A DNA stretch of 59,082 nt from a virus, in IMG/VR virus record IMGVR_UViG_3300025309_000015, positions 1 through 59,082 of that record. One strand, given 5' to 3'. The stretch's first letter is position 1; every line of letters starts with the position of its first letter. The position numbers and the translations under genes were made by a program. Below, in pieces: positions 1 to 59,082 of this stretch. Below the pieces are notes generated by a model. The model saw only the letters and a program-made list of their open reading frames with translations, was not told the origin of the DNA and did not search any database.

Positions 1-1
1 T

Positions 2-301
2 TTATATTTTCGTATAGGCTTGAGAAGTGGCTTTAATCATTGCTTCATAATAACCAGTAAATTTGCCGACATCTTCCAAAGTTAAATCAGGTTGATGTCT
101 CAATAGTCCTGCAAGTATCAATATTTCAATTTCTTCTTCGCTTAATTTAGCTGTGATAAATTTATTATAAAATTCGTATCTTCCAAGTTCTGTTTGTTTG
201 GTAATAAATTTAATAGCATTATTATCAAACTCAACAAGCATTTCCTTGCCATTGGTTTGAATTTTTAACGGTTCGTTGAATAAATCGTCTAATTCTGACA
301 T
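2..301 (-). CDS. Tail assembly chaperone (G-like), 5' part
   Basis: This is the first 99 codons of a small acidic protein transcribed leftward. It lies between the tail tube genes and the tape measure gene, the standard position of a tail assembly chaperone (lambda gpG, phage TAC families), which binds the tape measure protein during tail assembly and is absent from virions. The stop at bases 2-4 is an artefact of the contig end. In the right-hand copy of the repeat the frame continues for 34 more codons (58853-58956), giving 133 aa for the unshifted product. Function is inferred from gene order and from the -1 frameshift extension described at 58638-58898. Confidence 0.75.
   Translation of the reverse strand: MSELDDLFNEPLKIQTNGKEMLVEFDNNAIKFITKQTELGRYEFYNKFITAKLSEEEIEILILAGLLRHQPDLTLEDVGKFTGYYEAMIKATSQAYTKI
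4..129. repeat. Contig-end direct repeat, left copy
   Basis: These 126 bases are identical to 58957-59082. The three bases before this copy (ttt) differ from those before the right copy (gaa). The chaperone reading frame continues correctly only if the right copy is followed, so the repeat most simply marks the overlap of a circular assembly. True short terminal repeats of packaged DNA are a less likely alternative. Confidence 0.9.
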
Positions 302-345
302 TTTTAACTCCTATAAATTTCTAACATCGGTTTTATCGATGCAAA

Positions 346-1092
346 TTAAGCTATTACTGATTTATTAATTTTTCTATCCTGAAGCTCTGCTTTATTCACG
401 AAAGCAACAATTTTTCTTTCGGAATAATCTTGTAATTCTTTTTTACGTTGCTCAAAAGTCCAACCAAGTTCAATAAAAGCAGTATTTAGAATCTGCAATT
501 TGTCTATCAATTTTATTTGAGCAGGGGTTAAATTATCCCTAATGTTCTCCACTAAGTATTTTTCTCTATATTGTTTTGCTGTATAGCCTGTAACAATGCG
601 ATTAATTAAATCTGCTTCATTCGAGTAATGATAAAATTTAGCTGGGTCATGTGCAGATTGTATTGCATCTGTCAAAGGTCTATAATTAATGCCTGTTTGA
701 AATCTTATTGTTTTATAATCTTCGAGATTGTGAAATAAATCTAAAAGCTTATTTAAAAGTTTTTTACCAAGTTCTGTATTAGCTTTCAGTAAAATAAGTT
801 CAGCAGTCCTTTTGCTAATAAAATAATCTGTCCTAGCCCTGCCTTTCGTTTGATTGATGACCTTTATATAATCTTTGTTTTCTTCAAAATATAAATTTCC
901 AGAATCTTCACATTTTAAACTTATTAAATTTCTTTCAGACCATCTTTGATAATTCCCTTCAAGATTTTTTTTGTTCTTTTCTTCCGCTCGGAAGAAAACT
1001 TTTTCATAAACATTTTTTAAATTAATAAGTTCATCTTTTCTTACTTCAATTCCTGTTTCTTTTCTGAAATCCATTAAAATAATTTTACTCAT
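346..1092 (-). CDS. Antirepressor-like protein (AntA/KilA-C style)
   Basis: This encodes a 248-aa soluble protein. Residues 75-120 (KDYIKVINQTKGRARTDYFI onward, then a helix rich in E, L and K) resemble the AntA/AntB or Rha antirepressor N-domain, in which a short beta segment precedes a helix. The C-terminal 130 residues are helical and KilA-C-like. An AAGGA box sits about 9 bases before the ATG. Antirepressors normally lift repression of lytic genes, but this one lies inside the tail module between the zinc-ribbon gene and the chaperone, unlike the usual immunity-region position. It could instead be a morphogenesis-linked protein. Family assignment is by eye only. Confidence 0.45.
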   Translation of the reverse strand: MSKIILMDFRKETGIEVRKDELINLKNVYEKVFFRAEEKNKKNLEGNYQRWSERNLISLKCEDSGNLYFEENKDYIKVINQTKGRARTDYFISKRTAELILLKANTELGKKLLNKLLDLFHNLEDYKTIRFQTGINYRPLTDAIQSAHDPAKFYHYSNEADLINRIVTGYTAKQYREKYLVENIRDNLTPAQIKLIDKLQILNTAFIELGWTFEQRKKELQDYSERKIVAFVNKAELQDRKINKSVIA

Positions 1093-1123
1093 AAATTTTC
1101 ATCCTTATTTCTTCATCCTGATA

Positions 1124-1166
1124 ATAAAACCACCCCCTCGATGCAGGATGAAAACACCGAGAGGGC
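1124..1166 (-). terminator. Weak terminator or hairpin after tail tube operon
   Basis: The 5-bp arms CCCTC (1135-1139) and GAGGG (1161-1165) flank a 21-base loop. T-rich tracts lie on both sides, so it could work in either direction. It separates the 51-aa zinc-ribbon gene from the antirepressor-like gene on the minus strand. Confidence 0.3.
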
Positions 1167-1184
1167 TTTTATTTAAATTTTTAA

Positions 1185-1340
1185 TTAGATTAAATTGGCT
1201 TTTCTGACTTTATTGTCATGATTACAGGATTTGCATTTAAATCCGCCGACATCAAAGTTAAGATTGCCTGAAATATCGTTTTTTGTTTTACATTTTGTAC
1301 AAATAAACGATAATCCGTTGGGTTTCTCTTTTTTAGCCAT
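1185..1340 (-). CDS. Small zinc-ribbon protein (51 aa)
   Basis: This short gene encodes 51 aa with two CxxC knuckles (ICTKC and FKCKSCN) that form a single zinc ribbon. It is basic (N-terminal MAKKEK) and follows directly on the tail tube gene; the ATG at 1340 comes 14 bases after the tube stop. Small zinc ribbons like this occur in many phages, sometimes next to tail genes, but the function is unknown. It may bind nucleic acid or act as a tail cofactor. Confidence 0.7.
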   Translation of the reverse strand: MAKKEKPNGLSFICTKCKTKNDISGNLNFDVGGFKCKSCNHDNKVRKANLI

Positions 1341-1353
1341 TACTCACCACCTT

Positions 1354-1947
1354 TTATGTAGTAATAGCGGTAATAGCGGTATCTGCTGCATAAAATTTAG
1401 TGTCTTGCATTAAGCCTGCGGTTTTTGCATCGGGCAAGCCTGTATTTCTTGTGAATTGCTTAACTGTAAAGAATGTCTTTCCTGAAACCTTGATTGTATC
1501 AAAGGCATCTTCGCTTGCTCCTGATGTAATTGATTCAACTTTGCATTTCATTAAATGTAAAGCAGCTGAACCGTTAGGTATTTCAATGCCCTCTGGCTTA
1601 ATTGCCATCTGGAAAGGTTTTGGGTTATCCCCTTTTTGGAGAGAAAACGTTGCCGCTGTAGTATTTGTTCTATACCTACCACCAAGTAAAACAACTAAAA
1701 GTGGAAAATCAGTTTTAGCGCATTCAAAACTAAATACTCCGTTAATGGTTTTTGCGAATGAGTCCATTACCACTCCATCGCCTGTTAAATCTGTGCTTTT
1801 AAGTTCTGGATTACTTGAAAAGTTTTTGATGCCAGGAATATCAACAGCAGTGCCTACCGTATAAGCGGATAGGGTATCTGCTGTTATTTCAAACAGTTTT
1901 GCATCTGCTGCGCCGAAACTCCATGATTGAGTTGCTACATCTACCAT
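1354..1947 (-). CDS. Major tail tube protein
   Basis: This encodes a 197-aa protein rich in T, G, A and beta-strand patterns with no charged helical stretches, typical of siphovirus tail tube subunits that stack as hexamers around the tape measure. It begins with residues reminiscent of tail tubes (MVDVATQSWSFGAADAKLFE). Order supports the role: head-tail connectors and tail terminator lie upstream, chaperone and tape measure downstream. No paralogous tube gene is seen, and no sheath gene, so the tail is non-contractile. Function is inferred from context, size and composition. Confidence 0.7.
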   Translation of the reverse strand: MVDVATQSWSFGAADAKLFEITADTLSAYTVGTAVDIPGIKNFSSNPELKSTDLTGDGVVMDSFAKTINGVFSFECAKTDFPLLVVLLGGRYRTNTTAATFSLQKGDNPKPFQMAIKPEGIEIPNGSAALHLMKCKVESITSGASEDAFDTIKVSGKTFFTVKQFTRNTGLPDAKTAGLMQDTKFYAADTAITAITT

Positions 1948-1958
1948 TGTTTTTTCTC

Positions 1959-2423
1959 CTATAAATTACCTGTGTTATACACTCCTGTGAACTGATATTT
2001 TATTCCTGCCCCTCTGACGAGAAGCCTATTTTTGTCAACTACAATTTCTTCTATTTCTACAAGTTCAACTTTTTTAATAGCAGTATTACTCAAGATATAT
2101 GTACTTTTGTCTATTGAATTCACAATTAATGCAGTAAATTCAAGGAATTTTTCCAAGCTTTCCTGCTTTGTTTCCTGTGTATAGTCAATAAGAAGTATCA
2201 AATCGCAACTAAAGCGTCTTGCCGCCTCTGTTTTTGATATAAAATTTGTTTCTAAAATTTTGAATACATCTGGTTCTATAGTTATTGAATTTTTAGAAAC
2301 ATTTTGCTCGTTTGTAGGTATACCCTTATAAATATCTTTTTTAGGGGTTACAAACTTATTCAAACTCGAATCACTAATAAGAGTCTGATAAACAGACTCT
2401 ATAATGCTGTATTCTATTGACAT
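1959..2423 (-). CDS. Tail terminator or completion protein
   Basis: This encodes a 154-aa mixed alpha/beta protein directly upstream of the tail tube gene, the usual location of tail terminator proteins (lambda gpU type) that cap the tube and set tail length. It contains the segment IEPDVFKILETN followed by alternating strands and helices (FSCDLILLIDYT), a pattern common in this group. It is separated by 6 bases from the preceding gpG-like gene. No diagnostic motif is visible, so the call rests on position and length. Confidence 0.5.
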   Translation of the reverse strand: MSIEYSIIESVYQTLISDSSLNKFVTPKKDIYKGIPTNEQNVSKNSITIEPDVFKILETNFISKTEAARRFSCDLILLIDYTQETKQESLEKFLEFTALIVNSIDKSTYILSNTAIKKVELVEIEEIVVDKNRLLVRGAGIKYQFTGVYNTGNL

Positions 2424-2429
2424 TCTTTA

Positions 2430-2909
2430 TTAATCCCTGTTATTGAATAAATGTATTTGAAAAAGCCTTATAATTTTCCCTGTCGCTTCTTCTGATAAAT
2501 CACGCATAAAAGGACGAGCAGGAAGTTTTCTTTTTTTATCTCCGTAGTTATGAGCTGCTGCATATTCAACATTTGTTTTAACTTCCGCACCAAAAGCATT
2601 TGAATATGGTCTTATACTGTTTTTTAGTCTTCCAGTATCTTGCAATATTTTTAAAGAAGTTCTCCCTTTTTTAACCGTACCTCTTTTAGTAAGCATTTTT
2701 CTGCGTTTCATTGTTTGCTTTGTCAGCATTATAGGTCGCCAATGAGTTCCTTTTTCGTCAGATTCTCCCTCAAACCTTTTCATCACATCAGCATGCATAA
2801 TCAAAGAAGCCTTCTTAAAAGGAGTTGCCATATTTAATGCTTTTTTCTTCATCAAATTAATGAGGTTTAAAAGCCCTTTATCGTCAATTTTTACTGTAAT
2901 ATCAGACAT
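2430..2909 (-). CDS. Virion morphogenesis protein (Mu gpG / tail-S family)
   Basis: This encodes a 159-aa basic protein. It matches the phage virion morphogenesis family (Mu gpG, P2 gpS type): an N-terminal helix (LLNLINLMKKKALNMATPF), a central GTHWRPIMLTKQTMKRR segment, LKILQDTGRLKNSI, and the C-terminal EYAAAHNYGDKKRKLPARPF with the hallmark pairing of H-x-G and PARPF. Such proteins complete the tail-head joint. The gene lies 5 bases after the preceding connector gene and 6 bases before the tail terminator candidate. Confidence 0.8.
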   Translation of the reverse strand: MSDITVKIDDKGLLNLINLMKKKALNMATPFKKASLIMHADVMKRFEGESDEKGTHWRPIMLTKQTMKRRKMLTKRGTVKKGRTSLKILQDTGRLKNSIRPYSNAFGAEVKTNVEYAAAHNYGDKKRKLPARPFMRDLSEEATGKIIRLFQIHLFNNRD

Positions 2910-2914
2910 ATTAA

Positions 2915-3772
2915 TTAACCTGAATAATTTTCAAACATTATTACTGGTTCATTTGCTTCAACAACCGTTTCAGAAGAAGAATATGAAATAATTTTGTCCG
3001 TTTTTGTTAATCCGAAGATAACTTTTTTACCTTTAGAAATATCTTCAAGTTCTGAAATAGCTTGTTCGTACCGCACTCTTTGAGGGGATTTTGTAGTACC
3101 ACCTTCAGTAGTTTCAAGATTTGAATGTAAATTGTAAGCAGCAATAACAGCCGAGTAGCTTTTAATTTGAGAGGGAGTCGAAGTAAACGGGAGTGTATAT
3201 TCTCCAAGGTACGAATTAATCTGATCATCTGCAATTTCAATTACTCCTATCAAATCTTCATCGTCAATGCCTGAAGTTGAACCAATATGACCCATTAAGG
3301 CTCTGACATCATCAGGAGTGCAATATCCTGTATAATCAAAGCCAAAATTTAATGAACTTATAGAGGGTGTGGCGGTTCCGTTAGAATTTAAAAAGATTCT
3401 GATTTTCACTCTGGTTCTTTCAGTCGTGAAAGTTGATAAATTTGCCTGAATCTCTGCAAGGGTATTGCTTTGCGAATAACTGCCATTAGATACAACCCAA
3501 CCAGAATGATAATAATAATCCTGTCCGTCTTTTATTAGAGTATATTGAACGGCTGTTCCGGTCGGCTCTGTTACTATGGGAACAAAAGAGTTTATTGCAG
3601 TAAGCGGAATACTCTTTTTAGTTGCAATTGACGGATTTAGATTACAATAATCATAAGCGGTAGAATACGCATCAGATAAACGTAAAACACCGCTTGCGGA
3701 TTCAATCAAGTTTTCATCAAATGTAAAATTATCAGAATATTTGAAAAGATATTGCTTTAAGCTCTTAGGCAT
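2915..3772 (-). CDS. Head-tail connector with Mu gp36-like (DUF1320) C-domain
   Basis: This encodes a 285-aa two-part protein. Residues 1-150 are beta-rich, with a run of aromatic and glycine residues, and look like a carbohydrate-binding or jelly-roll type sandwich. Residues 151-265 start with CTPDDVRALMG and continue with two helices (IEIADDQINSYLG and SQIKSYSAVIAAYNLHSN), the layout of the Mu gp36/DUF1320 adaptor family. An adaptor fused to an extra beta domain is unusual; the extra domain may decorate the neck. The start overlaps the upstream gene by 8 bases, which suggests translational coupling. Confidence 0.65.
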   Translation of the reverse strand: MPKSLKQYLFKYSDNFTFDENLIESASGVLRLSDAYSTAYDYCNLNPSIATKKSIPLTAINSFVPIVTEPTGTAVQYTLIKDGQDYYYHSGWVVSNGSYSQSNTLAEIQANLSTFTTERTRVKIRIFLNSNGTATPSISSLNFGFDYTGYCTPDDVRALMGHIGSTSGIDDEDLIGVIEIADDQINSYLGEYTLPFTSTPSQIKSYSAVIAAYNLHSNLETTEGGTTKSPQRVRYEQAISELEDISKGKKVIFGLTKTDKIISYSSSETVVEANEPVIMFENYSG

Positions 3773-4136
3773 TTCCTTCGGCTTCCTTTATTTTTTTTAC
3801 AAGAGTCGCATCTTTCATATTTGAAATATTGCCTTTTACACCTGCTTCTTTTGCTTGAAGCTCTAATGCAATTCTTTCTTCAAGAATTTTTTCAGGATTT
3901 ATAGCTTCAAGACCAAGTTCGTTTAAATCATCATCTGAATCACTATCAAGATCCACTACGCTTTCTTCGGGATTTATAGCTTTTATAATTTCATCAAGCC
4001 TTTTTTGTGAAACATTAATAACGAATTTACCGGAAGTTAATTTATAAAGACCTTCTCTTAATTGCTTAACTTCAATTTCATAGTGCAAGGCTTCTGATTT
4101 TGGGAGTTTTACACCTTCTTTTGATATTAATTGCAT
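3765..4136 (-). CDS. Hypothetical head gene with C-terminal SAP/HeH-like motif
   Basis: This encodes a 123-aa protein downstream of the capsid gene. The middle is very acidic (VVDLDSDSDDDLNELG). The last 40 residues (KEAGVKGNISNMKDATLVKKI) resemble the helix-extended-helix SAP or HeH motif found in several phage capsid-linked proteins. It overlaps the next gene by 8 bases. Similar small proteins sit between capsid and connector in Mu-like head modules. Exact role unknown. Confidence 0.6.
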   Translation of the reverse strand: MQLISKEGVKLPKSEALHYEIEVKQLREGLYKLTSGKFVINVSQKRLDEIIKAINPEESVVDLDSDSDDDLNELGLEAINPEKILEERIALELQAKEAGVKGNISNMKDATLVKKIKEAEGNA

Positions 4137-4158
4137 AATTTTTTGTATCCTCTTTTTT

Positions 4159-4207
4159 AAAAAGTTTTAAAGGGGCTATTTTTCAAACCCCTTTAATAAA
4201 ACTTTTT
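4159..4207 (-). terminator. Hairpin after the major capsid gene
   Basis: AAAGGGG (4169-4175) pairs with CCCCTTT (4188-4194), and A/T-rich flanks extend the stem (AGTTTT against AAAACT). The minus-strand transcript has a T-rich tail. It directly follows the capsid stop, so it probably reduces readthrough into connector genes and keeps capsid mRNA abundant. Confidence 0.6.
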
Positions 4208-4233
4208 ATTACTTATAAATAACTTAAATTAAA

Positions 4234-5217
4234 CTATGAATTTGTTACCATTACGGCTTTCCACCATGCGCCATAACCGAAACCGCCTCTATAGTTAGCA
4301 CCATATTTAAGAAGTCCTTCTTCTGTGTATGATTCGCTTTGAAGATTTGGTGTTGTGAATTCAAGAGCTTTTTCTTCTTGAAAAAGAATTGGACGCATAT
4401 CGTCAGAAACATCAACTACATAGTAATCGTCACCATCAGTAAACGGCCATACATGAATTTCTCCGATATATCCTTTAGCTTCGTTGGTAACTGAGGTTGA
4501 AATATTATCCTGAGCTTTTAATGATCTAAAAATCGGAGCTAAGAGAGGAGCGCAATAGATATCTATTTTAGTAACTCTTGGATTTAACAATCTTTTCGCA
4601 TCGTCAGAGCCAGTCCAATAGAAGCCTTCTATTTTTCCGATAGCAGTCATAACATCAGCGTGTACTAAAGCTAAAGTTTCACCACCGCCGGAAACTGTAT
4701 TATCTTGAGTACCAGCTGCATTCCCATAATCGTGTGTTGTATCGAAAAGATTTTGCCCGTCAATACAAACACCGTAAGTATTAGCATCACCATTTTCAAG
4801 CAAAACCATTGCTTTTTCTATTGGATGATCTACTGCTCTTGTCTGAAAACTATCAATCTGATCTTGATAGATATTAAGCCCAGAAAGAGGATTTTTCATT
4901 GCTGCTGCTGCTGCTCTTTCAAATTTTACTCTTTCAAGAACCATGCCATCATCGTACTCTACGTTAGGAATAGCCATATTGTACGCTTGGTTTGGAGTTT
5001 GATATTTTCTTGCTCCAAGTTTTTCTTTCATTCCGCCCATAAATTTAGAAAAAGGGTAATTGTTTGATTCAGAAGGGGTAACATTGTATTTTTTTAGAAT
5101 AGAACCAAGACCTGAACCTGTTAGGCTTTCCAATACTTTTTTAATTCCGCCTGCTGTTACAACCTTGTTAAAAGCTGTAACTAAACCGTCAACTGTGTAA
5201 CCTGCTGCTTGAGGCAT
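4234..5217 (-). CDS. Major capsid protein (Mu gpT-like)
   Basis: This encodes a 327-aa protein of the Mu gpT major head subunit type. The N-terminus (TVDGLVTAFNKVV) is the typical gpT start, in which a helix precedes the capsid domain. Further matches are KYQTPNQAYNMAIPNVEYDD, a central QNLFDTTHDYGNA with the conserved phage D-x-x-H-x-Y, and the C-terminal GANYRGGFGYGAWW. gpT forms the icosahedral shell. The gene is flanked by terminators at 4159-4207 and 5249-5276, consistent with a separately abundant transcript. Confidence 0.9.
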   Translation of the reverse strand: MPQAAGYTVDGLVTAFNKVVTAGGIKKVLESLTGSGLGSILKKYNVTPSESNNYPFSKFMGGMKEKLGARKYQTPNQAYNMAIPNVEYDDGMVLERVKFERAAAAAMKNPLSGLNIYQDQIDSFQTRAVDHPIEKAMVLLENGDANTYGVCIDGQNLFDTTHDYGNAAGTQDNTVSGGGETLALVHADVMTAIGKIEGFYWTGSDDAKRLLNPRVTKIDIYCAPLLAPIFRSLKAQDNISTSVTNEAKGYIGEIHVWPFTDGDDYYVVDVSDDMRPILFQEEKALEFTTPNLQSESYTEEGLLKYGANYRGGFGYGAWWKAVMVTNS

Positions 5218-5248
5218 TTTTATTTCTCCTTATAAATTTTTACTTACG

Positions 5249-5276
5249 AAAAATCCCTCCCGAAAAACTGGAGGGA
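5249..5276 (-). terminator. Rho-independent terminator between decoration and capsid genes
   Basis: The minus-strand RNA has TCCCTCC pairing with GGAGGGA (bases 5254-5260 and 5270-5276) around a 9-base loop, followed by five T residues (5253-5249). It is a strong stem in AT-rich DNA, so it is a likely partial terminator between the two head genes. Confidence 0.75.
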
Positions 5277-5313
5277 AACTATATATAAAATGTCTTATTG
5301 GTTGAAAATGTTT

Positions 5314-5730
5314 TTAGATTTGAACTTCTGCTAGAGTAGTTGTTATAAATTTTCTGATAGTACCGACTTGAATATCATTAGTAGTAGTAGCTGCTAATTC
5401 TACTTGATCGTCAGATTTTCCATAAACTGCAACGCCTACATCTGTTGCTGCTATAGTTCCAGTTTTCATTTCAACTAACGCGCCTGAACCAACAGGAATT
5501 ACCAGAACAGTATTGTCACCATCAGTTCCACCGGCTGCTTGATTGAGTTCTTCAAGAGCTACACCGCAAAATTTTTCTCCTGGGGTATCAGCTGTTAATT
5601 TCGCAAAACCGTCTGTGCCGTAGTTAAGCAAAGCACCTGCATAAATATGAACTGCTCCTGCTCCTACCGGAACTCTTTTTCTTGTTTCTTTTTCTACATA
5701 AACAGTAGATTTGTTTGCACTTAATGCCAT
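5314..5730 (-). CDS. Head decoration protein (DUF2190-like)
   Basis: This encodes a 138-aa protein rich in G, A, V and T with a predicted beta-barrel. The start (STVYVEKETRKRVPVGAGAV) and the segments GALLNYGTDGFAKL and EKFCGVALEEL match the pattern of capsid decoration proteins of the DUF2190 or gpD type, which bind the shell and stabilise it after expansion. Position between protease/scaffold and capsid is standard for such proteins. Confidence 0.65.
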   Translation of the reverse strand: MALSANKSTVYVEKETRKRVPVGAGAVHIYAGALLNYGTDGFAKLTADTPGEKFCGVALEELNQAAGGTDGDNTVLVIPVGSGALVEMKTGTIAATDVGVAVYGKSDDQVELAATTTNDIQVGTIRKFITTTLAEVQI

Positions 5731-5822
5731 GAGCTTTATCTCCTTGTTTAATTTTTTGTACTACTATTAGTCCACTATTAAAGAGGTGAGCTGTTCTCTT
5801 ATTTTTTAAAAGGCTAAAAACC

Positions 5823-6308
5823 TTATGCCATTGCTTTTATTTCTTCATCTGAAAGACCGCTTGCTTTCAGGATTTCATTAGCTTGTTTCTCTGCTTCAGA
5901 GAGGTTTTTATTAGCTTCTTCTTTTTCTTTTTGTGAATAAGTAGCTGTTAAATCAATTTTTGGACGATTAGAGAATAAATCTTCAAAAGCATTTGAAATA
6001 TTAAGTTCCTGTTCTTTGTCGTCTTTACTGAAAGTGATTTTTTCTTCGCTATCTTCAAGTTTTTCAAGAACAGCTGTAAGGGCTTTTTTCTGATAAGGAT
6101 AAATAGAACCTTTTGCTATCAAGTCATTAACCTTGATTTCAACTTTTTCTTTTTTAGCTGCTGCTTTGAATTCAGCAAGTTCTTTTTCTGCTGCTGCTGC
6201 TTTGTCAGATTCTTCTTTTGCTTTGGTTTCTGCTGTTGCTTTGTCGGCTTCGGCTTTAACTTTAGCCGCTTGTTCTACTGCTAATTGTGCTTCGAGTTCT
6301 TTTGTCAT
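5823..6308 (-). CDS. Possible internal-start scaffold protein (161 aa)
   Basis: An in-frame ATG at 6308 (codon 357 of the protease gene) is preceded by GAGG with 8-base spacing. Translation from it would give a 161-aa alanine-, lysine- and glutamate-rich helical protein, the composition of phage scaffolds. Mu gene I/Z and lambda C/Nu3 use the same trick, an internal start that makes free scaffold from the protease gene. The site and its ribosome binding signal are seen directly; use in vivo is inferred. Confidence 0.6.
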   Translation of the reverse strand: MTKELEAQLAVEQAAKVKAEADKATAETKAKEESDKAAAAEKELAEFKAAAKKEKVEIKVNDLIAKGSIYPYQKKALTAVLEKLEDSEEKITFSKDDKEQELNISNAFEDLFSNRPKIDLTATYSQKEKEEANKNLSEAEKQANEILKASGLSDEEIKAMA

Positions 6309-7376
6309 TTTTTCTTCCTCATTGTCTATTGTATCTTTTTCTTTAGTGAATAAATCAGGGATTTCAGGTTGAGTAGCACCCAGAAGGGCTATAGAATCCA
6401 ACACTAAACCCAATTCTTTATTTTGTATTTTATATTTTGTCCATATTTCCGGTGATCTTTTGCAAAATAATTGTTTATCTATCAAATTGAAAATCGGCTC
6501 TGGGATATTAACTAAATCGCCAACCGCTGATTCTCCGACTTTGCGGATATTTTCAATACTTCCAAATGCCGGCATCGAATCACTTTTTAACCATTTTTTA
6601 AAGTCTTCGGAAAGCATTTCTAGCATTGTCTTGGAATCGTCATGACCGAGTTTAATCGGCACTTGGTAAGAATAATCTTTCATTAATAAATTAGTATTAT
6701 TTACAAGGTTTTCAATATCTTTTTCGGTATATGTCTTGTCTTTGTGTGTTCCTGCCTTAAAAAGTTCCTTGTCCTTGATTGAATAAAGCTTCATTTCTTT
6801 GTTTTCAGAAAGTTGCTTGACTGATTCCTTGACGGCTTCCTCAAATTGAGTTTTCTTGAAGAGCGTAACCTCGTAATCAACAGCCATATTGTCGATAATT
6901 TCATCAGCTATTCCGTAAGCAACGGCCTGTTCAGGTGTAAGGATTTTATCCCTTGTTAATTCTTCTCGTAGAACTTCTTTATCTTTTTTCAAGTTTACGC
7001 TGAGAATATCAAGCATTTTCTCATTTATTCTTTTCGCTTCATCAATGCCGATTTCCATATCTTGAATGTCACCGTGACAACCGCCTGAAACTTGATGAAG
7101 AAGAACTCTTGCGTTTTTTGTTATATATCTTTTTTTACCCATACTGAGAAGCCAAGCTCCACAGCTTGCAGTTTGCCCTATACAAACAGTTTCAAGATTG
7201 ATATTCATTAAGTTTATTGCATCAATAATAGCTAAAAGGCTTGTTACGCTGCCGCCTGCGGAATTAATTATTAACCTGATATCTTTAGTAAATTTTGCTT
7301 TTACTGCTATTTCTTTAATAAGTCTTTCCGCTGCTCCATCATAGAAATAATCAAAGAAAAATATTGTTTCAGCCAT
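5823..7376 (-). CDS. ClpP-type head protease fused to Mu gpI-like and scaffold domains
   Basis: This encodes a 517-aa head maturation protein with three parts. Residues 1-165 are a ClpP-type serine protease with a visible triad: Ser71 (GQTASCGAW), His94 (RVLLHQVSGG) and Asp143 (ELTRDKILT). Residues 190-345 resemble the Mu gpI/prohead protease family (PIKLGHDDSK, CKRSPEIW, LDSIALLGATQPEIP). Residues 357-517 are a lysine-, glutamate- and alanine-rich scaffold, predicted coiled coil. The enzyme would cleave scaffold inside the prohead. Having both protease-type domains in one chain is odd; the second may now be structural. An internal start at 6308 may give free scaffold. Confidence 0.8.
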   Translation of the reverse strand: MAETIFFFDYFYDGAAERLIKEIAVKAKFTKDIRLIINSAGGSVTSLLAIIDAINLMNINLETVCIGQTASCGAWLLSMGKKRYITKNARVLLHQVSGGCHGDIQDMEIGIDEAKRINEKMLDILSVNLKKDKEVLREELTRDKILTPEQAVAYGIADEIIDNMAVDYEVTLFKKTQFEEAVKESVKQLSENKEMKLYSIKDKELFKAGTHKDKTYTEKDIENLVNNTNLLMKDYSYQVPIKLGHDDSKTMLEMLSEDFKKWLKSDSMPAFGSIENIRKVGESAVGDLVNIPEPIFNLIDKQLFCKRSPEIWTKYKIQNKELGLVLDSIALLGATQPEIPDLFTKEKDTIDNEEEKMTKELEAQLAVEQAAKVKAEADKATAETKAKEESDKAAAAEKELAEFKAAAKKEKVEIKVNDLIAKGSIYPYQKKALTAVLEKLEDSEEKITFSKDDKEQELNISNAFEDLFSNRPKIDLTATYSQKEKEEANKNLSEAEKQANEILKASGLSDEEIKAMA

Positions 7377-7398
7377 TTTATATGCTCCTTTATGTGTG

Positions 7399-7926
7399 TT
7401 AAATTATTGCTTCCTGTTTATATGAACGACCTTTCATTATTTGAAAAATGCATCCGCTATTGACATTAAACATTTTTGCTATTCTTCCATAGGAATATTG
7501 ACCTGATTTGTACAAGCCTACTATTTGTTTAATATCATCAGCGTTTAGTTTTCTTACGCTTTTAGGCCCTAAACTCATGTTTTTCTTTTTATTTTTATCA
7601 TAGGTGTTTAACCCAGTGCGCCATGCGTGTTGCATATTTTCAAGATTAGTAACCCATTCAAGATTTTCTATTAAATTATTTTGTTTATTTCCATCAATAT
7701 GATTAACAAAAGGCTTGTTTCCCAAATTCTGAATGAAGGTTTCAGCTATTAATCTATGAATGAATTCTGTTTTGCTTTTTCCGTTTTGCCTTAAAGACAA
7801 AGCCTTATAGCCTTTAGGAGTTATGTGTGAAAGCATAACCCTATTATATTTATTACTCCAAATTTGACCATTTTTATTAACCAAATAAGCCCCGTTGTAT
7901 CTTTCAATGGGATAAAATTTTTCCAT
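7399..7926 (-). CDS. Homing endonuclease, NUMOD4-HNH type
   Basis: This encodes a 175-aa protein. The N-terminus (FYPIERYNGAYLVNKNGQIW) is a NUMOD4 motif, and residues 55-105 are an HNH_3 core (EFIHRLIAETFI, VNHIDGNKQNNLIENLEWVT). A C-terminal helix-turn-helix of the NUMOD1/IENR1 kind (SYGRIAKMFNVNSGCIFQIM) would read DNA. It sits between portal and protease genes, so it is a free-standing mobile gene that does not interrupt either one. Confidence 0.9.
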   Translation of the reverse strand: MEKFYPIERYNGAYLVNKNGQIWSNKYNRVMLSHITPKGYKALSLRQNGKSKTEFIHRLIAETFIQNLGNKPFVNHIDGNKQNNLIENLEWVTNLENMQHAWRTGLNTYDKNKKKNMSLGPKSVRKLNADDIKQIVGLYKSGQYSYGRIAKMFNVNSGCIFQIMKGRSYKQEAII

Positions 7927-7935
7927 AATAACCTC

Positions 7936-10131
7936 TTATCTTATAAGTAAACCGCTATAACCTTGAAGATTTGGTAATTGAGTTAATATATTTGGCGGCT
8001 CTCCTTCGACTGTAGCGTTAACATAGACTGCCACTCCCCTATCTTGGTAATGAAGTGGATAATTCAGTATTTTATCTAGGTCACTTCCAACTTTTACCGC
8101 TTTACCATGAATAAATGCACTAAAAGGGTGACTTCTACCATCTAAAATTTCAGAAAAAACCTTGTAATAAGTATCTTTAGTTTCTTCGTTGATTTTAATT
8201 ACTTCGTTATGCCTTGCTTTGTTGAAAGCAGCGTTAATATTTGTCCTTACTATTGTTCCAACTCTATTTTGAGTTATTGCAGGAGTTTGAATACTTCCTG
8301 CTGATTTAGCTAATTTATATGCTTCATCTAATTGCTGAATAATTTTCTTTTCAGAAGTTCCGCCCTGAATACCCATTAATAAGATTTGTTTAGTTTCAGC
8401 AAGATATTCTCCTGCGAGTTCTCCGGCTATTTCTTTAGATAAAGTTTGTATCCAAAGAAAATATTCAGGCTCAGGAAGTTCAGAAGCACTTATAGCAAAA
8501 CTTTTCTTGATGTTTAATTCATCAAGTATGCTTGATTTACCTTCTTTGTATGCCTGTCCAAGTGTGAATTGAAGCAGCTTTTTGATATCGCCAACTAAAG
8601 AGCCTTGAATAGTTAATTTTTCTATTTCATCAAATCTTTTTTCAGTAATAATTTTTTTATTTACAATTTTATTGCTTATATCAATAAAGATTTTATAGGC
8701 TATGTCTGAGAATTCAGCAATTGCTTTATCTTCTTTGTCCATGAAAAAACTATCTATTTTAGAAAAATTAACTTTTTTCTCTGCCGGGCTTAATTCTTCA
8801 CCGTTGTATTTAGTTTTTGAAAAGACTTTTTTTTTAGGCTTTTCTTCGGGATTATTTGGATCGGGATTAGGCAAGTTATTATCGGGCTGTGGCTTTGTTT
8901 CCAAAATTTCATCTTCATTTACAGCAGGATATTTTAACAAATCAAGAGTTTTAGCCTCACCTGATTTTGTAGGTCTTACCGCTCCTGCCTTTAATGCTTC
9001 GTTATAAAGTTTGATAATTTGCTCTATATCGTCATCATTAACCGGATTGAGTTTAAATTTTGGGTATTCATCTTGTAGACCATAATTGTAAATCACATAA
9101 CGCTTGATTAATTGCTCGTTGACTGCTTCTTCAAGTTCTATATTGTCCTGATTAACCACCCATAAGAAAACATCAAACTGTGTACTTGCTTTTGCGTTGC
9201 TTCCGACTTTTGTATTTAAAAAACCAAGTTCAGAAGGTACTTTCATAGCTTTTGATATAGCGAAATCATATCTATCAAGAGCATTTTCAAACGCTTGCGC
9301 TCCACCTGTATCAAGTTGAACAATGTCATGAGCGAAATAATCAGGAATCATTATCACGCCACCCTGATGTGTTTTTTTAGTCGTGAGAGCTATACCTTCA
9401 AGCTTCTTTCTCGTTTGCTCTTCTGTTAATCCAATGAATGCTTGAGCCGATGGATCATATTTCATAATAATCGGCGGTATTCCAAATCTTTCAAGTAATA
9501 GATTATACAAAGACATTAATTTCTTTTTGTAAACCCAAGAAACATAGCCGGATTTTAAGTCAGAAACTCCAAAATAATTAGAATTTTCCATATTATTGAT
9601 ATGCAAAATCATTTTTTCTTCAGGAAGATTTATTTCTTGTCCGTCAACTTCCTGCCTGATGCCCTCTTCAAGTAAATTGCCGTATTTATCAGGATAGAAT
9701 TTTATTAACCTGCTATTTCTTGTTTTAATTCCTGCTATTTTAAGTTTTCCTTTTTCATTTTGCCAAAGAATTTCAGACAAAGAAAAACCGAAAACCTTTT
9801 TTTGTAGCTCGATTTGCTTTAAAGTTTGATAAAAACTGCCTTTGAGATTATTAAAATTAGCTTCAATTTCTTTTGCAATATCTTCTTTGCCTTCTACTGG
9901 CTGAATGGTCCAACCTTTTGCAAGCATAGCCTGAACTCTTACTTCAAGACATACATTGACCTGTTCGTCATAACGCATAGAATCATAATCTGTTAACTTT
10001 GCTTCATCAGGATTTATACCCTGCATTAACGAATCGCCTGTTAAAAAAGCTACAGAAACCTCTTGGCTTTTGTCTTCTATGGTTGAATTATTATTGCTTT
10101 TAGCAAAAAAGTTTTTAATTTGGTTTATCAA
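7936..10131 (-). CDS. Portal protein fused to minor head protein (Mu gp29 + F-like)
   Basis: This encodes a 731-aa fusion. Residues 1-430 match the Mu gp29 (DUF935) portal, the dodecameric ring through which DNA is packaged (MRYDEQVNVCLEVRVQAMLA, PPIIMKYDPS, KASTQFDVFLWVVNQDN). Residues 440-731 match the Mu F / SPP1 gp7 minor head family (RVGTIVRTNINAAFNKARH, SEILDGRSHPFSAFIHGK, LHYQDRG). Separate genes are usual, so this is a natural fusion. I chose the TTG at 10131 because AAGGA lies 7-8 bases before it; a TTG at 10194 would add 21 residues but lacks a ribosome site. Confidence 0.9.
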   Translation of the reverse strand: MINQIKNFFAKSNNNSTIEDKSQEVSVAFLTGDSLMQGINPDEAKLTDYDSMRYDEQVNVCLEVRVQAMLAKGWTIQPVEGKEDIAKEIEANFNNLKGSFYQTLKQIELQKKVFGFSLSEILWQNEKGKLKIAGIKTRNSRLIKFYPDKYGNLLEEGIRQEVDGQEINLPEEKMILHINNMENSNYFGVSDLKSGYVSWVYKKKLMSLYNLLLERFGIPPIIMKYDPSAQAFIGLTEEQTRKKLEGIALTTKKTHQGGVIMIPDYFAHDIVQLDTGGAQAFENALDRYDFAISKAMKVPSELGFLNTKVGSNAKASTQFDVFLWVVNQDNIELEEAVNEQLIKRYVIYNYGLQDEYPKFKLNPVNDDDIEQIIKLYNEALKAGAVRPTKSGEAKTLDLLKYPAVNEDEILETKPQPDNNLPNPDPNNPEEKPKKKVFSKTKYNGEELSPAEKKVNFSKIDSFFMDKEDKAIAEFSDIAYKIFIDISNKIVNKKIITEKRFDEIEKLTIQGSLVGDIKKLLQFTLGQAYKEGKSSILDELNIKKSFAISASELPEPEYFLWIQTLSKEIAGELAGEYLAETKQILLMGIQGGTSEKKIIQQLDEAYKLAKSAGSIQTPAITQNRVGTIVRTNINAAFNKARHNEVIKINEETKDTYYKVFSEILDGRSHPFSAFIHGKAVKVGSDLDKILNYPLHYQDRGVAVYVNATVEGEPPNILTQLPNLQGYSGLLIR

Positions 10132-10209
10132 GGTTTTTTCCTTTTTGGAATTTTTATTTGTTATTGTGTAAAATTTAAATGTAAAACTTATCAAATAGGT
10201 TGAAATTGT

Positions 10210-10368
10210 ATGGAAAATGAGAAAGATACAAAAACTGTCGTTATTAGGTACGAAACATGGGAACGCATAAACAAAATTTGCAATAAATATAAAATGGAAG
10301 AAGATGCTGTTGTTGCTGTTGCAATTAGTGATTTATATCTTGAACTTATAGCCAAAATGGATGATTAA
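10210..10368 (+). CDS. Small RHH-like protein on the opposite strand (52 aa)
   Basis: This short plus-strand gene lies within minus-strand head genes. The 52-aa product has the pattern strand-helix-helix (TKTVVIRYETWERINKICNK, then EDAVVAVAISDLYLELI) of ribbon-helix-helix repressors. It diverges from the portal gene and is followed by a structured region ending in a plus-strand terminator (10372-10524). It may be a moron or a local regulator. The start lacks a strong ribosome site. Confidence 0.55.
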   Translation: MENEKDTKTVVIRYETWERINKICNKYKMEEDAVVAVAISDLYLELIAKMDD

Positions 10369-10371
10369 AAA

Positions 10372-10524
10372 TTAGGCACAAAAAAGGCACTTAACGAAAA
10401 AACAGGGCATTACTGCTCTGCAAGATCATCAAGTGCCTAATTCTTGATTGTGCCTTTATGTATTTTAACCAGTCAGGCGATAAGGCGGTCGCTTTTCGGG
10501 AGCTAACCTAGACTGGTTTTTAAA
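10372..10524 (+). ncRNA. Structured noncoding region with terminator
   Basis: On the plus strand there are nested stems: AGGCACAA/TTGTGCCT (10374-10381 with 10448-10455), AGGCACTT/AAGTGCCT (10385-10392 with 10431-10438) and CAGGGCA/TGCTCTG (10403-10409 with 10414-10420, one G-U pair). A second hairpin AACCAGTC/GACTGGTT (10467-10474 with 10511-10518) ends in a T tract and encloses GCGA/TCGC. It could be a small RNA or a structured 3' UTR of the 52-aa gene. No known family was recognised. Confidence 0.5.
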
Positions 10525-10830
10525 TTATCCTAAATATTTACTGGGGATGCCATGTAAAATCCTGTCAGCATAATTATTTTCCATTTGTAAGCGTCTTTTT
10601 TCTCTTGTTTCTTCTCTTCTTTGTTTATTTTTTACATTATGACGATTAGTTTGCTCTGATTGCCATTTGTAATACTCGGCAACATCAATAAATATTTTTC
10701 TACGGACCCTCTTAATGCATTTATCGAAGCCGGTGATGTCAGAATAAAATATCAAACTTCTAACGCCACCAATGTTTCCATATATTTTTTCTGCAAACTC
10801 TTTAACCGTCATTTGTTTTTTGTCTTCCAT
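10525..10830 (-). CDS. Excisionase-like DNA-binding protein (101 aa)
   Basis: This encodes a 101-aa basic protein. The start (MTVKEFAEKIYGNIGGVRSL) and the segment RRKIFIDVAEYYKWQSEQ have the winged-helix layout of excisionase and MerR-like small DNA-binding proteins. The C-terminal half is rich in R, K and Q. It lies between the glycosyltransferase-like gene and the portal gene. No integrase was found, so a true excisionase role is uncertain; it may regulate late genes or help packaging. Confidence 0.5.
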   Translation of the reverse strand: MEDKKQMTVKEFAEKIYGNIGGVRSLIFYSDITGFDKCIKRVRRKIFIDVAEYYKWQSEQTNRHNVKNKQRREETREKRRLQMENNYADRILHGIPSKYLG

Positions 10831-10864
10831 AATAATTACCGCCTTTCGTAATTTGTCTTATTTT

Positions 10865-11452
10865 TTATAATTTACCAATTGCCTTATATGGTAAAAAACT
10901 TAATAACAATGATTCATCAGGGTTGCATCTGTATATATCAGCGTAGTTTCTTAACTGTTTTATGTTTTGTCTTAATTCAAGTAAATCTTCTTGTCTTTTT
11001 TCATGCTTCAAAGGGCTGTAATAATGACCTTGATTCCAGTTAAAATCAACGCCGATAAGATAAATTTCTTTTGCTCCCTGTAAAATAGCGTAATTTATAG
11101 CAGGAATAGCTGAACTTTTGTGTCCGTATAATTTACCGCATTCTTCAAGGATAATCGTTGTTGAATGTTCAAATAAATAATGGGTTTCTAGCTCAAAGAA
11201 GGGCTCTTTTTTGAGTAATGATTCACCTTGAAGAAAATTAACCGACTTTGCGTTAAGTATAAGTTTTTCAGAACAATTATTATTTTTTATCCACCGAATT
11301 GTATCGGAGTCAAAAGCGCATCTATGTGTTGTTTTGCCTTTATCAAACCTGTTAATTGAAATACTCAAATCATAATTATAAATAAAAGAAAAATCTTCTA
11401 TTTCATTGATAAAAGGGCTACACCCTAAAATCAAGCATTTTTTTAATTTCAA
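10865..11452 (-). CDS. Sialyltransferase-fold (GT42/DUF115-like) protein
   Basis: This encodes a 195-aa protein. The start (KKCLILGCSPFINEIEDF) fits the nucleotide-sugar-binding N-terminus of Campylobacter Cst-type sialyltransferases and DUF115 proteins (IxGxGPSL pattern, here LGCSPF). SSAIPAINYAILQGAKEIY followed by LIGVDF fits the conserved core, and the end (YRCNPDESLLLSFLPY) fits the Cst C-terminus. It abuts the terminase gene (1 base apart). It may modify host surface glycans or sit on DNA or virion sugars. Catalytic residues cannot be confirmed by eye. Confidence 0.55.
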   Translation of the reverse strand: MKLKKCLILGCSPFINEIEDFSFIYNYDLSISINRFDKGKTTHRCAFDSDTIRWIKNNNCSEKLILNAKSVNFLQGESLLKKEPFFELETHYLFEHSTTIILEECGKLYGHKSSAIPAINYAILQGAKEIYLIGVDFNWNQGHYYSPLKHEKRQEDLLELRQNIKQLRNYADIYRCNPDESLLLSFLPYKAIGKL

Positions 11453-12823
11453 TTAAGCACCAACAATATAATTCTCCGGATTTTCAATCTGAACTCCTTT
11501 AGCTGCAATCTCCGCAAAAGCCCTACTTGAAGCATCAACCATATCTTTTTTCGCGATTACAGGAAATCCTTCAAGTTGCGAAAAATACATTTCGTTCCAA
11601 GGCGCTCTTAAGACCTCAATATTTCCAGCTTGCCATTGTGCAGCAAAAGGTTCTGCTCTTGTTACCTTATCGCCTGACTCTAAGCTTGTTTTTACACTAA
11701 ATCCCAAAAGAAGTTTTACATAAGATTGCGCCTGTTCTTTTCCTGCTTGTCCGGGATCCTGAGGAATACTTATTTTCACATAGGCGCTATCATTTTTAGC
11801 TGTATTTAGTATGGTTTCTCTGACTTTAGCCGCCTTATATTGCTCATTAATAACGTCCATAATGACAATATTGCCATTCTTACGTCTTCCCATTTTTATG
11901 CCTGCCGTATAATCAGGATTTGGGTTTGCTTCATTTGGTTCTGATGCCGCTAAATCCCATGCTCTTACTGTAAAATCTATATCTTTTGGTAAAAAATCAA
12001 TCAGCTCTACTTCATGGCGTTTAAAGTACATGCCGGAGCTTGGTTTTACTTTCCAGTTGCCTTTTTCAAGTCTTTCATTTTCAACTCTCGAAAGAGCTTT
12101 TAAGTTAGACAAATAACCTGGATCTGATTCAAGAAGAATTTTATTATCAAAAATTGAAGCAGATATAAAAGTAAAACTTTTTATCTCATCAGGATTAATT
12201 TTTAATCTTTCTGAAAGTTCTTCTCTGGAATCGCTCCATATTATTTGGTCTTCTTGTCTGGTAAAATATCTTATTACACCGCTACGCTCTGGTATTGCAT
12301 AGCCAGTGTCTTGATCTATCCACCAAGATATTAATTCAGCCACCCAGCTTTCAGCATCAGGGTTTGTTGTTGCTCTAACATAAGGTTTAATCCCGCAAGT
12401 TGAACGATTTCGAGAAAGCATATAAAAGAACTGAGTTTTAGTAAAATGGGTAAGTTCATCAAACGCTATCAGCGGAATTTGTGAACCTTGCCATCCCAGA
12501 ACATCTCTGTCAAGCTGCAAATGAGAGAATGTAATCTTTGCGCCTGATTCAAATATCATTTGCATTTTAGGCTGATTTCTTGGCTTTGCGCCTAACAATG
12601 GATAAATACCCATTGCTGTATCCCAAAGACCGCCTTCATTAGTAATTTGAACTGACTCACGCCTAAATACCACAGAACCAAACGCAGGATTATTAATATG
12701 TCTTAGGTTTTCAAGCAGTAAAGCGTATGTTTTACCGCCCCCTGCTGCGCCTCCGTATATTGCGATATCCGCCGATGTCGACAAGAAAACTTCTTGCGGT
12801 CCGGCTTGCGGTCTTATATTCAT
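11453..12823 (-). CDS. terL: Terminase large subunit
   Basis: This encodes the 456-aa DNA-packaging motor. The ATPase has Walker A GGAAGGGKT (residues 24-32) and Walker B IPLIAFDE (near 118). The nuclease domain has the first acidic motif VRAWDLAAS (near 287) and a later acidic DYTAGIKMG, followed by VIMDV. The start overlaps the small subunit stop by 4 bases (ATGA), so the pair is translationally coupled. Closest style is Mu-like or Terminase_6C type, which usually goes with headful packaging, but the packaging mode is not shown here. Confidence 0.95.
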   Translation of the reverse strand: MNIRPQAGPQEVFLSTSADIAIYGGAAGGGKTYALLLENLRHINNPAFGSVVFRRESVQITNEGGLWDTAMGIYPLLGAKPRNQPKMQMIFESGAKITFSHLQLDRDVLGWQGSQIPLIAFDELTHFTKTQFFYMLSRNRSTCGIKPYVRATTNPDAESWVAELISWWIDQDTGYAIPERSGVIRYFTRQEDQIIWSDSREELSERLKINPDEIKSFTFISASIFDNKILLESDPGYLSNLKALSRVENERLEKGNWKVKPSSGMYFKRHEVELIDFLPKDIDFTVRAWDLAASEPNEANPNPDYTAGIKMGRRKNGNIVIMDVINEQYKAAKVRETILNTAKNDSAYVKISIPQDPGQAGKEQAQSYVKLLLGFSVKTSLESGDKVTRAEPFAAQWQAGNIEVLRAPWNEMYFSQLEGFPVIAKKDMVDASSRAFAEIAAKGVQIENPENYIVGA

Positions 12824-13437
12824 ACATTTTTAGCATCTCTATTATTATCTGGGATATAAATATTAATATGGCTTATTTCGTGGTCAACTTTGCCCGATTG
12901 TTTACTGTTTTCAGTACTTAAGCCTTCATTAAGTCGTGAAGTAGTATTGGCAGATTTAACGCTCTCAACACCTTGCCTTACTTTTTCTATTTGGATCAAG
13001 GGAACTTCTGCGACTTCAACAGTTTTACACATAATAGGCTTGCCCTTTTCATCAAAAATAACCTTTCCTTCTGTATCAAGGTAAGGTTTTGTTGTTTCAA
13101 CTAAGCAACGTTTATAATCTCCATTCTCGAAATATTCTTTTACGGCTTTTAAAGAAAGGTCATTTATTTCAAGAATTTGTTGATTTCTACTTGCTATTTG
13201 TTCGGCGTTTTTTTCGGCTAATTGTTCAATTTTTTCTTCAACTTTTTTCTCTGTTTTTTCAGCAAGTTTTCCGCAAAAATCCCGTCGTTTTTCCACCCAT
13301 TTATTTTCGCTTGAATACTTTTCTAACGTACGTTCGGGAACTTTATATTTCACCGCTAATTTTGCAATTGATATTTTTTTTACAGAAGTAATGTAATCTC
13401 TTTCAATTTTTTTGAAATCTACTTCTTTTTTAGCCAT
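12820..13437 (-). CDS. terS: Terminase small subunit
   Basis: This encodes about 205 aa starting at ATG 13437 (AAAAGG six bases upstream). An upstream start at 13512 would add 25 residues without a good ribosome site. An N-terminal helix-turn-helix (SIAKLAVKYKVPERTLEKYS) followed by W-x-x-K-R-R is the standard DNA-recognition module of small terminases. A long lysine- and glutamate-rich helix follows (near 60-110), and a C-terminal asparagine-rich part. It overlaps the large subunit by 4 bases. Confidence 0.85.
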   Translation of the reverse strand: MAKKEVDFKKIERDYITSVKKISIAKLAVKYKVPERTLEKYSSENKWVEKRRDFCGKLAEKTEKKVEEKIEQLAEKNAEQIASRNQQILEINDLSLKAVKEYFENGDYKRCLVETTKPYLDTEGKVIFDEKGKPIMCKTVEVAEVPLIQIEKVRQGVESVKSANTTSRLNEGLSTENSKQSGKVDHEISHINIYIPDNNRDAKNV

Positions 13438-13548
13438 AATAAACCTTTTTAATATTTCATTATCTCGAGATATTTTTATATCCACTCGGCGAGAGAATAG
13501 CATTTTATTCAAATATAGCTTGAAAGTTATTTTTGTTTGTTTTTATAA

Positions 13549-13890
13549 TTATAACCCTGTGTGATCTTGTCTTTGAGATTTACGTCTGCTTTGTAATTCA
13601 ATTATTTTAAGCCTGTAAAGTTCTGCAAAATCCCTATAATTCTTGTAAAGACATTCGTTTATACTGTAAATGTTGCTTAAGTTTTCAACTTCTTTTTGTA
13701 TTTCTGGGGTTTTTAATAATAATTGGATTTTATTTTCAAAACTTGCTGAGGATTTATCAATATATTGAGCCATTAAAATAGTTAATCTTGCTCTCGCTCT
13801 CCCAAACTCTTCTCTGTATTGAGCTTTTAAAACAATATTTTCTGCCATTGTTTCAAGAAAACTGTCAATATCCTTTTCAAAATTAGGCAA
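13549..13890 (-). CDS. Hypothetical helical protein near terminase
   Basis: This encodes about 113 aa, all helical by composition, beginning with LPNFEKDIDSFLETMAEN from a TTG at 13890 that sits 9 bases after GAGG. A TTG at 13899 has no spacing and is less likely. No motif recognised. It lies directly upstream of the terminase genes and could be an accessory packaging factor. Confidence 0.6.
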   Translation of the reverse strand: MPNFEKDIDSFLETMAENIVLKAQYREEFGRARARLTILMAQYIDKSSASFENKIQLLLKTPEIQKEVENLSNIYSINECLYKNYRDFAELYRLKIIELQSRRKSQRQDHTGL

Positions 13891-13996
13891 GATAAACAAC
13901 CTCTTTTAAGTCAATCTTCTTAAACATCCACCCCTTATAAGAATTTGCCTTCTTCTTATTCAGGGCATAATTGACAGAACAAGAAATTTCGGTCAC

Positions 13997-14293
13997 TTAT
14001 GTTTCCTTGTCTGTATAAACCACTTCTTCAAGTGCTATGCCCCAGCGCTTTTTAAAATTTAATGTTCTTGAATTAATATCGTAATTCATATCAGCTGGCA
14101 TTAATATTAGTTTTTGGAGTTTTATAAGTCCTTCTCTTTTTTCAGGATGCTTTTTAAGATATTTCTTCTCAATAAAATGATGAAACTGCCATTGAGTACC
14201 GGGGAAATTTAAAATCGTATCTTTTTTTATAGGATCAATCTTTTTTGATTCAGGATTATAGAAAAATAGCGGAAATTTATCTGTATCGTTCAT
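13997..14293 (-). CDS. Hypothetical protein, possible degenerate HNH/LHH motif
   Basis: This encodes 98 aa from ATG 14293; a TTG at 14326 would add 11 residues. The segment QWQFHHFIEKKYLKKHPEKR followed by LILMPADMNYDIN recalls the HH...P...MN order of small treble-clef nucleases, but the signature is not clear enough to name. It sits between terminase-linked genes and an HNH gene. Confidence 0.5.
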   Translation of the reverse strand: MNDTDKFPLFFYNPESKKIDPIKKDTILNFPGTQWQFHHFIEKKYLKKHPEKREGLIKLQKLILMPADMNYDINSRTLNFKKRWGIALEEVVYTDKET

Positions 14294-14360
14294 AAAATTT
14301 CTGGCAAAATCATTAAAAATAAGCAAAAAAGATAAAAAGAACTTATGAATATTTCCATTT

Positions 14361-14666
14361 TTAAATCGCTTCCCTTATTTTTTTGAATATTAATTCTGAA
14401 TAATGTTTTTTAAAGCCACGCATTGCTTTTAAATATGCTTTTAGTTTGATTCTTCTGAATTTTGGTTTTAGCCAGTCTTTTAAATCACTATCAGCTTTTT
14501 CATTATTACAAGGAGCGCAAGCACAAACTATATTAGATAAAGCTCCTTTGCCTCCTTTTGATTTTGGTTTTAAATGATCAATTGTTTTTTGTTCATAATA
14601 AAAAAATGGATGTCCGCAATAAGCACAAAATTGAGAATATTTTTTCAACTCTCTGCTTAATTTCAA
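14361..14666 (-). CDS. HNH endonuclease near terminase
   Basis: This encodes a 101-aa protein with a classic HNH fold: CAYCG knuckle, then TIDHLKPKSKGGKGALSN, then CACAPCNNEKAD. The start is TTG 14666 with AAGGAG eight bases upstream. In HK97-like phages a small HNH protein next to terminase helps DNA packaging, so this one may be part of the packaging machine and not a homing enzyme. The same frame stays open for about 22 codons upstream without a standard start. Confidence 0.85.
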   Translation of the reverse strand: MKLSRELKKYSQFCAYCGHPFFYYEQKTIDHLKPKSKGGKGALSNIVCACAPCNNEKADSDLKDWLKPKFRRIKLKAYLKAMRGFKKHYSELIFKKIREAI

Positions 14667-14689
14667 AACAAGCTCTCCTTTAATAAACG

Positions 14690-14756
14690 CAGGGGCAATT
14701 TTAGCATCGTTGATAGGCTCGCCCCTGACTATTTAGACTAAAGTTTCGCGACTTTA
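14690..14756. repeat. Two hairpins upstream of HNH gene
   Basis: CAGGGGC (14690-14696) pairs with GCCCCTG (14721-14727), and TAAAGT (14739-14744) pairs with ACTTTA (14751-14756). They lie in the 138-bp gap between methylase and HNH gene and may structure the HNH leader. No strong T tract follows. Confidence 0.4.
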
Positions 14757-14804
14757 AATTATTCAACAAATAAATTACATCTTATAAGTTTTATGCTGTA
14801 AAAT

Positions 14805-15464
14805 TCAATTTAAATTAAGGTTTAGATTAAAACATTCATTTTGATTTGTTTTAATATCGATAATTTCGCTGTGAGTATCCTTTATACAATCAAAAATAAA
14901 CTTTCCAATCTCAGGAACTACACAATTTCTTAAAATTTGTCTTTTATCGGATATTTTAAATTCAGACAAATCAAAACCTAAATATTCCTGCAAGTCTGTT
15001 ATTTGTGCTGACCTTAGTTTTGATTGTTTAAAATCTTTATCTATTATTTCAAAATTAGCCCAGAATAAATGTCTTTGTAGTTCCTTAGTGGACTCTATGA
15101 GTGGCTTATAATAGGGCTTTACGTTCTCAACTACCCACTTGCCTTTAAAATTGTGCTGCAGAAATATTATTTCTTGATAAAGCCTCATATCCGCGTATTT
15201 TGGCTGTTGCCCTCTGCATTGCACTTGCAAAAATTGCCTCATGCGACTATGCGTTTGACAAGGCGGTGAAGCCCATATAAAATCAAATTCCTTGAAATGA
15301 TTTAATAAATAATCGTGTGCGTCTGCGATTATTAAATTATCATCAGGAAAATTATGCCTATAGATATTAGCAATATCAGGATTGTATTCAACTGCTGTCA
15401 CTTCGCAATTTTCCCAGTTTTTTCTATTCCCGCCTATTCCAGAATATAAATTTAAAACTTTCAA
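14805..15464 (-). CDS. DNA (cytosine-5) methyltransferase
   Basis: This encodes a 219-aa C5 methylase. Motif I is LNLYSGIGGNR (residues 4-14), motif IV with the catalytic cysteine is ASPPCQTHSR (near 65-74), and motif VI is KWVVENVKPY. It is short (bacterial enzymes are 300-400 aa) and the target-recognition part is reduced, as in many phage orphan methylases. It probably protects phage DNA from restriction. No partner endonuclease is adjacent. Confidence 0.85.
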   Translation of the reverse strand: MKVLNLYSGIGGNRKNWENCEVTAVEYNPDIANIYRHNFPDDNLIIADAHDYLLNHFKEFDFIWASPPCQTHSRMRQFLQVQCRGQQPKYADMRLYQEIIFLQHNFKGKWVVENVKPYYKPLIESTKELQRHLFWANFEIIDKDFKQSKLRSAQITDLQEYLGFDLSEFKISDKRQILRNCVVPEIGKFIFDCIKDTHSEIIDIKTNQNECFNLNLNLN

Positions 15465-15479
15465 ATTTTTAACCTTTAA

Positions 15480-15686
15480 TTAATGTGATAAAATATTTTT
15501 AGAAATTTTTTCAAGAGTTTGCTTTATGCTTGAAATACATCTTTCGCAAAGATCAAGTTTTACAATATTATTGTCACCGCTTCCGGCAGCATCAGTGAAT
15601 CTTTCAGAAGAAAATTTATAAGTATCTGAATTACTTGTTATTTCTTTTCCGCAGCCATCGCAAACTAATATATTTTTTAACACCAC
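15480..15686 (-). CDS. Zinc-ribbon protein (68 aa)
   Basis: This encodes 68 aa with CDGCG at the N-terminus and CERC in the second half, forming one treble-clef or ribbon. A similar layout is seen in phage FYDLN-like and DksA-type fragments. It overlaps the DUF6527-like gene upstream by 10 bases, so the two are probably co-translated. Function unknown. Confidence 0.65.
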   Translation of the reverse strand: MVLKNILVCDGCGKEITSNSDTYKFSSERFTDAAGSGDNNIVKLDLCERCISSIKQTLEKISKNILSH

Positions 15687-15982
15687 TGAACCTCACCTTG
15701 TTTTATGAAAAAATGACTTTTGCAGCCATTCAGTTGCAATATTGAAGGACTAAAACTAATTAAATTGTTTTCTATTGAGGTATTCCAACTTGGAAATACT
15801 TTATGGTCATCAATACGCAAAACAATGTCAGCTCCACATCCACATGGACATTTAAACCAAGCAAATTGCTCTTTTAGTACATAGATTATTCCTGGCTTAA
15901 TTAATGTTTTATCTTTAGGTAAAATAAAATCATCGTCAAGAAAATCTGAAACATATTCAAAAGTATAATTATCTATTTTCAA
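15677..15982 (-). CDS. DUF6527-like protein
   Basis: This encodes a 101-aa protein with the pattern of DUF6527: WFKCPCGCGADIVLRI, then PSWNTS, SFSPSILQLNGCKSHFFI, QGEVQWC. The Cys and His residues probably bind zinc. Family members occur in phages and next to bacterial ubiquitin-like conjugation genes. No ubiquitin-like or E1 gene is seen here, so a link to such a system is not supported. Role unknown. Confidence 0.65.
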   Translation of the reverse strand: MKIDNYTFEYVSDFLDDDFILPKDKTLIKPGIIYVLKEQFAWFKCPCGCGADIVLRIDDHKVFPSWNTSIENNLISFSPSILQLNGCKSHFFIKQGEVQWC

Positions 15983-15987
15983 TTTTT

Positions 15988-16204
15988 AACCCTTTTTAAA
16001 AACTATATCTTTTAGAAACAGTCCGATAATGTTTCTTTTGTACTTTTTAACGATTTTTGGATTTCAGGATGTAATACCTTTCAAGAAAAATTAACTTGAC
16101 CTTCCTGAGTCTTCTGCAAAATATATTTTTATAGATTTTTGTATTTTTCAAAAGCTTGAGTATATCCTCATAAAAATTTATTTCTGATATTGCAAAAATT
16201 TATT
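15988..16204. other. AT-rich noncoding stretch
   Basis: No gene was found here on either strand. A perfect hairpin AGAAACA/TGTTTCT (16015-16021 with 16031-16037) with a T tract on its plus-strand side is the only structure seen. Confidence 0.5.
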
Positions 16205-16294
16205 TTAGAGAAAATTCAGGCACAAAATTACTAAGAAAATTATTAAGAAAATGAAATTTATAGATAGAAACACATTAAAAGAAGTTTTTGTCAT
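16205..16294 (-). CDS. Possible 29-aa membrane peptide
   Basis: An ATG at 16294 lies one base after the stop of the 71-aa gene (TAAGATG), so translation could be coupled. The 29-residue product is one hydrophobic span (FLSINFIFLIIFLVILCLNF). It could be a tiny membrane protein, but short AT-rich frames give such peptides by chance. Confidence 0.3.
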   Translation of the reverse strand: MTKTSFNVFLSINFIFLIIFLVILCLNFL

Positions 16295-16295
16295 C

Positions 16296-16511
16296 TTATT
16301 CCCATAACCTCTTTATTTTTAACGATAATATTCTCATTAATGCTAGAGCTTCGGTATTTTTATTGTCTTTTAGCAAAGAAAAAATAAGGGAAAGAGTCTC
16401 TTTGTGTTCTTCTCTGTTTTTTTGTGGGATAAATTCTAAAATACTGTTCTTTTTGGGTTCGCGATGTATATATTTCTTTCCCGCCCTTAGTTTTTTAGAT
16501 AAAATTATCAT
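16296..16511 (-). CDS. Hypothetical basic protein (71 aa)
   Basis: This encodes 71 aa, lysine- and arginine-rich, with a helical C-terminal half (TLSLIFSLLKDNKNTEALAL). It follows the interrupted gene at 16513-16674 by two bases. No family recognised. Confidence 0.5.
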   Translation of the reverse strand: MIILSKKLRAGKKYIHREPKKNSILEFIPQKNREEHKETLSLIFSLLKDNKNTEALALMRILSLKIKRLWE

Positions 16512-16512
16512 T

Positions 16513-16674
16513 TTAATGTATTTTCTTGAAACTTGACGATTCCCATTCTTGCTTTATCGAAAGTAAATCGTTGTATCTTTCCTTGTCCGATTACTGCAAA
16601 GGGGGATTATTTATAACTTTAAAGGTAAGTCTGTCAAATTCTTCTGCTTGTTTTAAATTTAATTTTTCACACAT
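16513..16674 (-). pseudogene. Small gene interrupted by an in-frame TAA
   Basis: The frame starts at ATG 16674 and reads 27 codons (MCEKLNLKQAEEFDRLTFKV and on to PPLQ), hits TAA at 16593-16591, and continues in the same frame for 25 codons (SDKERYNDLLSIKQEWESSS and on) to TAA at 16515-16513. Both halves are equally protein-like, charged and helical, so one original gene of about 53 codons is likely. A nonsense mutation, sequencing error or readthrough could explain it. Confidence 0.55.
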
Positions 16675-16699
16675 ATTGTTTCCAATCAAATCAAAAAAT

Positions 16700-16740
16700 A
16701 AAATATAGGTTGCCGAAATATTACCGACAACCTATAGACA
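16700..16740 (-). terminator. Terminator-like hairpin upstream of interrupted gene
   Basis: TATAGGTTG pairs with CAACCTATA (9-bp arms, approximate span given) and the minus-strand RNA continues ATTTTATTTTTT. This is the second of two hairpins downstream of the 158-aa gene and looks like a backup terminator. Confidence 0.6.
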
Positions 16741-16770
16741 TAGGGAGAGAGTTCCCATTAGGGGAGGAGT

Positions 16771-16796
16771 AAAAGAAAACCCTGATTTCTCAGGGG
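16771..16796 (-). terminator. Rho-independent terminator
   Basis: The minus-strand RNA folds CCCTGA/TCAGGG around a four-base GAAA loop and continues TTTTCTTTT (16779-16771). It is a compact stable terminator about 40 bases after the stop of the 158-aa gene and probably ends the early leftward transcript. Confidence 0.8.
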
Positions 16797-16835
16797 GTAT
16801 GTGTCAAGTGTATTATATATTGCCGAACGGAAATT

Positions 16836-17312
16836 TTAAGCTATTCTTATAAACTCAGGTTTGTATCTTTTTTCTTCTGGTCTTGTTTCTGGTTTAAAAT
16901 CTGTTTCAAAATCATCAACTTTATGATGGTTAGATAATCTTCTTATTGGGCAGGTTTGGTGATTATCTTTTGTTATTGCCTCTTTTCCGTCTATACAAGT
17001 ATAGCCAAGTGCATTATCTGGCTTCTGTTGCCTATAATTTTTTACTTTTACTTTTTCCTGCTCAACAAATTCTTTCTCTCTTTTTACTTCTTTTGTTTTT
17101 TCTATATATTGAATAACAGGCTCATCGTTTCTATTAGTATTTATTTTTACTGCCTTCATGCTCTTACATTTAGGATTAACGCATGAAAAAATATAAACTT
17201 CACGCTCTTTCCAGATAGAAGTTGATGTCAAAGTTTCTTTTTCGATGACCCTATCTTTATTACAACATTTTTTGAAATTATCAGGTAATCCATCAAATAA
17301 TTTTCGTTGCAC
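16836..17312 (-). CDS. Hypothetical protein with zinc-binding cysteines
   Basis: This encodes 158 aa. Cysteines at KKCCNK, FSCVNPKCKS and YTCI could bind zinc; the middle is a charged helix (EKTKEVKREKEFVEQEKVKV). It is the last gene before two terminators and may be the distal early gene. In that position phages often have late-transcription activators, but nothing in the sequence shows that role. Confidence 0.6.
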   Translation of the reverse strand: MQRKLFDGLPDNFKKCCNKDRVIEKETLTSTSIWKEREVYIFSCVNPKCKSMKAVKINTNRNDEPVIQYIEKTKEVKREKEFVEQEKVKVKNYRQQKPDNALGYTCIDGKEAITKDNHQTCPIRRLSNHHKVDDFETDFKPETRPEEKRYKPEFIRIA

Positions 17313-17530
17313 AGGCGACCTCCCTTTATCTTCAGCGACACCTTTTGCAACTCGTGATGTTATCTCAGCGGCTACTCGGACAACTAATAGATTTTACAAT
17401 TCCCTATTAAAGAAAAACTCAAGGACAAGTGCTGAATTGGAATCAGTCTTGATTTACGCAAACTTGTCCCTAAAGCTAAGAAAGGATTAAACTATTAACA
17501 TTATTTATTATAAAGCAAGTTTCACTAAAA

Positions 17531-17570
17531 GGGCGGCTACACTTTTACGGGGGCGGCTACGCTTTTAAAA
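17531..17570. repeat. Two tandem 20-bp repeats
   Basis: GGGCGGCTACACTTTTA and GGGCGGCTACGCTTTTA lie 20 bases apart, in GC-rich sequence unlike the surroundings. The second overlaps the stop of the HTH gene. They may be binding sites or part of a leader. Confidence 0.5.
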
Positions 17571-17775
17571 AATCAAAATAATTATGAATATTTTCAATAG
17601 TTTTTTCCTCTATTGCCAGCTTTTCATAGATTTTTCTGAGATATTTTTTAACCAACGACTCAGAACAATTTAATTTTTCCGCTATTTCTTTTCTTGTAAC
17701 CCTTTTTTGTTGAAAAATCACTTTAATTATATTTTTTTCTTCAAGTTTAAGTTGACTTAATCCCTGTTCGCCCAT
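17557..17775 (-). CDS. Helix-turn-helix regulator, LuxR/sigma-4 like (72 aa)
   Basis: This encodes a 72-aa single-domain DNA-binding protein: KLEEKNIIKVIFQQKRVTRK then EIAEKLNCSESLVKKYLRKIYEKL, a GerE/LuxR or sigma region 4 type helix-turn-helix. It lies near the end of the early operon, where a late gene activator would be placed. Function inferred from motif and position. Confidence 0.7.
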   Translation of the reverse strand: MGEQGLSQLKLEEKNIIKVIFQQKRVTRKEIAEKLNCSESLVKKYLRKIYEKLAIEEKTIENIHNYFDFLKA

Positions 17776-17803
17776 AATTACACTCCCATATCGACTAAAA
17801 ACA

Positions 17804-18061
17804 CTATATAAATTTACTGTTTATGAGTTTTATATTGCTTAATCTATGCAATTCATCAATGAATTTGTACTTATCAGTAACATAAAATTCGTTATTCATT
17901 GTTATTATGAAGCTTCTAAGGGTATAATATCGAGCTATCCATCCCTTTAAGCTATTTTCAAGAACTGATGCTTTTTGAAGGTTATCATTTTCACTAGTCA
18001 AACCTATGGCTATTTCATAAAGATACTCACCTTTAGCCTTGATATTTAAGTTTGTTTTCAT
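17804..18061 (-). CDS. Hypothetical protein (85 aa)
   Basis: This encodes 85 aa with no recognised motif, mixed alpha/beta (EYLYEIAIGLTSENDNLQKA, ARYYTLRSFIITMNNEF). It lies between an HTH gene and a DNA methylase in the early operon. Confidence 0.55.
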   Translation of the reverse strand: MKTNLNIKAKGEYLYEIAIGLTSENDNLQKASVLENSLKGWIARYYTLRSFIITMNNEFYVTDKYKFIDELHRLSNIKLINSKFI

Positions 18062-18074
18062 AATTTATTACCCT

Positions 18075-18821
18075 TTAACTTAATAAACTTAGCTGCTGTG
18101 TTGATTCTTTTATTCTTTGTTCTGCAATTTTGATATAGTTAGTGTTAAGCTCTATACCAATATAATTCCTATTATTTTTAGCTGCTGCTACTGCTGTTGT
18201 GCCTGAGCCGAGAAAAGGATCAAGTACTATTTCCCCTTCTTTAGAAGAATTTTTTATTAGAGTTTCAATAATATGTAGGGGTTTTATTGTCGGGTGTCCG
18301 TATTTTGCTTTGTCAGATTTGTTGCTTTGAGTTAAAAAATAAGTTCTTTTTGTTTCAAAACTACCGCCTAAATATACTCCTGATTCTCTAAAAAACAAAC
18401 AATATTCAGTATCTGGAAGGTATTTATTATTAACTGTTGGTACAGGATTAGTTTTATGCCAAGAAAGTATATTAAAATAGCATTTTCTTTGTGTTACAAA
18501 ATAATCAAGAAGCGCAGGAATTTGTTTTTGGCTACAAAAAATATAAATATTAATTTTTTTCAAAACTCTGCAAAATTCATCAAGTATTGCCAAATCAAAA
18601 CCTTTGCAAATATTTTCTATTTGAGTAAAAGTAATTTTTTTATTTACTCCAAATGCACCCGCACCATGATCAACACTCATTTCATAATCAGGATCTGTGA
18701 CAATTAAATCAACAGAATTATCTAACAAGGTTTTTATTATTTCTGAATTATCGCCATGATATATTTTATTCTTACCTTCTGATGCGTACATATAGTTATA
18801 TTCTCCTGCATTAGTTGCCAT
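18075..18821 (-). CDS. DNA methyltransferase (N6-adenine/N4-cytosine class)
   Basis: This encodes a 248-aa beta-class methylase. Motif IV is VTDPDYEMSVD and motif I is LDPFLGSGTTAVAAAKNN followed by RNYIGIE near the C-terminus, the order of beta-class enzymes. Motif IV is normally DPPY; here the third residue is D (DPDY), which could alter activity or specificity. It overlaps its upstream neighbour by one base. Likely role is protection of phage DNA. Confidence 0.85.
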   Translation of the reverse strand: MATNAGEYNYMYASEGKNKIYHGDNSEIIKTLLDNSVDLIVTDPDYEMSVDHGAGAFGVNKKITFTQIENICKGFDLAILDEFCRVLKKINIYIFCSQKQIPALLDYFVTQRKCYFNILSWHKTNPVPTVNNKYLPDTEYCLFFRESGVYLGGSFETKRTYFLTQSNKSDKAKYGHPTIKPLHIIETLIKNSSKEGEIVLDPFLGSGTTAVAAAKNNRNYIGIELNTNYIKIAEQRIKESTQQLSLLS

Positions 18822-19075
18822 TATTTAACGTCCTTTTGCTTGTATTGACTAAATTTCGTTACCATGTTGACATAGTATTGCCTTGAAAACATTTTACAAT
18901 TCCCACCTTCAGGCTCTATTAAGCATTCGATAACGACTTTTTGGAAGTCAGCCATCATCTCGTCATATAATTGGTTTAAAGTCTCGTCTTTTTGAATTTG
19001 ATTCAATAATTCATCATAATCATAGCCACCGGTAAGCCCTAAAATTTTCTTACTATAAGCACTGATTTTTCCCAT
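18821..19075 (-). CDS. Hypothetical protein (84 aa)
   Basis: This encodes an 84-aa mainly helical protein (DYDELLNQIQKDETLNQLYD, then FQKVVIECLIEPEGGNCKMF). It overlaps by one base both the methylase and the upstream gene, so the three are translated together. No family recognised. Confidence 0.6.
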   Translation of the reverse strand: MGKISAYSKKILGLTGGYDYDELLNQIQKDETLNQLYDEMMADFQKVVIECLIEPEGGNCKMFSRQYYVNMVTKFSQYKQKDVK

Positions 19076-19467
19076 TATTCAAAAACCTTTCTTACTTCTT
19101 CTTTAGTTAAAATATTAGCTTCTATCAGCTTTAAAATAAGTTCTAGGAGTGCTTCCTGTCTAGTTTCATATCTTATATTCCATGCTTGATTCTCTGTAAA
19201 TATGCTTATATAGGCATAACCTTGAAAACCATCATCTGAATAATCAAAATAAAGTATTATTTTACCTTTGCCTAATACTCTTAAAATCAACTCCTCAAGC
19301 TTCAGGATGTGGTCTGATGTTATGGTGGGGTAAACCTCTTCAATGCCTGTTAAATACTTACTATCAGTATAAGGATGCCCTTTTATGATTTCCATAGGGG
19401 CATCTTTCGCAAATCTTTGTTTAACTTCAGGTTCAGCCTCTATCGCCTTAAAAAATTTATTTGTCAT
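19075..19467 (-). CDS. Hypothetical protein (130 aa)
   Basis: This encodes 130 aa. A central beta hairpin (GKIILYFDYSDDGFQGYAYI) lies between helices. It overlaps the preceding 51-aa gene by 11 bases. No family recognised. Confidence 0.6.
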   Translation of the reverse strand: MTNKFFKAIEAEPEVKQRFAKDAPMEIIKGHPYTDSKYLTGIEEVYPTITSDHILKLEELILRVLGKGKIILYFDYSDDGFQGYAYISIFTENQAWNIRYETRQEALLELILKLIEANILTKEEVRKVFE

Positions 19468-19612
19468 CTGTTATCCTTTCAAATTCAGCCATGAGGCAAT
19501 TAATACAGCTATTTTCATCTGGACAAGCTGTACTATTACAAAAATTATCATCCCAAAAATTATCCAAGACCTGTTTTATCTGCTCTAAACTTAGCTTTTT
19601 AACTACTGGCAT
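19457..19612 (-). CDS. Small Cys-rich protein (51 aa)
   Basis: This short gene encodes 51 aa starting MPVVKKLSLEQIKQVLDNFW with four cysteines (FCNSTAC, SCINC) in a possible zinc site. Its stop lies inside the next gene's start region. Unknown function. Confidence 0.6.
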   Translation of the reverse strand: MPVVKKLSLEQIKQVLDNFWDDNFCNSTACPDENSCINCLMAEFERITDDK

Positions 19613-19615
19613 TGG

Positions 19616-19816
19616 TTAGTCCTCCAAAAGTTCATTTACTGCTTTGTAAAGTTTAGGAACTTTATACAAAAACGCTAATGTCCTAGCCCTGTCATTTAAT
19701 GAGGATTTTAGTAAATTTTGTTTTAATTCCTCTGGAGTTTTTTCTAAACTTTCTGCGAAAAATTCTAGTATTTTTAGCTCTTTAGGACTAAAGTCGTTGA
19801 TATCTACACTCATCAT
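19616..19816 (-). CDS. Hypothetical protein (66 aa)
   Basis: This encodes a 66-aa helical protein (SPKELKILEFFAESLEKTPE, LYKVPKLYKAVNELLE). It starts right after the stop of the 43-aa gene (TAAATGATG), so translation is probably coupled. No family recognised. Confidence 0.6.
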   Translation of the reverse strand: MMSVDINDFSPKELKILEFFAESLEKTPEELKQNLLKSSLNDRARTLAFLYKVPKLYKAVNELLED

Positions 19817-19948
19817 TTATTCGTTCCCTTCCTTTTGTGCTTCAATTTTACCTAATCGCCGTTCTTCTTTTATAAATAGACGTTTATACCAAGGCTTAAA
19901 GATTTCATCTTTCCAATGTTTTTTAAATAATGGCTTTTGTTTCTTCAT
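19817..19948 (-). CDS. Small basic protein (43 aa)
   Basis: This encodes 43 aa rich in K, W and R (KKQKPLFKKHWKDEIFKPWY). The ATG at 19948 is near the stop of the upstream 52-aa gene, in a string of overlapping small early genes. Unknown function. Confidence 0.55.
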   Translation of the reverse strand: MKKQKPLFKKHWKDEIFKPWYKRLFIKEERRLGKIEAQKEGNE

Positions 19949-19949
19949 C

Positions 19950-20108
19950 TTATTTAGCCCCTTCCTTTTGTTCGTTGAGTACCCATCCAAGAGCCCACAA
20001 GGAGCCCTCGCATTGAAACATTATTGATTTACATCCTAATTCTACGGCAGTTTTCATCCTATTTCTTTCCCACTCGATTTGTTTTTTTATTTCTTCTTCT
20101 GAACGCAT
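19950..20108 (-). CDS. Small hypothetical protein (52 aa)
   Basis: This encodes 52 aa starting MRSEEEIKKQIEWERNRM. GGAGGG lies 6 bases upstream of the ATG, a strong ribosome site, and the ATG shares one base with the stop of the HNH/AP2 gene. No family recognised. Confidence 0.65.
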   Translation of the reverse strand: MRSEEEIKKQIEWERNRMKTAVELGCKSIMFQCEGSLWALGWVLNEQKEGAK

Positions 20109-20737
20109 TATTTGCCCTCCAAAATTGGTCTATGATATTTATCTTCGGCTGTTATTCTTGCTACTTTTGCACTCTCAAAATCATTAAAAGTACCTAAATA
20201 ATATGTTTTATTGCGAACTCTTATGTTGGCTGTATATGTACCTTCTGTTTTGCCAAAATAAACTCCTTTTTGCCCTGTTTTATTATTTTTATATTTGTTA
20301 GTATTTATACAATTCAAAGTATTATCTGCTATTCTTAAGTTATTTACTCTATTATCAAGAGGGTTTCTATTTATATGGTCTACTAAATGCTTGTCATTTT
20401 CCTGTACGTTTAATAAAAATCTATGCAATAATATATATTTTGATATTGGCTTTTTATTTTTTCTGCCAAGTTGAATACAGGAACTTGCATAACCAGAATT
20501 ATTTATATACCAAGTAAACCCTGAAACTTTTTCTATATCTTTTAAATCTATAATGATGTTACCCTTCTTTGTGATTATTTCCGCATGGGATTCATGACTA
20601 ACAATCTCATTTGGTTTTTTCTGTAAACTATATCTACATTCATTAGTGCAACAAATATTTTTAACTACGAGCCTCATCCTATGAGCCGGTATTTCAAATA
20701 TTTTATTACAATATGCACACTTTACCTCAGTCCTCAA
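20108..20737 (-). CDS. Homing endonuclease, HNH plus AP2 domain
   Basis: This encodes a 209-aa protein. The N-terminus has two CxxC knuckles (CAYCNKIFEIPAH, ICCTNECR), the middle is an HNH_3 core (ILLHRFLLNV, LVDHINRNPLDNRVNNLRIA), and the C-terminus is an AP2 DNA-binding domain (GQKGVYFGKTEGTYTANIRV, KTYYLGTFNDFESAKVARI). It is a free-standing mobile gene in the early operon, overlapping the YopX-like gene by 11 bases. Confidence 0.9.
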   Translation of the reverse strand: MRTEVKCAYCNKIFEIPAHRMRLVVKNICCTNECRYSLQKKPNEIVSHESHAEIITKKGNIIIDLKDIEKVSGFTWYINNSGYASSCIQLGRKNKKPISKYILLHRFLLNVQENDKHLVDHINRNPLDNRVNNLRIADNTLNCINTNKYKNNKTGQKGVYFGKTEGTYTANIRVRNKTYYLGTFNDFESAKVARITAEDKYHRPILEGK

Positions 20738-21116
20738 TGGTGTTTCCTCCTGTTAAAACGACTGTGCCGGTAAAGTATTTTTTATTTTCTTCCACGACCT
20801 TGTTATGTTCATCTTGAATAAATGTTGGATTTTCGTATACATTCCCAACAACTTTAACTTTTAAAGATTTTATTCTGTCATTATCGGTGTAATAAGACAT
20901 AGGGCAGCAACCCTCACCACCTTGTTTGTTGTCATCCCATTTTGAACTTGCTAAGAACCACATATTCCACTTCGTATTCCATACAACGAAATGATAAAGA
21001 TAATATATTTTTCTCCCTTGTTTTCCGCCTCCGAAATGGTAAGACTGTAAAATATCGCCTTCTTTTATTTCTTGCTTCTTAAAATCTCTGAATCCTGTAT
21101 TTTTTCCTTGAATCAC
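20727..21116 (-). CDS. YopX-like protein
   Basis: This encodes a 129-aa protein of YopX type: KEGDILQSYHFGGG, YLYHFVVWNTKWNMWFL, KSLKVKVVGNVYENPTFIQ ending in a conserved glycine-threonine. The G-N-x-Y-E-N-P pattern is the family signature. YopX proteins are common in siphoviruses; function is not established. Confidence 0.7.
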   Translation of the reverse strand: MIQGKNTGFRDFKKQEIKEGDILQSYHFGGGKQGRKIYYLYHFVVWNTKWNMWFLASSKWDDNKQGGEGCCPMSYYTDNDRIKSLKVKVVGNVYENPTFIQDEHNKVVEENKKYFTGTVVLTGGNTIED

Positions 21117-21298
21117 CGCTCTATACCTCCTGTTATGATTTTTGTAAACTCATTTAAATTGCCATATCTGCTTATCGTAAATGAGTCATGTGCTGCAAAA
21201 GCTACATTAAGAAGGTTTTCTTTTACAGAATCTTTAAAGTACATTGAGTTTATAACCCATAACAATGATCCGTCTTTATCATGACAAGCTGTGTACAC
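21113..21298 (-). CDS. Hypothetical protein (61 aa)
   Basis: This encodes 61 aa and overlaps the YopX-like gene by 4 bases (ATGA). No motif beyond a short beta-alpha pattern (KDGSLLWVINSMYFKDSV). Unknown. Confidence 0.55.
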   Translation of the reverse strand: MYTACHDKDGSLLWVINSMYFKDSVKENLLNVAFAAHDSFTISRYGNLNEFTKIITGGIER

Positions 21299-21568
21299 CT
21301 ATTCACCTCCAAGCAAATCTGTATAATTTAAATTTTGAGAACATCCTTGTATAATGGTCGAAGTAAAATGACTTAAAAATAAAACCGCATTAGGCTTTTG
21401 AGATAAATAATATTTTGCAACTCCGATTGCTTCATTCCTATCATTAGAGGTGTAAATAAAATTTCCTTGATTTTCAACACCTTCGTGTAAAACATATTCA
21501 GATTTATGATTGTCAAAAAATTCTCTAATTACTTTATATTTTTCTATTCCAGTAATTTTATGCTGCAT
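21299..21568 (-). CDS. Hypothetical protein (89 aa)
   Basis: This encodes 89 aa (EKYKVIREFFDNHKSEYVLH, AKYYLSQKPNAVLFLSHF). It directly follows the 112-aa gene and is directly followed by the 61-aa gene. No family recognised. Confidence 0.55.
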   Translation of the reverse strand: MQHKITGIEKYKVIREFFDNHKSEYVLHEGVENQGNFIYTSNDRNEAIGVAKYYLSQKPNAVLFLSHFTSTIIQGCSQNLNYTDLLGGE

Positions 21569-21571
21569 TAC

Positions 21572-21910
21572 CTATTCACCTCCAAGTGCTTTGCGTGCTA
21601 TGTCTAAGACCCTGCGAATAAACCCAAGACTAACTTTCATCCCTCTTGTGGTTGCCATCTCATTAATTTCACATCCTTTAATTATCTCCCTCAAAGCCTT
21701 CTCGTATTGATCGTTTGTTGTTTTCAGGGTTTCATATTTTCTATCCTGCTTGCAAACGTAATCCTCTAAATGGTCAACTACTTTATTTAGTTGAGAAAGT
21801 TTATATTCATAATCTTTTATTATTTGACAACTTAAGCAAATACCTATTTCTTTTTCGCTTTTTGTCTTTAAAATGCTATCGCTACAAGATGGACATTTGT
21901 TTTCACTCAT
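21572..21910 (-). CDS. Zinc-ribbon plus coiled-coil protein
   Basis: This encodes 112 aa. Residues 5-28 form a ribbon (CPSCSDS, then CLSC), and residues 33-90 a long helix with heptad leucines (YEYKLSQLNKVVDHLEDYVC). It could be a scaffold for nucleic-acid proteins. The one-base overlap with the upstream gene fits an operon. Confidence 0.65.
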   Translation of the reverse strand: MSENKCPSCSDSILKTKSEKEIGICLSCQIIKDYEYKLSQLNKVVDHLEDYVCKQDRKYETLKTTNDQYEKALREIIKGCEINEMATTRGMKVSLGFIRRVLDIARKALGGE

Positions 21911-22134
21911 TATTTACCGTCTTTCTTTAGAGTTTTATTAACAAAATTTTTCATAAAATCCTCAAATTCTTGTTTTCCTTCTTTTGTCCAATGTTTATGA
22001 GGTTTTCCATAATTTTGGCTTACTTTGCTGTAAAATAGTATGTACCTAGTAGGGGTAGGAATATTACTATTTTCAGGAGGATTATTTTTCTCATATTCCT
22101 CAAATAATATCCATAAAGGCTGTTTGTTTATCAT
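21910..22134 (-). CDS. Hypothetical protein (74 aa)
   Basis: This encodes a 74-aa basic protein (PTRYILFYSKVSQNYGKPHK, FEDFMKNFVNKTLKKDGK). Single-base overlaps on both sides. No family recognised. Confidence 0.55.
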   Translation of the reverse strand: MINKQPLWILFEEYEKNNPPENSNIPTPTRYILFYSKVSQNYGKPHKHWTKEGKQEFEDFMKNFVNKTLKKDGK

Positions 22135-22502
22135 TATTTACCGCCTTTCAGGGTTTGTAATAATTGTTTTGGGATACATCCTTCACATGCACAAGGTTTT
22201 TCGCAAGTATCGCAATTAATTAACATCTCGCCATATCCTATTGCCTCCGCTAACTGATCTTTTAATGCGGTGTTTTCGGCTTTTATCTTCCTGTATTTTC
22301 TATTTAACTCATCTGCGAAAAATACAAATAATTCATATTCTGTAGATATTTCCTGTAAATTTTCGCCAAACTCTGCTTCAAGTTTTCCTTCTTCATTTAA
22401 AAAAGCATATACAGAAACATCTTTGCCAATTTCACAAACAGGAACTACAAAACTAAAACTTTTTGTTTTTATTCCTGCTCTAAATTTAAATCTATCTTGC
22501 AT
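22134..22502 (-). CDS. Hypothetical protein with C-terminal Cys cluster
   Basis: This encodes 122 aa. The N-terminus (DRFKFRAGIKTKSFSF) recalls the first strand of YopX proteins, a helical middle follows (RKIKAENTALKDQLAEAI), and the end is cysteine-rich (CDTCEKPCACEGC), probably zinc-binding. No firm family. Confidence 0.55.
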   Translation of the reverse strand: MQDRFKFRAGIKTKSFSFVVPVCEIGKDVSVYAFLNEEGKLEAEFGENLQEISTEYELFVFFADELNRKYRKIKAENTALKDQLAEAIGYGEMLINCDTCEKPCACEGCIPKQLLQTLKGGK

Positions 22503-22788
22503 TTAATCCTCCTTTTATCTTTAAAATAGCTGTTCTAATCCAACTATCATAAACAACAATTGTTATATTCATTTTATCAAGTTGGTTTCCAGCTTTTGTT
22601 ATAATCCCCTTTAAATATTTTTGGTCATCTTTAGGGTATTTTTTTACAAAAGTATCTATCTGGTTAGGAGTTAGCTTCTTTTTTATTTCACTCAGTCCGA
22701 AAGACGGTTTTTTATTCCAGATAATTACCGGCTGTTTATCTTTTGGCGGTATTCCGTTAGGTATGTTTATTAATGGTTGAATATTCAT
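22492..22788 (-). CDS. Hypothetical protein (98 aa)
   Basis: This encodes 98 aa beginning with IQPLINIPNGIPPKDKQPVI. It overlaps the replication-organizer gene by 4 bases, so coupling is likely and a replication role is possible. No family recognised. Confidence 0.55.
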   Translation of the reverse strand: MNIQPLINIPNGIPPKDKQPVIIWNKKPSFGLSEIKKKLTPNQIDTFVKKYPKDDQKYLKGIITKAGNQLDKMNITIVVYDSWIRTAILKIKGGLNAR

Positions 22789-23642
22789 GATATTTTTCCT
22801 TTTTCTTTTAGATAACAGAGTGCTTCAAACTCTGATTCTGGGAAATCCCATCTTTTTTGTATATTTTTAATAATTTCTATGTCTTTTTCTTTGGTGTTAT
22901 GACGATGATAGCCATTTAATATAATTCTACATTGTTGCTCATCTTCTAAATACTTGCCTGATTTAGTTTTTGGAATATTTTTAGGTGTATTTTTTTTAAT
23001 TAAAGTTTCAAGTTCTTTTTTGTTTACTTTTTGTTCAATAGCGTCAAATACCCATCTGCGAAGCGTTAAATTATCACTTGTAGTCTTGTAATTTTTTTCT
23101 GCTTTATAAAGTGATAAATATTCTATGGCTTCGTTAGTTTTAGGCTCTCCAAATTCCTCAAAAAGTTTTGTTTTTTCTATGGCTGTTAATTCAATATTTT
23201 TTTGCTGTCCGTATTTTTCTTTTTCCGTTTCTTGTTCTTTATCTTTATCTTTATCTTTATCTTGTTCTTTATCCATAAGGGTATCTAAACCCTTCAAGTA
23301 CCCTTTAATTTCTTTATAATATTTTTTTAAAATTTTTATAATCGGAATATGAGGATTACATTTTTCAGATAAAGTACCATATTGAAAATCTATAAAATCA
23401 ATTAAAAAATAACTTCCGTTACTCAATTTGATTAATCTTTTTTTGTCTTTATTTAAAATTTCAATATCTTTTTCAGAGATATCTTCACCAATAACAAAAG
23501 TCGCCTGTCTAAAATTTGTATCCCAAATTCCTGCAGCATTGCAATTGGAAAATAAATACTGAAAAAAACATTTATGCTTGCAACTCAAAAGCTGAAACCA
23601 CTCTTTACTCCATAATTCGGTATCAGTGAATCTCTTAGCCAT
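22785..23642 (-). CDS. Replication initiation/organizer-like protein
   Basis: This encodes 285 aa. The N-terminus (MAKRFTDTELWSKEWFQLLS, then KHKCFFQYLFSNCNAAGIWD) is a winged-helix of the phage replication organizer type. A repeated linker (KDKDKDKEQETEKEK) encoded by a TTTATC tandem repeat (about 23236-23274) separates it from a C-terminal helical part (TSDNLTLRRWVFDAIEQKVN) like the helicase-loader DnaD tail. It would recruit the host helicase to phage DNA. No helicase or primase gene is seen nearby, so host replication proteins are needed. Confidence 0.65.
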   Translation of the reverse strand: MAKRFTDTELWSKEWFQLLSCKHKCFFQYLFSNCNAAGIWDTNFRQATFVIGEDISEKDIEILNKDKKRLIKLSNGSYFLIDFIDFQYGTLSEKCNPHIPIIKILKKYYKEIKGYLKGLDTLMDKEQDKDKDKDKEQETEKEKYGQQKNIELTAIEKTKLFEEFGEPKTNEAIEYLSLYKAEKNYKTTSDNLTLRRWVFDAIEQKVNKKELETLIKKNTPKNIPKTKSGKYLEDEQQCRIILNGYHRHNTKEKDIEIIKNIQKRWDFPESEFEALCYLKEKGKIS

Positions 23643-23683
23643 GCTCTTGACCCTCGTATTCTTTGTCCAAATTGTTCATAATT

Positions 23684-23902
23684 TTACGCTCCAACTTTTA
23701 ATTCTTTTTGTACAAGAAAATAGAAATTGTATTTTTTCCCCGGCTTTCTTCGAACCGCTATATCATGTCCTTCTTTTCTTAAATCCCTGATTATGCTTGA
23801 CAAATACATAGTGCTAAAAGGAGGTCTTGCCGCTTCTAATGGCGTAATCTCAAACCCTTTTTTTAAATGTTCTAAAATTAAATCGCTTTGTGTTTTTTTC
23901 AT
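23684..23902 (-). CDS. Winged-helix DNA-binding protein (72 aa)
   Basis: This encodes 72 aa with a winged-helix pattern: DLILEHLKKGFEITPLEAAR, SSIIRDLRKEGHDIAVRRKP, ending in a wing strand. Such single-domain proteins are frequent in early phage regions. It overlaps no neighbour; a 1-base gap separates it from the MazG-like gene. Confidence 0.7.
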   Translation of the reverse strand: MKKTQSDLILEHLKKGFEITPLEAARPPFSTMYLSSIIRDLRKEGHDIAVRRKPGKKYNFYFLVQKELKVGA

Positions 23903-23903
23903 C

Positions 23904-24176
23904 TCACATATCCTTATTTTTTATATATTTTTCGATTAATTCAGTTTCAATATCGCCTTTTCTGCAATATACTTCTTCTTCGCAGTGGTAAAAATCTTTT
24001 ATTTGCTCTGTCAGAAATTCTACATTTGCCAGTTTCCTTACAAGATAAGCAAAAGACCTTTTGTTATTTGAATATTTAACCTGCACTGCGGCTTTTTCAA
24101 GTTTTTTACAGGCTTCTTCAAGTCTTTCAAGCTGCTCTTTTTCTCCAAAAAAACTATAAATGTTTTCCTTGCTCAT
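23904..24176 (-). CDS. Degenerate MazG-like NTP pyrophosphohydrolase
   Basis: This encodes a 90-aa helical protein. The layout (FGEKEQLERLEEACKKLEKA, LVRKLANVEFLTEQIKDFYH) matches small phage MazG-like proteins, which hydrolyse nucleoside triphosphates. The second metal motif, normally EELAD, reads RKLAN here, so two of the four acidic ligands are lost. It may be inactive or bind nucleotides only. Family call is by eye. Confidence 0.5.
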   Translation of the reverse strand: MSKENIYSFFGEKEQLERLEEACKKLEKAAVQVKYSNNKRSFAYLVRKLANVEFLTEQIKDFYHCEEEVYCRKGDIETELIEKYIKNKDM

Positions 24177-24191
24177 TATTTACTCTTTCGA

Positions 24192-24362
24192 TTAACTTTT
24201 TCTTTTGAATAATCTGTCACTTAGACAGATGCTTGCTGTGTTGAAAGTAGGACATTCTCTTGTTTGTTTTATCGAACAAAGAAAGGTTAATTTACCTTTT
24301 GGAACTTCTGAATATCCTTCGCAGTTTTCACAATTAACACCGTCGTAGTTATACCTTGTCAT
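24192..24362 (-). CDS. Small Cys-rich protein (56 aa)
   Basis: This encodes 56 aa with six cysteines (NCENCEG, LCSIKQTRECPT, SICL). It overlaps the end of the MerR gene by 14 bases. The arrangement suggests one zinc or iron-sulfur site. No family recognised. Confidence 0.6.
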   Translation of the reverse strand: MTRYNYDGVNCENCEGYSEVPKGKLTFLCSIKQTRECPTFNTASICLSDRLFKRKS

Positions 24363-24756
24363 TGCTTTTTCTGCCTCTTCTTGAGAGTTTTATTTTGTTT
24401 TCTGCTTGTGCTTCTGGAGAGATATAAGCAGCTGCCACATCTTCAATTAATTGTTTAATTCCTATCTCTAATAAGACTTCTTGGGAATTTAACGTAATTA
24501 ACTCATATAATCCTAATATAGCCTTGATTCCCGCAAGATTTATACCTAATTCCCTAGTTAAATACTGAACAAACTTGCCTCTTTCGATATCGTTCATAGA
24601 ATAAAGCCGTCTATTTTTTGGAGATCTTCCAGGAACAAGAATTTTTTCATCATCGTAAATCCTCAAAGTTCTTTGATGGACCTGTAATAAATCAGCTACA
24701 ACACTGATTGGAAACATTGGCTTAGATGAATCAAGTTGGTTTTCTGTAGTTTTCAT
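24349..24756 (-). CDS. MerR-family regulator (HspR-like)
   Basis: This encodes a 135-aa protein. Residues 15-75 are a MerR winged-helix (FPISVVADLLQVHQRTLRIY, DDEKILVPGRSPKNRRLYS), with the R-x-Y/Y-x-x-x-D/I-R order of the family, and a C-terminal dimer helix. It is most like HspR stress regulators in pattern. It lies at the head of a subset of early genes and has a large inverted repeat upstream (24808-24877), a possible operator. Confidence 0.8.
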   Translation of the reverse strand: MKTTENQLDSSKPMFPISVVADLLQVHQRTLRIYDDEKILVPGRSPKNRRLYSMNDIERGKFVQYLTRELGINLAGIKAILGLYELITLNSQEVLLEIGIKQLIEDVAAAYISPEAQAENKIKLSRRGRKSNDKV

Positions 24757-24807
24757 AATTTTTCCTTTCGTTTTTTAGTAAATACAGTTTTTTATTTAAA
24801 CTGTTAT

Positions 24808-24877
24808 GTCATCCGGCATTAAAGCTAAATAGAAAAAGTAAAAAATATTTTAGTAATAATGGTAAATGTCGGATGAC
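24808..24877. repeat. 13-bp inverted repeat upstream of MerR gene
   Basis: GTCATCCGGCATT (24808-24820) and AATGTCGGATGAC (24865-24877) are inverted copies with one G-U mismatch across a 44-base AT-rich spacer. A smaller repeat ACAGTTT/AAACTGT (24784-24790 and 24798-24804) lies next to it. It could be a MerR operator, a replication site or a long-loop hairpin in the leader. The 260-bp gap holds no gene that I can see. Confidence 0.5.
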
Positions 24878-25015
24878 TAAGAGTTCGGAATAAATCAATT
24901 TATTAGCTCATAATTACACCGCCTTTTCGATAAACTACATTCAGTTATAATTTTTTGTTTTTACACCTTTAAAACCCAACGAGTCGGGCTGAAAAGGTTA
25001 TTTGGTTTTAAAAAA

Positions 25016-25528
25016 TTAAGTTACAAGTTGAAGCTTGCCTTGCATATTTTTTCTTTTGCCTTCCATAAAAAGCTTTGCTTCTCCTTCCACCTTTTTAATC
25101 ATTAATTCAGTTCTTTTTGGAAGTCCAATAATCCCCTCTTTACAGTTAGCTTCAAATTCTAAATATGGAGTATTAAGACATAAAGCCTTATTACCTAAAT
25201 CAGGAAATTTTTTAACTGCTGTTATAACGGCTCCTTGTCCAAGTGAAATTCCTCTTGTGTTCATATTTCCCGCATATTCGTCCGGAAGTTCTAACAAAAA
25301 TAAAAGTTCAGGAGTTAAATCTTCAAGAGCATTTATAAAATCCGAATGCGGCATATCTAAAGATTTAAAAACAGTTTCTTTTGTGTCTATGCCTGTTTCT
25401 CCAGACCATTCAATGTAATGGACCTCTGTTTCTTTTCCGTCATACTTGATTTTAGATATACGAATGTTCGTATCTGATGTTTGTTTTTCTGTTTCTTCTT
25501 TTTCATTTAAAATTGCTTGATTTTTCAA
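25016..25528 (-). CDS. Hypothetical early protein (170 aa)
   Basis: This encodes 170 aa, mixed alpha/beta (KYDGKETEVHYIEWSGETGI, NALEDLTPELLFLLELPDEY). It belongs to the recombination gene block upstream of the MerR gene. No firm family; similar proteins are frequent beside RecT-type genes in siphoviruses. Confidence 0.55.
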   Translation of the reverse strand: MKNQAILNEKEETEKQTSDTNIRISKIKYDGKETEVHYIEWSGETGIDTKETVFKSLDMPHSDFINALEDLTPELLFLLELPDEYAGNMNTRGISLGQGAVITAVKKFPDLGNKALCLNTPYLEFEANCKEGIIGLPKRTELMIKKVEGEAKLFMEGKRKNMQGKLQLVT

Positions 25529-25542
25529 TTTTGTATCTCCTT

Positions 25543-25953
25543 TTAATTAATGTCATTAAGGCTAAAAACTATTCCTTTGCAGGAAACTTCATCGTCCTCT
25601 ACGATGTCGAATGTTTCATGTGGGACAGGATTGTTAAATTTAAACATCCAACCGTTCGGCATTTCAGGGAACCCGCAATATTCTGAATGAATATAATTAG
25701 CGGATTCTATTAATTCTTGATAATAAGGGCAATCTTCGTCATCGCATTTATTTTCAATAAGTCCATTTTTGTTTAGATAAATACGATCTATCCCAAATTC
25801 TTCATCAATAGCACCTTTTAACTCTACTCCATCATCGGAGTAACCAAAAACAACAACCAAATTGTTTTCTTTCGCCTGTTTAGCTTCTTCTTTGGTAATT
25901 TCAGAACCGTATTGCCTGCCATTTAATAATTTTGCTAATTCTTTTGAATGCAT
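25543..25953 (-). CDS. Conserved phage protein of unknown function (136 aa)
   Basis: This encodes 136 aa. The start (MHSKELAKLLNGRQYGSEIT) and VVFGYSDDGVELKGAIDEEF match a recurring phage family in which GR-x-Y-G and GYSDD are conserved. A CDDEDCPYYQ segment and F-N-N-P-V-P-H are also typical. Function unknown; it is 6 bases upstream of RusA. Confidence 0.65.
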   Translation of the reverse strand: MHSKELAKLLNGRQYGSEITKEEAKQAKENNLVVVFGYSDDGVELKGAIDEEFGIDRIYLNKNGLIENKCDDEDCPYYQELIESANYIHSEYCGFPEMPNGWMFKFNNPVPHETFDIVEDDEVSCKGIVFSLNDIN

Positions 25954-25959
25954 AATGCT

Positions 25960-26325
25960 TTAAACCTCCTTTATTGTTACTTCTATACGAGCATTATCCT
26001 TATCTACAGAGAATTTATCTTCAAAACTTTCTACATTTTCCCAACCATCGTTTTCAATTACTCCTGCTTGCTGCATGCCGTCAAAAATATATTTTTTAGC
26101 TGAAGCAATATTGTCTTTATCACGTTTTTTGTTTGGCTCAATCCAATGAAAAATTACATGAATTTTTTTATATTTTTTCTTGCAATATCTACGAAAATAC
26201 ATTTCACAAATAGTTGTCATTTCTTGTTTTAAAGCATTTCCTGCTTTATGATGTTTGTTTGTTTCGTGTATTAGCTCGTTAAGCCCTACTAAACGTCCTT
26301 GAATTGTTATTATTTCGCTCTTCAT
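25960..26325 (-). CDS. RusA-like Holliday junction resolvase
   Basis: This encodes 121 aa. The core is IEPNKKRDKDNIASAKKYIF, then DGMQQAGVIENDGWENV, the aspartate pattern (D-x-D-N, D-G) of the RusA fold that resolves branched DNA. The length matches RusA (120 aa). It sits beside RecT, YqaJ and a PD-(D/E)XK nuclease, so it probably works in phage recombination and packaging-substrate clean-up. Confidence 0.85.
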   Translation of the reverse strand: MKSEIITIQGRLVGLNELIHETNKHHKAGNALKQEMTTICEMYFRRYCKKKYKKIHVIFHWIEPNKKRDKDNIASAKKYIFDGMQQAGVIENDGWENVESFEDKFSVDKDNARIEVTIKEV

Positions 26326-26664
26326 CTATAACAACTCCCAAGCTCTTTGTAATTTTTCAACATCTTCTTTCTTTGCCATTTTTGGGGCATTATTTGCTGT
26401 ATAATCTATATTTTCAGTGCTTATGTTTTTTTCAACTAAAATATCGATAGCTTCTTTAACAACAACTATCGCAGTACTAGTAGAACAGTTTTTATCTATT
26501 GACTGTACAAGAGCATCTCTACAGTCTGTCATGACTACCAACTCGCCTCTTTTCAAGGAAAGTTCTGCTCGTAATTTCATGTTTCTAATAAAAAGAGCTA
26601 TAAACGCATAAAGACAAAATGCTTCTATTGCTATAATTGCGTGCCACATATTTTCATATCCCAT
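26326..26664 (-). CDS. Membrane-anchored hypothetical protein
   Basis: This encodes 112 aa with one N-terminal membrane segment (HAIIAIEAFCLYAFIALFI) and a soluble helical part. A second ATG at 26649 has a better-placed GGGA and may be the true start (107 aa). Unknown function. Confidence 0.55.
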   Translation of the reverse strand: MGYENMWHAIIAIEAFCLYAFIALFIRNMKLRAELSLKRGELVVMTDCRDALVQSIDKNCSTSTAIVVVKEAIDILVEKNISTENIDYTANNAPKMAKKEDVEKLQRAWELL

Positions 26665-26690
26665 ATCTAAAATTTACTAACCGTTTTTGT

Positions 26691-27341
26691 TTAATATCTG
26701 TAATTAGCCTCGTTTAAAGCTAAATTTGCATTATATAAGTTCAAACAAGCTTCAAATCTATTTTCGTGAAGTTCAATATCTTGAACCTGAATAACTTCAA
26801 AATCTTCCTCCTCTTTGCTTCTACCAATACGAATTATTTTGTAATCATCAACCTCATATTCGTTATGTCTTAATAGCATTGCACCTGCTACAACCTGCGT
26901 ATGAGCTTCTAAAAAACACTTTTTTGATGTTTTGATATCAATAATTGTCTTTTTTCCGTTAAGCTCACAATAAAGGTCGAGAGTGCCGCAAAACCAATCA
27001 GAAGTTAATCTTATTTCTGATTCAATTATTTTAAAATCTTGTGTTTTAACCCAATTGAAGAAATGTTGGGCTTTATTCTTGCAATAAGCAATTTGTTGAG
27101 GTGTATAAATATTTTTCAAATATTCAAAGTCAATTTTGCCTATTTTTAAGAATTGCTCTATCATTTTATGAATAAGTTTTCCTGCTTCGGCTTCTTTACT
27201 ACGGTATTCAGAATATTTATGACCTTCTAAGCCGATTTGGTTAGCCCAATAAACAAGACTGGGCTTTGACATTACATCGATAATTGTTGTGATACCGGGA
27301 ACTTTTTTATATTCTGTTTTTGCCGTATTTGCTGTTGTCAT
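26691..27341 (-). CDS. PD-(D/E)XK nuclease (RecB-like)
   Basis: This encodes 216 aa. The core GTLDLYCELNGKKTIIDIKT with KTSKKCFLEAHTQVVAGAML shows the D...(D)xK...Q-x-x-x-Y/G-A pattern of the RecB/Cas4-like nuclease fold (Asp of GTLDL, Asp and Lys of IDIKT, Gln of TQVVAGA). It starts with helices for DNA binding. It is probably a phage exonuclease or resolvase working with RecT. Confidence 0.8.
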   Translation of the reverse strand: MTTANTAKTEYKKVPGITTIIDVMSKPSLVYWANQIGLEGHKYSEYRSKEAEAGKLIHKMIEQFLKIGKIDFEYLKNIYTPQQIAYCKNKAQHFFNWVKTQDFKIIESEIRLTSDWFCGTLDLYCELNGKKTIIDIKTSKKCFLEAHTQVVAGAMLLRHNEYEVDDYKIIRIGRSKEEEDFEVIQVQDIELHENRFEACLNLYNANLALNEANYRY

Positions 27342-27355
27342 TTTGAATGCCTTTT

Positions 27356-27544
27356 TTAACTATTTTTAAATTCTTCAATTGATTGACTAACTTCTCTTTT
27401 AAAAACCTGAAAAGAGTCTTCGCAGTAAGCTATGGTTTGATCGTTTGCAGTTCGATATTGGTTTTCAGCAATCATTCCTGCTAAATCAATTTGAAATTCA
27501 AGCATTTTTGCTTTAAACAACTCGAGTTTTATTTGTTTTTCCAT
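27356..27544 (-). CDS. Hypothetical protein (62 aa)
   Basis: This encodes a 62-aa helical acidic protein (FKAKMLEFQIDLAGMIAENQ). No motif. Between two early recombination genes. Confidence 0.5.
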   Translation of the reverse strand: MEKQIKLELFKAKMLEFQIDLAGMIAENQYRTANDQTIAYCEDSFQVFKREVSQSIEEFKNS

Positions 27545-27555
27545 AATGCCGTTCC

Positions 27556-28179
27556 TTATTTTTTAAAAAGTTCTAAATTGCTTGTCCATCCTGTTATTTT
27601 TTCGTTTTCGATTAAAACAAAATCTAAAACTCTATCCTTGTGTTTTAACAAAGATTTTTCTTCGTATTCCTCAGTTTCTTCAATATAAACATCAAAAATG
27701 CACTGAACACCGTCATCTACGCTTGTATTCTTAAATACAAAATACGGATATTTTTCTGCATCTATATTTTTTATAATCTGTGCAATTTCTTTGAATCTAT
27801 TGAAAATATGTTGTTCATATTCCCCTTTGCTATAAGCAGGACTTGATAAAAACAATAATATTGATTTATGAATAAAATCTTTATCTTTGCTGAAAAATGC
27901 TTGTTGATTGCATAATTCCCATACAACCCTATCTGGTTCACTATCTGAATTATTCAGAATTTCATTTAGTCTGCCAAAAAGAGTAGTATCAAACATGGAT
28001 TCACTTAAAAAATTTCTTGTTTCTTCCTGTTTTAAGGGAAAACTTTGTCGTCTTTCCGGTTGATATTTATTTAATAAAATATTCCAAACAATTGGACTAA
28101 AAAGCCAAGAATTTTGAAATTCATATAATTCATGACCTTTGAGGTCTATATCTATTAAAAATAAACTGCTATAACTCAC
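27556..28179 (-). CDS. Hypothetical protein (207 aa)
   Basis: This encodes 207 aa from GTG 28179, with AAGGAG 6 bases upstream. Helical with strands near the C-terminus (VQCIFDVYIEETEEYEEKSL, VLDFVLIENEKITGW). It lies downstream of a structured 260-base gap after recT. No family recognised. Confidence 0.6.
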   Translation of the reverse strand: MSYSSLFLIDIDLKGHELYEFQNSWLFSPIVWNILLNKYQPERRQSFPLKQEETRNFLSESMFDTTLFGRLNEILNNSDSEPDRVVWELCNQQAFFSKDKDFIHKSILLFLSSPAYSKGEYEQHIFNRFKEIAQIIKNIDAEKYPYFVFKNTSVDDGVQCIFDVYIEETEEYEEKSLLKHKDRVLDFVLIENEKITGWTSNLELFKK

Positions 28180-28200
28180 TTATTTCTCCTTATTTTTAAC

Positions 28201-28341
28201 TCATTCCCCCAAGGGGATCCGGTTTTTATCTCTTAAAAAATGGATAACCGGCAACCGTTTTTGTTGATATATCTGGGAGCTAACTATCAACTCAGGACTG
28301 CTTTTCATATAGCGTAAATGTCCCCTTGCTCTATCGGGCAT
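28201..28341 (-). CDS. Possible small basic protein (46 aa)
   Basis: An ATG at 28341 opens a 46-codon frame (PDRARGHLRYMKSSPELIVS and on), rich in R, L and I, in the gap between recT and the next gene. A GGG lies close upstream with short spacing. The gap is more GC-rich than its neighbours and holds hairpins (GGCAAGC/GCTTGCC). It could be a foreign fragment. Coding is moderately likely. Confidence 0.4.
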   Translation of the reverse strand: MPDRARGHLRYMKSSPELIVSSQIYQQKRLPVIHFLRDKNRIPLGE

Positions 28342-28445
28342 TTCCCTTATGTCCGCCTCTCTTGTTTAAGCTGCCTGAGAGGTTTATTAAGCAGCATTGC
28401 CCATTGCCATAATGGCAAGCATATAGCTTGCCTGCTCGGCGGGGG

Positions 28446-29396
28446 TTAGCTTGCCATTAAGTCGTAATAAGTATTTAGACTTACCTGATTGTTATTTTCT
28501 TTAAGCAGCTTTAAGAAAGCTTCTTTACCAATTTTCTTTTCAAGTGCTTCAAGTTCTATTTCGCTTGCAAATTCACTTTCAGGATCTGAAAGTTGAGATG
28601 AATCAGCTAAAAAAGGGTCGTCGTTTGTTTCAGGGATTGGAGTGCTTTTTGCTGCTCTTGGTTTTATATCGATGATTTTCTCGTCTGTTTTATCAAAATC
28701 AATATCACTGCCCTCAATATAAGCTTTTTGCTGCTCTTGGTTATCAAAATCAATCTCAATGTTTTTACAGAGCCTTCTTTGTACAGTTTTTTTGTACATT
28801 TCCCCTGTTGTATTAACCCAAGCTTTGCTATTTTTAGCCTTTGAAAAATTTTCTCTAATGCCTTCAATTTCCTCTTTACCCATAGATTCATAAGCTAATG
28901 AACCGTCCATATAAAGTACAACAGCAAAAGCTCCCTTTATAGGTGCATTATTAAAAGGAATTGGAGTAAAATTAATTGTTTGCACTCCATCAATAACTTT
29001 TTCCTCGAAAAAATCGCCTTCCCTGACCAATTTTGGATAAATGTCTTTTATCGGGGTTATACTATATTTTTTAGCGATTTTTTTATCACCTTTATAATCA
29101 GTCTGAAACTGTAATTCATTTCCATAAGGGATGGCATAACATTCTCTTCTGAAGAAATCTAAGCCTAAAAAAGCCCCTTTGAGCATAGTTCTTGCAACGC
29201 TAAGAGGTTGCATATTTTCAATACCTTTGGTATCATTTAAAACAGTCATACAGTTTTGCAAGAAACGTGTTTGATTGAAATCTTTCGGTAGAGCTGCCGC
29301 TTTTTCGTCAAGTAAAGTATTTAAATTGCTATGAATTTTTTCTAATGGTGTCATAGGTCTTTGTTGTTGTTTTGTTAAGGTATTTTGTACTAACAT
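28446..29396 (-). CDS. recT: RecT-family recombinase
   Basis: This encodes 316 aa from ATG 29396, with GGAG 7 bases upstream. The core (QPLSVARTMLKGAFLGLDFF, YAIPYGNELQFQTDYKGDKK) and KGAFAVVLYMDGS are standard RecT motifs. RecT binds single-stranded DNA and anneals strands during homologous recombination. The C-terminal 90 residues are a low-complexity acidic tail, longer than in E. coli RecT (269 aa). It pairs with the YqaJ exonuclease at 31147-31782. Confidence 0.9.
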   Translation of the reverse strand: MLVQNTLTKQQQRPMTPLEKIHSNLNTLLDEKAAALPKDFNQTRFLQNCMTVLNDTKGIENMQPLSVARTMLKGAFLGLDFFRRECYAIPYGNELQFQTDYKGDKKIAKKYSITPIKDIYPKLVREGDFFEEKVIDGVQTINFTPIPFNNAPIKGAFAVVLYMDGSLAYESMGKEEIEGIRENFSKAKNSKAWVNTTGEMYKKTVQRRLCKNIEIDFDNQEQQKAYIEGSDIDFDKTDEKIIDIKPRAAKSTPIPETNDDPFLADSSQLSDPESEFASEIELEALEKKIGKEAFLKLLKENNNQVSLNTYYDLMAS

Positions 29397-29407
29397 CAAT
29401 TTTCTCC

Positions 29408-29779
29408 TTATTTTTTAATGTATTTATCTACTAACTCATAATGTTTTTTAGTTGCTTCTGCTGAATCGTCGCATCTGTAGCCATCTATAGAACTCCAGTT
29501 TTTGACTTCTCCGTTTTTATCCTCTCTAAAAACCATTGTTTCTATAAGAGATTCGCTGTTTATCTTCTCAAAAGGGTTTGCTTTATCATTGCCCGAATAT
29601 GTTCTCATCATTCCAACCGTGCTAATCCTGAACCGTTTGCCTTTTCGGGAAAGAATGTGGTGATGAAGCCTAAGCAAGCATTTTTCATGACAGATAAAAT
29701 GACCTGCAAAACAGTCTGCTCGATGAGTACCATTTTCTGTAGGATATATTGTTTCAAACTGTTCTTGGGTTAATGACAA
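29408..29779 (-). CDS. Hypothetical Cys/His-rich protein
   Basis: This encodes 123 aa. Residues 18-45 (RADCFAGHFICHEKCLLRLH, then HHILS) carry several Cys and His residues that could bind metal. It lies 12 bases upstream of recT. No family recognised. Confidence 0.55.
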   Translation of the reverse strand: MSLTQEQFETIYPTENGTHRADCFAGHFICHEKCLLRLHHHILSRKGKRFRISTVGMMRTYSGNDKANPFEKINSESLIETMVFREDKNGEVKNWSSIDGYRCDDSAEATKKHYELVDKYIKK

Positions 29780-29780
29780 G

Positions 29781-29996
29781 TTATTCTCCTTCTAAATTTC
29801 TAATTTCACCGTATTTAGAGATTCTTTCGCCTTCAAGTTCGTGTATTTTAATCAAGGCTCTTTCTTTATAACCTTCGGCTTCTTTTATATTATTGATAAT
29901 TCTGACTACAGCACATGCGGTTTCGTTTATTTTGTTGTTTAAACAATCTATATCAGCCTGTAATAGTTTTCTTTTTGACTCGGTTATTGAATCCAT
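29781..29996 (-). CDS. Small coiled-coil protein (71 aa)
   Basis: This encodes 71 aa, a continuous helix with heptads (KRKLLQADIDCLNNKINETA, YKERALIKIHELEGERISKY). One base separates it from each neighbour. It may be a partner of the DUF1351 protein. Confidence 0.6.
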   Translation of the reverse strand: MDSITESKRKLLQADIDCLNNKINETACAVVRIINNIKEAEGYKERALIKIHELEGERISKYGEIRNLEGE

Positions 29997-30869
29997 CTAC
30001 TTAACGCTCCCAAATTTTATGCCATTATTAAGCAGAAATTGTTTTAAGTCGTCGAATTGTTCCTGTGTACCTTCAACCCAAAATTTAACTATTCTGGTTT
30101 CAGGTTTTTCAAGAATTGCAACTGGTGATTGTTCCGGCATTGGTTGAACTGGTAAAATTTCCTTACTTGTTGGCTGAACTGCCTGAGCTAAAACCGTTGA
30201 AATTGTTTGCTGCTTTGCCTGTGCTTCCTGTATTGCTTTTTCTTCTAAAGATGCTTTTCTTTCTTCAAGCCTTGTTTTTTCTCTTAAAGCAGAAGAAATA
30301 TCAAAAGTTTTTAAATATGTATCTTTGATATTTAATTCAAATTCACTTTTTAAATCGTTTATAGTAGCCAAATCGAATTGAACTTTAGCAAGAAATTCGC
30401 TTATTTCAGTTTCGATATTTTTCATAGAAACAGTTACGTTAAGCCATTTCTGGTTAAAAATCTTCTCAAGAGGTACTAAATTTGCTAAATCGCCAACATT
30501 ATTCAGGTAAAAACTTGTTATTTCTTCACGTTTTTCAGTCTGTTTTTTTGTTTCGTAAGCTTTTACCTGTGTGTCAATCTCTAAAGCGACATTATCAACA
30601 AGGCATACAAGCTCTTTCATCTGTGCTTCAAATTGCTCAACAGGTTTTAAACACACTGCTTTAACTTTTTTACGTTCGGAATCAAAAGCAGCTTTTACTT
30701 TGTTAAGGGTTGCTCTGTCTTTTTTAGCTTCTTGTATTGCATCATCTGTATATTTCAACCCTTTGAATTTTTCGGTACTTTCCTGAAGCCAAGTTTTTAT
30801 TTCTTCAAAATTAAAAGCGATGGGCTTATATTCTTGCTCTTGTAATGCCGGCAAATATTTGATTTCCAT
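29997..30869 (-). CDS. DUF1351 recombination-associated protein
   Basis: This encodes about 290 aa from ATG 30869 (AAGGAG 11 bases upstream). The order matches DUF1351: helical N-half (YTDDAIQEAKKDRATLNKVK, FDSERKKVKAVCLKPVEQFE), long coiled coil, and a C-terminal small domain (VKFWVEGTQEQFDDLKQFLL). These proteins are found beside RecT and YqaJ in siphoviruses and presumably assist recombination. An upstream start at 30974 would add 35 residues but overlaps the next gene. Confidence 0.8.
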   Translation of the reverse strand: MEIKYLPALQEQEYKPIAFNFEEIKTWLQESTEKFKGLKYTDDAIQEAKKDRATLNKVKAAFDSERKKVKAVCLKPVEQFEAQMKELVCLVDNVALEIDTQVKAYETKKQTEKREEITSFYLNNVGDLANLVPLEKIFNQKWLNVTVSMKNIETEISEFLAKVQFDLATINDLKSEFELNIKDTYLKTFDISSALREKTRLEERKASLEEKAIQEAQAKQQTISTVLAQAVQPTSKEILPVQPMPEQSPVAILEKPETRIVKFWVEGTQEQFDDLKQFLLNNGIKFGSVK

Positions 30870-30892
30870 TTGTACTTTTGCTCCTTTTTTGT

Positions 30893-31135
30893 TTACCCCA
30901 AAATAGGGTGTCTGCATTCGTATTTGTTTTTTAATAAATTTATTGTTTCGGTATCGTTGAAATATCCTGAGCAATAACCAATATTTGAATTTACTATTCT
31001 TGTCGCTTCCTCACTGCTTTTGCCTGTATCTTTAATCACTTCGTTTATATATGCCTTTTTAGCCATTTTGTGATGATTAGATTTAGCGGCTCTAACAAGA
31101 AAATCAATCATTTCGCCCATATTTTTCTTTTTCAT
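30893..31135 (-). CDS. Hypothetical protein (80 aa)
   Basis: This encodes 80 aa (MIDFLVRAAKSNHHKMAKKA, NEVIKDTGKSSEEATRIVNS). A helical early gene between YqaJ and DUF1351. No family recognised. Confidence 0.55.
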   Translation of the reverse strand: MKKKNMGEMIDFLVRAAKSNHHKMAKKAYINEVIKDTGKSSEEATRIVNSNIGYCSGYFNDTETINLLKNKYECRHPILG

Positions 31136-31146
31136 TTGTTTTGTCC

Positions 31147-31782
31147 TTATATTGATGGAAGCTTAAGAGGTGGCATTTGGTCGTTTTTCACATATTCCCA
31201 GAACTTAATTTCTTCGTTTTCAACAAGTTCTATGTCTAATAGTCTTTCTGAGCGTTCAAAATGGTAAACGTCTTCCCATATTTTCTTTTTTCCATCTCGT
31301 TTAGAGATAAACCTTGCGTTTAATATTGCAAATTCATATCCTGTAGCTAAAAGCCCCTGTATTACTTGTATGTAATAATGTTGTGGCACTTGGTTATCCC
31401 ATTTTTGTCTTTGAACAGATGAATCTAAATGAACTGTTTTTGATTCATAAACTCCTTTTCTGCCTGTTGATTTTTCGGTAAGTTCCCCATCAAGCGAAGA
31501 AAAGATAAAATTGTGTTTTGGATGTGTTCTTAGGTCAAATGGTTTATGTATTAGCTCATATTCAGGATAGTCAAGCTTAAAAAGCTCTATAATATGAATT
31601 TCTGCTTTATTACCATAGTCAACACGTGGGTTTTCGGAAATATCTTTCTGCTTTTTTCTACCTGTTTTTATTTCCCAAAGGTCAACATTAGTCATGTATG
31701 GGCTGTAACCTAATATAGCTGCAACATCTGATCCGCCTATGCCTTTATTTCTTTTTTTTAGCCATTCTTCTCTGGTTGTCAT
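31147..31782 (-). CDS. YqaJ-family exonuclease
   Basis: This encodes 211 aa. The core is REEWLKKRNKGIGGSDVAAI, then FSSLDGELTEKSTGRKGVYE and SKTVHLD, then PQHYYIQVIQGLLATGYEFA. This gives the catalytic D (SLDGE), E-x-K (YESK) and Q-x-x-x-Q (HYYIQVIQ) set of the lambda-exonuclease/YqaJ fold. It resects double-strand ends to make substrate for RecT. Confidence 0.9.
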   Translation of the reverse strand: MTTREEWLKKRNKGIGGSDVAAILGYSPYMTNVDLWEIKTGRKKQKDISENPRVDYGNKAEIHIIELFKLDYPEYELIHKPFDLRTHPKHNFIFSSLDGELTEKSTGRKGVYESKTVHLDSSVQRQKWDNQVPQHYYIQVIQGLLATGYEFAILNARFISKRDGKKKIWEDVYHFERSERLLDIELVENEEIKFWEYVKNDQMPPLKLPSI

Positions 31783-31812
31783 TGTTTTTCCTTCATAACT
31801 TTTAAGGGGGAT

Positions 31813-31849
31813 GGGAATACAGTATGTTGGTAGGGATTACTGCATTCCC
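31813..31849. repeat. 12-bp inverted repeat between early genes
   Basis: GGGAATACAGTA (31813-31824) pairs with TACTGCATTCCC (31838-31849), one mismatch, 13-base loop. It lies between the 49-aa gene and YqaJ. It may be an attenuator, processing site or repressor site. Confidence 0.6.
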
Positions 31850-31986
31850 TGTTCACTTTTAACTTTATTTAGCAAAACAGTTATGTTTAATGCTATTAAA
31901 TCTAATTGACCTTCGTTATAGTTATCTTTGTTTTGTTTTAGTGCTTTATGCGCTAATGTTGACATTTCTTCCAATATTGTTTTCAT
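31837..31986 (-). CDS. Small protein (49 aa)
   Basis: This encodes 49 aa (MKTILEEMSTLAHKALKQNK then NITVLLNKVKSE), helical. AGAGG lies 5 bases upstream of the ATG. Its stop lies in the inverted repeat at 31813-31849. Unknown function. Confidence 0.6.
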   Translation of the reverse strand: MKTILEEMSTLAHKALKQNKDNYNEGQLDLIALNITVLLNKVKSEQGMQ

Positions 31987-31997
31987 TTTTACCTCTC

Positions 31998-32261
31998 TTA
32001 AAAAGGGACTTCATCTTCTAACCTTGCTTTTGACTTAAAAATATCTTTAATTAGCTTGAATCTATAAGTAAAAAAGAGTTCTATTTTCCATAATTTCAGT
32101 TTAATTTTTTGCTTTAAGGTTTTATTAGTGTAATAACGCTTTGTTGTGAATGTTTCGTTTAATCCAGTATCTATATTGTCGGAATAATCTTGATGCTCTG
32201 CTTCCCAAAATGCTTCATATCCACTGCGTTCGGCATCTGCCTCTAACCAATCATCAAACAT
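31998..32261 (-). CDS. Hypothetical protein (87 aa)
   Basis: This encodes 87 aa with an acidic N-terminus and a lysine-rich helix (KTLKQKIKLKLWKIELFF). It shares one base with the preceding gene. No family recognised. Confidence 0.55.
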   Translation of the reverse strand: MFDDWLEADAERSGYEAFWEAEHQDYSDNIDTGLNETFTTKRYYTNKTLKQKIKLKLWKIELFFTYRFKLIKDIFKSKARLEDEVPF

Positions 32262-32524
32262 TAAGACACCTCAAGATATTCTCTTTGTTCGCAATCAATA
32301 GAGCACAACTTGTTTGAAAATGAGCCTGTTCTCTCATACAATTCACCGCATGAATAACATTCATAGAGTTCATATTCTTCAAGAATCCTTCTTTTTGTGT
32401 CTTTTAGCGTATTAACGGCAATGGCTATTTTGTATTGAGGAATTCCGCATTTAGTCCAACTGCCGGAAATTGATATAATCTGTTTGTTGATGATTTCTAT
32501 AGTTTTTGCTACATCTTGGTACAT
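32261..32524 (-). CDS. Zinc-finger-like early protein (87 aa)
   Basis: This encodes 87 aa from ATG 32524 (GGAG 6 bases upstream); a longer reading to 32665 would overlap the RHH gene and lacks a ribosome site. The C-terminal part (CYSCGELYER, LCSIDCEQRE) has four cysteines in a zinc-finger spacing. It is an early gene just downstream of the RHH repressor. Confidence 0.65.
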   Translation of the reverse strand: MYQDVAKTIEIINKQIISISGSWTKCGIPQYKIAIAVNTLKDTKRRILEEYELYECYSCGELYERTGSFSNKLCSIDCEQREYLEVS

Positions 32525-32567
32525 AATTTTCTCCGTATTTGTTATACAAATAGATGATTCTACTGTT

Positions 32568-32726
32568 TTACTTTGTGATGTATAATTGTTTATCAGGTAC
32601 GAAACCTTTAGAAATATAATCGAGCAATAACTCTGTAAGATTGTTAAAACCTTTCTTGGCGGCAATAATACGAAGTTCTTGTTTATTTATATTTTCTGGA
32701 AGCCTTAAACCTACTTGTTGATTCAT
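32568..32726 (-). CDS. Ribbon-helix-helix repressor (52 aa), leftward
   Basis: This encodes 52 aa (MNQQVGLRLPENINKQELRI, IAAKKGFNNLTELLLDYIS), an Arc/CopG-type fold in which VGLRLP is the DNA-binding strand. It is the first gene of the leftward early operon, with AAGGA 8 bases upstream. It faces another RHH gene across a palindromic operator (32753-32787) and probably represses its own promoter. Confidence 0.75.
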   Translation of the reverse strand: MNQQVGLRLPENINKQELRIIAAKKGFNNLTELLLDYISKGFVPDKQLYITK

Positions 32727-32752
32727 TTTGTATCCTTTCGTTTATCTGTTAT

Positions 32753-32787
32753 ACAGTTTAACATATTTAGTTATTATGTTCAACTGT
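32753..32787. promoter_or_regulatory. Palindromic operator between divergent RHH genes
   Basis: ACAGTT, one base, AACAT (32753-32764) is mirrored by ATGTT, one base, AACTGT (32776-32787), giving 11 matched pairs around an 11-base AT-rich centre. It lies in the 94-bp divergent promoter space. This is the best candidate for the immunity operator controlling early leftward transcription and the rightward repressor genes. Confidence 0.65.
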
Positions 32788-32820
32788 TTTACTGTTTATT
32801 ATTACGAGGTTTTAACATTT

Positions 32821-33015
32821 ATGTCTAAAAAATCTACCAGTATGGGTTTTAGATGCAGTGAAGATTTAAAACGTATACTAGAAATCATTTCAGCACTTGA
32901 AGGTATCAATACTACTGAATTTATTGTTGATTGTCTTAATTCCAAGGTTAAAAATTATTTAAAGGAAAATCCTGATGTTATTGAGATTCTTAATAAAAAA
33001 GGAGTTAAAGTTTAA
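32821..33015 (+). CDS. Ribbon-helix-helix regulator (64 aa), rightward
   Basis: This encodes 64 aa from ATG 32821. The start STSMGFRCSEDLKRILEIIS, then ALEGINTTEFIVDCLNSKV is an RHH pattern. The ribosome site (ACGAGG) is 11 bases away. It diverges from the 52-aa RHH gene and precedes the XRE repressor by 8 bases, so the two may form a repressor operon. Confidence 0.7.
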   Translation: MSKKSTSMGFRCSEDLKRILEIISALEGINTTEFIVDCLNSKVKNYLKENPDVIEILNKKGVKV

Positions 33016-33023
33016 ATTCTAAA

Positions 33024-33320
33024 ATGCAAAGATTATCGCTAAAATTAAAAACTATTCGTAAAACACTCGGCATGACAGCCACTGCTTTTGCTGAAAAATT
33101 AGATTTACAACAAAGAACTTATGCCAGTTACGAAACAGGGCAATCAATGCCACCAATTATAGTTTTATCACTTATCGTGGAAAAATTTAATGTTAATCCT
33201 TCATTTCTTTTAACTGGAAAGGGCGAACCTTTTTTAACTGAATCTGCTGATATTCTCGAAGGGATTATGAAAGTTAAAGTTCCTAAAGGAACAAAGCTTT
33301 TAATTGAATACGAAGAGTAG
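33024..33320 (+). CDS. XRE-family repressor (98 aa)
   Basis: This encodes 98 aa. The helix-turn-helix is KLKTIRKTLGMTATAFAEKL, DLQQRTYASYETGQSMPP, the xenobiotic-response/Cro type, followed by FNVNPSFLLTGKGEPFL, a hallmark of phage repressors of this type. The C-terminus is short, with no LexA-type protease domain. Probable immunity repressor; a terminator follows at 33327-33370. Confidence 0.8.
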   Translation: MQRLSLKLKTIRKTLGMTATAFAEKLDLQQRTYASYETGQSMPPIIVLSLIVEKFNVNPSFLLTGKGEPFLTESADILEGIMKVKVPKGTKLLIEYEE

Positions 33321-33326
33321 ACTATA

Positions 33327-33370
33327 GACACCTCGCACCTCATAACCACGAGATGTCATAAAATTTTTTG
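33327..33370 (+). terminator. Terminator after XRE repressor
   Basis: GACACCTCG (33327-33335) pairs with CGAGATGTC (33349-33357) with one mismatch, followed by ATAAAATTTTTTG. It ends the rightward RHH-XRE transcript. Confidence 0.65.
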
Positions 33371-33410
33371 CATATATTTAATTTTCAAGGTGCATCGAGT
33401 CTAGTGAAAT

Positions 33411-33542
33411 TTAAAACCCGCCGATATAAACTGGGGTCACGTTTTGCATAGCTCCTGCGCTACAAAGTAAAGCGATTAAAGAAATTACAAGAATTTCTAA
33501 AACAAATTTTTTGAATCTAAACATTGCCCAGTGATGTTTCAT
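33411..33542 (-). CDS. Small membrane or secreted peptide (43 aa)
   Basis: This encodes 43 aa with one hydrophobic span (FKKFVLEILVISLIALLCSA) after a basic start, like a signal anchor. AAGGA lies 9 bases upstream of the ATG. In the immunity region such membrane peptides often affect superinfection; this role is only inferred. Confidence 0.5.
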   Translation of the reverse strand: MKHHWAMFRFKKFVLEILVISLIALLCSAGAMQNVTPVYIGGF

Positions 33543-33565
33543 TTTATATTTTCCTTCTGATTGTT

Positions 33566-33587
33566 CTAAGAAAAGCCGTTTCCGGCG
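33566..33587 (-). terminator. Short GC hairpin terminator
   Basis: The minus-strand RNA has GCCG-GAAA-CGGC, a GNRA tetraloop stem (33575-33586), followed by TTTTCTT. It lies downstream of the 117-aa gene. Confidence 0.65.
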
Positions 33588-33679
33588 AGGTGAAAAGTTG
33601 TTTTAGGAGTTTTGGTTCAGATTCCTACGAAGAATCTATGCGAGGCTATTTATAAGCCCCGATTAGATTGTTCAGGCTA

Positions 33680-34033
33680 TCAAGCAGCCTTATAATGCAA
33701 AGGCAAATATTTTCTATAAAGTTTTTCTTGTTTTCCGTTTTTAGTTGTTACGAAAAAATGAATAGCGTCATTTTGTATTACATTGCTTCTCAACAATTTT
33801 ATAAATTTACAGTTTTTTATCATTGATTTTAGATTGCCTTTAAACCATTTATCCCAAGATTCAGCAGTGTTAGAAAACTCATAATTGCTAAAAGGGTAAG
33901 GATTTTTACTCAAATCGTATAAATGATAATGTGTTTCGTATTTTCTGCCACCACAACCCATTCGCAAAGAAATTGTGAGTTCATAGCTACTATAATCAGA
34001 GGTGAGTAAAAATGTTTTTGAACGTAAATTCAT
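33680..34033 (-). CDS. Hypothetical protein (117 aa)
   Basis: This encodes 117 aa from ATG 34033 (AGGAG 7 bases upstream). It is beta-rich with many aromatic residues (TSDYSSYELTISLRMGCGGR, HYHLYDLSKNPYPFSNYEFS). No family recognised. It follows the 56-aa HTH gene on the same strand. Confidence 0.55.
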   Translation of the reverse strand: MNLRSKTFLLTSDYSSYELTISLRMGCGGRKYETHYHLYDLSKNPYPFSNYEFSNTAESWDKWFKGNLKSMIKNCKFIKLLRSNVIQNDAIHFFVTTKNGKQEKLYRKYLPLHYKAA

Positions 34034-34168
34034 AATTTTTCTCCTTTTTGTAAGCCTCGCCATCCCTAAGCCTTTTGACTTTTTAGCCTCTGATGCTTAG
34101 GAATGACTTATTATATTAATCTGTTGAGTTCTATTTTTTTGAAACGTGTTTTATAATGTTTTTGTAAA

Positions 34169-34339
34169 TTAAGTTACGAGGTTCAATTTTTCCTTTATGA
34201 AAGATTCAAAACGTTTACTGTTAAGATTCCCTTTTAGAAACTGGCATACAAATGTCTTTGTACAACCATATTCTTCTGCAAGTTTCACTTGCGTAATCCC
34301 TTGTGCAAATAGTTGAACTTTTAAATCTTTTCGTGTCAT
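34169..34339 (-). CDS. Small helix-turn-helix protein (56 aa), Cro-like
   Basis: This encodes 56 aa: QLFAQGITQVKLAEEYGCTK followed by TFVCQFLKGNLNSKRFESF, a minimal helix-turn-helix of the Cro/XRE kind. It is the first gene of a leftward unit whose promoter space holds a direct repeat (34348-34370). It faces the rightward lipoprotein gene. Confidence 0.7.
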   Translation of the reverse strand: MTRKDLKVQLFAQGITQVKLAEEYGCTKTFVCQFLKGNLNSKRFESFIKEKLNLVT

Positions 34340-34347
34340 AATTAGCC

Positions 34348-34370
34348 TTAACTTTAAATAATTAACTTTA
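34348..34370. promoter_or_regulatory. Direct repeat in divergent promoter region
   Basis: TTAACTTTA occurs at 34348-34356 and 34362-34370, 14 bases apart, just upstream of the 56-aa HTH gene. It probably is an operator for one of the HTH proteins. Confidence 0.4.
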
Positions 34371-34500
34371 TGTAATTAAATATAGAGGAAATTTACTCCA
34401 AAGTCAAGGGGGTTTTCCACTAAATTTTATTTATTTTTGTAACGAATTTTCAATAAACGTGTAAATAGTTGTTATTCGCGAGTAAAGGAATTTTAAAAGA

Positions 34501-34914
34501 ATGAAAAAATTATTATTATCAATATTGTTAGTATGTTGCGTAATGGGGCTATCGGCTTGTTCTTCTCAAAAAGTTGTAAAAGTTGAAAATGCAAAAGCTG
34601 AAGAAATAAGTAATCTTATTCAGGATTTTGCTACAATGAACGGTTTTAAATTAGTGTCAGTAGACAAAGAAAGGCAAATTTATAAAGTTGAAACAATAAC
34701 AGAGAGTATGTATCAGCCTTTAACTAATAAGCCCATGCTAACGCTTGATGCGGGATTCGGAATAAAATTGAAACAGGTAAATAATGATGTGTTGATAAAT
34801 GCTCGTTCTTACGGTTATAGCTATATGGGATATGTCTATAACAAAACAGGCAGATTTTTAAAATCCTTAAAACAAGAGGGCTATACAGTAAGTAATATTA
34901 AAGAAAAGCTTTAG
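34501..34914 (+). CDS. Phage lipoprotein
   Basis: This encodes 137 aa. A signal peptide (MKKLLLSILLVCCVMGLSAC) ends in a lipobox (LSAC), so Cys20 would be lipidated and the mature protein membrane-anchored. The body is a small alpha/beta domain without known motif. Lipoproteins expressed from prophages commonly block superinfection (Sie/Ltp, Llp types). AAAGGA precedes the ATG. Lysogenic conversion is the likely role, inferred. Confidence 0.75.
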   Translation: MKKLLLSILLVCCVMGLSACSSQKVVKVENAKAEEISNLIQDFATMNGFKLVSVDKERQIYKVETITESMYQPLTNKPMLTLDAGFGIKLKQVNNDVLINARSYGYSYMGYVYNKTGRFLKSLKQEGYTVSNIKEKL

Positions 34915-35036
34915 GATATAAAGCCAGTAATAATAAGGAAAACGGAATATTGTCTATTGTTTCCGACAATAAAGAACATTTTGTATTAATGGAAGATATT
35001 AACGAGATTATCATAGATAAAGGACTTTTAACCTGA
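34914..35036 (+). pseudogene. Degenerate fragment related to the 35229-35453 gene
   Basis: A frame with no normal start directly after the lipoprotein stop reads KENGILSIVSDNKEHFVLME and on to TGA at 35034-35036. It aligns by eye to the intact gene's KENYLVIKQGNKEAYYLYSS (KEN, NKE and hydrophobic positions shared). Like the intact copy it is convergent with a 50-aa minus-strand gene and overlaps its end. A TTG near 34950 could start a 28-aa peptide. Confidence 0.4.
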
Positions 35037-35180
35037 AATAGTAAAATAATTTTCTATTTTAAACTCCCATTCAGAAAGATTAAGATGATGTAAAACCAAT
35101 AGTTTATGTATATCATTTCTAAATGCATCAAGGCTTGTTTTTAATGGGATTTTAACTTCAATTTCTTTTTTATCACTCAT
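35028..35180 (-). CDS. Small convergent-pair protein A (50 aa)
   Basis: This encodes 50 aa (SDKKEIEVKIPLKTSLDAFR, LNLSEWEFKIENYFTISG). It resembles the 50-aa protein at 35450-35602 in length, MSD start, helical middle and a final W-E-x-K-x-E strand. GAGGTG lies upstream of the ATG. It converges on the degenerate fragment. Function unknown. Confidence 0.6.
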   Translation of the reverse strand: MSDKKEIEVKIPLKTSLDAFRNDIHKLLVLHHLNLSEWEFKIENYFTISG

Positions 35181-35228
35181 AATAAACACCTCGTAAATTA
35201 ACTAATAACAATATAATGGAGAGAAAAA

Positions 35229-35453
35229 ATGAAGCAATTACTGATAGAAATAATCAATGATACCGAAGAAAAAGAGATTAAAATAATTTTAATTAGTAAA
35301 GAAATTCCAATAACAAAAGACGAAATTCATTTAAAGGAAAATTATTTAGTAATAAAACAAGGAAATAAGGAAGCCTACTATCTTTATTCGTCAATATTAG
35401 GAGTGGAAACAATAAATAAAACTAAAGGCATTGGTGTTATTACAGGTGCTTAA
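35229..35453 (+). CDS. Convergent-pair protein B (74 aa)
   Basis: This encodes 74 aa, beta-rich (KEIKIILISKEIPITKDEIH, GNKEAYYLYSSILGVETINK). GGAGAG lies upstream of the ATG. Its stop overlaps the stop of the minus-strand 50-aa gene. A partial relative lies at 34914-35036. Unknown family. Confidence 0.6.
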   Translation: MKQLLIEIINDTEEKEIKIILISKEIPITKDEIHLKENYLVIKQGNKEAYYLYSSILGVETINKTKGIGVITGA

Positions 35454-35602
35454 ATAGATGTAATGGTAATAGAGCCGTGAAAATCTTCTACTTTTAACTC
35501 CCAAGTGTTGAAGCCGAGATTATGTTTTTTTAATAATTCAGCCTGTTCCTCCCTGAATTTTCTTACAGCATCTGTTAAAGGACTTTCAAGAACATCACTC
35601 AT
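35450..35602 (-). CDS. Small convergent-pair protein A' (50 aa)
   Basis: This encodes 50 aa (SDVLESPLTDAVRKFREEQA, LGFNTWELKVEDFHGSITIT). A strong GGAGG lies 7 bases upstream of the ATG. It is the paralogue of the gene at 35028-35180 and overlaps tail to tail with the 74-aa gene. Unknown function. Confidence 0.65.
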   Translation of the reverse strand: MSDVLESPLTDAVRKFREEQAELLKKHNLGFNTWELKVEDFHGSITITSI

Positions 35603-35660
35603 AAAAAACCTCCAATTTATTAACTTATTTATTATAACATGAAAGTGTAAATTTCCACCA

Positions 35661-36044
35661 ATGAAGCCAAGGGAAAAAATAAAAGAATTAAGAAAAAATC
35701 CTAAAATTAGTCAACAGGGATTGGCTAATAAATTAAATGTGCCGGTGGACCATATTAAAAGTTTCGAATCGGGGAAGCAAAAAGTAATTTCTGACGAACT
35801 CGCCCTTGCTCTTGAAAAAGAGTACAAAATCCCTTTCAAGTGGTGGAAAACAGGCGAAGGCGATATGTACCTCAACGAACTATCTCCTGAAGAAAAAGAA
35901 ATAACTATTGATCCAGATACTAAGGAAATTATAGATTTATATGAAAAATTTAAAATAACAAGGGATGAAGAGCTAGGAGAGCTAATTAAACAAAAAATTA
36001 GCTGGATGCAAGCAATCAATAAAAAAACAAAACAGAAAGATTAG
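35661..36044 (+). CDS. XRE-family regulator (127 aa)
   Basis: This encodes 127 aa. Helix-turn-helix: KIKELRKNPKISQQGLANKL, NVPVDHIKSFESGKQKVI, then the phage-repressor-like KIPFKWWKTGEGDMYL. The C-terminal half is a charged helix for oligomerisation. It is the second of three XRE genes here and may control lysogeny or the HEPN pair that follows. Confidence 0.8.
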   Translation: MKPREKIKELRKNPKISQQGLANKLNVPVDHIKSFESGKQKVISDELALALEKEYKIPFKWWKTGEGDMYLNELSPEEKEITIDPDTKEIIDLYEKFKITRDEELGELIKQKISWMQAINKKTKQKD

Positions 36045-36157
36045 CCGAATGGCTAAAAATAAAGGGTTTAACTCTTTTTTAAAAAAGGTTATAATAAAAT
36101 AATTAAAGTTTTTTAAAAAATATGCGATAATTCTAATAATAACAAAAGGAGCATAAA

Positions 36158-36490
36158 ATGGCTGTAGAATTCTCAAGACGAGCTAAACATATAGAAGCAC
36201 AATATAATTTTGATATCCCACCTTTTGTTGTAGACTTTAACCACATGTTAAAAACAATAAAAAACATTGAAACAGTTGAAAGCGTTTATTTAAGCACTTC
36301 TAAATTTACTAAAAAATTAGAAATCTATGTTTTTTATCAAACTGAAAATTTAGACATTGAAGAAAAAATTATGGCTATTTTTACAAACTGGGAAGAAGAT
36401 TACCAATATTTTCCAGAAATATATATTTATCCTATGGATAAAATAGATGACAAACATTTCTGTCTTCCAAGCGGTGCAAGCGAATATTGA
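36158..36490 (+). CDS. Possible degenerate nucleotidyltransferase-like partner of HEPN protein
   Basis: This encodes 110 aa. After a helical N-terminus, KNIETVESVYLSTSKFTKKL and EIYVFYQTENLDIEEKIMAI, then EIYIYPMDKID follow the strand-helix order of minimal nucleotidyltransferase antitoxins (usual v-x-L-F-G-S...D-x-D), but GS and the two Asp are absent (ST, then E-x-Y). AAAGGAG lies upstream. Two bases separate it from the HEPN-like gene. MNT-like fold is only a suggestion. Confidence 0.45.
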   Translation: MAVEFSRRAKHIEAQYNFDIPPFVVDFNHMLKTIKNIETVESVYLSTSKFTKKLEIYVFYQTENLDIEEKIMAIFTNWEEDYQYFPEIYIYPMDKIDDKHFCLPSGASEY

Positions 36491-36491
36491 A

Positions 36492-36869
36492 ATGAATAAA
36501 GAAAAAATTGTTAATAGATATATTGAAAAATCAGAAGAAAATTATAAACTATACGAGCATTTAAATAGTATTGATTCTTTTATAGAATGGCAAATTGTTG
36601 CTCTTTTTTATAGTGCGTTATGCCACGTAAAAGCTTATTTGTATAATAAAAATAGCCTTGATCTTAATTCTATTAATTCGCATGATGACATAAGATTTTA
36701 TTTAATTAATGAGAGCCAAGCAAAGCGCATTGGTGTTTTTCGGTATTATGATATTTTGTACAAAGAAGGAAGAGATGCCAGATATAATTGCATAAAAACA
36801 ACCAAAGAAAGACTTTTTGCCACTCTGAAAAATTATCAAAAAGTTAAAGAATTAATAAAAATAAATTAA
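36492..36869 (+). CDS. HEPN-like protein
   Basis: This encodes about 125 aa from ATG 36492, two bases after the upstream stop. The pattern FIEWQIVALFYSALCHVKAY, SHDDIRFYLINESQAKRI, YYDILYKEGRDARYN matches HEPN domains (an A-x-x-Y-Y/F-A-x-x-H-x-x-K-A-x-L helix, then H-x-D-x-R, ending Y-x-x-L...R-x-A-R-Y). HEPN proteins are often RNases in toxin-antitoxin or defence systems. The R-x4-6-H catalytic motif is not clearly present. Confidence 0.55.
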   Translation: MNKEKIVNRYIEKSEENYKLYEHLNSIDSFIEWQIVALFYSALCHVKAYLYNKNSLDLNSINSHDDIRFYLINESQAKRIGVFRYYDILYKEGRDARYNCIKTTKERLFATLKNYQKVKELIKIN

Positions 36870-36879
36870 TTATCAGGAC

Positions 36880-36908
36880 TTTAAAAAGCTCTTTTTGGGG
36901 TGTATAAT
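36880..36908 (+). promoter_or_regulatory. Promoter of the small RNA
   Basis: TTTAAA (36880-36885) and TATAAT (36903-36908) are 17 bases apart; a TGT precedes the -10 region. It drives rightward transcription of the region described at 36915-37069. Confidence 0.65.
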
Positions 36909-36914
36909 ATAATT

Positions 36915-37069
36915 ACTGGAGTATTCAACTGGCTTTGTTCCATAAAGTTGAATAAGATTGTCAAGCTAGCAATGATAATCTGGTAAAAGCCTTATGGCAT
37001 CCTCCGGTTCCTGTTCCAACTCAAAACAGGTTAGGTAACCAAGACCGCCCTGAAATATGGGTGGTTTTT
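36915..37069 (+). ncRNA. Candidate small structured RNA
   Basis: About 155 nt run from a consensus promoter to a strong terminator with no reading frame of note. Stems: TATTCAACT/AGTTGAATA (36922-36930 with 36946-36954), AGATTGTCA/TGATAATCT (36955-36963 with 36973-36981, one G-U), CCTGTT/AACAGG with outer GGTT/AACC (37006-37015 with 37025-37040), and terminator ACCGCCC/GGGTGGT plus T tract (37044-37069). It could be a regulatory RNA of lysogeny. No known family (6S, SRP, tmRNA) fits. Confidence 0.65.
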
Positions 37070-37118
37070 GTTTTATAAAATTCATCAGAAAACCTTTCTA
37101 TCTATTTCTTGAACATTA

Positions 37119-37244
37119 CTATTTTTTATTTATGTCATTTAATATTTTTTTAAACAAGACTCCTTTAGCTTTTTCTTCTCCAACTTTTTTAATCAATTTC
37201 TCATAAAAATTCCGCACGTCAATTTTCGCAATAGATTTTTCCAT
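37119..37244 (-). CDS. Small basic protein (41 aa)
   Basis: This encodes 41 aa (MEKSIAKIDVRNFYEKLIKK, helical, lysine-rich). AAGGA directly abuts the ATG, so initiation is uncertain. It lies convergent to the small RNA. Low-confidence gene. Confidence 0.35.
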   Translation of the reverse strand: MEKSIAKIDVRNFYEKLIKKVGEEKAKGVLFKKILNDINKK

Positions 37245-37592
37245 TCCTTGACACCTTCCAGCTTAAATGCTATCTTTTTAAAATATTCAAATTAAAAGGG
37301 ATAAGACTTGTTTACAACCCACGTCTTATCTTCTTTTTTGTTTATTCGCAAGCAAATTAATCACCAACCTTTCTCAAAACATTAAAAATAAAGAGAAAAT
37401 ACACTTGATTTTCTCTAAAACCCTTATAAAACATGAAAAAGAGTATCAAAACATAAATCTATCTGCAAGGTTTTGATTAAATTAATTTATAATTTTTGTG
37501 TATAATATTGTTTACGATTCATGTATAACAATGATTTATACCTATTTTTACACTTTGTAATATAATAAACTCCATAAATAGTACATTTTGAA
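37245..37592. other. Noncoding stretch with two hairpins and -10-like sites
   Basis: No gene was seen. It holds GATAAGAC/GTCTTATC (37300-37307 with 37323-37330) followed by TTCTTTTTTG, a plus-strand terminator; AGAGAAAA/TTTTCTCT (37392-37399 with 37409-37416), a minus-strand terminator for the XRE gene (37593-37886); and TATAAT-like boxes after 37500. Confidence 0.6.
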
Positions 37593-37886
37593 TTATTTCA
37601 ATCTGTTTATAAGAGAATTTATATAATCTTTGTCTTTATCAGATAAACCGTGGAAACTGCCGAACATTTCACCAGTTCCAGAATACAGCCAATCCAAAGA
37701 TACATTATATTCTTTTGCAAGGATTACAGCTGTTTCAGGTACGATCATTAACCTACCTTTTTCTATATCCTTAATTTTGCTTTGAGAACATCCTAAAACC
37801 TCACCAAGCTCTTGTTGAGTCAGTTTTAAATATTTTCTGGCAATCTTAAAACGATCACCAACTTTTTTTCTGAATTCTTCACTCAT
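37593..37886 (-). CDS. XRE-family regulator (97 aa)
   Basis: This encodes 97 aa: FKIARKYLKLTQQELGEVLG, CSQSKIKDIEKGRLMIV, then YNVSLDWLYSGTGEMFGSF. It is the third single-domain XRE protein in the immunity region, all with the L-x-x-G-x-G/GEM tail typical of phage Cro/CI types. It is transcribed leftward, away from the membrane protein operon at 38081. Confidence 0.8.
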   Translation of the reverse strand: MSEEFRKKVGDRFKIARKYLKLTQQELGEVLGCSQSKIKDIEKGRLMIVPETAVILAKEYNVSLDWLYSGTGEMFGSFHGLSDKDKDYINSLINRLK

Positions 37887-37955
37887 AAATTCAGATACTT
37901 GTTTTTTAGTACAATTTGCATTAAAATATTATTTACAATTTAAATATAATCAATG

Positions 37956-37999
37956 TTGAAAGCATAACATACAAAATGCTATGCTTTCAATTTCTTTTT
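37956..37999 (+). terminator. 11-bp perfect hairpin with T tract
   Basis: TTGAAAGCATA (37956-37966) and TATGCTTTCAA (37980-37990) are perfect complements, followed by TTTCTTTTT. No plus-strand gene precedes it, so it may end a short RNA, block readthrough, or be an operator shared by the divergent genes. Confidence 0.6.
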
Positions 38000-38080
38000 A
38001 CTGTTTAATAAAAACCGAAAATATGATAGGTTCAAAATTCAATATTAAGAGCATGATTTATTTATTAAGGGAACGCTATA

Positions 38081-38218
38081 TTGGATTTAATTTTAAACAT
38101 TGCCGGAATATGGTTTTTAGTAATGGTAATTATATTGCCATTTACTTTGTCATTTTTGAAATCAGGAAAAATTGCAGATAAATACAATAAACTTTCAGAA
38201 AAAGAGGAAAATAAATGA
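38081..38218 (+). CDS. Small membrane protein (45 aa)
   Basis: This starts at TTG 38081 with AAGGG 9 bases upstream. The product has one membrane span (LILNIAGIWFLVMVIILPFT) and a charged tail. The stop overlaps the next ATG (ATGA). It may accompany the secreted nuclease-like protein. Confidence 0.55.
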   Translation: MDLILNIAGIWFLVMVIILPFTLSFLKSGKIADKYNKLSEKEENK

Positions 38219-38316
38219 ATTTTAATGATTTTATTTATATTAGTATTATTTTAACTTCTTTGGTATTTAATATTTTTTTACTCTATGAAAACAAATCTTT
38301 AAGAAATGGGAAATAA
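38215..38316 (+). CDS. Small membrane peptide (33 aa)
   Basis: This encodes 33 aa with one membrane span (FIYISIILTSLVFNIFLLYE). It overlaps the 45-aa gene by 4 bases and the secreted protein by one base (TAATG), forming a tightly coupled three-gene unit. Confidence 0.5.
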   Translation: MNFNDFIYISIILTSLVFNIFLLYENKSLRNGK

Positions 38317-38693
38317 TGAAAAGATTTTTAATAACAATTTTAACTATTTTGTTGATGTCAACAATACAGTGCAATATGGCATCAGCAAAACATCTTAATC
38401 CTGAATCCTACTATCAGGATAAACTTTGTGGACAACTTAGCGGACAATTGGAATATCTATTACCTGATAATACTCGTGTTGATTGCTTAACTTCTGAATA
38501 CGCAATAGAAATAGGCTTTATTGACCATAAATACGAAGATGTAGGGCAAAGCCTTTACTATTCATTAATAACTGGTAAAAAACCGGCTATTGCTACAATA
38601 ATTGAAAATCCAAAAATTGCTGAAGAACATTTACATATTTTGCAAAAATTAGCTGAGAAATACGATATAAAAATTTTTATATTACAGCCGTAA
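38316..38693 (+). CDS. Secreted PD-(D/E)XK-like nuclease-family protein
   Basis: This encodes 125 aa. Residues 1-24 are a signal peptide ending ASA. The mature part carries LLPDNTRVDCLTSEYAIEIG, YEDVGQSLYYSLITGKKPAI, the pattern R-V-D-C-L-T...A-I-E-x...G-Q-S-L-Y-Y of a secreted family that resembles the restriction-endonuclease fold (D...E-x...Q). It may be a periplasmic nuclease. It is followed by an HNH mobile gene and then by a second copy of its own C-terminus (39731-39871). Confidence 0.65.
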   Translation: MKRFLITILTILLMSTIQCNMASAKHLNPESYYQDKLCGQLSGQLEYLLPDNTRVDCLTSEYAIEIGFIDHKYEDVGQSLYYSLITGKKPAIATIIENPKIAEEHLHILQKLAEKYDIKIFILQP

Positions 38694-38710
38694 TTTATGC
38701 TATAATTTGT

Positions 38711-38790
38711 GTGGGATAGCCCGACGGGGCGACAAGTTAAGTAATCCTTGCTTAACTTCCCACCATTAATCAAGGAATTGCTAAAGGAGG
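38711..38790 (+). ncRNA. Three-way junction with pseudoknot upstream of HNH gene
   Basis: Stem P1 is GTGGGA/TCCCAC (38711-38716 with 38758-38763), P2 is GCCC/GGGC (38719-38722 with 38727-38730), and P3 is AGTTAAG/CTTAACT (38735-38741 with 38751-38757). The P3 loop TCCTTG (38745-38750) can pair with CAAGGA (38771-38776), just before AAAGGAGG. This could be a riboswitch-like or translational control element, or the structured part of a mobile element. Confidence 0.6.
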
Positions 38791-38800
38791 CAACGTTTTT

Positions 38801-39730
38801 ATGTCAAAATTATGCTTATGTTGTTTTGTCGAAAAAGATTTTTCAGAATTCTATAAAATGAAGCAAGCAAAGGATGGCTACCATAATAAATGCAAGGAGT
38901 GTACCAAAAAGGGATTAAAAATAAGAACTATTGCATTAAAACAAGAATTTAAACTTTGCTCAAAATGTAAAAATACTTATAAAAGAACTAATGAAAATTT
39001 TTACAAAAGCATAAAGAACCCTGACGGTTTATCACGCTATTGCATTAAATGCGATAAAGAAGTTAAAAACAAATATAAACAAGAAAATAAAGACAAAGTT
39101 ATTGAAAGTTATAAAAAAACATATAGGAATACACTGGAAACACGTAAAGAATACCAAGAAAAGAACAAAGAAGAATTAAAAGAATATCATAAAAATTATG
39201 CACAAAAAAATAAAGAAGAATTAAAATCAAAATCTCAAATATATAGAGAGAAAAATAAAGAAAAAATAGCAGCAAGAAGAAGAAAATACTATTTGGAAAA
39301 TAAAGAACATATAATAGATAGAGTTAAAATTTATTATAGAAACAATAAAGAATCTGTACAAAAGTACAAAAGATTATACTTAATAAAAAACAATGATAAA
39401 CAAAAAGCCAAAAATAAAAAGTTTAGAATATTGTTTCCCGAAAGGTATAGGGCATATGCTAATAACTATACTTTAAGAAAGAAAAATGCTATGGGGAATT
39501 TTAGCAATAATGACATTAAAAATAAATTAATAAAACAAAACAACAAATGTTATTGGTGTAATTGCAAACTTGATAATAAATACCAAATTGATCATATTGT
39601 GCCACTTTCCAAAGGTGGAACGAATTATCTTGAAAATATTGCTATTACTTGCATTTCTTGTAATGCTTCAAAATCTGATAAAATGCCAGATGAATGGGAA
39701 CGTTATTTAAAAAATGTTGTCATTCGTTAA
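38801..39730 (+). CDS. HNH endonuclease with zinc-ribbon N-terminus
   Basis: This encodes 309 aa. The N-terminal 80 residues hold two ribbon-like modules (LCLCCFVEKDFSEFYKMKQ, CKECTKK; LCSKCKNTY, YCIKCDKE). The middle is a repetitive lysine- and asparagine-rich coiled coil (KNKEELKEYHKNYAQKNKEE and similar). The C-terminus is an HNH core (CYWCNCKLDNKYQIDHIVPL, SKGGTN, CISCNASKSD). AAAGGAGG is 10 bases upstream. It lies between an intact gene and a displaced fragment of a similar gene. Confidence 0.85.
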   Translation: MSKLCLCCFVEKDFSEFYKMKQAKDGYHNKCKECTKKGLKIRTIALKQEFKLCSKCKNTYKRTNENFYKSIKNPDGLSRYCIKCDKEVKNKYKQENKDKVIESYKKTYRNTLETRKEYQEKNKEELKEYHKNYAQKNKEELKSKSQIYREKNKEKIAARRRKYYLENKEHIIDRVKIYYRNNKESVQKYKRLYLIKNNDKQKAKNKKFRILFPERYRAYANNYTLRKKNAMGNFSNNDIKNKLIKQNNKCYWCNCKLDNKYQIDHIVPLSKGGTNYLENIAITCISCNASKSDKMPDEWERYLKNVVIR

Positions 39731-39871
39731 TATGGACAAGCTACAGGAAAACAAGCTAAATCTGTTTTGATAGTTGAGAGTCCTGAAGAACAAAAATTTA
39801 TTGATCGAGTTTTACAGGTTGTTAAATTTTATAATTTACCGGTTATTATAGAAGTTTATAAAGCCTATTAA
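39731..39871 (+). pseudogene. Displaced C-terminal fragment of the secreted nuclease-like gene
   Basis: Directly after the HNH stop, in the same frame, 46 codons read YGQATGKQAKSVLIVESPEE and on to TAA at 39869-39871. They align to the C-terminus of the intact protein (YYSLITGKKPAIATIIENP): Y, TGK, I-x-E and P are shared and the predicted strand-helix-strand layout is the same. There is no start codon or ribosome site, so it is not expressed alone. Confidence 0.6.
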
Positions 39872-40011
39872 AGATTAAACCCTTAACTCTTAATGAATTA
39901 TTTTCTATTAAAGTTTACTCGAGTTATCTTTAATCTCTATAGTATCACTTTCGACTCATATTCGTATCATTTTTAGTATCAGGTAGTTTTTATTATCGAA
40001 TCATCAAAACT

Positions 40012-40872
40012 TTAATTTACGGGCTTTGTACGCTCGGAAAATAAGGTTTTAAACATATCTTTTGGTGGTGGTGATACTAAAAACTTATCAACTTTCGATT
40101 TTTCCTGAAATTCCCTAATTTTTTTCATACGAGCATTATAATAAATATCAATTTTTTCTTGCTTATAGTAAGGTTCTTTAGTGTTTATAACCTGTATTTC
40201 TGAATCATTGAGCATAATAAATTTTTCAAGATTTTCTTTCTGGAAATTTGTTAAAGATGTTCTATTAAGCTTAATCTTGCATAAATGCTCTTTATCTGAT
40301 TCTGAAAGTTTTGAAACTTCTTCAGAATACAAAACCGTATTTGTTTTGCTCAGATCCATTAAATTTTTAAAAGAAAAATTGTTATTTTGTTTAATTATTT
40401 GTTTAGTTTCTTGTTCAGGTACAAAATTTCTGCCTGTATTATACTTTATATCAGTGTTTATACCTGATGCATTTAATGAAGATACTTCATATTTTTGTGC
40501 AGATATTTCATTTTTTAATGAAGATTCTTCATTCTGATTGCAAAAATTTTTGAGATCCAGTAGTTCATAAAATTTCTTAGTAAAATAAATCTTTTTATCT
40601 GTTCGCATAATTAAACCAGAAGAAACAGAAAGTTGTTTTATTCCGTCCTTGATCTGTCTGATTGAATAACCTGTACAAGCAGCAAGTTTTTCTTCACCCG
40701 GGAAAGAATAACCTAATTTTGGATTATACATACTGGATAAAGTTAAAAGAATCATTCTCGATACTGGTTTTAAACCAATTTTTGAAAATAAATCTGTTTT
40801 AATAATTGCGTTTGATAACTCATAGCTTTTAACGTTGACTTGCAACGCTTCTGTTGATGCCGTTTTGTGCAT
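40012..40872 (-). CDS. Plasmid-type replication protein, HTH_36 class
   Basis: This encodes 286 aa. Residues 25-90 (LKPVSRMILLTLSSMYNPKL, GYSFPGEEKLAACTGYSIRQ, IKDGIKQLS) are the winged-helix HTH_36 domain found in plasmid and phage replication initiators. The rest is charged and helical. A perfect inverted repeat and promoter lie just upstream (40913-40981). It could initiate replication of an extrachromosomal prophage. An alternative is a transcription regulator. Confidence 0.6.
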   Translation of the reverse strand: MHKTASTEALQVNVKSYELSNAIIKTDLFSKIGLKPVSRMILLTLSSMYNPKLGYSFPGEEKLAACTGYSIRQIKDGIKQLSVSSGLIMRTDKKIYFTKKFYELLDLKNFCNQNEESSLKNEISAQKYEVSSLNASGINTDIKYNTGRNFVPEQETKQIIKQNNNFSFKNLMDLSKTNTVLYSEEVSKLSESDKEHLCKIKLNRTSLTNFQKENLEKFIMLNDSEIQVINTKEPYYKQEKIDIYYNARMKKIREFQEKSKVDKFLVSPPPKDMFKTLFSERTKPVN

Positions 40873-40912
40873 TTTCCTTAAATTCCTCCAAAAATATTTG
40901 CATACGAAACTC

Positions 40913-40940
40913 TTGCACTTTTCCGGGAAGGCTGTATAAT
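40913..40940 (+). promoter_or_regulatory. Promoter divergent from the replication gene
   Basis: TTGCAC (40913-40918) and TATAAT (40935-40940) are 16 bases apart, a near-consensus promoter pointing right, away from the replication gene. The left arm of the inverted repeat lies in the spacer, so a bound repressor would block it. Confidence 0.65.
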
Positions 40941-40981
40941 AATAATTGAAAGTTTTTAATGGTACTTTTTCCTTCCCGGAA
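40921..40981. repeat. 11-bp perfect inverted repeat
   Basis: TTCCGGGAAGG (40921-40931) and CCTTCCCGGAA (40971-40981) are perfect complements across 39 AT-rich bases. Each arm is itself nearly palindromic (TTCCGGGAA, TTCCCGGAA). It could be an operator pair, an initiator-binding pair or a long-loop hairpin in an antisense RNA. Confidence 0.65.
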
Positions 40982-41102
40982 TCAGTACCTTATTTATTTG
41001 TTTAATAATTATCATGAATTATAACTTGTGGTAAAATTATGTCAATAGTATGTTTTATAACCTGTTCAAAAGTTTTAAACTAAGTTTTGGAAGAGTTGGG
41101 GA

Positions 41103-41177
41103 ATGAGTGTAAAAGCTCGCTACAAAAGAGTTTTAACAATTCTTATTAATTTTATTAAAAACTTAATTCCAGAATAA
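41103..41177 (+). CDS. Possible 24-aa peptide
   Basis: ATG 41103 opens 24 codons (MSVKARYKRVLTILINFIKN then LIPE), a basic start with a hydrophobic middle. GGGG lies close before the ATG. Such peptides can be type I toxins or leader peptides, but chance cannot be excluded. Confidence 0.3.
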   Translation: MSVKARYKRVLTILINFIKNLIPE

Positions 41178-41206
41178 AAAACAAAACGAAAAGAGGAAGT
41201 TTCAGA

Positions 41207-41866
41207 ATGAATTTAGTACCAGTTCCACAACTTGAAAAAGAAGGGAAAATTCGCACATCAGCAGAATATTTAAGGCGAATATGCAAAGAAGTTGATGAGT
41301 CAGAGCATGGAAAACATGGAGTAAAAAAGAGTTCTGTAAGAAAAGAACCAGTTTCGGAAGGTTCTAAAAAAACACATTGGCTTGTAGATATTAATGATCC
41401 AGGGATTAAAGATCTTTTAATTTCGGAACAAATAAAAGAAGTTTTGGAAGAAGAAATTCATGATGTGGAATTTTTTGAGGAACAAAATGTTAAAGTTCCG
41501 CAACAAAAACAAAACAAAGATGCTTTAATTCTGGAACTAAATGATAGATGTATTAATTTAGCAGGACAAGCAGGGCAAGTTAAGCTCTTAACTGATTCAG
41601 AACAAAGAACAAGGGAAGAGTATTTTAAGTTAGTGCAAGAAAATGCTGTTTTAAAAGCAAAAGAACCAGTTCTGAAATCCTACATAATATCTATAGTTGC
41701 ATTAGCAATAATTTCAACTATAAGCGTTCCCGCAGCAATAGTTTTTTATAACAAACCACCTAAAGAAATAATCAAAACTGAAACTATTGAAAAACCAGTT
41801 GAAAAGATTGTTTACAAAGATAAACAGCCAGTTAATAATAAACCGGCTGTTAAAAAGGATAAATAA
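41207..41866 (+). CDS. Membrane-anchored protein next to replication gene
   Basis: This encodes 219 aa. The N-terminus (KIRTSAEYLRRICKEVDESE, then THWLVDINDPGIKDLL) looks like a winged helix-turn-helix. A coiled coil follows (residues 100-150) and a membrane span near residues 157-181 (IISIVALAIISTISVPAAIV). The C-terminus is proline- and lysine-rich. AGAGGA precedes the ATG. A DNA-binding membrane protein could anchor or partition an extrachromosomal phage. Function inferred. Confidence 0.55.
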   Translation: MNLVPVPQLEKEGKIRTSAEYLRRICKEVDESEHGKHGVKKSSVRKEPVSEGSKKTHWLVDINDPGIKDLLISEQIKEVLEEEIHDVEFFEEQNVKVPQQKQNKDALILELNDRCINLAGQAGQVKLLTDSEQRTREEYFKLVQENAVLKAKEPVLKSYIISIVALAIISTISVPAAIVFYNKPPKEIIKTETIEKPVEKIVYKDKQPVNNKPAVKKDK

Positions 41867-41875
41867 TAAAAAATT

Positions 41876-42355
41876 TTAAACTTTTTCTTTTTTCTTAACT
41901 TTTTCCTCTTTTTCTTTAAACTCTTTTTCTCTTAAAGCAGCATGAAATAGTTCTAATAGCCTACGTTCGTTAAAATCTATAATGTCAGCTCTTTTTATAG
42001 GTTTATTTAAATTATTTGTTTCTCTATCCAATTTCTCTTTAAGAGCTTCAATCACAACACTATTCATGTTTGTTTCGTGATCTTGAACATAAATAAAAGC
42101 AGCTCTATGTAGTTCTTCAGGGATTCTTACATTGAAACCACCCTTAAAGGACTTTTCTGGTTCGACCCCTTTTATTCTGCAATATTCAAGATGTTCGTCT
42201 ACAGCTTCATGAAAATCCTGCTTTAATTCTTGGATGGTTTGCCCTTCGTAAGAAAGCAAGCCTCTTATGCCCTGTACTTTACCAAAAAGGCAATCGTCTT
42301 CTTCACTATATTCTACTGATCCTAGATAACCCTTGTATTCCATTAAATTTTTCAT
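41876..42355 (-). CDS. hicB: HicB antitoxin
   Basis: This encodes 159 aa. Residues 1-60 (YKGYLGSVEYSEEDDCLFGK, VQGIRGLLSYEGQTIQELKQ, DFHEAVDEHLEYCRI) are the HicB RNase H-like fold, and residues 65-115 (GGFNVRIPEELHRAAFIYVQ) an RHH DNA-binding domain. A lysine-rich tail follows. It overlaps the toxin gene by 4 bases. It neutralises HicA and represses the operon from the sites at 42622-42678. Confidence 0.85.
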   Translation of the reverse strand: MKNLMEYKGYLGSVEYSEEDDCLFGKVQGIRGLLSYEGQTIQELKQDFHEAVDEHLEYCRIKGVEPEKSFKGGFNVRIPEELHRAAFIYVQDHETNMNSVVIEALKEKLDRETNNLNKPIKRADIIDFNERRLLELFHAALREKEFKEKEEKVKKKEKV

Positions 42356-42606
42356 AGTAGGTTTTCTCCTTCTAATATTTCAATGACCTGTTTGATGTAG
42401 CAAGGTTTAACTATACCCGGATTGTGTGGCTCGTGTAATGTTATTGGAACTCCGTTTTTATTTATAAACCTTCTTCTTGAGCCTCCTGTTATGCCTGTTT
42501 TTTCTGATTCAAATCCAAAGATAGATAAAAATACAACTAATTCATCCCAAGTTAAATCTTTTGGAATACTTAAAAACCTTTTTATTAGCTTATCTCGCTT
42601 AGTCAT
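42352..42606 (-). CDS. hicA: HicA toxin
   Basis: This encodes 84 aa, the typical HicA size, with LIKRFLSIPKDLTWDELVVF, GITGGSRRRFINKNGVPITL, HEPHNPGIVKPCYIKQVIEI. HicA is a dsRBD-like mRNA interferase; its conserved histidine normally lies in a G-S-H segment, which reads GGSRRRF here, so the active residue may have shifted or been lost. The toxin-first order and HicB overlap are standard. Confidence 0.85.
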   Translation of the reverse strand: MTKRDKLIKRFLSIPKDLTWDELVVFLSIFGFESEKTGITGGSRRRFINKNGVPITLHEPHNPGIVKPCYIKQVIEILEGENLL

Positions 42607-42621
42607 TTATTAAACCTTTGT

Positions 42622-42678
42622 AACTAACTTTAGTTATATCTTACCATATTATTATATAAATCGCAACTATTTTTAGTT
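42622..42678 (-). promoter_or_regulatory. hicAB promoter with two operators
   Basis: On the minus strand, TTGCGA (42666-42661) and TAAGAT (42643-42638) are 17 bases apart. Palindromes AACTATTTTTAGTT (42665-42678) and AACTAACTTTAGTT (42622-42635) flank the promoter and are alike (AACTA...TAGTT), fitting binding of the HicB RHH domain and autoregulation. Confidence 0.7.
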
Positions 42679-42731
42679 ATATTTTTAAGAAATTTTTAAA
42701 ATACGGCTTTGTAGAGTGGCTGAAATTGATT

Positions 42732-42917
42732 TTATTTTATGTCCATTAGGTAGGCATCTGTTTTGCAAACCGGACAAGCATCCATAAAATCGTTGGTTTT
42801 TTTGTCAATCATTTTCTCCAAATCGTCCTCATTGTATGCGTTATAACAGTTATTACATCTAATGCTGTATGAAGACATATCCATTTCTTTCAGTGCTTCT
42901 TTACGTAAATCTATCAA
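42732..42917 (-). CDS. Zinc-ribbon protein (61 aa)
   Basis: This encodes 61 aa with IRCNNC and CPVC, one zinc ribbon. It overlaps the next upstream gene by 4 bases. Unknown function. Confidence 0.65.
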   Translation of the reverse strand: MIDLRKEALKEMDMSSYSIRCNNCYNAYNEDDLEKMIDKKTNDFMDACPVCKTDAYLMDIK

Positions 42918-43240
42918 AATACTTCTCCTTTTCGCTTAAGTAACTCTTTTCTGCTTTGCAAAGATTTTAATTCTATTGCTAAATATTTCTTATTCTTTTG
43001 ATTCAGGGATTCTCTGTAATAGTCAGCATTAACAAACAATTCAGTTTCTTCTGCCAAGTCAAAACAAGCCTGAATTAAAACATTTTTTGGTAATTCCATG
43101 TATTCTTGGCATATTTCACAACCCCCTGAAAAACCGCCATTTTTATTCATAAAATTTCTTCCTTCTTTGTTTTCTGCTTCAACTTCGAATTCATACGAAA
43201 TAGTGCTTTCAATTTCAACTTTAAATTTTTTATTTTTCAT
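42914..43240 (-). CDS. Hypothetical protein (108 aa)
   Basis: This encodes 108 aa. A strand-rich N-terminus (FKVEIESTISYEFEVEAENK), then a CEICQ motif and helices. No family recognised. Part of a small leftward operon of accessory genes. Confidence 0.55.
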   Translation of the reverse strand: MKNKKFKVEIESTISYEFEVEAENKEGRNFMNKNGGFSGGCEICQEYMELPKNVLIQACFDLAEETELFVNADYYRESLNQKNKKYLAIELKSLQSRKELLKRKGEVF

Positions 43241-43289
43241 GTTTATAACCTTTCGTTTGAGATAATTTACAACCTTATTTACGAGCTTT

Positions 43290-43973
43290 TTAATATTTTA
43301 TATAGTTTGATGTGTTTCTGTCCTTAAAATTTGATTTCAGCCTTTGTGTCCATTCTGGAATTGATTTATTTTCTTTAGTTATTTAATTCTTTATCCAGTT
43401 TTTTAAATGTTGTTCCATAGCAATTTCATTTAATTTTTTAATTTCTTTATCCTGATGCTGATTTTCTATTTTTGTAATTTCCTTGATCTCTAATTCATTG
43501 AACCATTCATAAACTTTATAATCGGGAAGCCTTTCCTTAGCTTCTTTTTTTGTTTTGAAAGATTCGTTTATTCTATTTCCTCTCGCAATTACATAAAACG
43601 GTTCTACGAGTTCAAGGGAATATTCCTCTTTTAAGGTGCAATCAGCTTCATACTTCCAACCCTCATATTTAGATGCGGTCATAACGTGGTTAAAATCCTT
43701 GTCATTATAGTATTGACAGTAATATCGATTGTTCTCAACACATTTGAAAATATGTAAGCTGTTGTATTCAGTTAGAAATTTAACCGAAATTTTATTCATC
43801 TTAGAAATTTTAAAAAATTCTGTATCTACTTCACCGATTGCCTTAAAAGCAACTTTGCATTTTTCAAAATGAGAATATTCGAAATTTGCGTTGCAAATAA
43901 TTTTTATCGCTTGCTCTTCGGTTATTTTTCTTGACTCATTAGTTTCTTTGTCTGTATATAAATAACTTTTCAA
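43290..43973 (-). CDS. Hypothetical protein interrupted by or ending at an in-frame TAA
   Basis: The main frame (43383-43973) encodes 196 aa, mixed alpha/beta (KSYLYTDKETNESRKITEEQ, NNRYYCQYYNDKDFNHVMTA), and ends in NWIKN and TAA (43385-43383). The same frame then stays open for 30 codons (ITKENKSIPEWTQRLKSNFK and on) to TAA at 43292-43290. The extension has W, R and K in a natural-looking helix, so the TAA may be a recent nonsense mutation. The extension itself has no start codon. Confidence 0.5.
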
Positions 43974-44029
43974 AAATATTCTCCTTCTCTGCTTTCAAAG
44001 CTCAACTACAAGCTTTGAAGTCAAAGAAG

Positions 44030-44434
44030 CTAAGAAGCTTCTTTTTCGACTAATTTATGACCTTGATGTTTTATATTTGTAAGCCATTGATTAAGAAATG
44101 AATTTAATTCTTTTTTGAGTTTTGGATAAACTTTGCCCGGCTCTGGATAAACAACTTGATAAACACCCATATAATCGTTTTGAAAAGTAAGCGCTTCAAT
44201 CATTTTCATTTCTCTATGAATCCTTATTTCCATATCGGGATCAGCCATACAATCACCGTTTTGTTTCCCATAATGAGATAAAGCAAGTTTGCAATCACCG
44301 ATTTTTTCGATGTTCAGATCCATATAACCTTCAGCTTTTAACTTGTAAGAAGTTACCGGGCCGGAAAGAAAATTTTCAATTCCCCCAGGAATGATTTTGT
44401 CTAATTTTTTATAATTTGATTCGTAAATGCTCAT
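44030..44434 (-). CDS. DUF6908-like protein
   Basis: This encodes 134 aa. MDLNIEKIGDCKLALSHYGK, QNGDCMADPDMEIRIHREMK and ALTFQNDYMGVYQVVYPEPG follow the order of the DUF6908 family common on plasmids and phages (L-S-H-Y, G-D-x-M-x-D-P, Q-N-D-x-x-G-x-Y-Q). Function not established. It supports plasmid-like ancestry of this block. Confidence 0.6.
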   Translation of the reverse strand: MSIYESNYKKLDKIIPGGIENFLSGPVTSYKLKAEGYMDLNIEKIGDCKLALSHYGKQNGDCMADPDMEIRIHREMKMIEALTFQNDYMGVYQVVYPEPGKVYPKLKKELNSFLNQWLTNIKHQGHKLVEKEAS

Positions 44435-44457
44435 ATAAGTTCCTTTCTTGTTATTAA

Positions 44458-44667
44458 TTAACCTTTTAATTCCTGATAAACTTTTTCACAAAGTTGTTTT
44501 CTTATAATTTGGCTTCTGCGTGTATTACCTTCTCTTATTTCTGTTAAAAAAGATTGTTCTTGGTTGTAAGCCATTGTAACTGCTACTTCAAAATCAAAAC
44601 CTTGTTTTAATAACTCAGGAACTCTACTTAAAAAAGAGTTTTTTATAAGTTTTTTTATATCTTTCAT
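44458..44667 (-). CDS. Hypothetical protein (69 aa)
   Basis: This encodes a 69-aa basic helical protein (KKLIKNSFLSRVPELLKQGF, NTRRSQIIRKQLCEKVYQEL). First gene of the accessory leftward unit. No family recognised. Confidence 0.55.
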   Translation of the reverse strand: MKDIKKLIKNSFLSRVPELLKQGFDFEVAVTMAYNQEQSFLTEIREGNTRRSQIIRKQLCEKVYQELKG

Positions 44668-44831
44668 TTTGTCTTAAACCTTTACTATTACTAACTTTAT
44701 GGTGTTTGTTTGTTTTAATAATCTTATCTTAACTTATTACTAGCGTTTGTCAAGGGTTAAACCCAATAATATTGCAGAAAGTTCATAATTAAGGATGTTC
44801 AAAACTAATATATATCTATAATGTAAGCAAT

Positions 44832-44863
44832 AAAAAACCCCTAATAATTTAATACTAGGGGTT
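44832..44863 (-). terminator. Terminator at the end of the late lysis genes
   Basis: The minus-strand RNA has AACCCCTA pairing with TAGGGGTT (44836-44843 and 44856-44863) and then a T tract (TTTTTTATT). It lies 28 bases after the stop of the DUF1353 gene and probably ends the whole leftward late transcript. Confidence 0.85.
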
Positions 44864-44890
44864 GTGAAGAGTTAGAAAGGAGGTTCATTT

Positions 44891-45334
44891 TTACCAGTTT
44901 TGAAATCTTTGGTAATTATCTACTGCTACGAACATTAAATTAGCTTTTAGTTTCGATACTCCGCAAGATAAAAGCAATTCCTTTAATACAAGACTCGATA
45001 AATACCTGTTATTGTCGATAAGTTTTTTATTATTACAAAGCAAATCATGAACCATTGAGGCTAAAAGAAAATGATTGTCTTCTTTTGAGCCTATAAGCAT
45101 CCAGAAAAGCGAGGGAATCGAAGTGCCATCCCATTTAAATCCTGCCTCAAAATTGAGAGTATAAAGCCTTTTTTTGTAATAAACATTAATCCTGACTTTA
45201 TTATCAAGTTTAAAAGGAAAATCCTCTTTATCCGTTTTAAGTGCTGGAGGGTCTTCCGGCATTATCATCCTTGCTCGTGTTTTTGGAGTGTCAGAGCAAT
45301 AAATCTGCAAATCTTTTGTATTAACTAAAAACAT
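44891..45334 (-). CDS. DUF1353 protein
   Basis: This encodes 147 aa. FEAGFKWDGTSIPSLFWMLI, GSKEDNHFLLASMVHDLLC is the DUF1353 signature (F-x-W-D-G-x-S-I-P...H-D). The family is common in phage lysis and tail modules, and its role is unknown, possibly an accessory lysis protein. It is the last late gene before the terminator. Confidence 0.8.
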   Translation of the reverse strand: MFLVNTKDLQIYCSDTPKTRARMIMPEDPPALKTDKEDFPFKLDNKVRINVYYKKRLYTLNFEAGFKWDGTSIPSLFWMLIGSKEDNHFLLASMVHDLLCNNKKLIDNNRYLSSLVLKELLLSCGVSKLKANLMFVAVDNYQRFQNW

Positions 45335-45335
45335 C

Positions 45336-45767
45336 TTATGCCGCCTTTAATTTTTCTAACGGAAAATATTTGCCCGGACACGCAGTTGCGAATTTTTCTC
45401 TATGTCCTACTGTTTTAGTATTTTTAAATCCTTCTCTGATCAGCTTTATAAGTTTTTTACCTGCTTCGAATTGGACCAAAGGCATTATCATCTCTCTGTC
45501 ATAATTACCCTCAAAACAAATCCCGATACTTATAGAGTTGAAATCAGGACAATGAGCGCCGATCATATTTATAGGTCTGCCTCTATAAATAGAACCGTCT
45601 TTTTTGACATAAAAATGGTATCCACAGCCAGCCCATTTTCGGTTTAAGTGTTCTTGATGAATCGAATTAATATCACCATCGCCAGCTCTATGATGTAAAA
45701 TTATATATTCAGTTTTTTTTCTTGGGGTTAAGGCTTTGAATTTTAGTTTTATATCAATAATATTCAT
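45336..45767 (-). CDS. N-acetylmuramoyl-L-alanine amidase (endolysin)
   Basis: This encodes 143 aa, an Amidase_2 domain. YIILHHRAGDGDINSIHQEH, KWAGCGYHFYVKKDGSIYRG, TVGHREKFATACPGKYFPL contain the zinc ligands (first His of LHH, His of GHR, Cys of ACPGK) and the catalytic region. It cleaves the bond between sugar and peptide in peptidoglycan at lysis. No signal peptide, so a holin must release it. Cognate holin candidate directly upstream. Confidence 0.9.
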   Translation of the reverse strand: MNIIDIKLKFKALTPRKKTEYIILHHRAGDGDINSIHQEHLNRKWAGCGYHFYVKKDGSIYRGRPINMIGAHCPDFNSISIGICFEGNYDREMIMPLVQFEAGKKLIKLIREGFKNTKTVGHREKFATACPGKYFPLEKLKAA

Positions 45768-45780
45768 TTTTAACCACCTT

Positions 45781-45999
45781 TTATTTATTTGAGGCTTTAG
45801 CTTTTAGCCAAATAATATCACCAGTATTTTGAACGATCTGCTTACCCTGTTCTATAAGACCATATTTATTTTCTTTAATATCGTCTTTCATATAGGCAAG
45901 ATCATTTCTAATGACTGTTACGCTTATAATCGCTGTACACAATCCACATATTGCACCCGAAACAATAATTGAAATTATTTGTTTATAGATTTCATTCAT
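45781..45999 (-). CDS. Holin-like membrane protein
   Basis: This encodes 72 aa from ATG 45999 (a start at 46014 adds 5). One membrane span (IISIIVSGAICGLCTAIISV) followed by a charged helix (DLAYMKDDIKENKYGLIEQG). The layout, with membrane segment and amphipathic cytosolic tail, fits small phage holin or XhlA-like proteins; position before amidase supports it. Confidence 0.6.
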   Translation of the reverse strand: MNEIYKQIISIIVSGAICGLCTAIISVTVIRNDLAYMKDDIKENKYGLIEQGKQIVQNTGDIIWLKAKASNK

Positions 46000-46052
46000 A
46001 ATTAAAGCCCCCATTCGGAGGCTGATTGTATTTTATTCAACTTCAAACCCTC

Positions 46053-47648
46053 TTATAAACTAATATTGGCTTTTATTGCATCAGCGATGCCATCAGCCTG
46101 CAATTCTATAATATAGGGAGAGGCATGCACCCCATCTCCAGTAGCCCAATTAGCCGTGCCGTTTACTTTCCATTTTCCTGAATTTATCGAACTTTCTGAA
46201 ACAAGTCTGTTGTCAACAACAAAATCATAATCAGCATAAGTCCCTGCTATTAACTCGTTATTTCTTTGTGCAACAACAGCTGCATAAGCAATAGGTGTTT
46301 GGTTTTCTAACGTTGCAAAGCTATCTGTCGAAGTAGACCCAGGTTCGGTTGTTGATGTAAATACATATTTAACCCCGCAACCTCTTATTTGTGCTATAAA
46401 TTGCTGTTCTCTTGTTTTAACTGTTGCATATGGAGATGCCGTACCTATATCATTATAGTTCAGGTTTAAGTAAACTGCTGTCGGTTTAATTATAGACAGT
46501 AGTTCAAACAAATGCTGCCCTCCATATCTGTTGCTAGTAATACCATTATTAAAATAATGGTCTAAAGCAACTCCACCTCTGGAAAAGTTAGCCCAAGGAT
46601 AGATGCATTTGTCCATACTTTCAGACAATGCTCTTTCAAATGGACCGCAAGCACCGTCATCAGAAACCTTATCACAACCTGAAATTGAATCAATACCACT
46701 GGCGTTACCGATTGTTCTGCTGTCACCTATAGCTACAATTGAAGGCATTTTAATTTTTGGTATACCCATTATTGCCGCTGGTTGTAAAATATAAAACGCA
46801 GTTCCTGCGGTTATAGTAGTCTGATAGCTTTCATCATACCACGAGTTACCGTTATATGCTTCTTCTATTGTGGTGGTTGCACCGTAAGTAGTACCTATTG
46901 GACGTCTACCTGTATAGACATTTGCTCCCCAGCCAAAACAAGCGCGTAGTCCAATTGCTCCACCAACAGGAATATCGCAAGGCATCAAATCAGACTCATA
47001 TATTCCGCCTGAAGGGACTAAAACACTCCAATTTATAGTTCCATCTGGTCTTATCCCATTTCTCACAACTTGAATAGCTTTTTGCCCAGTAAATGCTTGG
47101 TTGTTCCATTCTGGGTCAACCCCAACGTGTCCGCCATATGCATAAGCTTTCCAATCAAATGTGAAAATTGCACCAGATCCAGAGCCAGTTGTAGACGCCT
47201 GAGAAACTCCACTACCGAGAGGAACATTATAAATCCCTCCTGCTATAACTTGTCCTAGTGTTGGAACTCCTGCATTTACTGCTGTTATCATTACTTTAAC
47301 TGGCTCTAGTGCGGTTGTAGTCGTTGTTGCAAAAGTTAAAATTTCACCAGCTGCATACCCAACACCTCCGGAAAAAGTAACATTAGATGCAGAAAAAATA
47401 CTGGGCGTTATAGGTTTACACCCTGGTACTCCATTCAATATTCTCATACCTGAGTATATTAATTTTATCGCTGTTGCCCCACAAGGTATTAGATGTTTAG
47501 AGTGATTATTTAGCTGTGTATTTGCACCAAAAGCACTTCCAAATCCACTTAAACCACATCTTTGACCGACCAATTGGAGTTGAGGAGTATAATCATCCTC
47601 TCTGAGTAAACCGCCTGTTTTTTTATTTAAAATATCAACTTTATTCAT
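46053..47648 (-). CDS. Tail fibre protein with GDSL/SGNH esterase domain
   Basis: This encodes 531 aa. Residues 310-531 are a SGNH hydrolase: VAIGDSRTIG (nucleophile Ser), YLNLNYNDIG (Asn), and GDGVHASPY (Asp and His). The N-terminal 300 residues are glycine- and threonine-rich beta repeats typical of tail fibre or spike. The enzyme probably deacetylates host surface glycans. Deacetylase spikes aid binding to capsular or O-antigen sugars. Confidence 0.8.
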   Translation of the reverse strand: MNKVDILNKKTGGLLREDDYTPQLQLVGQRCGLSGFGSAFGANTQLNNHSKHLIPCGATAIKLIYSGMRILNGVPGCKPITPSIFSASNVTFSGGVGYAAGEILTFATTTTTALEPVKVMITAVNAGVPTLGQVIAGGIYNVPLGSGVSQASTTGSGSGAIFTFDWKAYAYGGHVGVDPEWNNQAFTGQKAIQVVRNGIRPDGTINWSVLVPSGGIYESDLMPCDIPVGGAIGLRACFGWGANVYTGRRPIGTTYGATTTIEEAYNGNSWYDESYQTTITAGTAFYILQPAAIMGIPKIKMPSIVAIGDSRTIGNASGIDSISGCDKVSDDGACGPFERALSESMDKCIYPWANFSRGGVALDHYFNNGITSNRYGGQHLFELLSIIKPTAVYLNLNYNDIGTASPYATVKTREQQFIAQIRGCGVKYVFTSTTEPGSTSTDSFATLENQTPIAYAAVVAQRNNELIAGTYADYDFVVDNRLVSESSINSGKWKVNGTANWATGDGVHASPYIIELQADGIADAIKANISL

Positions 47649-47665
47649 TTTATCAATTCCTTATA

Positions 47666-48049
47666 TTATGAGTATGTTACGGTTGTTGCTCTATCATCCC
47701 ATTTATAGGCATAGGTATTATTACCGCCAGAGTTAGTGATTGTGATATTTCCGCTAACATCTGTTACTATTTTTTGAATCCTCCAAGATACAGCACTTGT
47801 AACCGTTCCTGCTATAGCATAACCAATATAAGTGGCATTAGCAGTAGTAGTTTTGTCAGTAAGCATAATGTCTGTTTTGTCTCTTGCTAAAACCACGAGA
47901 GAGCTTAAAATAGCCCCTATATCTACAACAAGCTTTTTTACATATGAAAACAAGCTGTCTGTCGTGTTCGGTGTTCCGTTGTTGGCGGTGTCTGATGATG
48001 TGCCAAAACTTTTAATAATTACTGGCTGTGCTAAATCGAATTGATCCAT
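47666..48049 (-). CDS. Tail-associated protein (127 aa)
   Basis: This encodes 127 aa, beta-rich with a G/T/N composition (VSGNITITNSGGNNTYAYKW). The order J-like, fibre, this, GDSL fibre suggests a small fibre or chaperone. No family recognised. Confidence 0.55.
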   Translation of the reverse strand: MDQFDLAQPVIIKSFGTSSDTANNGTPNTTDSLFSYVKKLVVDIGAILSSLVVLARDKTDIMLTDKTTTANATYIGYAIAGTVTSAVSWRIQKIVTDVSGNITITNSGGNNTYAYKWDDRATTVTYS

Positions 48050-48104
48050 TTATATTTCTCCTTCTGGTTTTATCGGATATACTACGTTATTTATATCAAT
48101 ACTT

Positions 48105-48599
48105 TTACAAATCTGAATAATCTATAATAATTGCTTCAATTTCTTCCTGCGATGTAGCGAAATCGATAGCATTTTTTATAATTCTTACTTTGGCATCAAA
48201 AGCCATATATTTTTGCAAAACTTCGCCATAAAGTGATTTAAAAGTCGCATTATCTAAATTTTGGATAGGCAAACCGTCATAAGTATAAAAATTACCAGAA
48301 TAATCAGGAAAATCAGCGGCGATTAATCCTGTCATGGCAGTTGCTAAACTACCTGCAATCGTATTAAGCCCCAATTTCCCGATAGAAGTTATAAAGTATT
48401 TCTTTTCGTTGATAGCAGTGTCATTTTCAGCAAGTTTTTTGAATTTTAAAATATCAACATCCATATATTTTTCAATAACGGGAAGTTGTACCCAATCAGA
48501 ATTAAGCTTTTTAAGATATTTATTAGCTTGTAATTCTGTCAAAACTTCAATGTTTAATTCTTCATTGGTTTTTTTATTTAAAAATCTTAATTTCATCAT
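48105..48599 (-). CDS. Tail-module hypothetical protein (164 aa)
   Basis: This encodes about 164 aa. A helical N-terminus (LRFLNKKTNEELNIEVLTEL), a central stretch (LNTIAGSLATAMTGLIAADF) and an acidic C-terminus (ATSQEEIEAIIIDYSDL) that recalls tail fibre assembly or DUF4376-like tail proteins. Position only; no firm family. Confidence 0.5.
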   Translation of the reverse strand: MMKLRFLNKKTNEELNIEVLTELQANKYLKKLNSDWVQLPVIEKYMDVDILKFKKLAENDTAINEKKYFITSIGKLGLNTIAGSLATAMTGLIAADFPDYSGNFYTYDGLPIQNLDNATFKSLYGEVLQKYMAFDAKVRIIKNAIDFATSQEEIEAIIIDYSDL

Positions 48600-48630
48600 T
48601 GTTTAAAAACCCTTATATTAGGTTGTTTTA

Positions 48631-48639
48631 TGGTATAAT
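48631..48639 (+). promoter_or_regulatory. Extended -10 promoter of moron 48668
   Basis: TGGTATAAT, an extended -10 box, lies 28 bases before the plus-strand ATG; AGGAGA lies between. No clear -35 box. It drives one small gene against the direction of the late operon. Confidence 0.6.
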
Positions 48640-48667
48640 TAAATAAATTTAATTAGGAGATATTTTT

Positions 48668-48898
48668 ATGAACAAATTCTTAGAAAATATTAGCAAAATT
48701 GAATCCATTACAAATGGAAATATAATGTATCAACCTACGATGATTTTAGAAAATGGACAAGAAGCAACTTTAGGCAAACCTTGTAGCAATAAAATAGACG
48801 CTCAACAAACTTTAGATAAAGTAAAAGAGCAAGCAGAAAAACAGAATCCTGACCGATTTCCTAATCTTGCTTTCTATATTGCAGAAAATAAGCAATAA
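48668..48898 (+). CDS. Moron protein (76 aa)
   Basis: This encodes 76 aa (MNKFLENISKIESITNGNIM, KIDAQQTLDKVKEQAEKQNP). AGGAG lies 10 bases upstream of the ATG, and an extended -10 promoter precedes it. It interrupts the minus-strand tail operon, typical of morons expressed in lysogeny. Function unknown. Confidence 0.65.
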   Translation: MNKFLENISKIESITNGNIMYQPTMILENGQEATLGKPCSNKIDAQQTLDKVKEQAEKQNPDRFPNLAFYIAENKQ

Positions 48899-48916
48899 AA
48901 TAGACACCACGGTTTT

Positions 48917-49915
48917 TTACCTTGTAAAATAAGTATTTGCAACGGTAGGCAAAACAACTGAAGGGTAAGGAAATAATTTAAATGTGCCACTTCCTGCATC
49001 TGTTATAGCAATTAAACCTGTCGCTCCACCTGCTATAGCATGTTCGACTGTATCATACAGAGTGCATTTGTTAGCGTCAGCACCTTCTCTAAGTCCATAA
49101 GTTGTATTTTCCGCTAATCCTGTCGGTGCTGTTTTTCCTGCCTCAACACCTATTCTTACCGCTGTTCCTGTTGTTTGTCCGTGTGTGCATTTAATTACAG
49201 AAAGGTCTAAACTAAAAACACCATAATCTCCAATCAAAGGCCTAAAAGAACCCAAACTATCCATAGAATAATATCTAGCGCCATCAGCAGGAACTCTATT
49301 TATTGCGTTTAATGAAACGGTTTGACCTGCTGAAAAGCCATTATATTGATACACCGTATCATCAACCCAATCACCGCCTACTTTAATTTGTGCTTTATAA
49401 TATAATGGCATATAGGTAGGGTAAGTTGTCGAAGATCTAACTGTATGTTTTGTTACTATCTTAGGTGATGGAAAATCTAATTGTAAATAATAGTCAAGAC
49501 CTCCAACATCTCCTGAATCCCAATAATCAGCAGGGTTGTCATCCATACCAAGATATGCTGTTGCATTTCCATGATTAGAACTAGCTGTATAACCACCATC
49601 AGAGTTAGCTGCCATAGTTTTTAAACGTATTGCAGAATCATAGAAACCCCCGTCTTTAGCCCCTAAAAATCCTGCTTCTTTCCACGCTGTATATAAAGCA
49701 GAATCGCTTAAATCTAATGTTGCGCCATTGAGAAGTTGTACTCCTGTTGATCGGCTTAAAGACCCATTGTCATAAAAAGGGATACCTATTGGCATAACAA
49801 TAGAATTATCAACAGCATATTTTAAATACATTAAATTTTCGTTTAAAATATCGGGATTGCAATTTGCTACATCTTTTAAAGTTGCATTATCCGTGAAAGT
49901 ATAAGGGTTTGTCAT
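48917..49915 (-). CDS. Tail fibre protein
   Basis: This encodes 332 aa. It starts TNPYTFTDNATLKDVANCNP, DILNENLMYLKYA, a module repeated in the small gene upstream (49919-50044). The rest is G/T/Y-rich with a carbohydrate-binding (discoidin-like) part (DYYLQLDFPSPKIVTKHTVR). It would attach to the J-like tip. Function inferred from position and composition. Confidence 0.65.
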   Translation of the reverse strand: MTNPYTFTDNATLKDVANCNPDILNENLMYLKYAVDNSIVMPIGIPFYDNGSLSRSTGVQLLNGATLDLSDSALYTAWKEAGFLGAKDGGFYDSAIRLKTMAANSDGGYTASSNHGNATAYLGMDDNPADYWDSGDVGGLDYYLQLDFPSPKIVTKHTVRSSTTYPTYMPLYYKAQIKVGGDWVDDTVYQYNGFSAGQTVSLNAINRVPADGARYYSMDSLGSFRPLIGDYGVFSLDLSVIKCTHGQTTGTAVRIGVEAGKTAPTGLAENTTYGLREGADANKCTLYDTVEHAIAGGATGLIAITDAGSGTFKLFPYPSVVLPTVANTYFTR

Positions 49916-49918
49916 TTT

Positions 49919-50044
49919 TTAAGCTCCAAATTTGTCAATAATTTCTTGTTTAAGCCACATCAAACATTCATTTAAAATATCTGGGTCAGCTTCTGCTATC
50001 CCTGCTTCTGTAGGGTTATCAGTCCAAGTGTAAGGATTGGCCAT
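49919..50044 (-). CDS. Small paralogue of the tail fibre N-terminus (41 aa)
   Basis: This encodes 41 aa (MANPYTWTDNPTEAGIAEAD, PDILNECLMWLKQEI), clearly related to the first 35 residues of the following fibre gene. GAAAGGATA precedes the ATG. It could be a truncated duplicate or a capping or assembly unit of the fibre. Confidence 0.65.
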   Translation of the reverse strand: MANPYTWTDNPTEAGIAEADPDILNECLMWLKQEIIDKFGA

Positions 50045-50071
50045 AATTTAATATCCTTTCTGTGTTATAAA

Positions 50072-52894
50072 TTAGTACCCTGCAACTTGTATATTCACAA
50101 AGCCTGTTGTTAAACTTCCAGAATTGTTGTAAAGCTTAATTGTGCAACTTGTTGAACTACTTGCAGTAACTACGGCATAGGAAGAATTGCTTTTTGAGGT
50201 TGCTAAAATTTGTGGTTCTGTAATTATAAAATTCTCGGCAATTTTGCTTTCCAAATCTGTTGAAAAAGTTATAGTGATTCCATCATTTGCAACTGTTATT
50301 TCACGATTTGTGTAACGTTCCGACCTATCTGGCACATCCACATTCATTACAAAATTGCTGACCATTACAGGAGTTCCGTTGGGGCTACTTATTGTGATTC
50401 TTGCCTGATAATATCTAAATTGATAAGAACCTGTATTAATAAGCGCATAATCGCTCCAAGTGATATTGTCCTCACTGTATCGCCACTCAGTAACAGCAGA
50501 GCTTAAAGAATCGACTTTATAAACATTGTAATTACTACTTATAATAGAATTAAGATTAGCTCCGATGTCATAAACCTGTGATTCATACACTCCAGAAGTT
50601 GCAACAGCAGGATTCCACTTATTGTTAAAATCCGCATAATATCTACTGCCTGAATTAGTCCATTTAACAGGAGTTAAATCCTGCCATAAACCTACTGGAT
50701 TTAATTTTAAACGATTTTTGTAAATGTAAGTATTTGTATGCGTTCCTATTGGATTTTCAAATATACTTTGCTCAACAACTATATTAAGGTTAGGTATTGC
50801 ATCAATTTGAATAACATCAAAAATAGCGTTTGCGGAATACTCTAATCCGGTCCATGCTTTAATCCAATACTTTAAAGTACCTTTTTTATTGAGATTAAGT
50901 GTATAAGTATTCCCTTTGATTTCTGAAGCAACGAGTGTTGAATTAATCCAACTTTCTCCCTCTCTTATTTCGTAACTAATATTAGTGCCCGTTATTTCCT
51001 GCCACGTGAATTGTAAAAGCCTTAAATTTTGTACTATATTGAAATTTGTAATATCGGCAGGAATAGCATAAGGATCATTAAGAGTAGTTATAATAACTAA
51101 AGGCTCTCCGCTTGCCATTTCATCATTATATAAATTAACATCGTAAGGTGTGCCATGCACATCAAAAACACCGCTTCTGTCATCTACAAGCTTTGTAATC
51201 TTTAAATTATAAGTTTGTCCCATTAATAAAGACGGTACAGTTATGATATCACCAATTTCACGCTCTGATATTCTATAATCAGTTGAAAATTTATAAATAA
51301 AAGGACATAGAATTTTTCTATTTAAATAATACCAAGCAAGCAAAGAGGCTTGTTGATGATTAGTTATGCTATAAACATCTACTTGATGAGCTATAGCAGG
51401 TTCATTTATGTATGTAAAAAGCTCAGCCTGTGCTACGACTTTAGCCCATTCATAAAGAGGGCTTATGTACTCAATTCTTAAAATATCATAATGATCTTCT
51501 AGGGGAATCGGGGTGTAGACTTCTGATCCTTGAATAATATCATTTTCAGTAAGAACTTGAACGACATCTCCGGGCATATCAATTTTAAACTGTATTTTTT
51601 CACCTTTGGTAACTAAAGCCCCTCTACAATTCTTTTTAAATTCTTCAATAGCGTCTCTTACGGAATAAACTGAATCGAATACCATATTGAAGGTAAATCT
51701 AGGGGTAGCTGTTCCTCCAGTTAAGAATGTTTTTGATAAAACTGTTACTATCCCAGTTCCATCGTTCAAATCAGCATTATTGACCTTTACAAGTGCCGAA
51801 GCGGTGACTGAATTATTAATTAAAGAAATAATATCACTTGCTGTTGAAGTAACTACAGAACTTGAATTTGTTGCAAGCTGTATATTAATGTCTTTTCCTG
51901 TCACTGTAATAACTAAAGGTTTGCTTGCTCCTGCATTAGTATAAGCAATTGACACAGTCGAATCATTAGCCTTGCGAGCTTTGAATATTAAATCATTGTT
52001 ATTTCCTGTTAGAGCGGTAGTTAATTCATAGTAGGTGAGTGTTTGATTGCAATAAGTAGCGGCATCAATGAAGCTTTGAATATCTAAATGTTTGGCTATT
52101 GTTGCATTATCAATTAAACCTGTGTTTAATAAAGCCATTCCTGCGCCGTTATAAGATATAAGCATGTCCAGCAAACACCATGCAGGATTATTACTGTAAA
52201 CAGTAGTGTAAGCGGTCGGAGTTGTATAAACTCTTACTAATCTGCCTTTAACGACAGCAGTAAGATTGTAATTTTCGTTTATTTTGTCGGATTTCGGGCA
52301 AGAAATAGCCAAATAAGCAAGATTTTTAAGCCCCCCTACAAGCTCCGCTCTTGCGGCATTATTAGCACCCGAAACAAGTGTTGAAATTTGTTGTGTCGGC
52401 GTGCCGTAGAATTTTTCTATCGTGCAGCCAGAAATTTCTGTATAAGGAATATCGTTTAATCTTATATCTGTAAAATCTTCAATTTCTCCGTCACCAAAAG
52501 CGATAATCCTTTTTATTGTTGATTCGCCAGATTCATTTTGCCAGATTCTATTGCCCGCAAGTTTAACCTCGCCATAAGGCATTGCAATAGGCAATTTATT
52601 GTTTGTTTGTGTTTGCAAAACAGGGTTTGAGTAAGAGGGGCTTGACTCCATGCCCATACTCATATTTTTACCAATAGAACCAGATTTTGTTAAAGCAATA
52701 CCACCATAAATCAAAGCACCTACAGTTATAGTTGCAGTAGCATAGCCAAGTAGAGCAGCAGCCGTTAAACCAATAGCCCCAGCCGTAGCGGTAAAGACAG
52801 CTGCAACTATAGCAGTAAAAACAAAACCGCCCTTTTTGCGGCGGCATATTCTTTTAAAAGCAACGTCTAATTTATAGTAAATTCTATAAAGCAT
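50072..52894 (-). CDS. Tail tip protein J-like
   Basis: This encodes 940 aa. The N-terminus has hydrophobic stretches (FVFTAIVAAVFTATAGAIGL), as in lambda J and I-J fusion proteins. MPYGEVKLAGNRIW, IAFGDGEIEDFTDIRLND and LLDMLISYNGAGMALL match the J core. Later parts hold fibronectin III-like repeats (DITNFNIVQNLRLLQFTWQE). J-type proteins form the tail tip and contact the host receptor. It overlaps the K-like gene by 11 bases. Confidence 0.8.
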   Translation of the reverse strand: MLYRIYYKLDVAFKRICRRKKGGFVFTAIVAAVFTATAGAIGLTAAALLGYATATITVGALIYGGIALTKSGSIGKNMSMGMESSPSYSNPVLQTQTNNKLPIAMPYGEVKLAGNRIWQNESGESTIKRIIAFGDGEIEDFTDIRLNDIPYTEISGCTIEKFYGTPTQQISTLVSGANNAARAELVGGLKNLAYLAISCPKSDKINENYNLTAVVKGRLVRVYTTPTAYTTVYSNNPAWCLLDMLISYNGAGMALLNTGLIDNATIAKHLDIQSFIDAATYCNQTLTYYELTTALTGNNNDLIFKARKANDSTVSIAYTNAGASKPLVITVTGKDINIQLATNSSSVVTSTASDIISLINNSVTASALVKVNNADLNDGTGIVTVLSKTFLTGGTATPRFTFNMVFDSVYSVRDAIEEFKKNCRGALVTKGEKIQFKIDMPGDVVQVLTENDIIQGSEVYTPIPLEDHYDILRIEYISPLYEWAKVVAQAELFTYINEPAIAHQVDVYSITNHQQASLLAWYYLNRKILCPFIYKFSTDYRISEREIGDIITVPSLLMGQTYNLKITKLVDDRSGVFDVHGTPYDVNLYNDEMASGEPLVIITTLNDPYAIPADITNFNIVQNLRLLQFTWQEITGTNISYEIREGESWINSTLVASEIKGNTYTLNLNKKGTLKYWIKAWTGLEYSANAIFDVIQIDAIPNLNIVVEQSIFENPIGTHTNTYIYKNRLKLNPVGLWQDLTPVKWTNSGSRYYADFNNKWNPAVATSGVYESQVYDIGANLNSIISSNYNVYKVDSLSSAVTEWRYSEDNITWSDYALINTGSYQFRYYQARITISSPNGTPVMVSNFVMNVDVPDRSERYTNREITVANDGITITFSTDLESKIAENFIITEPQILATSKSNSSYAVVTASSSTSCTIKLYNNSGSLTTGFVNIQVAGY

Positions 52895-53273
52895 TAATTC
52901 TATACCATTTCACTAAATGTTTATCAAAATAATCAACTTTGCTTATTCTCAAAGTATGTTCACGGAAAACGTGTATTATTCTTTGTTCTCCGATATATAA
53001 AGCAACATGAAGTTCTTTCCTAAATTTCGTTACGAGCATATCGCCCGCCTGGATTTCTTCTTTTGTAATTTCTGTACAATGTTTTTGGATTAAATCAATT
53101 CCGTAATCCCAGTTATCCGCAGGGTCGGCAGTTGGAAGAGGAAATAGTGGAATGTTCTGGAAAACTTTGTAAATTGGATAAAAACAACCTTGATAAAGGT
53201 TTTCTGTATTTTCCCAAAACATTTGGTAAGGACGACCAATTTCTTTTTTTAATTCATTAATTTTGTTTATCAT
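52884..53273 (-). CDS. NlpC/P60-type tail peptidase (K-like)
   Basis: This encodes 129 aa. The catalytic Cys is in NLYQGCFYPIYKVF and the His in ELHVALYIGEQRIIHV, in the order of the NlpC/P60 peptidase of lambda gpK. It would cut host peptidoglycan during DNA injection. The second Jab-type domain of lambda K is absent. It lies between the L-like and J-like genes as in lambda. Confidence 0.8.
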   Translation of the reverse strand: MINKINELKKEIGRPYQMFWENTENLYQGCFYPIYKVFQNIPLFPLPTADPADNWDYGIDLIQKHCTEITKEEIQAGDMLVTKFRKELHVALYIGEQRIIHVFREHTLRISKVDYFDKHLVKWYRINAL

Positions 53274-53287
53274 TTTGCCTCTATTCG

Positions 53288-53296
53288 TGTTATAAT
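53288..53296 (+). promoter_or_regulatory. Extended -10 promoter of moron 53318
   Basis: TGTTATAAT lies 22 bases before the plus-strand ATG, with ACGGAGGT between, a strong ribosome site. No clear -35. Confidence 0.65.
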
Positions 53297-53317
53297 TTAC
53301 TTACGGAGGTTTAAATT

Positions 53318-53536
53318 ATGAATATAATTTATAATATTGTTTTTTTAGGACATACAGATGTTGAACACTCTTGTACGCTTTTTTCTACATTTGATAAAAA
53401 AATTGCTATTGAAAAATTGAAAGAATTTCAAAATAAATATACTAATAAAGGCGACGGAATTAGACTTTTTGCAAGCAAATTAAACGCTGAAAAAAGAACG
53501 AAATTTTTGAAACTATATTTAAAAATTAAGCCTTAA
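53318..53536 (+). CDS. Moron protein (72 aa)
   Basis: This encodes 72 aa (IVFLGHTDVEHSCTLFSTFD, KIAIEKLKEFQNKY), a small alpha/beta protein with no known family. CGGAGG lies about 9 bases upstream. Its end overlaps the end of the fused tail gene by 11 bases. Likely lysogenic moron. Confidence 0.65.
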   Translation: MNIIYNIVFLGHTDVEHSCTLFSTFDKKIAIEKLKEFQNKYTNKGDGIRLFASKLNAEKRTKFLKLYLKIKP

Positions 53537-54863
53537 TAACTTGCTCTGACGGTAAATTGGGATATCCGGAGTACTGTTCTAAATTCCCATATCTCTTGCA
53601 TGTTTGCAGAGTGCGATCGCATGAAAGCTGTGAGCCGGAATAATTACAGCGTGAATCCTTGAATTTTCTTAAATTACAATTAACTCCATAGCTCATAAAC
53701 GGCATAGACTTGTCAAATCCACCTAAATGACAAACTACATCAAGACTTGCAGTAGTATCATTCAAGACAAGGTTATTAGCCTGACCTATAAATAGAATTT
53801 GTTCTGTGTTCGGGATAAGCGCAAAAGTTTCAGTATTTAAAAACACCTGTGTTAATTTACAATCACAACCTGTAATATTATCGCCATGAGTCCCTATTAT
53901 TCCAGAAATTGCTTGACCCACATTAGATATAGATGCTTTCATCCTCGCAACTTCTGTGTTGTCTTCCCTTGCAGGAACTTGAACATCTAAAGGTGCACCT
54001 AAATAAATTTGACCATCAAAAGTAAGGCTTGCCATTGTTTCGTTATCAAGAATCCTAACTGCGCCTGTAGGTACGTTAATTTCAAGAAGTTTTCTTGGGA
54101 TTATTTCATCTCTTTCAAGAATTTCATCGGGCAATAAAGCAGGCTGCCAGACTTCTTTTATAGGTATACTTCTTTTTGCCCACCCTAAGAATGAATCAGC
54201 GGTTAATTTATCCGTATCGAATCTTACCCAGTAAGTAACACCATCACCGCCTTTTGAAGTTTCCCAAGTCCATTGAAAAGCTTTAAATTTCCCTCTTTTA
54301 GAGATAAAGAAATCTTCTATTTGTCTGCCTACAATCGGATCTTTCTCAAAAGTTAATTCCCATGATTTTTTTGGAGAAGTCCATAAAGCGCGCCTATTAT
54401 TTTGTGCTGTTAAAACTTTGTCCATTAAAGTATTAAAATCTAAAGAGAATTTATATTGAGTGTCGTAATAAAAATCAAAGTCTGTGACAGGTGTTATGGC
54501 ATTGGTATCAATAGTGATAAATTTAAGTTCTGTTTCTGTAAATCCCATGTGGTGAAGGTTTTCTTTCAGGGTGTCATTATCAAGATAGCAAGTATAAGTT
54601 ACATCGGTAGCGTTTCCGCTTTCTTCTTTCTTCCAAGTCCAAGTGAAAGGCAAAGCACCGCCTTTAATTGATATAAAAAACGCTTCAACGCTCGCTCTTA
54701 AAGTAGGGTCTTTGTCGAATTTAAGCGTAAAAGTTCTTTTTGGATAGATAAATTTAGGGTATCTTTGCTCTCTGCCCTGCTGTTTATCATTTACCTGTGT
54801 ATCAAACTCGATTTCAGAGGTATAAGCTTCTTTATATGTGATTGTAAATGAAGGTGTTGGCAT
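53526..54863 (-). CDS. Fused tail protein: two DUF2460-like domains plus L-like Fe-S domain
   Basis: This encodes 445 aa. Residues 1-130 and 130-260 are related halves (PKRTFTLKFDKDPTLRASVE and PKKSWELTFEKDPIVGRQIE, each followed by AFFISIKGGALPFTWTW or DFFISKRGKFKAFQWTW), like DUF2460. Residues 260-445 resemble lambda gpL/DUF2163, ending with four spaced cysteines (GVNC, SRCNY, LSCD, QTCKRYGN) like the gpL iron-sulfur ligands. It would join tube to tip. Confidence 0.7.
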   Translation of the reverse strand: MPTPSFTITYKEAYTSEIEFDTQVNDKQQGREQRYPKFIYPKRTFTLKFDKDPTLRASVEAFFISIKGGALPFTWTWKKEESGNATDVTYTCYLDNDTLKENLHHMGFTETELKFITIDTNAITPVTDFDFYYDTQYKFSLDFNTLMDKVLTAQNNRRALWTSPKKSWELTFEKDPIVGRQIEDFFISKRGKFKAFQWTWETSKGGDGVTYWVRFDTDKLTADSFLGWAKRSIPIKEVWQPALLPDEILERDEIIPRKLLEINVPTGAVRILDNETMASLTFDGQIYLGAPLDVQVPAREDNTEVARMKASISNVGQAISGIIGTHGDNITGCDCKLTQVFLNTETFALIPNTEQILFIGQANNLVLNDTTASLDVVCHLGGFDKSMPFMSYGVNCNLRKFKDSRCNYSGSQLSCDRTLQTCKRYGNLEQYSGYPNLPSEQVIKA

Positions 54864-54866
54864 GTA

Positions 54867-54875
54867 TGTTATAAT
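54867..54875 (+). promoter_or_regulatory. Extended -10 promoter of moron 54911
   Basis: TGTTATAAT, identical to the box at 53288, lies 35 bases before the ATG; AAGGGGG is 8 bases before the ATG. Confidence 0.65.
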
Positions 54876-54910
54876 CCTATTTGTTACTTATAAATAAGGG
54901 GGTTTAAAAA

Positions 54911-55216
54911 ATGCAAAATTCAAAAACATCTGCCAAATTATTGATGTTAAAATCAGTTTTGGCAGAAAAACAAAAAATTACTTTAATCACCAATTTTGGA
55001 ATTATATCTGGTGATTCTTGCAAAGAAGAAGCGATAAAACTTTCAGAAAAATGCAATCAATTAAAACAATCATCAGAAGATTTCAAAAATGACGTTTTTA
55101 ATGAGGACGCTGATTTTATTTATTTAAAAAATGTTGAATTAATCACAAATAATGTTAGTTATAAATATGAATCTTTGATTGTATTTATTGATGAAATAAA
55201 GGCAATCAATTATTAA
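54911..55216 (+). CDS. Moron with possible LSm-like fold (101 aa)
   Basis: This encodes 101 aa. KITLITNFGIISGDSCKEEA, DADFIYLKNVELITNN and SLIVFIDEIKAINY recall the five-strand LSm pattern (strand with a central glycine turn, then i-x-L-x-N, ending in v-x-I-x-x-I). A small RNA-binding protein is possible. It has its own promoter and strong ribosome site against the late operon. The fold call is by eye. Confidence 0.5.
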   Translation: MQNSKTSAKLLMLKSVLAEKQKITLITNFGIISGDSCKEEAIKLSEKCNQLKQSSEDFKNDVFNEDADFIYLKNVELITNNVSYKYESLIVFIDEIKAINY

Positions 55217-58122
55217 CTAGACTGTTTAATAATAGTTCTAGCACCATTAACATTGTCTTTTATATTACTATTCTGAATATTCGCAATATCTTTAGCGTGA
55301 GCATACAGATATTGTTTAACATCTTGCGAATCCCAGGCTTTAATATTGTAATTGTTTATAATTGCAACCGTTCCCGACTGTTGCTGACCGCCCGTATTAA
55401 ATCCATCTGTATTTGGTCTTATATATCCGTTTTGATTTGGTACAAAAATTTCTTGTCTTTTTTCTCCGACAATATATGGTGTTCCTGCTGTTACTGGTCC
55501 GCCATTTTCTCTACGTGCAAAACTTGCTATTAATGCTGCTGTTCCAACTGCTGCTCCAACTGCCAAAGCAGGACCAACAATAGGTATTCCGACTACTGCT
55601 TTTATTGCCGAAACAATAGCTGATTTTGAATTAATAGCAATTTCTTTTAAAGCTGTACTTTCCGTAATAGCTTGCATTGTAAGATGTTCTTTAAGCCATG
55701 TTTTTGTCATATCCATAGCAAGGTTAGCAAAAGCGTTTCTTATAACGCTTGTAGTTGATGTAAAAGCATCTTGAAAAGTCAAAGTTCCGTTAATAAGCTG
55801 TCCGACTTGATTACTCCAACCGCTTGCTAAATCATCAGTAAAATTAAGCATACGAGCTTGTTTTTTCTGATCTGCTTCAGCTTCAATCTGTTCTCTGGTT
55901 AAAGTATGTCTTTTTATAATATCTGATTTATTTTGTTCTATTTTTTCAAGTTCTGCCGGATCGTTAGCATACCTTGTTTTCATCCTTTCAATTTCTTGAA
56001 GCTCTAAATCTTTCTTAAAGTTATCAAATTCAATTAAAATTTCTTTTTCTTTTTCAATAGAAGGGGAATTAAGCAATTTTGCATCGACTGAAAGCTGTTC
56101 TTTACCTATGGAATATTCATTAGAGGAACTTGCTTTCTGGTCTGCTATTTGTAAACGAGCTTCTTGTAATTGCAAAGACCTTTGTTCTGCAAGTTCAGAT
56201 TTTTTAGCAGTAGTGAGATAGTCATTTTGAGTTATTAATTGTTTCTTTTTAGTTTCGGTTATTTTCTCAATGGCTTTAACTTGTTTATCAGCTTCAGACT
56301 CAATAGCGGATATAGCTTCTGGTTTATTCGTAGCGTTTCCGCTAGAAATATTGATAATATCATCTCTTTTCTTCTTTTTTATTTGGTCTATTGCATCTTG
56401 AGATTCTTTTGTTAATTGCTGTTCAATATCAGATTGTCTTTTAAAATGGTCAATTTCTAAGGTCAATTCTTCATTAAATACTCTATCAGTATCTTTTAAG
56501 CCTAGTTTTCTTAATTCAGCTTTTACTTGATAGGATTTATATAAAAGATTTTTTTCTTCATCAATATTTTTTGATTCTTCTTGAAGCCTTTGGCTGAATT
56601 TAGTTGTATAATCGCCATAACCTATGGTTTCTTTGTCTATTTTGACAGTAGTTGCCTTTTTTGTACTGCTTGTTTTTGTAGAATCTGTATTAGTGCCATT
56701 ATCTCCTCCCTTTTTATCCAGATAATCACCAAGAGGATTATTTAATAGTTTTATGTTTTCATTTGATTTTTTTATACTTGCTTCAAGTTTTTTAATCTGC
56801 GATTCTGTCTGAATCATCCCCTTTAATGCTTGTTTTTGGGGTTCATTCATTTTTGTTTGTGTAGGAATTCCTTCCGCTCCACCCTCATAAACAAATTGTT
56901 GAGATGATGCGCTTATATTTTCTTTTTTAATGTTAGCAAGTTCTTTTTGGGCTTGGGAAAGCTGCTTTTTTGTTTCTGCAATATTAGCTTTTTCGGCTTC
57001 AAGAGCTTCTTGTCTATTTGCTTTAGCTAACAATTCAGTTATTTTAAGTAATGAAGTTTTTTTATCTATTAATTCTTGGATTTTATCAGCATATTTGGGA
57101 TATATAGAGATCAATTTCTCTTTAGACTCTTTTAATTGTAATTCGTCAGAAACTTGTTTATTTTGTTTTTTATTTAACTCTTCAATTTTTGACAGCAGAT
57201 CAGCAGTGGCTTTTTCTTGGTTCACATAAGCCGTCTTAATTTTATCTGATTGAGTTTCAGTACCAGTCATAATTTTTACATTTTGACTTAATATGCCTAT
57301 AGCATCTTTTGCAGCGGTTGTTATAGAAATTAATAAGTCCACCGTTCCTTTTGCTATAGGCATAAAAATATCGCCTATATTTTTAGAAACCAAAGTCCAT
57401 GCATCACCAAGAGTAGATAAACGACCTGTTAAAGATCCGCTTTGTTTGTCCATCATTCCAAAAAATCTGCCACCTTCTGATGTAGCAGCTTTAAAGGCAT
57501 CTCTAACCATGCTTGATGATATTGCGCCCTTTTCCATTTGGTCTTTTAGCTCACCCATACTTTTGCCAGTTTTTTTGCTTATTTCTTGCAAAGGGTTAAA
57601 TCCTGCATTAACCATTTGCAGTAAATCTTGCCCCATCAAACGACCTGTTGCTGACATTTGCGCAAAAGCTAAAGTTAAACTATCTAATTTTTGTTGATCT
57701 CCTCCTGATACATCACCAAGCATTTGAAGAGTTGGCAATATTTCATTAGCAGAAGCACCAAAAGATAATAGCAGTTTCGTGTTTTGTAAAAGCCCCTCTG
57801 TATTGAATGGAGTAACATTGGCAAAATTTTGCAAGTCTCCTAATAATGATTTAGCTCTATCAGCACTGCCAAGCATTACTTCAAGGGATATACTATATTG
57901 CTCAAACCTTGCCGCTGTACCTAATGCTGCCTTTCCTCCTGCAATAATTGCAGCAGTAACAGCAGCCAGTCCTAATGCTTTTGGATCTATACCTATAGAA
58001 GACAAAGCTGATTTAGCTTTATCTCCAAATGAATTAGTTTGACTTTCAGCTTTATTTAAGGCTGAAAGGTATTTATCAACTTCAGCTGATATTATTAATT
58101 TTAATTCGTTATTTTGAGGCAT
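55213..58122 (-). CDS. Tail tape measure protein
   Basis: This encodes 969 aa, the longest gene. Residues 60-260 are the tape-measure N-domain (TAARFEQYSISLEVMLGSAD, FNTEGLLQNTKLLLSFGASA, KTGKSMGELKDQMEKGAIS). A long helical coiled-coil region follows, with two hydrophobic stretches near the C-terminus (SAIVSAIKAVVGIPIVGPAL, AVGAAVGTAALIASF). It sets tail length and is injected with DNA. It lies next to the chaperone genes as in all siphoviruses. Confidence 0.95.
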   Translation of the reverse strand: MPQNNELKLIISAEVDKYLSALNKAESQTNSFGDKAKSALSSIGIDPKALGLAAVTAAIIAGGKAALGTAARFEQYSISLEVMLGSADRAKSLLGDLQNFANVTPFNTEGLLQNTKLLLSFGASANEILPTLQMLGDVSGGDQQKLDSLTLAFAQMSATGRLMGQDLLQMVNAGFNPLQEISKKTGKSMGELKDQMEKGAISSSMVRDAFKAATSEGGRFFGMMDKQSGSLTGRLSTLGDAWTLVSKNIGDIFMPIAKGTVDLLISITTAAKDAIGILSQNVKIMTGTETQSDKIKTAYVNQEKATADLLSKIEELNKKQNKQVSDELQLKESKEKLISIYPKYADKIQELIDKKTSLLKITELLAKANRQEALEAEKANIAETKKQLSQAQKELANIKKENISASSQQFVYEGGAEGIPTQTKMNEPQKQALKGMIQTESQIKKLEASIKKSNENIKLLNNPLGDYLDKKGGDNGTNTDSTKTSSTKKATTVKIDKETIGYGDYTTKFSQRLQEESKNIDEEKNLLYKSYQVKAELRKLGLKDTDRVFNEELTLEIDHFKRQSDIEQQLTKESQDAIDQIKKKKRDDIINISSGNATNKPEAISAIESEADKQVKAIEKITETKKKQLITQNDYLTTAKKSELAEQRSLQLQEARLQIADQKASSSNEYSIGKEQLSVDAKLLNSPSIEKEKEILIEFDNFKKDLELQEIERMKTRYANDPAELEKIEQNKSDIIKRHTLTREQIEAEADQKKQARMLNFTDDLASGWSNQVGQLINGTLTFQDAFTSTTSVIRNAFANLAMDMTKTWLKEHLTMQAITESTALKEIAINSKSAIVSAIKAVVGIPIVGPALAVGAAVGTAALIASFARRENGGPVTAGTPYIVGEKRQEIFVPNQNGYIRPNTDGFNTGGQQQSGTVAIINNYNIKAWDSQDVKQYLYAHAKDIANIQNSNIKDNVNGARTIIKQSS

Positions 58123-58149
58123 TTAAAAATTTCCTATAAATTTCGTGTT

Positions 58150-58161
58150 AAACTTTATAGT
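58150..58161 (+). promoter_or_regulatory. TATAGT-type promoter, copy 1
   Basis: GTTAAACTTTATAGTT is nearly repeated upstream of the next gene (GTTAAACTTTTATAGTT ending at 58386). The -10-like TATAGT is at 58156-58161. The pair of morons shares this leader, so one probably arose by duplication. Confidence 0.45.
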
Positions 58162-58178
58162 TAAAAATGGAGGTATTT

Positions 58179-58370
58179 ATGGACGCTTTTTTTGGTTTAT
58201 TACTTATATGCTTACTTATTTATATTTACTTTATTCCAACAGTTGTAGCTTCAAATAGAAGCCACAACAATAAAACACCGATATTATTAGTTAATTTGTT
58301 TTTCGGATGGACTTTTGTTGGATGGGTAACAGCTCTTATATGGTCCTGTACCGATAATGTAAATAAATAG
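58179..58370 (+). CDS. Superinfection immunity membrane protein
   Basis: This encodes 63 aa from ATG 58179 (GGAGG 5 bases upstream; ATG 58167 lies before this site). Two membrane spans (FFGLLLICLLIYIYFIPTVV, LVNLFFGWTFVGWVTALIW) with a short polar loop (ASNRSHNNKT) match the superinfection immunity family (T4 Imm type), which blocks DNA entry of related phages. It is a plus-strand moron opposite the tape measure gene. Confidence 0.8.
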   Translation: MDAFFGLLLICLLIYIYFIPTVVASNRSHNNKTPILLVNLFFGWTFVGWVTALIWSCTDNVNK

Positions 58371-58401
58371 TTAAACTTTTATAGTTTTAAAAAGAGGATT
58401 T

Positions 58402-58641
58402 ATGTTTATAAAAATAATTCTTATATTAATTGCGATAGGTTCTGGATTTACCGCATTGCGTGGACTAATTCCAGAAAATTCAATAGTACAAATTTATTAC
58501 ACTCTGAATAGTTTAATATTTGTTATATGTTTGGGCTTTATCGGAATTTTGCCTGTCAAAAGCAAGGAAAGAAAAACAGACAAAACAGAATCAATATTTA
58601 CAAGAAACTTTGATGTGCCAAGCAGGGACGATAGGTATTAA
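58402..58641 (+). CDS. Moron membrane protein (79 aa)
   Basis: This encodes 79 aa with two membrane spans (IKIILILIAIGSGFTALRG, NSLIFVICLGFIGILPV) and a basic cytosolic tail. AAGAGGA lies upstream. It shares its leader with the immunity gene and may act with it. Its end overlaps the T extension by 4 bases. Confidence 0.6.
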   Translation: MFIKIILILIAIGSGFTALRGLIPENSIVQIYYTLNSLIFVICLGFIGILPVKSKERKTDKTESIFTRNFDVPSRDDRY

Positions 58642-58892
58642 CCCTTTCCTGCCCGCGCTCTCAATCTATCAACACTTTCCTGAGTTTTTTTATTTTTTTC
58701 AGCTTCTTCCTTGTCTTTTTCAGACTGAACTTGCTGTTTTGTCTTTAAACAACCTTCATTGACAAGATGTTGATAATAAAAAGCGTAAAATTTTCGAGGA
58801 TTAGATTCCCAAAATTCTTCTTCTGACCAGTGCAGAATTGCAAGAGCAAAAGTTAATTCTCTTGTCCAATAAGTTCTGTCTGGCTCTCGTTC
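58638..58892 (-). CDS. T extension of the tail chaperone (GT, -1 frame)
   Basis: From the slippery site at 58898-58892 the -1 frame is open for 84 codons to TAA 58640-58638. It reads EREPDRTYWTRELTFALAIL, HWSEEEFWESNPRKFYAFYY and on, ending in a lysine/glutamate coiled coil. Tryptophan and aromatic residues (W-x-x-x-x-F-W) match the conserved T part of GT chaperones, which binds tail tube protein. The full GT product would be about 205 aa. Confidence 0.8.
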   Translation of the reverse strand, partial: EREPDRTYWTRELTFALAILHWSEEEFWESNPRKFYAFYYQHLVNEGCLKTKQQVQSEKDKEEAEKNKKTQESVDRLRARAGKG

Positions 58893-59082
58893 TTTTTTTC
58901 AGCTTCTTTATCCTCTTCAGGAAAATATATTTGATTATAAATTTCAGGTTGAAGAAATATTTTCGTATAGGCTTGAGAAGTGGCTTTAATCATTGCTTCA
59001 TAATAACCAGTAAATTTGCCGACATCTTCCAAAGTTAAATCAGGTTGATGTCTCAATAGTCCTGCAAGTATCAATATTTCAA
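58853..59082 (-). CDS. Tail assembly chaperone (G-like), 3' part
   Basis: This is the end of the gene that begins at 301, continued through the overlap. After ...AYTKI it reads FLQPEIYNQIYFPEEDKEAE and on, to TAA at 58855-58853, giving a 133-aa product. The A AAA AAG slippery site lies 13 codons before that stop. Its downstream neighbour is the tape measure gene. Confidence 0.8.
   Translation of the reverse strand, partial: EILILAGLLRHQPDLTLEDVGKFTGYYEAMIKATSQAYTKIFLQPEIYNQIYFPEEDKEAEKKNESQTELIGQEN
58892..58898 (-). promoter_or_regulatory. Programmed -1 frameshift site A AAA AAG
   Basis: The minus-strand codons GAA AAA AAG hold the canonical heptamer A AAA AAG in frame (58898-58892). A -1 slip joins the G frame to the 84-codon T frame. 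This is the same logic as lambda G/GT and many siphovirus chaperones. Confidence 0.85.
58957..59082. repeat. Contig-end direct repeat, right copy
   Basis: These bases repeat 4-129 exactly (126 bp). The junction here preserves the chaperone reading frame and lies in a coding region, so it is best read as the overlap of a circularly permuted or circular genome. Confidence 0.9.

Follow-up and report, generated by a model that had tools for sequence, protein, structure and literature searches.

In a viral DNA stretch of 59,082 nucleotides (IMG/VR record IMGVR_UViG_3300025309_000015, positions 1 to 59,082; hereafter the window), an intact gene for a secreted nuclease-like protein is followed by a promoter-like element, a structured RNA, an HNH endonuclease gene, and a second, start-less version of the gene's own 3' end. 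The reading that we favor, to which we assign only a little less than an even chance, is one-sided homing, in which an HNH cassette supplied the gene with a new end and pushed the old end downstream. The leader RNA in front of the HNH gene belongs to a type that is found in many other phage sequences, and the results on this RNA are probably the more general finding of this analysis. The four-part layout outlined in the first-pass annotation (gene, RNA, HNH gene, and start-less fragment) was borne out in full, and the features of the locus are listed in Table 1.

Table 1. Features of the interrupted locus in the window
Feature	Coordinates	Strand	Evidence
Complete copy of the interrupted gene, 125 aa, secreted family with predicted PD-(D/E)XK fold	38316..38693	+	ORF, homologs, AF2, VIA-align, residue survey
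Local 3' end of the interrupted gene, from Y82; parallels the displaced end	38559..38693	+	Alignment
Extended -10 promoter-like element TGCTATAAT, about 7 nt 5' of the RNA	38698..38706	+	Sequence
int-alpA-like leader RNA, sub-threshold, P1/P2/P3 three-way junction	38709..38775	+	cmscan, dual complementarity
P3 loop UCCUUG of the leader RNA	38745-38750	+	Complementarity
Decoy CAAGGA of the leader RNA	38771-38776	+	Complementarity
Small hairpin UUGC/GCAA presenting the Shine-Dalgarno site AAAGGAGG (38783-38790) of the HNH gene	38778..38793	+	
HNH endonuclease, zinc-finger/endonuclease VII-like, 309 aa	38801..39730	+	Pfam, PHROGs
Displaced start-less C-terminal remnant, 46 codons plus stop, second version of the interrupted gene	39731..39871	+	Profile searches

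The interrupted gene and its family

The gene at 38316 is intact and of secreted type, as had been proposed, with a full open reading frame and a signal-peptide-like start. Members of its family were gathered from phages, IMG/VR, and bacterial genomes. They are secreted proteins of about 100 mature residues that occur in phages and prophages, and no match to the window gene was found among plasmids. An AlphaFold2 model of the family protein, based on 72 sequences, reached a pLDDT of 96.9. The best VIA-align matches of this predicted structure were NucS/EndoMS (Z 10.1 and 9.9 over 88-93 residues), followed by AF1548 (Z 9.0), PaqCI (Z 8.0), and then Can2 and CdiA-CT toxin domains; a Foldseek search with the model of the 38316 gene gave nothing significant. 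With VIA-align Z scores of 8.0-10.1 against four nucleases, the family is predicted to adopt a restriction-endonuclease-like PD-(D/E)XK fold.

Four residues (D56, E65, E74, and Q78) are invariant in 147/147 family members, and all of them are kept in the window copy. Two further positions are almost as well conserved, D67 being kept in 143/147 members and K71 in 144/147, and the window copy has G67 and H71 instead. Because of these two replacements, the window copy of this PD-(D/E)XK-like protein may be an inactive nuclease.

Some other records of the family deserve a brief description. At L069:3077-4075, the family gene is broken by an IS200/IS605-like element. At L317:2430-3962, a HepT/MntA-like toxin-antitoxin pair is flanked on one side by a complete family gene and on the other by a decaying duplicate of that gene's 3' end, with 90% identity. 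Another record, L005 (PP511318.1, Dulem virus 31), is a circular record of 35.8 kb, assigned to Microviridae, that carries a CI-type repressor and tailed-phage-type genes, and its Microviridae taxonomy line is probably wrong.

The displaced gene end

The first-pass annotation had aligned the start-less fragment to the C-terminus of the 38316 gene and had named a profile search as the test of this likeness. Pairwise BLASTP between the remnant and the gene gives a weak match (E 0.006). A C-terminal family profile built without the window, on the other hand, matches the remnant with 37.1 bits and an i-E of 3.5e-9 among six-frame ORFs, the alignment starting at profile column 1. The remnant is also matched by a seven-sequence profile built without it (E 6.9e-5) and by the family profile without the window (E 2.9e-5). 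A chance likeness to the gene end is therefore ruled out by profile search, despite the weak BLASTP score, and the view that the remnant represents a genuine C-terminus of this family, now displaced, is supported. It begins at family residue Y82, within the conserved GQ(A/S)LYY..TGK motif, immediately 3' of the HNH stop codon and in frame with the HNH gene, and its reading frame is still open across 46 codons. In the alignment, YYGVQTKRQ of Dulem virus 31 stands where the remnant has YGQATGKQ. With the remnant itself as query, no match was found in phage records.

The DNA of the two tails is identical in 78/148 aligned columns, about 53%, which argues against a plain duplication. Such a duplication was rejected for the window on this ground; L317, in contrast, is one.

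The HNH gene and its leader RNA

The product of the HNH gene matches Pfam HNH_5 (5.5e-10) and HNH (9.2e-8) as well as phrog_1035 (9.2e-22), in agreement with the first assignment of this gene as an HNH endonuclease. With a nuclease domain and a position outside any intron, it is a candidate free-standing homing endonuclease. No HNH relatives at E < 1e-20 were present in 335 genomes of Gastranaerophilales, the order holding many relatives of the 38316 gene. Three further HNH-type genes are located on the minus strand of the window phage (7399-7926, 14361-14666, and 20108-20737). No duplicated ends were detected at these other HNH genes by a flank test, which also misses the window's own case. 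Likewise, a comparison of flank against flank at 70 RNA loci yielded no signal stronger than that of permuted pairs, the same test again missing the window's own case.

The RNA region folds better than its shuffled versions (z -2.3), and cmscan matches it over the full length of the Rfam model int-alpA (RF02996) with 30.4 bits and an E value of 1.2e-4; both results uphold the structured RNA that had been recognized at this position. Since the score is below the curated gathering score of 35.8, the RNA is referred to here as int-alpA-like. It shares with int-alpA the UAG-CCCGACG-GGGCGA core, the P1/P2/P3 junction, and a loop complementary to a 3' segment, and differs from it by the sub-threshold score, by its position directly before an HNH gene, and by a loop that also matches the Shine-Dalgarno (SD) site. 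The element TGCTATAAT is a promoter-like candidate for the promoter of the RNA-HNH cassette, and -10-like elements are also seen at the same position in several related leaders. Besides this RNA, the window contains a second int-alpA RNA on the minus strand (10453-10518), which scores 46 bits, above the Rfam cut-off. It follows a 101-aa ORF and precedes the portal gene, with no obvious gene start directly after it.

Leader RNA beside the family gene was seen in 0/15 of the closest loci and, by a narrow pattern, in none of the remaining relatives. The RNA being absent beside the checked relatives, the idea that it is a regular part of the nuclease-like locus is unsupported, and the RNA belongs with the HNH gene.

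HNH genes are frequent in phage group I introns, and the remnant shares its frame with the HNH stop codon, so that the RNA and the HNH gene might be read as a self-splicing intron with the remnant as its downstream exon. However, a complete homologous 3' end is already present in the 38316 gene. Moreover, no Rfam intron model matched at gathering across the window or at E values up to 10 around the RNA, which is of the int-alpA type and stands before genes of many kinds. We rejected the intron reading, which is extremely improbable given the complete local end and the lack of an intron model.

Origin of the two gene ends

According to one-sided homing, the reading preferred here, a cassette comprising the promoter-like element, the int-alpA-like leader RNA, and the HNH gene would have entered a gene of the secreted PD-(D/E)XK-like family. 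The recipient gene would have been cut near the conserved GQ(A/S)LYY codons, and its left broken end would then have been extended, by one-sided repair, through copying from a donor that had the cassette behind a homologous gene. In this way, the 38316 gene would have gained the complete 3' end of the donor, followed by the RNA and the HNH gene, and the right broken end would have been joined immediately after the stop codon of the HNH gene, so that the old 3' end of the recipient would be left as an untranslated remnant. As the newly acquired end completes the ORF with a different sequence, the gene would survive and may escape further cutting. Within the cassette, TGCTATAAT would act as the promoter, and the P3 loop would pair with either the decoy or the SD site and thereby govern HNH translation.

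The insertion of an element carrying a new 3' end had been suggested in the first-pass annotation. Two parts of this suggestion hold, namely the true, diverged, displaced C-terminus and the association of the RNA with the HNH gene; the unit of new 3' end, RNA, and HNH gene was seen at no second site. The recurrence of HNH plus RNA with duplicated ends, which had also been proposed as a check, has one counterpart in mirror image. At the phage locus L095, an RNA-HNH cassette is preceded by a gene-start fragment (MVTGEQVE) and followed by a second, diverged copy (VAITGEQVF), which spans the same intergenic stretch and start (69 alignment columns, 67% identity). This locus, with a duplicated 5' end, is the nearest analogue found of the arrangement in the window. 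Flank similarity at another locus, L096, was rejected as not convincing.

The question of which end is native was approached by a half-gene test, in which relatives were ranked separately by each half of the gene and the two rankings were compared by Spearman correlation across 147 members. For the window gene, the 5' half against the local 3' half gave -0.17, and 0/146 other members were lower, a discordance that is predicted for a swapped end. The 5' half against the displaced end gave 0.01, with 1/146 others lower, so the test yields no clean answer, and the divergent 5' half may blur both rank comparisons. The comparison of the two C-termini that had been called for thus has a mixed outcome, the local end being the most discordant and the displaced end hardly better. 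The search for uninterrupted versions in related phages came back empty: no close uninterrupted relative of the phage or of the gene was found in phages, IMG/VR, or bacterial genomes. Close kin sought by identical TerL comprised a single other record of 15.5 kb, from which the region is absent, and the sole match to the gene at 40012-40872 was a contig ending inside that gene.

A different origin of the remnant would be a truncated tandem paralogue, the HNH cassette having come to lie between or inserted into two adjacent family genes, the second of which lost its 5' part. The tails are diverged as those of paralogues would be, the displaced end shows no agreement with the 5' half of the first gene in the half-gene test, and L317 demonstrates that duplication of a gene end around cargo is possible in this family. 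Against this, two complete copies side by side were found in 0/167 family-bearing loci, many of which are cut by contig ends, and two hits were present in only 3/167 (the window, L069, and L317). The tandem paralogue is therefore disfavored, and we regard it as unlikely.

int-alpA-type leaders across phages

The core TAGCCCGACG(N)GGGCGA was found in at least 119 IMG/VR stretches. Most of the matches are built like the leader RNA before the HNH gene, and a start codon follows the core after some 50-90 bases. The genes behind these leaders include HNH, HNH_3/4/5, endonuclease VII, GIY-YIG, NUMOD, and AP2 types, together with many unknown genes, and homing-type genes amount to about a third of those examined (our own count from translations). 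In 286 Gastranaerophilales genomes, int-alpA gave three matches (L428, L429, and L430), 3/3 of which are located before HNH-type genes. The HNH-type gene of L428 appears to be frameshifted.

In the window, the P3 loop is complementary both to the decoy and to the SD site. This dual complementarity was analyzed in 88 distinct phage leaders, with loops permuted among loci as the control. The mean longest match between the P3 loop and the linear segment behind the junction is 5.0 (permuted, 3.23 ± 0.10), and that between the P3 loop and the leader's own SD region is 4.86 (permuted, 3.60 ± 0.09). In addition, the SD site tends to lie within a small hairpin, whose mean arm in the leader set is 4.03 (shuffled, 3.07 ± 0.10), and the P3 loop matches the loop of this SD hairpin with a mean of 4.39 (control, 3.18 ± 0.10). 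A replicate on a separate set of 26 leaders, detected in bacterial genomes with the Rfam model, gave 5.15 versus 3.46 ± 0.19 for the decoy and 4.65 versus 3.67 ± 0.17 for the SD site, and 0/1000 permutations reached the observed values. Because of kinship among leaders, the spreads given here are understated, and the 26-leader replicate guards against this only in part.

These comparisons suggest that the leader RNA is a translational switch, in which the loop would free the SD site when paired with the decoy and block it when paired with the SD site itself. The leader RNA of the window probably controls HNH translation in this manner. int-alpA has reportedly been described in an earlier paper, and no functional paper on the Rfam family was found in the literature searched. 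The dual complementarity of the P3 loop is a property with no known earlier description, and it may be more novel than the gene-end result. It would provide int-alpA with a testable function, translational switching, and connect this family with selfish genes and with the exchange of cargo.

What pairs of leader loci have in common at the DNA level is usually limited to about -25 to +50/+80 relative to the core. In several groups (L102/L136/L143/L135, L139/L188, L110/L199, and L389/L392), the upstream flanks are alike over 1.2-1.7 kb, and the similarity ends within the RNA, or at or just past the RNA end, with different genes next. Leaders can thus, as far as these alignments indicate, mark the boundaries of cargo swaps. 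The flank pattern is consistent with an exchange of cargo at the RNA, and from it comes the main rival explanation of the locus, namely a mosaic exchange at the leader RNA, a short stretch common to many phages. Recombination there would have replaced all the DNA to the right of the RNA, so that the HNH gene and the remnant arrived together from a phage whose family gene had already been interrupted by an HNH gene. The remnant would then be the gene end of that other phage and not the old end of the window phage. This explanation draws its strength from the leader loci with long similar flanks followed by different genes. However, it requires a coincidence, in that a donor family gene beside the HNH gene must have been joined to a locus of the same family on the left of the RNA, and no checked family relative has the RNA adjoining. 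We consider it unlikely, though a serious contender to one-sided homing.

Taking the leaders together with the window, we tentatively propose, with somewhat less than even confidence, that int-alpA-type RNAs are widespread, portable 5' leaders of phages, each carrying a promoter-like element and a translation switch with two stable states of one loop (decoy versus SD site, with kissing of the SD hairpin). They would serve homing endonucleases and other cargo and offer short homology for cargo swaps, in the present case with the displacement of a gene end.

Comparison with known systems

If one-sided homing is the true origin of the locus, a homing endonuclease of a phage can exchange the end of the gene that it targets, with the gene kept whole and its sequence altered. 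Chimeric genes and orphan gene ends, which annotation otherwise discards as noise, could arise in phages in this way. No gene-end-displacing endonuclease layout in a phage was found in the few open papers searched.

The predicted fold of the 38316 family is like that of NucS/EndoMS and other PD-(D/E)XK nucleases. Unlike NucS/EndoMS, the window family is secreted, has a single domain, and uses E65-x-D67...K71, of which the window copy is without D67 and K71.

Mobile endonuclease ORFs that replace gene ends have been reported from mitochondria, in atp6 of Allomyces and in atp6, atp9, cox2, and nad3 of Glomus sp. (PMC3630166). The fungal mitochondrial parallel drawn in the first-pass annotation is real, and the layout is very similar: as in the window, an intact gene with a diverged 3' end is followed by an endonuclease ORF and a displaced second 3' end (PMC3630166). 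The fungal enzymes are of the LAGLIDADG or GIY-YIG type, and the native end is proven by close relatives (PMC3630166), whereas the window has an HNH enzyme in a phage, an extra promoter-like element and leader RNA, and no close relative found.

The second comparison is with phage T4 and its relatives (PMC2988022). One-sided, illegitimate repair in homing is documented there for T4, with homology on one side and an illegitimate join on the other in intron homing. No duplicated gene end in T4-like systems was found in the passages searched. The HNH gene of the window resembles the free-standing HNH (mob) endonucleases of T4-like phages in lying outside an intron. RNA structures control the translation of several free-standing endonucleases in T4-like phages (PMC2988022); there, a hairpin hides the ribosome binding site, whereas leaders of the window type have a loop with two partners.
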